A DNA stretch of 7,539 bases from Candidatus Bathyarchaeota archaeon (GTDB lineage Archaea; Thermoproteota; Bathyarchaeia; TCS64). The notes beneath the pieces are model-generated. The model worked only from the letters and a program-made list of their open reading frames with translations. It ran no database searches and was not told where the DNA came from. The DNA lies in assembly GCA_937877765.1 (NCBI GenBank), contig CALGBN010000290.1, forward strand, positions 1 through 7,539, in the 5' to 3' direction. Position numbers and translations under genes: made by a program. Below are positions 1 through 7,539 of the stretch, piece by piece. Position 1 is the first letter of the stretch; every line of letters starts with the position of its first letter.

Positions 1-68
1 TGATACGGCGACCACCGAGATCTACACCGTCTAATTCGTCGGCAGCGTCAGATGTGTATAAGAGACAG
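1..68 (+). other. Illumina Nextera adapter (sequencing artefact)
   Basis: This is library adapter, not genome. Bases 1-27 match the P5 flow-cell sequence minus its first two bases. Bases 28-35 (CGTCTAAT) are an 8-base i5 index, which I recall as Nextera XT index S510. Bases 36-49 are the read-1 primer part, and 50-68 are the 19-base Tn5 mosaic end (AGATGTGTATAAGAGACAG). Genomic sequence begins at 69. Translating this stretch gives the familiar contaminant peptides MCIRDR on the plus strand and VSYTHLTLPT on the minus strand, and neither should be annotated as protein. Confidence 0.98.
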
Positions 69-288
69 ATACACTATTGGGGTTCACAAACCCAACAGCA
101 AGAGTCAGACCTGCAGTAACCGCTCCAATAGTCATAATCTGGTTAGTGAAACCAGCGAGATCAAACCCGCTGCTCTCAACCTGCACCAACAAGTCAGCCG
201 GAATATAACTCGGCAACAAATACGGGATACCAACAAATAACACCAAGGTGATCAATGCAGAAATTACTGCACCACTCTTACTCGCCAT
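69..288 (-). CDS. Small two-span membrane protein, 3' end missing at contig edge
   Basis: I do not recognise this gene. The genuine part encodes about 73 residues starting MASKSGAVIS. It has a hydrophobic segment at about residues 7-26 and a second at about 50-68, joined by a mildly acidic loop, so it is probably an integral membrane protein. The remaining C-terminus is lost: beyond residue ~73 the reading frame runs into the sequencing adapter (1-68), and the tail VSYTHLTLPT is artefact. Its ATG (288-286) shares one base with the stop of the preceding gene (TAATG), indicating one transcript and translational coupling. Function is unknown; co-expression with the LEA-like membrane-anchored protein upstream suggests an envelope role, which is inference only. 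Confidence 0.7.
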
Positions 289-737
289 TACTCAGCACCC
301 GCCTCCATAACCATATGATTACTAAAACTAATCAAATCAAACAGACTCGTCACACTAATATCCGTCTCCCACTGAAGCTCAGTACCCTCCTGGAAATACT
401 CCTCAGCATCCTCCAATGGAACAGATAACTCAAGATCAACAGGCACACTTGAACCCGCAGGAACACTCACCAAGGCACTATCATAGGCCACCTCCACGCC
501 ATCCACGATCATGGCTATACGAACCTCCAAAACGGTGTCAACAAATCCTCCGTTTCTTGGAGCCAGATTAAACGGCACAATAACAGGGTCCGTAAACTGA
601 ATCTCAATACCCTGCTCACCGCCAGACATGGCTGTAGAAAATACTCCAAGCATAGAATGCATTCCAATAACGAGCCCTAACGTTGATGCCAGCTGTACCA
701 CTGCAATGAGAGCCCCAATCATCTTTGAGAACTTCAA
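288..737 (-). CDS. Membrane-anchored protein with LEA-like beta domain (hypothetical)
   Basis: This 149-residue protein has one N-terminal membrane segment (about residues 7-31, hydrophobic with Lys before it). A soluble part of about 110 residues follows, rich in alternating hydrophobic and acidic residues (for example VPVDLELSVPL), as expected for a beta-sandwich. The pattern 'IEIQFTDPVIVPFNLAPRNG..VDTVLEVRI' recalls small archaeal LEA14/WHy-type domains, but I am not certain of the family. The likely start is TTG at 737-735: a GTGAG motif (743-747 on the plus strand) lies 5 nt upstream, and a TATA box (773-780) sits at suitable distance. The internal ATG at 722-720 has no such signal. It overlaps the next gene by one base, forming a two-gene operon. 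Confidence 0.7.
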   Translation of the reverse strand: MKFSKMIGALIAVVQLASTLGLVIGMHSMLGVFSTAMSGGEQGIEIQFTDPVIVPFNLAPRNGGFVDTVLEVRIAMIVDGVEVAYDSALVSVPAGSSVPVDLELSVPLEDAEEYFQEGTELQWETDISVTSLFDLISFSNHMVMEAGAE

Positions 738-742
738 AATAG

Positions 743-747
743 CTCAC
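743..747 (-). promoter_or_regulatory. Shine-Dalgarno site supporting a TTG start
   Basis: On the minus strand this reads GTGAG, matching part of the archaeal consensus GGAGGTGA. It ends 5 nt before the TTG at 737-735 and decides between this start and the internal ATG five codons later. Confidence 0.45.
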
Positions 748-772
748 TAACCAGAATAAGACCCATGCCACG

Positions 773-780
773 TTATATAA
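773..780 (-). promoter_or_regulatory. Archaeal TATA box for the 737-69 membrane-protein operon
   Basis: The 8-base palindrome TTATATAA lies 36-43 nt upstream of the TTG start on the minus strand. Initiation about 25 nt downstream would leave a leader of roughly 10-15 nt containing the GTGAG site. Because it is a palindrome it could in principle serve either strand, but the distance to the plus-strand gene at 883 is too large for the short leaders seen elsewhere here. Confidence 0.55.
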
Positions 781-850
781 CTATCAGCAAAAACAGGCAC
801 ATACCCCAGAAATAGTAAATAAAAAAACAGGAATAAGACTTAGTAAACCC

Positions 851-858
851 TTAATAAA
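851..858 (+). promoter_or_regulatory. Putative TATA box for the AN1/CAP gene
   Basis: TTAATAAA is centred about 28 nt before the ATG at 883, the distance expected for a leaderless or near-leaderless archaeal transcript. No clear Shine-Dalgarno site precedes the ATG, which fits leaderless initiation. This is inferred from spacing alone. Confidence 0.4.
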
Positions 859-882
859 CATCGATCAGCAAGGCAATATATT

Positions 883-1635
883 ATGGGCATATGTTATCAC
901 TGCGGAAAAGAGGTTGACCCGCCGGTCAGGTGTCCTTACTGTAACCTGACCTTCTGTGATGAACACCTACCCCAGAAAGCCCATAACTGTATCGCATTAT
1001 CAAGCAACCTACAAGGCATCAAACCCGAGCCAGTAACCAAAACAATACACTACGTACAACCAGAAGAAGACGAGGAAATCCAGAGACCTCGCCCAAGAAC
1101 AGTAAAAAGGAAAAAAACAAGCTTCCTAGGGCAAGGAATCACAAAACAAAAGGTACTCATAGTTGTACTCACTCTCGCATTAAGCCTTGCAAGCGTATTG
1201 ATGCTATGGCAATGGGAACCAGACGACGATGGACCACCAGTAGGACCTGTATTCCCCATATCCAAGGAAACTATAGAGCAACAAGAATATGTCCTAACAC
1301 TCATCAACAAGGAAAGAGTCAAAGAAGAACTACCAGAACTAACACTCAATAACAACAGCATAGCCCAACGATACGCCGAGGAACTACTCAGAACAGGAAA
1401 CCTCAAGAATAACCCTGATCTTCCGGCGAATATGGGTGAGAACCTCATGTACTTTGAGGGCGAGGATTTCAACGTAACCATCGTATTGGACGCGTTAATC
1501 TATGATATGGTCTACGATGACGCTGATTATGAGTGGGGAAACAGGGACAACATACTCTATGACGAATATACGGCTGTAAGTATCGGTGTCGCCTATGATG
1601 AGAACAACCTGTATCTTGTTCAGGATTTTAGCTAG
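883..1635 (+). CDS. AN1 zinc finger - transmembrane - CAP/SCP-like domain protein
   Basis: This 250-residue protein has three parts. Residues 4-36 form a complete AN1-type zinc finger with eight ligands in the family spacing: C4, C7, C17, C20, C25, H28, H34, C36. A charged linker (about 40-88, acidic then Lys/Arg-rich) leads to one membrane span (about 91-110). Residues about 126-250 resemble a CAP/SCP (PR-1-like) domain: helix 'LINKERVKEELPEL', the GEN motif at 185-187, 'WGNRDNIL' at 218-225 and the end strand 'VSIGVAYDENNLYLVQDF'. Positive residues before the span suggest that the zinc finger is cytosolic and the CAP part outside. The CAP histidines are absent: N220 stands where related proteins often have His (WGHRDNIL), and no His precedes GEN, so metal-dependent activity is doubtful. 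Substrate and partners are unknown. The fusion suggests linking an outside domain to a cytosolic, possibly ubiquitin-like or protein-binding, module. Confidence 0.85.
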   Translation: MGICYHCGKEVDPPVRCPYCNLTFCDEHLPQKAHNCIALSSNLQGIKPEPVTKTIHYVQPEEDEEIQRPRPRTVKRKKTSFLGQGITKQKVLIVVLTLALSLASVLMLWQWEPDDDGPPVGPVFPISKETIEQQEYVLTLINKERVKEELPELTLNNNSIAQRYAEELLRTGNLKNNPDLPANMGENLMYFEGEDFNVTIVLDALIYDMVYDDADYEWGNRDNILYDEYTAVSIGVAYDENNLYLVQDFS

Positions 1636-1683
1636 ATAATAGGACTCAACAAAGCCCATAAACGCCTCGATAAAAAACCTTCC

Positions 1684-1800
1684 ATGAATAAACTAAAACG
1701 TGAATACAAATTTTTCATGGGCGGCTTCCTAGCTGGGTTCTTCTTCTACGCAGGAACATTCATTCTAGGCTTCTATCTAAGAATAAAAGGAATAATGTAG
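1684..1800 (+). CDS. 38-residue single-span membrane peptide
   Basis: A short reading frame starts MNKLKREYKFF, has a hydrophobic, Gly/Phe-rich stretch at about residues 10-32 (GGFLAGFFFYAGTFILGFYL), and ends RIKGIM before TAG. The basic residues at both ends and single span fit a small membrane protein. It lies 48 bp after the AN1/CAP gene on the same strand and stops 2 bp before the convergent M42 peptidase stop. No Shine-Dalgarno site is evident; an A-rich run (GATAAAAAACC) lies just upstream. Its continuity from Lys-rich N-terminus to amphipathic end and its tight fit between neighbours argue for a real gene. Function unknown; it could assist the membrane protein before it. Confidence 0.5.
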   Translation: MNKLKREYKFFMGGFLAGFFFYAGTFILGFYLRIKGIM

Positions 1801-1802
1801 AG

Positions 1803-2894
1803 TTAGCGTCGATAAACCTCGACGTTATGCACCAGATCAGATTCACCCAATGCTTGAACCGTTGCAGCAATCAAGGAACCCAGGTTCTCCAAGTCCTGCA
1901 AGCTGATAACCTCGTTGGGGCTGTGCATATACCTGTTTGGCATGCTGATCAAACCACAGATGGTACCACCGCGCTCGACCTGAATAGCCCAAGCATCAGT
2001 ACCACTCCTGCTAGGCACACCCTGACGCTGACAGGGAATACCCTTCTTCTCCGCAGAACTCTCCATCATCTCCCACAAGGCGCGGGTAAAGTTACCGCCA
2101 AGAGCCACAACAGGACCCTTACCGATCCTAATTCCACCAACTTCATTGGGTTTGACTCCGGGAGCTACCGCGTGTGTTACATCTGTAGCGATAGCCGCCC
2201 AGGGCTTTATGTTGTAGGCCGCGATAGTGGCTCCACGTAGCCCAATCTCCTCCTGAACCGTGGCGACAAAATGCACCTTGATGTTCTTCGGCTTATTCTT
2301 GGAGAGAATCTCCATTGTCTTCACTAGGCCAGCGACACAGCATACATCGTCAAAGGCTGGACCAACTAGTTTATCGCTGTCTTTGGTTCCCAGACGTGTG
2401 ATGTCCAGATAGGGCGTACATACTGTACCAGATTTGATACCAAGTTTCTCAGCCTCCTCCTTACTATCTAACCCAAGGTCAAGAAGCATATCCTTCAACT
2501 CAGGAGACTTATCCCGCTCCTTCGCGTCAGTAAGATGCGCCGCCTTCACAGCCACAGCCCCCACAATATAATCCTCAGAGCCATCACCGATCCAAACCTT
2601 AACACGGGTACCATAAGCCACGCGTTTATCCCATCCACCCACCTGTTTGAAGCCAGCGAAACCATCATCATCAATGTGGCTAATCATGAAACCAAGCTGA
2701 TCATAATGCCCAGCAAGCATAACATCACGTTCACCGTCACCGATGACTCCGATGACGTTACCCATAACATCAACGTTTACAGTGTCACAGTATTTGCTGA
2801 AGACTTCGATGATGCGCTCACGGCGCTGCTGCTCGAAGCCAGTGACGCTTGGAGCCTCCATGAAGTACTTCAGTGTCTTGTACAAGTCAACCAT
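1803..2894 (-). CDS. M42 family (TET-type) metallo-aminopeptidase
   Basis: This 363-residue protein has the usual length for M42 cytosolic aminopeptidases, which form dodecameric tetrahedral particles and trim peptides released by larger proteases. The two-metal site is complete: H63 (AGHYDQ), bridging D182 (AFDD), E215/E216 (QEE, catalytic base plus ligand), D238 (ATD) and H324 (YMHSP). The start chosen is ATG at 2894-2892, giving MVDLYKTLKYFMEAPSVTGFE, the family's normal N-terminus. A longer frame to 2951 adds 19 atypical residues and would cover the promoter. Conservation of the ligands indicates an active enzyme; which residue type it removes cannot be told here. It is divergent from the DDAH-like gene across an 85-bp spacer and convergent with the 38-residue peptide gene. 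Confidence 0.93.
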   Translation of the reverse strand: MVDLYKTLKYFMEAPSVTGFEQQRRERIIEVFSKYCDTVNVDVMGNVIGVIGDGERDVMLAGHYDQLGFMISHIDDDGFAGFKQVGGWDKRVAYGTRVKVWIGDGSEDYIVGAVAVKAAHLTDAKERDKSPELKDMLLDLGLDSKEEAEKLGIKSGTVCTPYLDITRLGTKDSDKLVGPAFDDVCCVAGLVKTMEILSKNKPKNIKVHFVATVQEEIGLRGATIAAYNIKPWAAIATDVTHAVAPGVKPNEVGGIRIGKGPVVALGGNFTRALWEMMESSAEKKGIPCQRQGVPSRSGTDAWAIQVERGGTICGLISMPNRYMHSPNEVISLQDLENLGSLIAATVQALGESDLVHNVEVYRR

Positions 2895-2924
2895 ACTTAT
2901 CGAGCAAAAACTCCCCGCTAACCC

Positions 2925-2960
2925 GTTTAAAGTTATCCACCCTCGTAACAATTATACACC
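2925..2960. promoter_or_regulatory. Divergent promoter pair between the M42 peptidase and DDAH-like gene
   Basis: The 85-bp spacer (2895-2979) holds two AT boxes facing opposite ways. GTTTAAAG (about 2927-2934) is placed to start plus-strand transcription near 2955-2960, upstream of ATG 2980. On the minus strand GTATAATT (about 2951-2958) is placed to start transcription near 2925-2930, upstream of ATG 2894. The two core promoters overlap, so the two genes may compete for TBP/TFB. Assigned by sequence and spacing only. Confidence 0.4.
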
Positions 2961-2979
2961 TAGAACCCAAGCACATACT

Positions 2980-3735
2980 ATGACACCACGACACGCCCTC
3001 GTACGTGAACCCGGAAACCAGTACACAAGCTGCCTATCAGAACACCCACTGCATCATACAGTGAGTCTCAAAGGCGCAAGAGAACAACACCAGAAATATC
3101 GGGAAACACTAGCAGAGCTCGGGCTAGAAGTAATCATGGTTCCACGAGACGATAAGCATCCTGATAGTTGCTTCGTAGAAGATAACGCCGTTGTTGAGAA
3201 CGGAAAAGCATTGATCTGCAGGATGGCAAAGGAGTCGAGACGTGGAGAACAACCAGGAGTAGCAGCTACCCTTGAAGAATATATGCCAATTAAATGGGCG
3301 GAGGAGCCAGCCACCATCGAAGGCGGCGACGTGGTTCACGCTGAGGGGAAGCTCATCAGCGGCATCAGTGATCGCACCAACTATGAAGGCGTTGCCCAGT
3401 TGCAGGAGTGGCTGGAGGTACCTGTTGCTACTATATTTGATCCAACGATTATGCATCTGAAGAGTTATGTGACTTATCTCGGGAAAGGGATAATGATTGC
3501 CACAGAAAAGTATGCAAACCATCCTGCACTGGAAGGTTATAATATTTTGATTCCACCCGCGGAGGAAGGGTATGCTGCTGATACTCTTGCTGTTGGTGAT
3601 ACTGTGCTTATGGCTGAAGGATATACTACTGCTCAGACGATGGTGAAAGAGGCAGGGTTTGATGTTATCAGCTTGAATGTTTCTGAGATTCAGAAATGCG
3701 ACGGCGCCTTAACGTGTCTTAGTGTGCTTTGGTAG
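2980..3735 (+). CDS. DDAH-family dimethylarginine/arginine-type amidinohydrolase
   Basis: This 251-residue protein belongs to the guanidino-group-modifying (pentein) superfamily, closest to dimethylarginine dimethylaminohydrolase, which hydrolyses methylated arginine to citrulline and an amine. Visible active-site elements are D62 in 'PDSCFVED', E114 in 'IEGGDV', H159 in 'HLKSYVTYL', and the nucleophile C246 in 'DGALTCLSVLW' near the C-terminus. The start at 2980 (MTPRHALVREP) matches the family's first strand; an in-frame extension back to 2743 would lie over the peptidase gene and is not credible. Many archaeal homologues are annotated as DDAH without assay, and related enzymes act on arginine, so the substrate is open. 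Codons at its 5' end mostly end in A/C and later ones increasingly in G/T. A RidA-like gene follows 37 bp downstream with its own probable promoter. Confidence 0.88.
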   Translation: MTPRHALVREPGNQYTSCLSEHPLHHTVSLKGAREQHQKYRETLAELGLEVIMVPRDDKHPDSCFVEDNAVVENGKALICRMAKESRRGEQPGVAATLEEYMPIKWAEEPATIEGGDVVHAEGKLISGISDRTNYEGVAQLQEWLEVPVATIFDPTIMHLKSYVTYLGKGIMIATEKYANHPALEGYNILIPPAEEGYAADTLAVGDTVLMAEGYTTAQTMVKEAGFDVISLNVSEIQKCDGALTCLSVLW

Positions 3736-3738
3736 GAG

Positions 3739-3747
3739 AAAATATAT
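3739..3747 (+). promoter_or_regulatory. Putative TATA box for the RidA-like gene
   Basis: AAAATATAT lies about 26-34 nt before the ATG at 3773, right after the stop of the DDAH-like gene. The spacing predicts a transcript starting within a few bases of the ATG. No Shine-Dalgarno motif sits in the usual place, which supports leaderless initiation and a separate transcript. Confidence 0.45.
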
Positions 3748-3772
3748 CCCCTACCCGCCCTGTTACCTCTCT

Positions 3773-4141
3773 ATGAAGTACTATACTAAACCAGGAATGG
3801 AGAAATACCCATTTAGCTCAGCCGTCAAAGCCGGTGACTATATTTATATCAGTGGAACCGCCGCTGCGCAAGACGAGGAAGGCAAACCCTTGACCACAGT
3901 AGAGGCGCAGACACATGAGATAATGAAACAGTTCAAGTATGCATTAGCGCAGTTTGATGCTACTCTTGATGATGTCGTTAAGATCAGCGTCTATATTGAG
4001 GATCAGTCTGAGTGGCCTAAGATGAACGCTGTATACCGTAGCTACTTTGGGGATAAGTTGCCTGCTCGTGTAGCTGCTGTCACTGGTCTCGTGATGAAGG
4101 GGTTCCTTGTGGAGATGGATTGTATCGCTTACAAGCCTTGA
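3773..4141 (+). CDS. RidA-family (YjgF/YER057c/UK114) enamine/imine deaminase
   Basis: This 122-residue protein has the normal length of RidA subunits, which form trimers and hydrolyse reactive enamine/imine intermediates made by PLP enzymes such as threonine dehydratase, releasing 2-keto acid and ammonia. The expected positions are visible: 'YISGTAA' near the start, the carboxylate-binding Arg R99 in 'LPARVAAV', and E114 in 'FLVEMDCIAY', which correspond to R105 and E120 of E. coli RidA. The start at 3773 (MKYYTKPGMEKYPFS) is the family start; the longer frame from 3722 overlaps the previous gene. Because catalytic Arg and Glu are kept, deaminase activity is likely rather than a divergent Rid role. 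It lies just downstream of the DDAH-like gene, both acting on nitrogenous metabolites, and it ends in a hairpin that includes the last base of the stop codon. Confidence 0.92.
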   Translation: MKYYTKPGMEKYPFSSAVKAGDYIYISGTAAAQDEEGKPLTTVEAQTHEIMKQFKYALAQFDATLDDVVKISVYIEDQSEWPKMNAVYRSYFGDKLPARVAAVTGLVMKGFLVEMDCIAYKP

Positions 4142-4199
4142 TTTCGTCTGTAATTACGGACGAAATGCTGTGGTGACAGGGTTTGGCGTGTCTTTTTCT
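4141..4199 (+). terminator. Hairpin plus T-tract after the RidA-like gene
   Basis: Bases 4141-4166 form a near-perfect 26-base inverted repeat. The arms ATTTCGTC and GACGAAAT pair over 8 bp, then a U-G wobble, then GU/AC close a small AAUU loop. The hairpin begins on the last base of the TGA stop. A T-rich tract (TCTTTTTCT, 4191-4199) follows after 24 nt; archaeal RNA polymerase can terminate on T-tracts alone. The hairpin could act in 3'-end stability rather than termination, since the T-tract is not adjacent. Confidence 0.5.
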
Positions 4200-4207
4200 A
4201 GAAATAT

Positions 4208-4214
4208 CTATATA
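4208..4214 (+). promoter_or_regulatory. Putative TATA box for L40e
   Basis: CTATATA, within an AT-rich run at 4202-4214, is centred about 45 nt before the L40e ATG. Initiation around 4237 would give a leader of roughly 18-20 nt containing AGGGG (4243-4247), 8 nt before the ATG, which is a plausible Shine-Dalgarno site. This supports the start at 4256 over the in-frame ATG at 4223. Confidence 0.45.
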
Positions 4215-4255
4215 CGGGGACCTTGTATTCTGTCAAGCTTACAGGGGAAACAATA

Positions 4256-4420
4256 ATGTCATTAAGAGACCCGGTTAAAATCGAGATCGCGAGGAATCAC
4301 AGGATCAAGAAGTCTGTTTGTAGGAGTTGTGGTGCTACTAATCCGCCTAATGCTACAAAGTGTCGTAAGTGTCGTAGTAAGAACCTGAGGCCTAAGCGTA
4401 CGAAGGGTAAGGGTAGATAG
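4256..4420 (+). CDS. rpl40e: Large-subunit ribosomal protein eL40 (L40e)
   Basis: This 54-residue, very basic protein carries one zinc ribbon of the form C-X2-C-X10-C-X2-C (CRSC...CRKC) and ends in a Lys/Arg-rich tail ([12 protein letters not shown]). That is the signature of L40e, a small zinc protein of the archaeal and eukaryotic large ribosomal subunit; in eukaryotes it is made as a ubiquitin fusion, whereas here it stands alone. The N-terminus '[23 protein letters not shown]' fits the type seen in TACK-like archaea. The start at 4256 is chosen from homology and from AGGGG eight bases upstream; an ATG at 4223 would add 11 unrelated residues. Its stop is one base from the stop of the convergent alaX gene, so the two transcripts must overlap at their 3' ends. 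Confidence 0.93.
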
Positions 4421-4421
4421 T

Positions 4422-4877
4422 CTACTCTTCTATGTCGTAGCTTACTTCGAGTACTTGTTTGCTGTTTCTGTATCTTGTTTTAGTGATGCGTATTTTTCCT
4501 ATTTCGCCTGTGGTTTTTGTGTGTTTTTTGATGCAGGCGTTGACGTTCCAGTCTGGTAGGTGGAATATTGTGACCGTTTGGATGGTTTCTGGGAGGGGGA
4601 ACTTGTCGTATATCCAGTCGCCCAATCTTTGTTCGGCTTCTTTTCTTGTCATTGTGTAGGTTTCTATCGCTGCGTCTTCCGCGATCTTCATATCTACTTT
4701 CGTTTGTATCTGTGCGAGTTGTTCGGGTGTTGGTTTTCTTGGGTATTCTACTGCGATGCGTCCATGTGCTCCGTCTATTCCTGCGCTTGTGCTCCATTTG
4801 GCGTCTGCTCCGAGTACTTTGACGATGGCGCCTTTGACTATGTGTAGTGCTGTGTGGGTCTTTACCTCGATTGACAT
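4422..4877 (-). CDS. alaX: AlaX-type (short form) alanyl-tRNA editing protein
   Basis: This 151-residue protein corresponds to the free-standing editing domain related to that of alanyl-tRNA synthetase. Such proteins remove serine (or glycine) wrongly attached to tRNA-Ala. The zinc-binding signature is complete: HXXXH at H8-H12 (HTALH) near the N-terminus and CXXXH at C115-H119 (CIKKH) near the C-terminus. The length and lack of an extended glycine-rich/N-terminal region fit the short AlaX-S class, known from Pyrococcus. The start at 4877 (MSIEVKTHTALH) places the HXXXH where homologues have it. The coding strand is strongly A+C-rich throughout, the reverse of neighbouring L40e, so the bias follows the DNA strand and not the gene. 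It is convergent with L40e and divergent from vapB. Confidence 0.88.
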   Translation of the reverse strand: MSIEVKTHTALHIVKGAIVKVLGADAKWSTSAGIDGAHGRIAVEYPRKPTPEQLAQIQTKVDMKIAEDAAIETYTMTRKEAEQRLGDWIYDKFPLPETIQTVTIFHLPDWNVNACIKKHTKTTGEIGKIRITKTRYRNSKQVLEVSYDIEE

Positions 4878-4893
4878 GGGCGTCTATATGGGG

Positions 4894-4909
4894 TTATTTT
4901 TGAAAAATG
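4894..4909 (-). promoter_or_regulatory. AT-rich possible core promoter for alaX
   Basis: On the minus strand an AT-rich block (CATTTTTCAAAAATAA) is centred about 25 nt before the alaX ATG, where a leaderless archaeal promoter would sit. It is itself an inverted repeat (TTTTT-G-AAAAA). No good consensus TATA is present, so this is tentative. Confidence 0.25.
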
Positions 4910-4997
4910 TATTGGGTGATGTCTACTGGTGGGTACTTTGGGGAAAAAATTTTCTTGTGGGAGAGGGTGGGAAGAGTTAATCATTTCGGTAATGTTC

Positions 4998-5049
4998 CAT
5001 GTGTTTTTTCCATGTATTGTGTGCATGTTTATATCTCATGTTTGGTTTG
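4998..5049 (+). repeat. Four 13-bp iterons (CATGTNT) upstream of vapB: candidate operator
   Basis: CATGT starts at 4998, 5011, 5024 and 5037, exactly 13 bp apart, and position 7 is T in all four copies (CATGTNT). The CATG core is palindromic, as suits a symmetric dimeric regulator. The array surrounds a TATA-like TTTATAT (5028-5034) and ends 15 bp before the vapB start. Ribbon-helix-helix antitoxins commonly repress their own promoter by cooperative binding to such arrays. That VapB binds here is inference. Confidence 0.6.
5028..5034 (+). promoter_or_regulatory. Putative vapBC TATA box inside the iteron array
   Basis: TTTATAT is centred about 34 nt before the vapB ATG, so transcription would start some 7-10 nt before it. 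No Shine-Dalgarno site is visible. Lying in the third CATGT iteron, it would be blocked by any protein occupying the array. Confidence 0.45.
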
Positions 5050-5064
5050 ATTTATTGGGTTCGT

Positions 5065-5301
5065 ATGGTTGAGAAAGTAGTGCAAACCGAGTTATCAAGA
5101 ACCGAGTATGAGAGACTCAAAGAAGTTTCCACAAGAAAGAAAATAAGCCTGAAAGAAGCGCTACGACAAGCGGTAGAGGAGTGGGTAAGACAACAAACAC
5201 CAATAGACGCTGATCCATTATTCAGTCTAGAGCCTAAAGACACAGGTGTAGAGACCGATTCAAGTAGTCTAGATAAGGAGCTCTACGGTAAACAACGATG
5301 A
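5065..5301 (+). CDS. vapB: VapB-like antitoxin (ribbon-helix-helix type)
   Basis: This 78-residue protein has two parts. Residues 1-44 (VVQTELSRTEYERLKEVSTRKKISLKEALRQAVEEWV) have the strand-helix-helix pattern of a CopG/ribbon-helix-helix DNA-binding domain. Residues 49-75 ('DADPLFSLEP..TGVETDSSSLDKELYG') form the acidic tail typical of archaeal VapB partners, which wraps and inhibits the PIN toxin. The start at 5065 gives the usual short N-terminal strand; the in-frame extension back to 4999 would code across the iterons and promoter. It overlaps vapC by four bases (ATGA), so the two are translationally coupled. The gene is intact although its toxin is interrupted, leaving an apparently orphan antitoxin that may still act as a repressor at its own CATGT array. 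Confidence 0.85.
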   Translation: MVEKVVQTELSRTEYERLKEVSTRKKISLKEALRQAVEEWVRQQTPIDADPLFSLEPKDTGVETDSSSLDKELYGKQR

Positions 5302-5431
5302 ACATATTTCTTGATACTTCTGCTATAGTGGCTTGGTTTAACAAACGTGACAAATACCATGAAGATGCTCAGAGAGTACTCAAAGATATTCGAGAACGCA
5401 GGTTAGATTTCACTCGTTTCATATTATCGGA
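5298..5431 (+). pseudogene. vapC: vapC toxin, 5' fragment (residues 1-45), interrupted by IS
   Basis: This is the first third of a PIN-domain ribonuclease toxin, starting MNIFLDTSAIVAWFN with the first catalytic Asp at D6. The frame is intact to residue 44 and the first two bases of codon 45, where the insertion sequence begins at 5432. Read-through into the IS gives a foreign tail and a stop at 5489, for a 63-residue product lacking three of the four acidic residues, so it should have no nuclease activity. Joined to 6629-6905, without the IS and one CGGA copy, it gives exactly 137 codons with no stop, reading 'RFILSDYILDES' across the join, the usual PIN sequence around the second acidic residue (E50). 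The intact ancestor was a normal 136-residue VapC. Confidence 0.92.
5428..5431. repeat. Target-site duplication CGGA, left copy
   Basis: CGGA directly precedes the left end of the IS and is repeated directly after the right end (6625-6628). Keeping a single copy restores the vapC frame exactly, which confirms it as the duplicated target. Confidence 0.88.
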
Positions 5432-5455
5432 GAGGATTTTGATTAACTTCGTGTT
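5432..5455 (+). repeat. IS left terminal inverted repeat
   Basis: Twenty-four bases beginning GAGGATTTTGATTAAC. Compared with the complement of the right end, mismatches fall at positions 4, 8, 14, 15, 19 and 22. The GAG...CTC tips are exact. Confidence 0.85.
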
Positions 5456-5512
5456 TTCACCATTTCTATCCCCTCGGGTAGACTTTTAGATCACTTGATC
5501 CATCAAACACAT

Positions 5513-6448
5513 ATGACCTCCTTCAAAGCATACATCCTCCGAGAAGCCTACAAAAAACACTGGAAACACAACGACAAACTAGCCCAAGCAGAAGCACTCA
5601 TCGACTGGAACGCCTTCACACCCATCATCCAACCCATGTACACCAACCAGGGACCATGCGGAGGACGCCCCAACACGGACCCAGTGGTGATGATGAAGCT
5701 CCTCGTACTACAAGCATGGTACGGCCTCAGCGACCCAGAGCTGGAACGCCAAGCAGGCAATCGAATCGATTTTATGCATTTCCTCGGTTTCCCCGAAAAA
5801 GCACCCGACTATAGCACCGTATGGAGGTTCAGGGAACGATTGGCTGAGACGGGCCGGGACAGGCTTGTCTGGGATGAGATGCAGCGTCAGCTGGATGAGA
5901 AGGGACTCAAGGTCCGGAAGGGTGTGGCTCAGGACGCCACGTTCATCACAGCGGATCCGGGGCACGCACCCGTGGATAAGCCTCGTGGGGGTGATGCGAA
6001 GACGAGGCGGAGCAGGGATGGTGCATGGACGAAGAAAGGCGGACGGTCTGTTTTTGGTTATAAGCTGCACATGAAGATGGACCTAGATCATGGCCTTATC
6101 CGGTGTTTGGAGGCTTCGGCTGCGAATGTTCATGACAGCCGGGTGGATCTATCAATGCCGGGTATGGTGGTGTACCGGGACAAGGGATACCAGGGTGTGG
6201 TGCCCCGGGGTTATGATGCTACTATGAAGAGGGCCTCTCGTGGTCATCCTTTGAGTATTTGGGACAGGTTGAGGAACCGGCGTATAGGCAGGAAACGGTG
6301 TCCGGGTGAGAGGCCTTTTGCGGTGATTAAGCGTGTGTTTGGGGGTGGTCATGTGTTGGTGACGTCGTTGCCTAGGGTCCGGGTGAAGCTGGTGTTTGCG
6401 TGTTTGTGTTTTAACATTGTTCAGTTGGGCAGACTGGGCGTGGGTTGA
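5513..6448 (+). CDS. IS5-family-like DDE transposase
   Basis: This 311-residue enzyme cuts and joins the IS ends. An N-terminal DUF772-type region (about residues 35-110, with 'RPNTDPVVMMKLLVLQAWYGLSDPELERQ' and 'FLGF....PDYSTVWRFRERL') precedes an RNase H-like catalytic core with D141 (AQDATF), D223 (YRDKGYQG) and E266 (CPGERPFAVIKRVFG), the DDE triad, including the Y-(2)-R-(3)-E-(6)-K-like C-terminal signature of the wider IS4/IS5 group. The ATG at 5513 is preferred; a TTG at 5495 would add six residues. CTTTTAGA at about 5483-5490 could serve as a TATA box for a near-leaderless transcript. Codon use is odd: 51 of the first 55 degenerate codons end in A or C, while 51 of the last 60 codons end in G or T. 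The gene looks functional. Confidence 0.93.
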   Translation: MTSFKAYILREAYKKHWKHNDKLAQAEALIDWNAFTPIIQPMYTNQGPCGGRPNTDPVVMMKLLVLQAWYGLSDPELERQAGNRIDFMHFLGFPEKAPDYSTVWRFRERLAETGRDRLVWDEMQRQLDEKGLKVRKGVAQDATFITADPGHAPVDKPRGGDAKTRRSRDGAWTKKGGRSVFGYKLHMKMDLDHGLIRCLEASAANVHDSRVDLSMPGMVVYRDKGYQGVVPRGYDATMKRASRGHPLSIWDRLRNRRIGRKRCPGERPFAVIKRVFGGGHVLVTSLPRVRVKLVFACLCFNIVQLGRLGVG

Positions 6449-6555
6449 CAGCGTAAGCATTGGATCTCGGGGTGGAGAACGGTTGGAAACGGGGGTTATG
6501 GGTGGCTGCTGGGTGAGTGAAGAGGTGGTTAGATGGGAGTTGTTGGCTGGTTTGA

Positions 6556-6579
6556 GGATGTTTCATCCGCAAGGATGCG
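6556..6579 (+). repeat. Overlapping, mutually exclusive hairpins near the IS right end
   Basis: GGATG-TTT-CATCC (6556-6568) and CATCC-GCAA-GGATG (6564-6577) are both perfect 5-bp stems sharing the central CATCC; the second closes on a GCAA tetraloop of the stable GNRA class. A third small stem, CGCA-AGGA-TGCG (6568-6579), overlaps them. All lie in the noncoding right flank of the IS, between the transposase stop and the right terminal repeat. The role is unknown; transcript 3'-end formation or transposase-site structure are possibilities. Confidence 0.5.
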
Positions 6580-6600
6580 TAAAAGAACGGTAGCTGAAAG

Positions 6601-6624
6601 AAAACAAAGAAAATCATAATTCTC
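6601..6624 (-). repeat. IS right terminal inverted repeat
   Basis: The complement begins GAGAATTATGATTTTC and matches the left end at 18 of 24 positions. The IS ends in CTC at 6624, immediately before the second CGGA. Confidence 0.85.
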
Positions 6625-6628
6625 CGGA
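6625..6628. repeat. Target-site duplication CGGA, right copy
   Basis: Second copy of the 4-bp target, directly after the IS right end; it pairs with the copy at 5428-5431. Confidence 0.88.
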
Positions 6629-6905
6629 TTATATTCTTGACGAGTCGCTGACCTTCTTTGAGTCAGTTATTAAGGATCATGATTTAGCGGTGGCAGTAGG
6701 TGAGGCGCTGATGAATAGTAGTTATGTAGCTATTGAACGTGTTGATGAAGAAACCTTTGACGAGTCTTGGCAGCGATTCAAACACAGCTCTGGACTCAGC
6801 TTCACTGACTGCACAAGTATGACCCTGATGGATGAGCTAGAAACAAGGCATGTATTCACATTCGACCAACACTTCCGTGACGCTGGATACCGTCAAATAA
6901 GATAA
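6629..6905 (+). pseudogene. vapC: vapC toxin, 3' fragment (residues 45-136)
   Basis: This fragment carries the last two thirds of the PIN-domain toxin. It begins with the third base of codon 45 and reads 'YILDESLTFFESVIKDHD', then 'SSGLSFTDCTSMTLMDELETRHVFTFDQHFRDAGYRQI' before TAA. It holds the remaining predicted catalytic acids in full-length numbering: E50, D105 (FTDC) and D124 (TFDQHF). The frame has no stop or frameshift, so it shows no decay since the insertion. It has no start of its own in a sensible place; the ATG at 6690 would give a partial domain lacking the N-terminal strand with D6 and also E50. Expression could come only from a promoter within the IS or from excision of the element. 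Confidence 0.92.
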
Positions 6906-6964
6906 AATGGATGGCGCCGGGAAAGGGTTGTACGTCTTTATCTAATTATGTTAAACGTCGAGTA

Positions 6965-6993
6965 TTTTTGGGGTCTAAATTACTTATTTTTTT
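6965..6993 (+). terminator. T-tract terminator candidate after vapC
   Basis: Two T-runs (6965-6969 and seven T at 6987-6993) lie 60-90 bp after the vapC stop. Archaeal RNA polymerase terminates intrinsically at such tracts without needing a hairpin. No strong hairpin precedes them. Confidence 0.35.
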
Positions 6994-7240
6994 ACCTAAA
7001 TATGACGGTTACTAGGATAGTATGTAGCATTCGTTTTCTTTTTATTCAAAGACTTGCTGGGTGAAAAAACGAAAATATTGTAGAGCTATCTACTGACTAA
7101 GTTAATTTAATAATGTTTAAAAATCACTCTCACAAGGGATGAATTTCAGATAACTTAAAAAGGTTTATTATTTCAAATTATGCAGTAGAGGTTAAGTTCT
7201 AAAAGGAATGACACTTAATTCGTTAAATATAGAAAAATAC

Positions 7241-7258
7241 AAAAGTAAAAGTAAAAGT
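7241..7258. repeat. Tandem hexamer (AAAAGT)x3
   Basis: Three perfect copies of AAAAGT in a row, running directly into a TATA-like sequence. It may be simple slippage in AT-rich intergenic DNA. Confidence 0.8.
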
Positions 7259-7345
7259 ATATAATTTAGCAGGGGAACTTGTGAAAAAATTGGAAAATAG
7301 AGAGGGTACGAATGAAATAAGATGGAATATATTGACGTCAGAACC

Positions 7346-7537
7346 TCATATTTCAAGTGGTTTATATGTTGTTATTATTGATGCACTTATGATTTTGAAA
7401 TCGGGCTTTTCAGCTATCAGCGTCTTCGTTACGGTCGCGGCGGTGTTAGGTACTGTATAATCAAACTCAAGAGTACGATAGCCTTCCTTGATTAACTTCA
7501 CATGTATCGTCTTGCCGGGCTCAAGACTGACAGTAAG
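7346..7537 (-). CDS. C-terminal part of a PEGA-like domain protein (runs off the window)
   Basis: The last 63 codons of a larger minus-strand gene; its start lies beyond the right edge, and the window's last two bases belong to an incomplete codon. The frame reads 'LTVSLEPGKTIHVKLIKEGYRTLEF' and then 'DYTVPNTAATVTKTLIAEKPDF'. The pattern L-x-PG-x(5)-V-x-L-x-K-x-GY, then a strand of alternating polar and hydrophobic residues, is that of the second half of a PEGA domain, a small beta-sandwich found in many archaeal and bacterial surface proteins. About 22 residues follow before TGA. The protein is probably extracytoplasmic, which cannot be checked without its N-terminus. A six-base T-run on the minus strand (plus 7284-7289) about 57 bp downstream could end its transcript. 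A plus-strand frame (7281-7460) overlaps it and is considered a shadow. Confidence 0.65.
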   Translation of the reverse strand, partial: LTVSLEPGKTIHVKLIKEGYRTLEFDYTVPNTAATVTKTLIAEKPDFKIISASIITTYKPLEI

Positions 7538-7539
7538 TG

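What the first reader, a model, noticed from the sequence alone, without database searches (positions are those of the whole stretch)
5298..6905. Recent, precisely reconstructible IS disruption of a VapC toxin
Removing the IS (5432-6624) and one CGGA copy joins the two vapC pieces into exactly 411 nt: 136 residues plus stop, no frameshift, with the PIN acids D6, E50, D105 and D124 all present and the motif LSDYILDE restored across the joint. The absence of decay in the 3' fragment implies either a very recent event or a mixed population in which the uninterrupted allele still exists.
Basis: partly seen in the sequence, partly recalled or inferred. Interest (0 to 1): 0.72.

Follow-up and report, generated by a model that had tools for sequence, protein, structure and literature searches.

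The report
Jumping gene split an archaeal toxin
In an uncultured archaeon, likely a Bathyarchaeota member, a 1.2-kb IS5-family jumping gene has cut a predicted VapC toxin gene in two, probably recently because an uncut and nearly identical version exists in public protein data; the event is real but of an ordinary kind.

Summary
A 1193-nt IS5-family element (5432-6624), bounded by imperfect inverted repeats and a 4-bp duplication (CGGA), sits inside a PIN-domain vapC gene that overlaps the end of a vapB-like gene. Insert plus one duplicate copy is 1197 nt (3 x 399), so both pieces share a frame.

A public 136-residue protein (P0001; 1407-nt contig, source undisclosed) matches the 3' piece at 92 of 92 residues and the 5' piece at 43 of 44. 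The one difference, residue 13, is private to P0001: the window agrees with all five next-closest relatives, which differ from it at 16-19 of 136 positions. 'Recent' is therefore well supported. Coexistence in one sample is untested: neither reads nor the DNA of P0001's contig were available.

The likely consequence is loss of VapC with VapB kept; neither piece holds all four PIN acids. IS inactivation of a gene is a familiar kind of event (general knowledge). Bases 1-68 are sequencing adapter, whose 19-base core occurs 270 times in this assembly.

The parts
5065..5301 (+). vapB-like antitoxin gene, 78 aa, open and whole; its last bases overlap the vapC start
   Evidence: within the ORF; weak RHH_1 (PF01402) hit below cut-off, E 0.076; 8 of 12 relatives are 88-94% identical over 99-100% of it; a vapB relative lies just upstream of vapC in the 5 best loci of other family genomes
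5298..5431 (+). 5' piece of vapC (44 whole codons plus 2 bases, including one CGGA copy); carries D6 only
   Evidence: PIN PF01850 E 5.8e-4, profile 1-29; 43 of 44 residues identical to P0001
5428..5431 (.). target-site duplication, left copy (CGGA)
5432..6624 (+). IS5-family insertion sequence, 1193 nt, 53% GC in a 44% GC surround
   Evidence: NCBIfam NF033581
5432..5447 (+). left terminal inverted repeat (12 of 16 bases match the right one)
5513..6448 (+). IS5-family transposase, 311 aa from ATG 5513 (317 aa from TTG 5495); D141, D223, E266 and R262-x3-E266-x6-K273 present
   Evidence: PF05598 and PF01609; NF033581 221.7 bits, cut-off 140; conservation across the 120 listed proteins, itself included
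6449..6608 (+). 3' tail of the IS after the transposase gene; no Rfam match
6609..6624 (-). right terminal inverted repeat
6625..6628 (.). target-site duplication, right copy (CGGA)
6625..6905 (+). 3' piece of vapC (92 whole codons 6627-6902 plus stop); carries E50, D105, D124; the longest ORF listed inside it starts at GTG 6690, beyond E50
   Evidence: PIN PF01850 E 1.1e-4, profile 49-117; 92 of 92 identical to P0001; ORF

Best explanation
An IS5-family insertion sequence lies inside codon 45 of a predicted vapC toxin gene, flanked by a 4-bp target duplication, and has probably arrived there recently, leaving the neighbouring vapB-like gene whole. Shown: the element, its ends, the duplication, the frame relation, and a natural uninterrupted protein almost identical to both pieces. 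Inferred: the encoded transposase (DDE acids present), or that of another copy, put the element there; the split leaves D6 apart from E50, D105 and D124, so neither piece would make a working PIN nuclease; the cell would then keep VapB without its own VapC. Also inferred: the uninterrupted form is ancestral, because the 13 other proteins found with the 3' piece, apart from the window's own fragment, are all of full length (135-137 aa).
For: 4-bp duplication and inverted repeats at both ends. Frame sum 1197 = 3 x 399. Transposase above NCBIfam's curated IS5 cut-off, 221.7 against 140 bits. Of 8 related elements with both ends found, this one included, 7 are 1179-1236 nt long and one (L029) is 786 nt; 4 of the 8 have identical 4-bp flanks. 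Intact protein P0001: 92 of 92 and 43 of 44 residues. Residue 13 is W in the window and in 5 of 5 next-closest relatives (P0002-P0006) but L in P0001, so the single difference falls on P0001's branch; P0002-P0006 differ from the window at 16-19 of 136 positions. Zero changes in 136 residues gives a rough 95% upper limit of 3/136 = 2.2% amino-acid change since the split (my arithmetic).
Against: No raw reads, so the junctions rest on one assembly. P0001 is known as a protein only; its DNA, sample and neighbours were not seen, so silent differences are unknown. The target CGGA is unlike the TA-rich targets of the three other duplicated copies (TATA, TATG, TATA), and 4 of 8 elements show no duplication. 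No identical second IS copy is in this assembly: the 7 other matches are 67-76% identical, so no donor is seen here; an identical transposase is listed on two contigs of at most 2570 nt (P0015), which by length cannot be this window. Loss of VapC activity is inferred, not tested.
Confidence: 0.93

Rival explanations
1. The sample held a mixed population: P0001 and the window are two alleles of one site in the same community, one with and one without the IS. This is compatible with the best explanation and adds to it.
For: P0001 differs by one residue of the 136 compared and lies on a short 1407-nt contig of undisclosed source. A strain-level variant would look like this.
Against: Nothing ties P0001 to the same sample. 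Its private residue 13 shows that it is not simply the same strain minus the IS. In the assembly G000 the P0001 search matched only the two pieces in this contig.
Confidence: 0.4
2. Assembly artefact: the contig wrongly joins vapC pieces to a stray IS copy.
For: The assembly has a known flaw: the adapter core occurs 270 times in its 573 contigs, including bases 50-68 of this window.
Against: A matching 4-bp duplication exactly at both inverted repeats is not made by misassembly. No identical IS copy exists elsewhere in the assembly to cause a wrong join. The adapter lies at the start of this contig, over 5 kb from the junctions.
Confidence: 0.03
3. Precise excision: the interrupted form is older and P0001 is a lineage that lost the IS cleanly.
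For: A paper says that IS5 has in one case been shown to excise precisely from the E. coli chromosome (PMC11677980, passage seen).
Against: P0002-P0006 and the 7 more distant proteins are of full length, and the five best loci in other family genomes are uninterrupted, so intact is the simplest ancestral state. An old insertion should have gathered changes in the 3' piece; no amino-acid change is seen.
Confidence: 0.03

Closest known systems
IS5-family insertion sequences (NCBIfam NF033581 group)
   Same: DUF772 + DDE transposase above the curated cut-off, about 1.2 kb, terminal inverted repeats, 4-bp duplication
   Different: Target CGGA does not fit the C(A/T)A(G/A) consensus given for E. 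coli IS5 (PMC11677980, passages seen); the nearest copies in its own assembly are only about 75% identical. Not compared with ISfinder, which is not held here
VapBC type II toxin-antitoxin modules; nearest solved chains by sequence are VapC20 (5wzf, E 7.7e-7) and the archaeal AF_1683 (1w8i, E 1.5e-4) (query P0001)
   Same: PIN domain with the four acids in the intact form; vapB-like gene upstream with overlapping ends
   Different: Here the toxin gene is split; the VapB-like protein matches the ribbon-helix-helix model only below its cut-off

Membership tests
IS5 family | transposase above a curated IS5 model cut-off | tested here: met
   NF033581 221.7 bits against 140
IS5 family | DDE acids and the R-x3-E-x6-K signature (motif recalled from general knowledge) | tested here: met
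   D141, D223, E266, R262 and K273, each in at least 99% of 120 proteins, the window's own included and all from the best 120 listed of 3640 hits. The tyrosine that I recall three places before R is glycine here
IS5 family | terminal inverted repeats | tested here: met
   12 of 16 outer bases, 19 of 26
IS5 family | 4-bp target duplication, as in E. coli IS5 | tested here: met
   CGGA on both sides here; identical 4-bp flanks in 4 of 8 elements with both ends found; 4 bp stated for IS5 in PMC11677980 (passage)
IS5 family | transposition activity | not testable with these tools
   needs an assay
VapC (PIN toxin of VapBC) | PIN domain | tested here: met
   both pieces hit PF01850, each just under the gathering score; intact P0001 carries PF01850 in the precomputed table
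VapC (PIN toxin of VapBC) | four conserved acids in one chain | tested here: not met
   present in P0001 at 6, 50, 105 and 124, but divided between two pieces in the window: the window holds a broken vapC, not a working one
VapC (PIN toxin of VapBC) | antitoxin gene directly upstream | tested here: met
   the vapB-like ORF ends inside the vapC start; same order in the 5 best loci of other family genomes
VapC (PIN toxin of VapBC) | RNase toxicity neutralised by VapB | not testable with these tools
   needs an assay
VapB antitoxin | known DNA-binding antitoxin fold | tested here: inconclusive
   RHH_1 E 0.076, 13.4 bits against a cut-off of 20.5; no NCBIfam hit at E 0.01

The most novel reading that the evidence does not exclude
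The insertion is a snapshot of a wild archaeal population shedding a toxin while keeping its antitoxin: an IS5-type element turns vapBC into a solitary, protective antitoxin, and both alleles still circulate side by side.
Probability: 0.3. Interest if true: 0.4.

Novelty: new member of a known kind. Interest (0 to 1): 0.25.

Why it matters
It is a clean example, dated by comparison, of IS-driven toxin-gene loss in an uncultured archaeon, with the uncut allele at hand. It also outlines an IS5 subgroup in this archaeal family (seven elements of 1.18-1.24 kb with GAGRATT-like ends). It does not change how TA modules or IS elements are understood.

Tried and rejected
Viral origin: scans of viral contigs with the transposase and with P0001 found no relative by tblastn. 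Named genome with the uncut allele: the genome-contig scan with P0001 gave only two Desulfobacteraceae loci with 21- and 23-residue matches, rejected as not the allele. A known structured RNA in the window: no Rfam match at gathering score. vapBC as a fixture of this site in the genus: not borne out in the four same-genus genomes looked at (of seven). In G016, G018 and G019 two other genes lie upstream of the alanyl-tRNA-editing-like gene where the window has vapBC; G017 has another gene there; no vapB or vapC match in those four loci of about 3.2-3.5 kb. Literature: four searches (15 of 122, 12 of 650, 2 of 2 and 1 of 1 papers listed). I saw titles and abstract starts only, and none of those names this event; that is no proof that it is unreported. 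I read passages of one paper (PMC11677980).

Limits of searches: one search scored at most 2 candidates a genome, so its counts for single genomes are lower bounds. In one search, 53 of 256 class genomes matched P0001; matches with an internal stop, besides the window's own 5' piece, were in G128 and G226 (one TAG each), and several others were partial. I did not study these.

Full report
What was checked. The window is the whole contig C290 (7539 nt) of an unnamed assembly, G000: 2,477,147 bases, 573 contigs, 77.83% complete, 4.27% contaminated. It looks archaeal: it encodes a ribosomal L40e-family protein and an M42 peptidase, and the hits to VapC, VapB and the transposase whose listing names an organism are from Candidatus Bathyarchaeota. 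That assignment is an inference.

The insertion. Bases 5432-6624 form an element of 1193 nt with inverted repeats at its ends (12 of 16 outer bases) and CGGA on both sides. It encodes a transposase with DUF772 and DDE_Tnp_1 domains that passes NCBIfam's IS5 cut-off, 221.7 against 140 bits. D141, D223 and E266 are each kept in at least 99% of the 120 proteins listed, itself included. The same assembly has 7 further matches to the IS at 67-76% identity, some of them fragments. In the family, 12 of 27 genomes, G000 included, have a match; among the other 229 class genomes only one has, over 35 bases of the IS, though that search scored at most 2 candidates a genome. In the 19 loci scanned for ends, 8 elements showed both; 4 have identical 4-bp flanks (CGGA, TATA, TATG, TATA) and 4 do not.

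The interrupted gene. Both pieces match the PIN family in successive parts of the profile. Insert plus one duplicate is 1197 nt, so the frame is kept. The split separates D6 from E50, D105 and D124. The vapB-like gene upstream is whole; 8 of its 12 relatives found are 88-94% identical over 99-100% of it. In the five best loci of other family genomes a vapB relative directly precedes vapC. Four VapB hits and four VapC hits share contig lengths (1186, 3538, 5248, 7828), which suggests that they are neighbours there too (inference from lengths).

The uncut allele. The protein search with the 3' piece alone returned 14 proteins. The best, P0001, is 136 aa, on one 1407-nt contig, and identical at 92 of 92 residues. 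It is also identical to the 5' piece at 43 of 44. P0007 in that list is a 64-aa stretch on a 7539-nt contig, evidently this window's own fragment. P0002-P0006 are 86-89% identical over the 3' piece, and all are 136 aa. At the only position where window and P0001 differ, residue 13, the window agrees with all five; so the change falls on P0001's side. The window therefore carries no detected amino-acid change since the split, against 16-19 differences of 136 to the next relatives. This supports a recent insertion far better than the mere openness of the 3' frame.

Limits. P0001's DNA and origin are not disclosed, so neither silent divergence nor sample could be compared. Metagenome scans and raw reads were not available. 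The 90%-identity clustering of the protein database can hide near-identical copies.

Consequence. The most likely result is loss of VapC activity with VapB kept. This is inferred from the split active site and was not tested. An antitoxin without its toxin would be harmless or protective; nothing here shows selection for it.

Verdict. The finding is right in its facts and, on the evidence of P0001, right in its main reading. It is a new member of a known kind: a gene inactivated by an insertion sequence. Interest is modest.

Noticed in passing
window 1-68: Untrimmed Illumina P5/Nextera adapter with an index (adapter names recalled). Its 19-base core occurs 270 times in the 573-contig assembly (140 forward, 130 reverse; 0 for the reversed control). 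Of the 100 places listed, the forward ones lie within the first 73 bases of their contigs; for the reverse ones I know the contig length only for C162 and C58, where they lie near the end. The minus-strand ORF 31-288 therefore ends in adapter-encoded residues.
   Followed up: yes
G018:C124:17575-18084 (L030, L034): A short element matching only IS positions 5-320 and 1069-1193, with one end recognised: a likely internally deleted, non-autonomous copy.
   Followed up: partly
G000:C182:623-628 (L006): Two IS ends face each other with 4 bases between them, as if one element landed beside another.
   Followed up: no
window 883-1635: Protein with an N-terminal AN1-type zinc finger (E 2.5e-6) and a C-terminal CAP domain (E 2.4e-6), a combination that seems unusual to me.
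   Followed up: no
window 4422-5301: vapBC lies next to a conserved alanyl-tRNA-editing-like gene, but in the four same-genus genomes looked at (G016-G019) other genes occupy that side; vapBC was gained here or lost there.
   Followed up: partly
window 6449-6608: Tail of about 160 nt between the transposase gene and the right end of the IS, with no Rfam match; IS positions 1064-1193 are also matched in the copies on C162 (75%) and C182 (76%).
   Followed up: no
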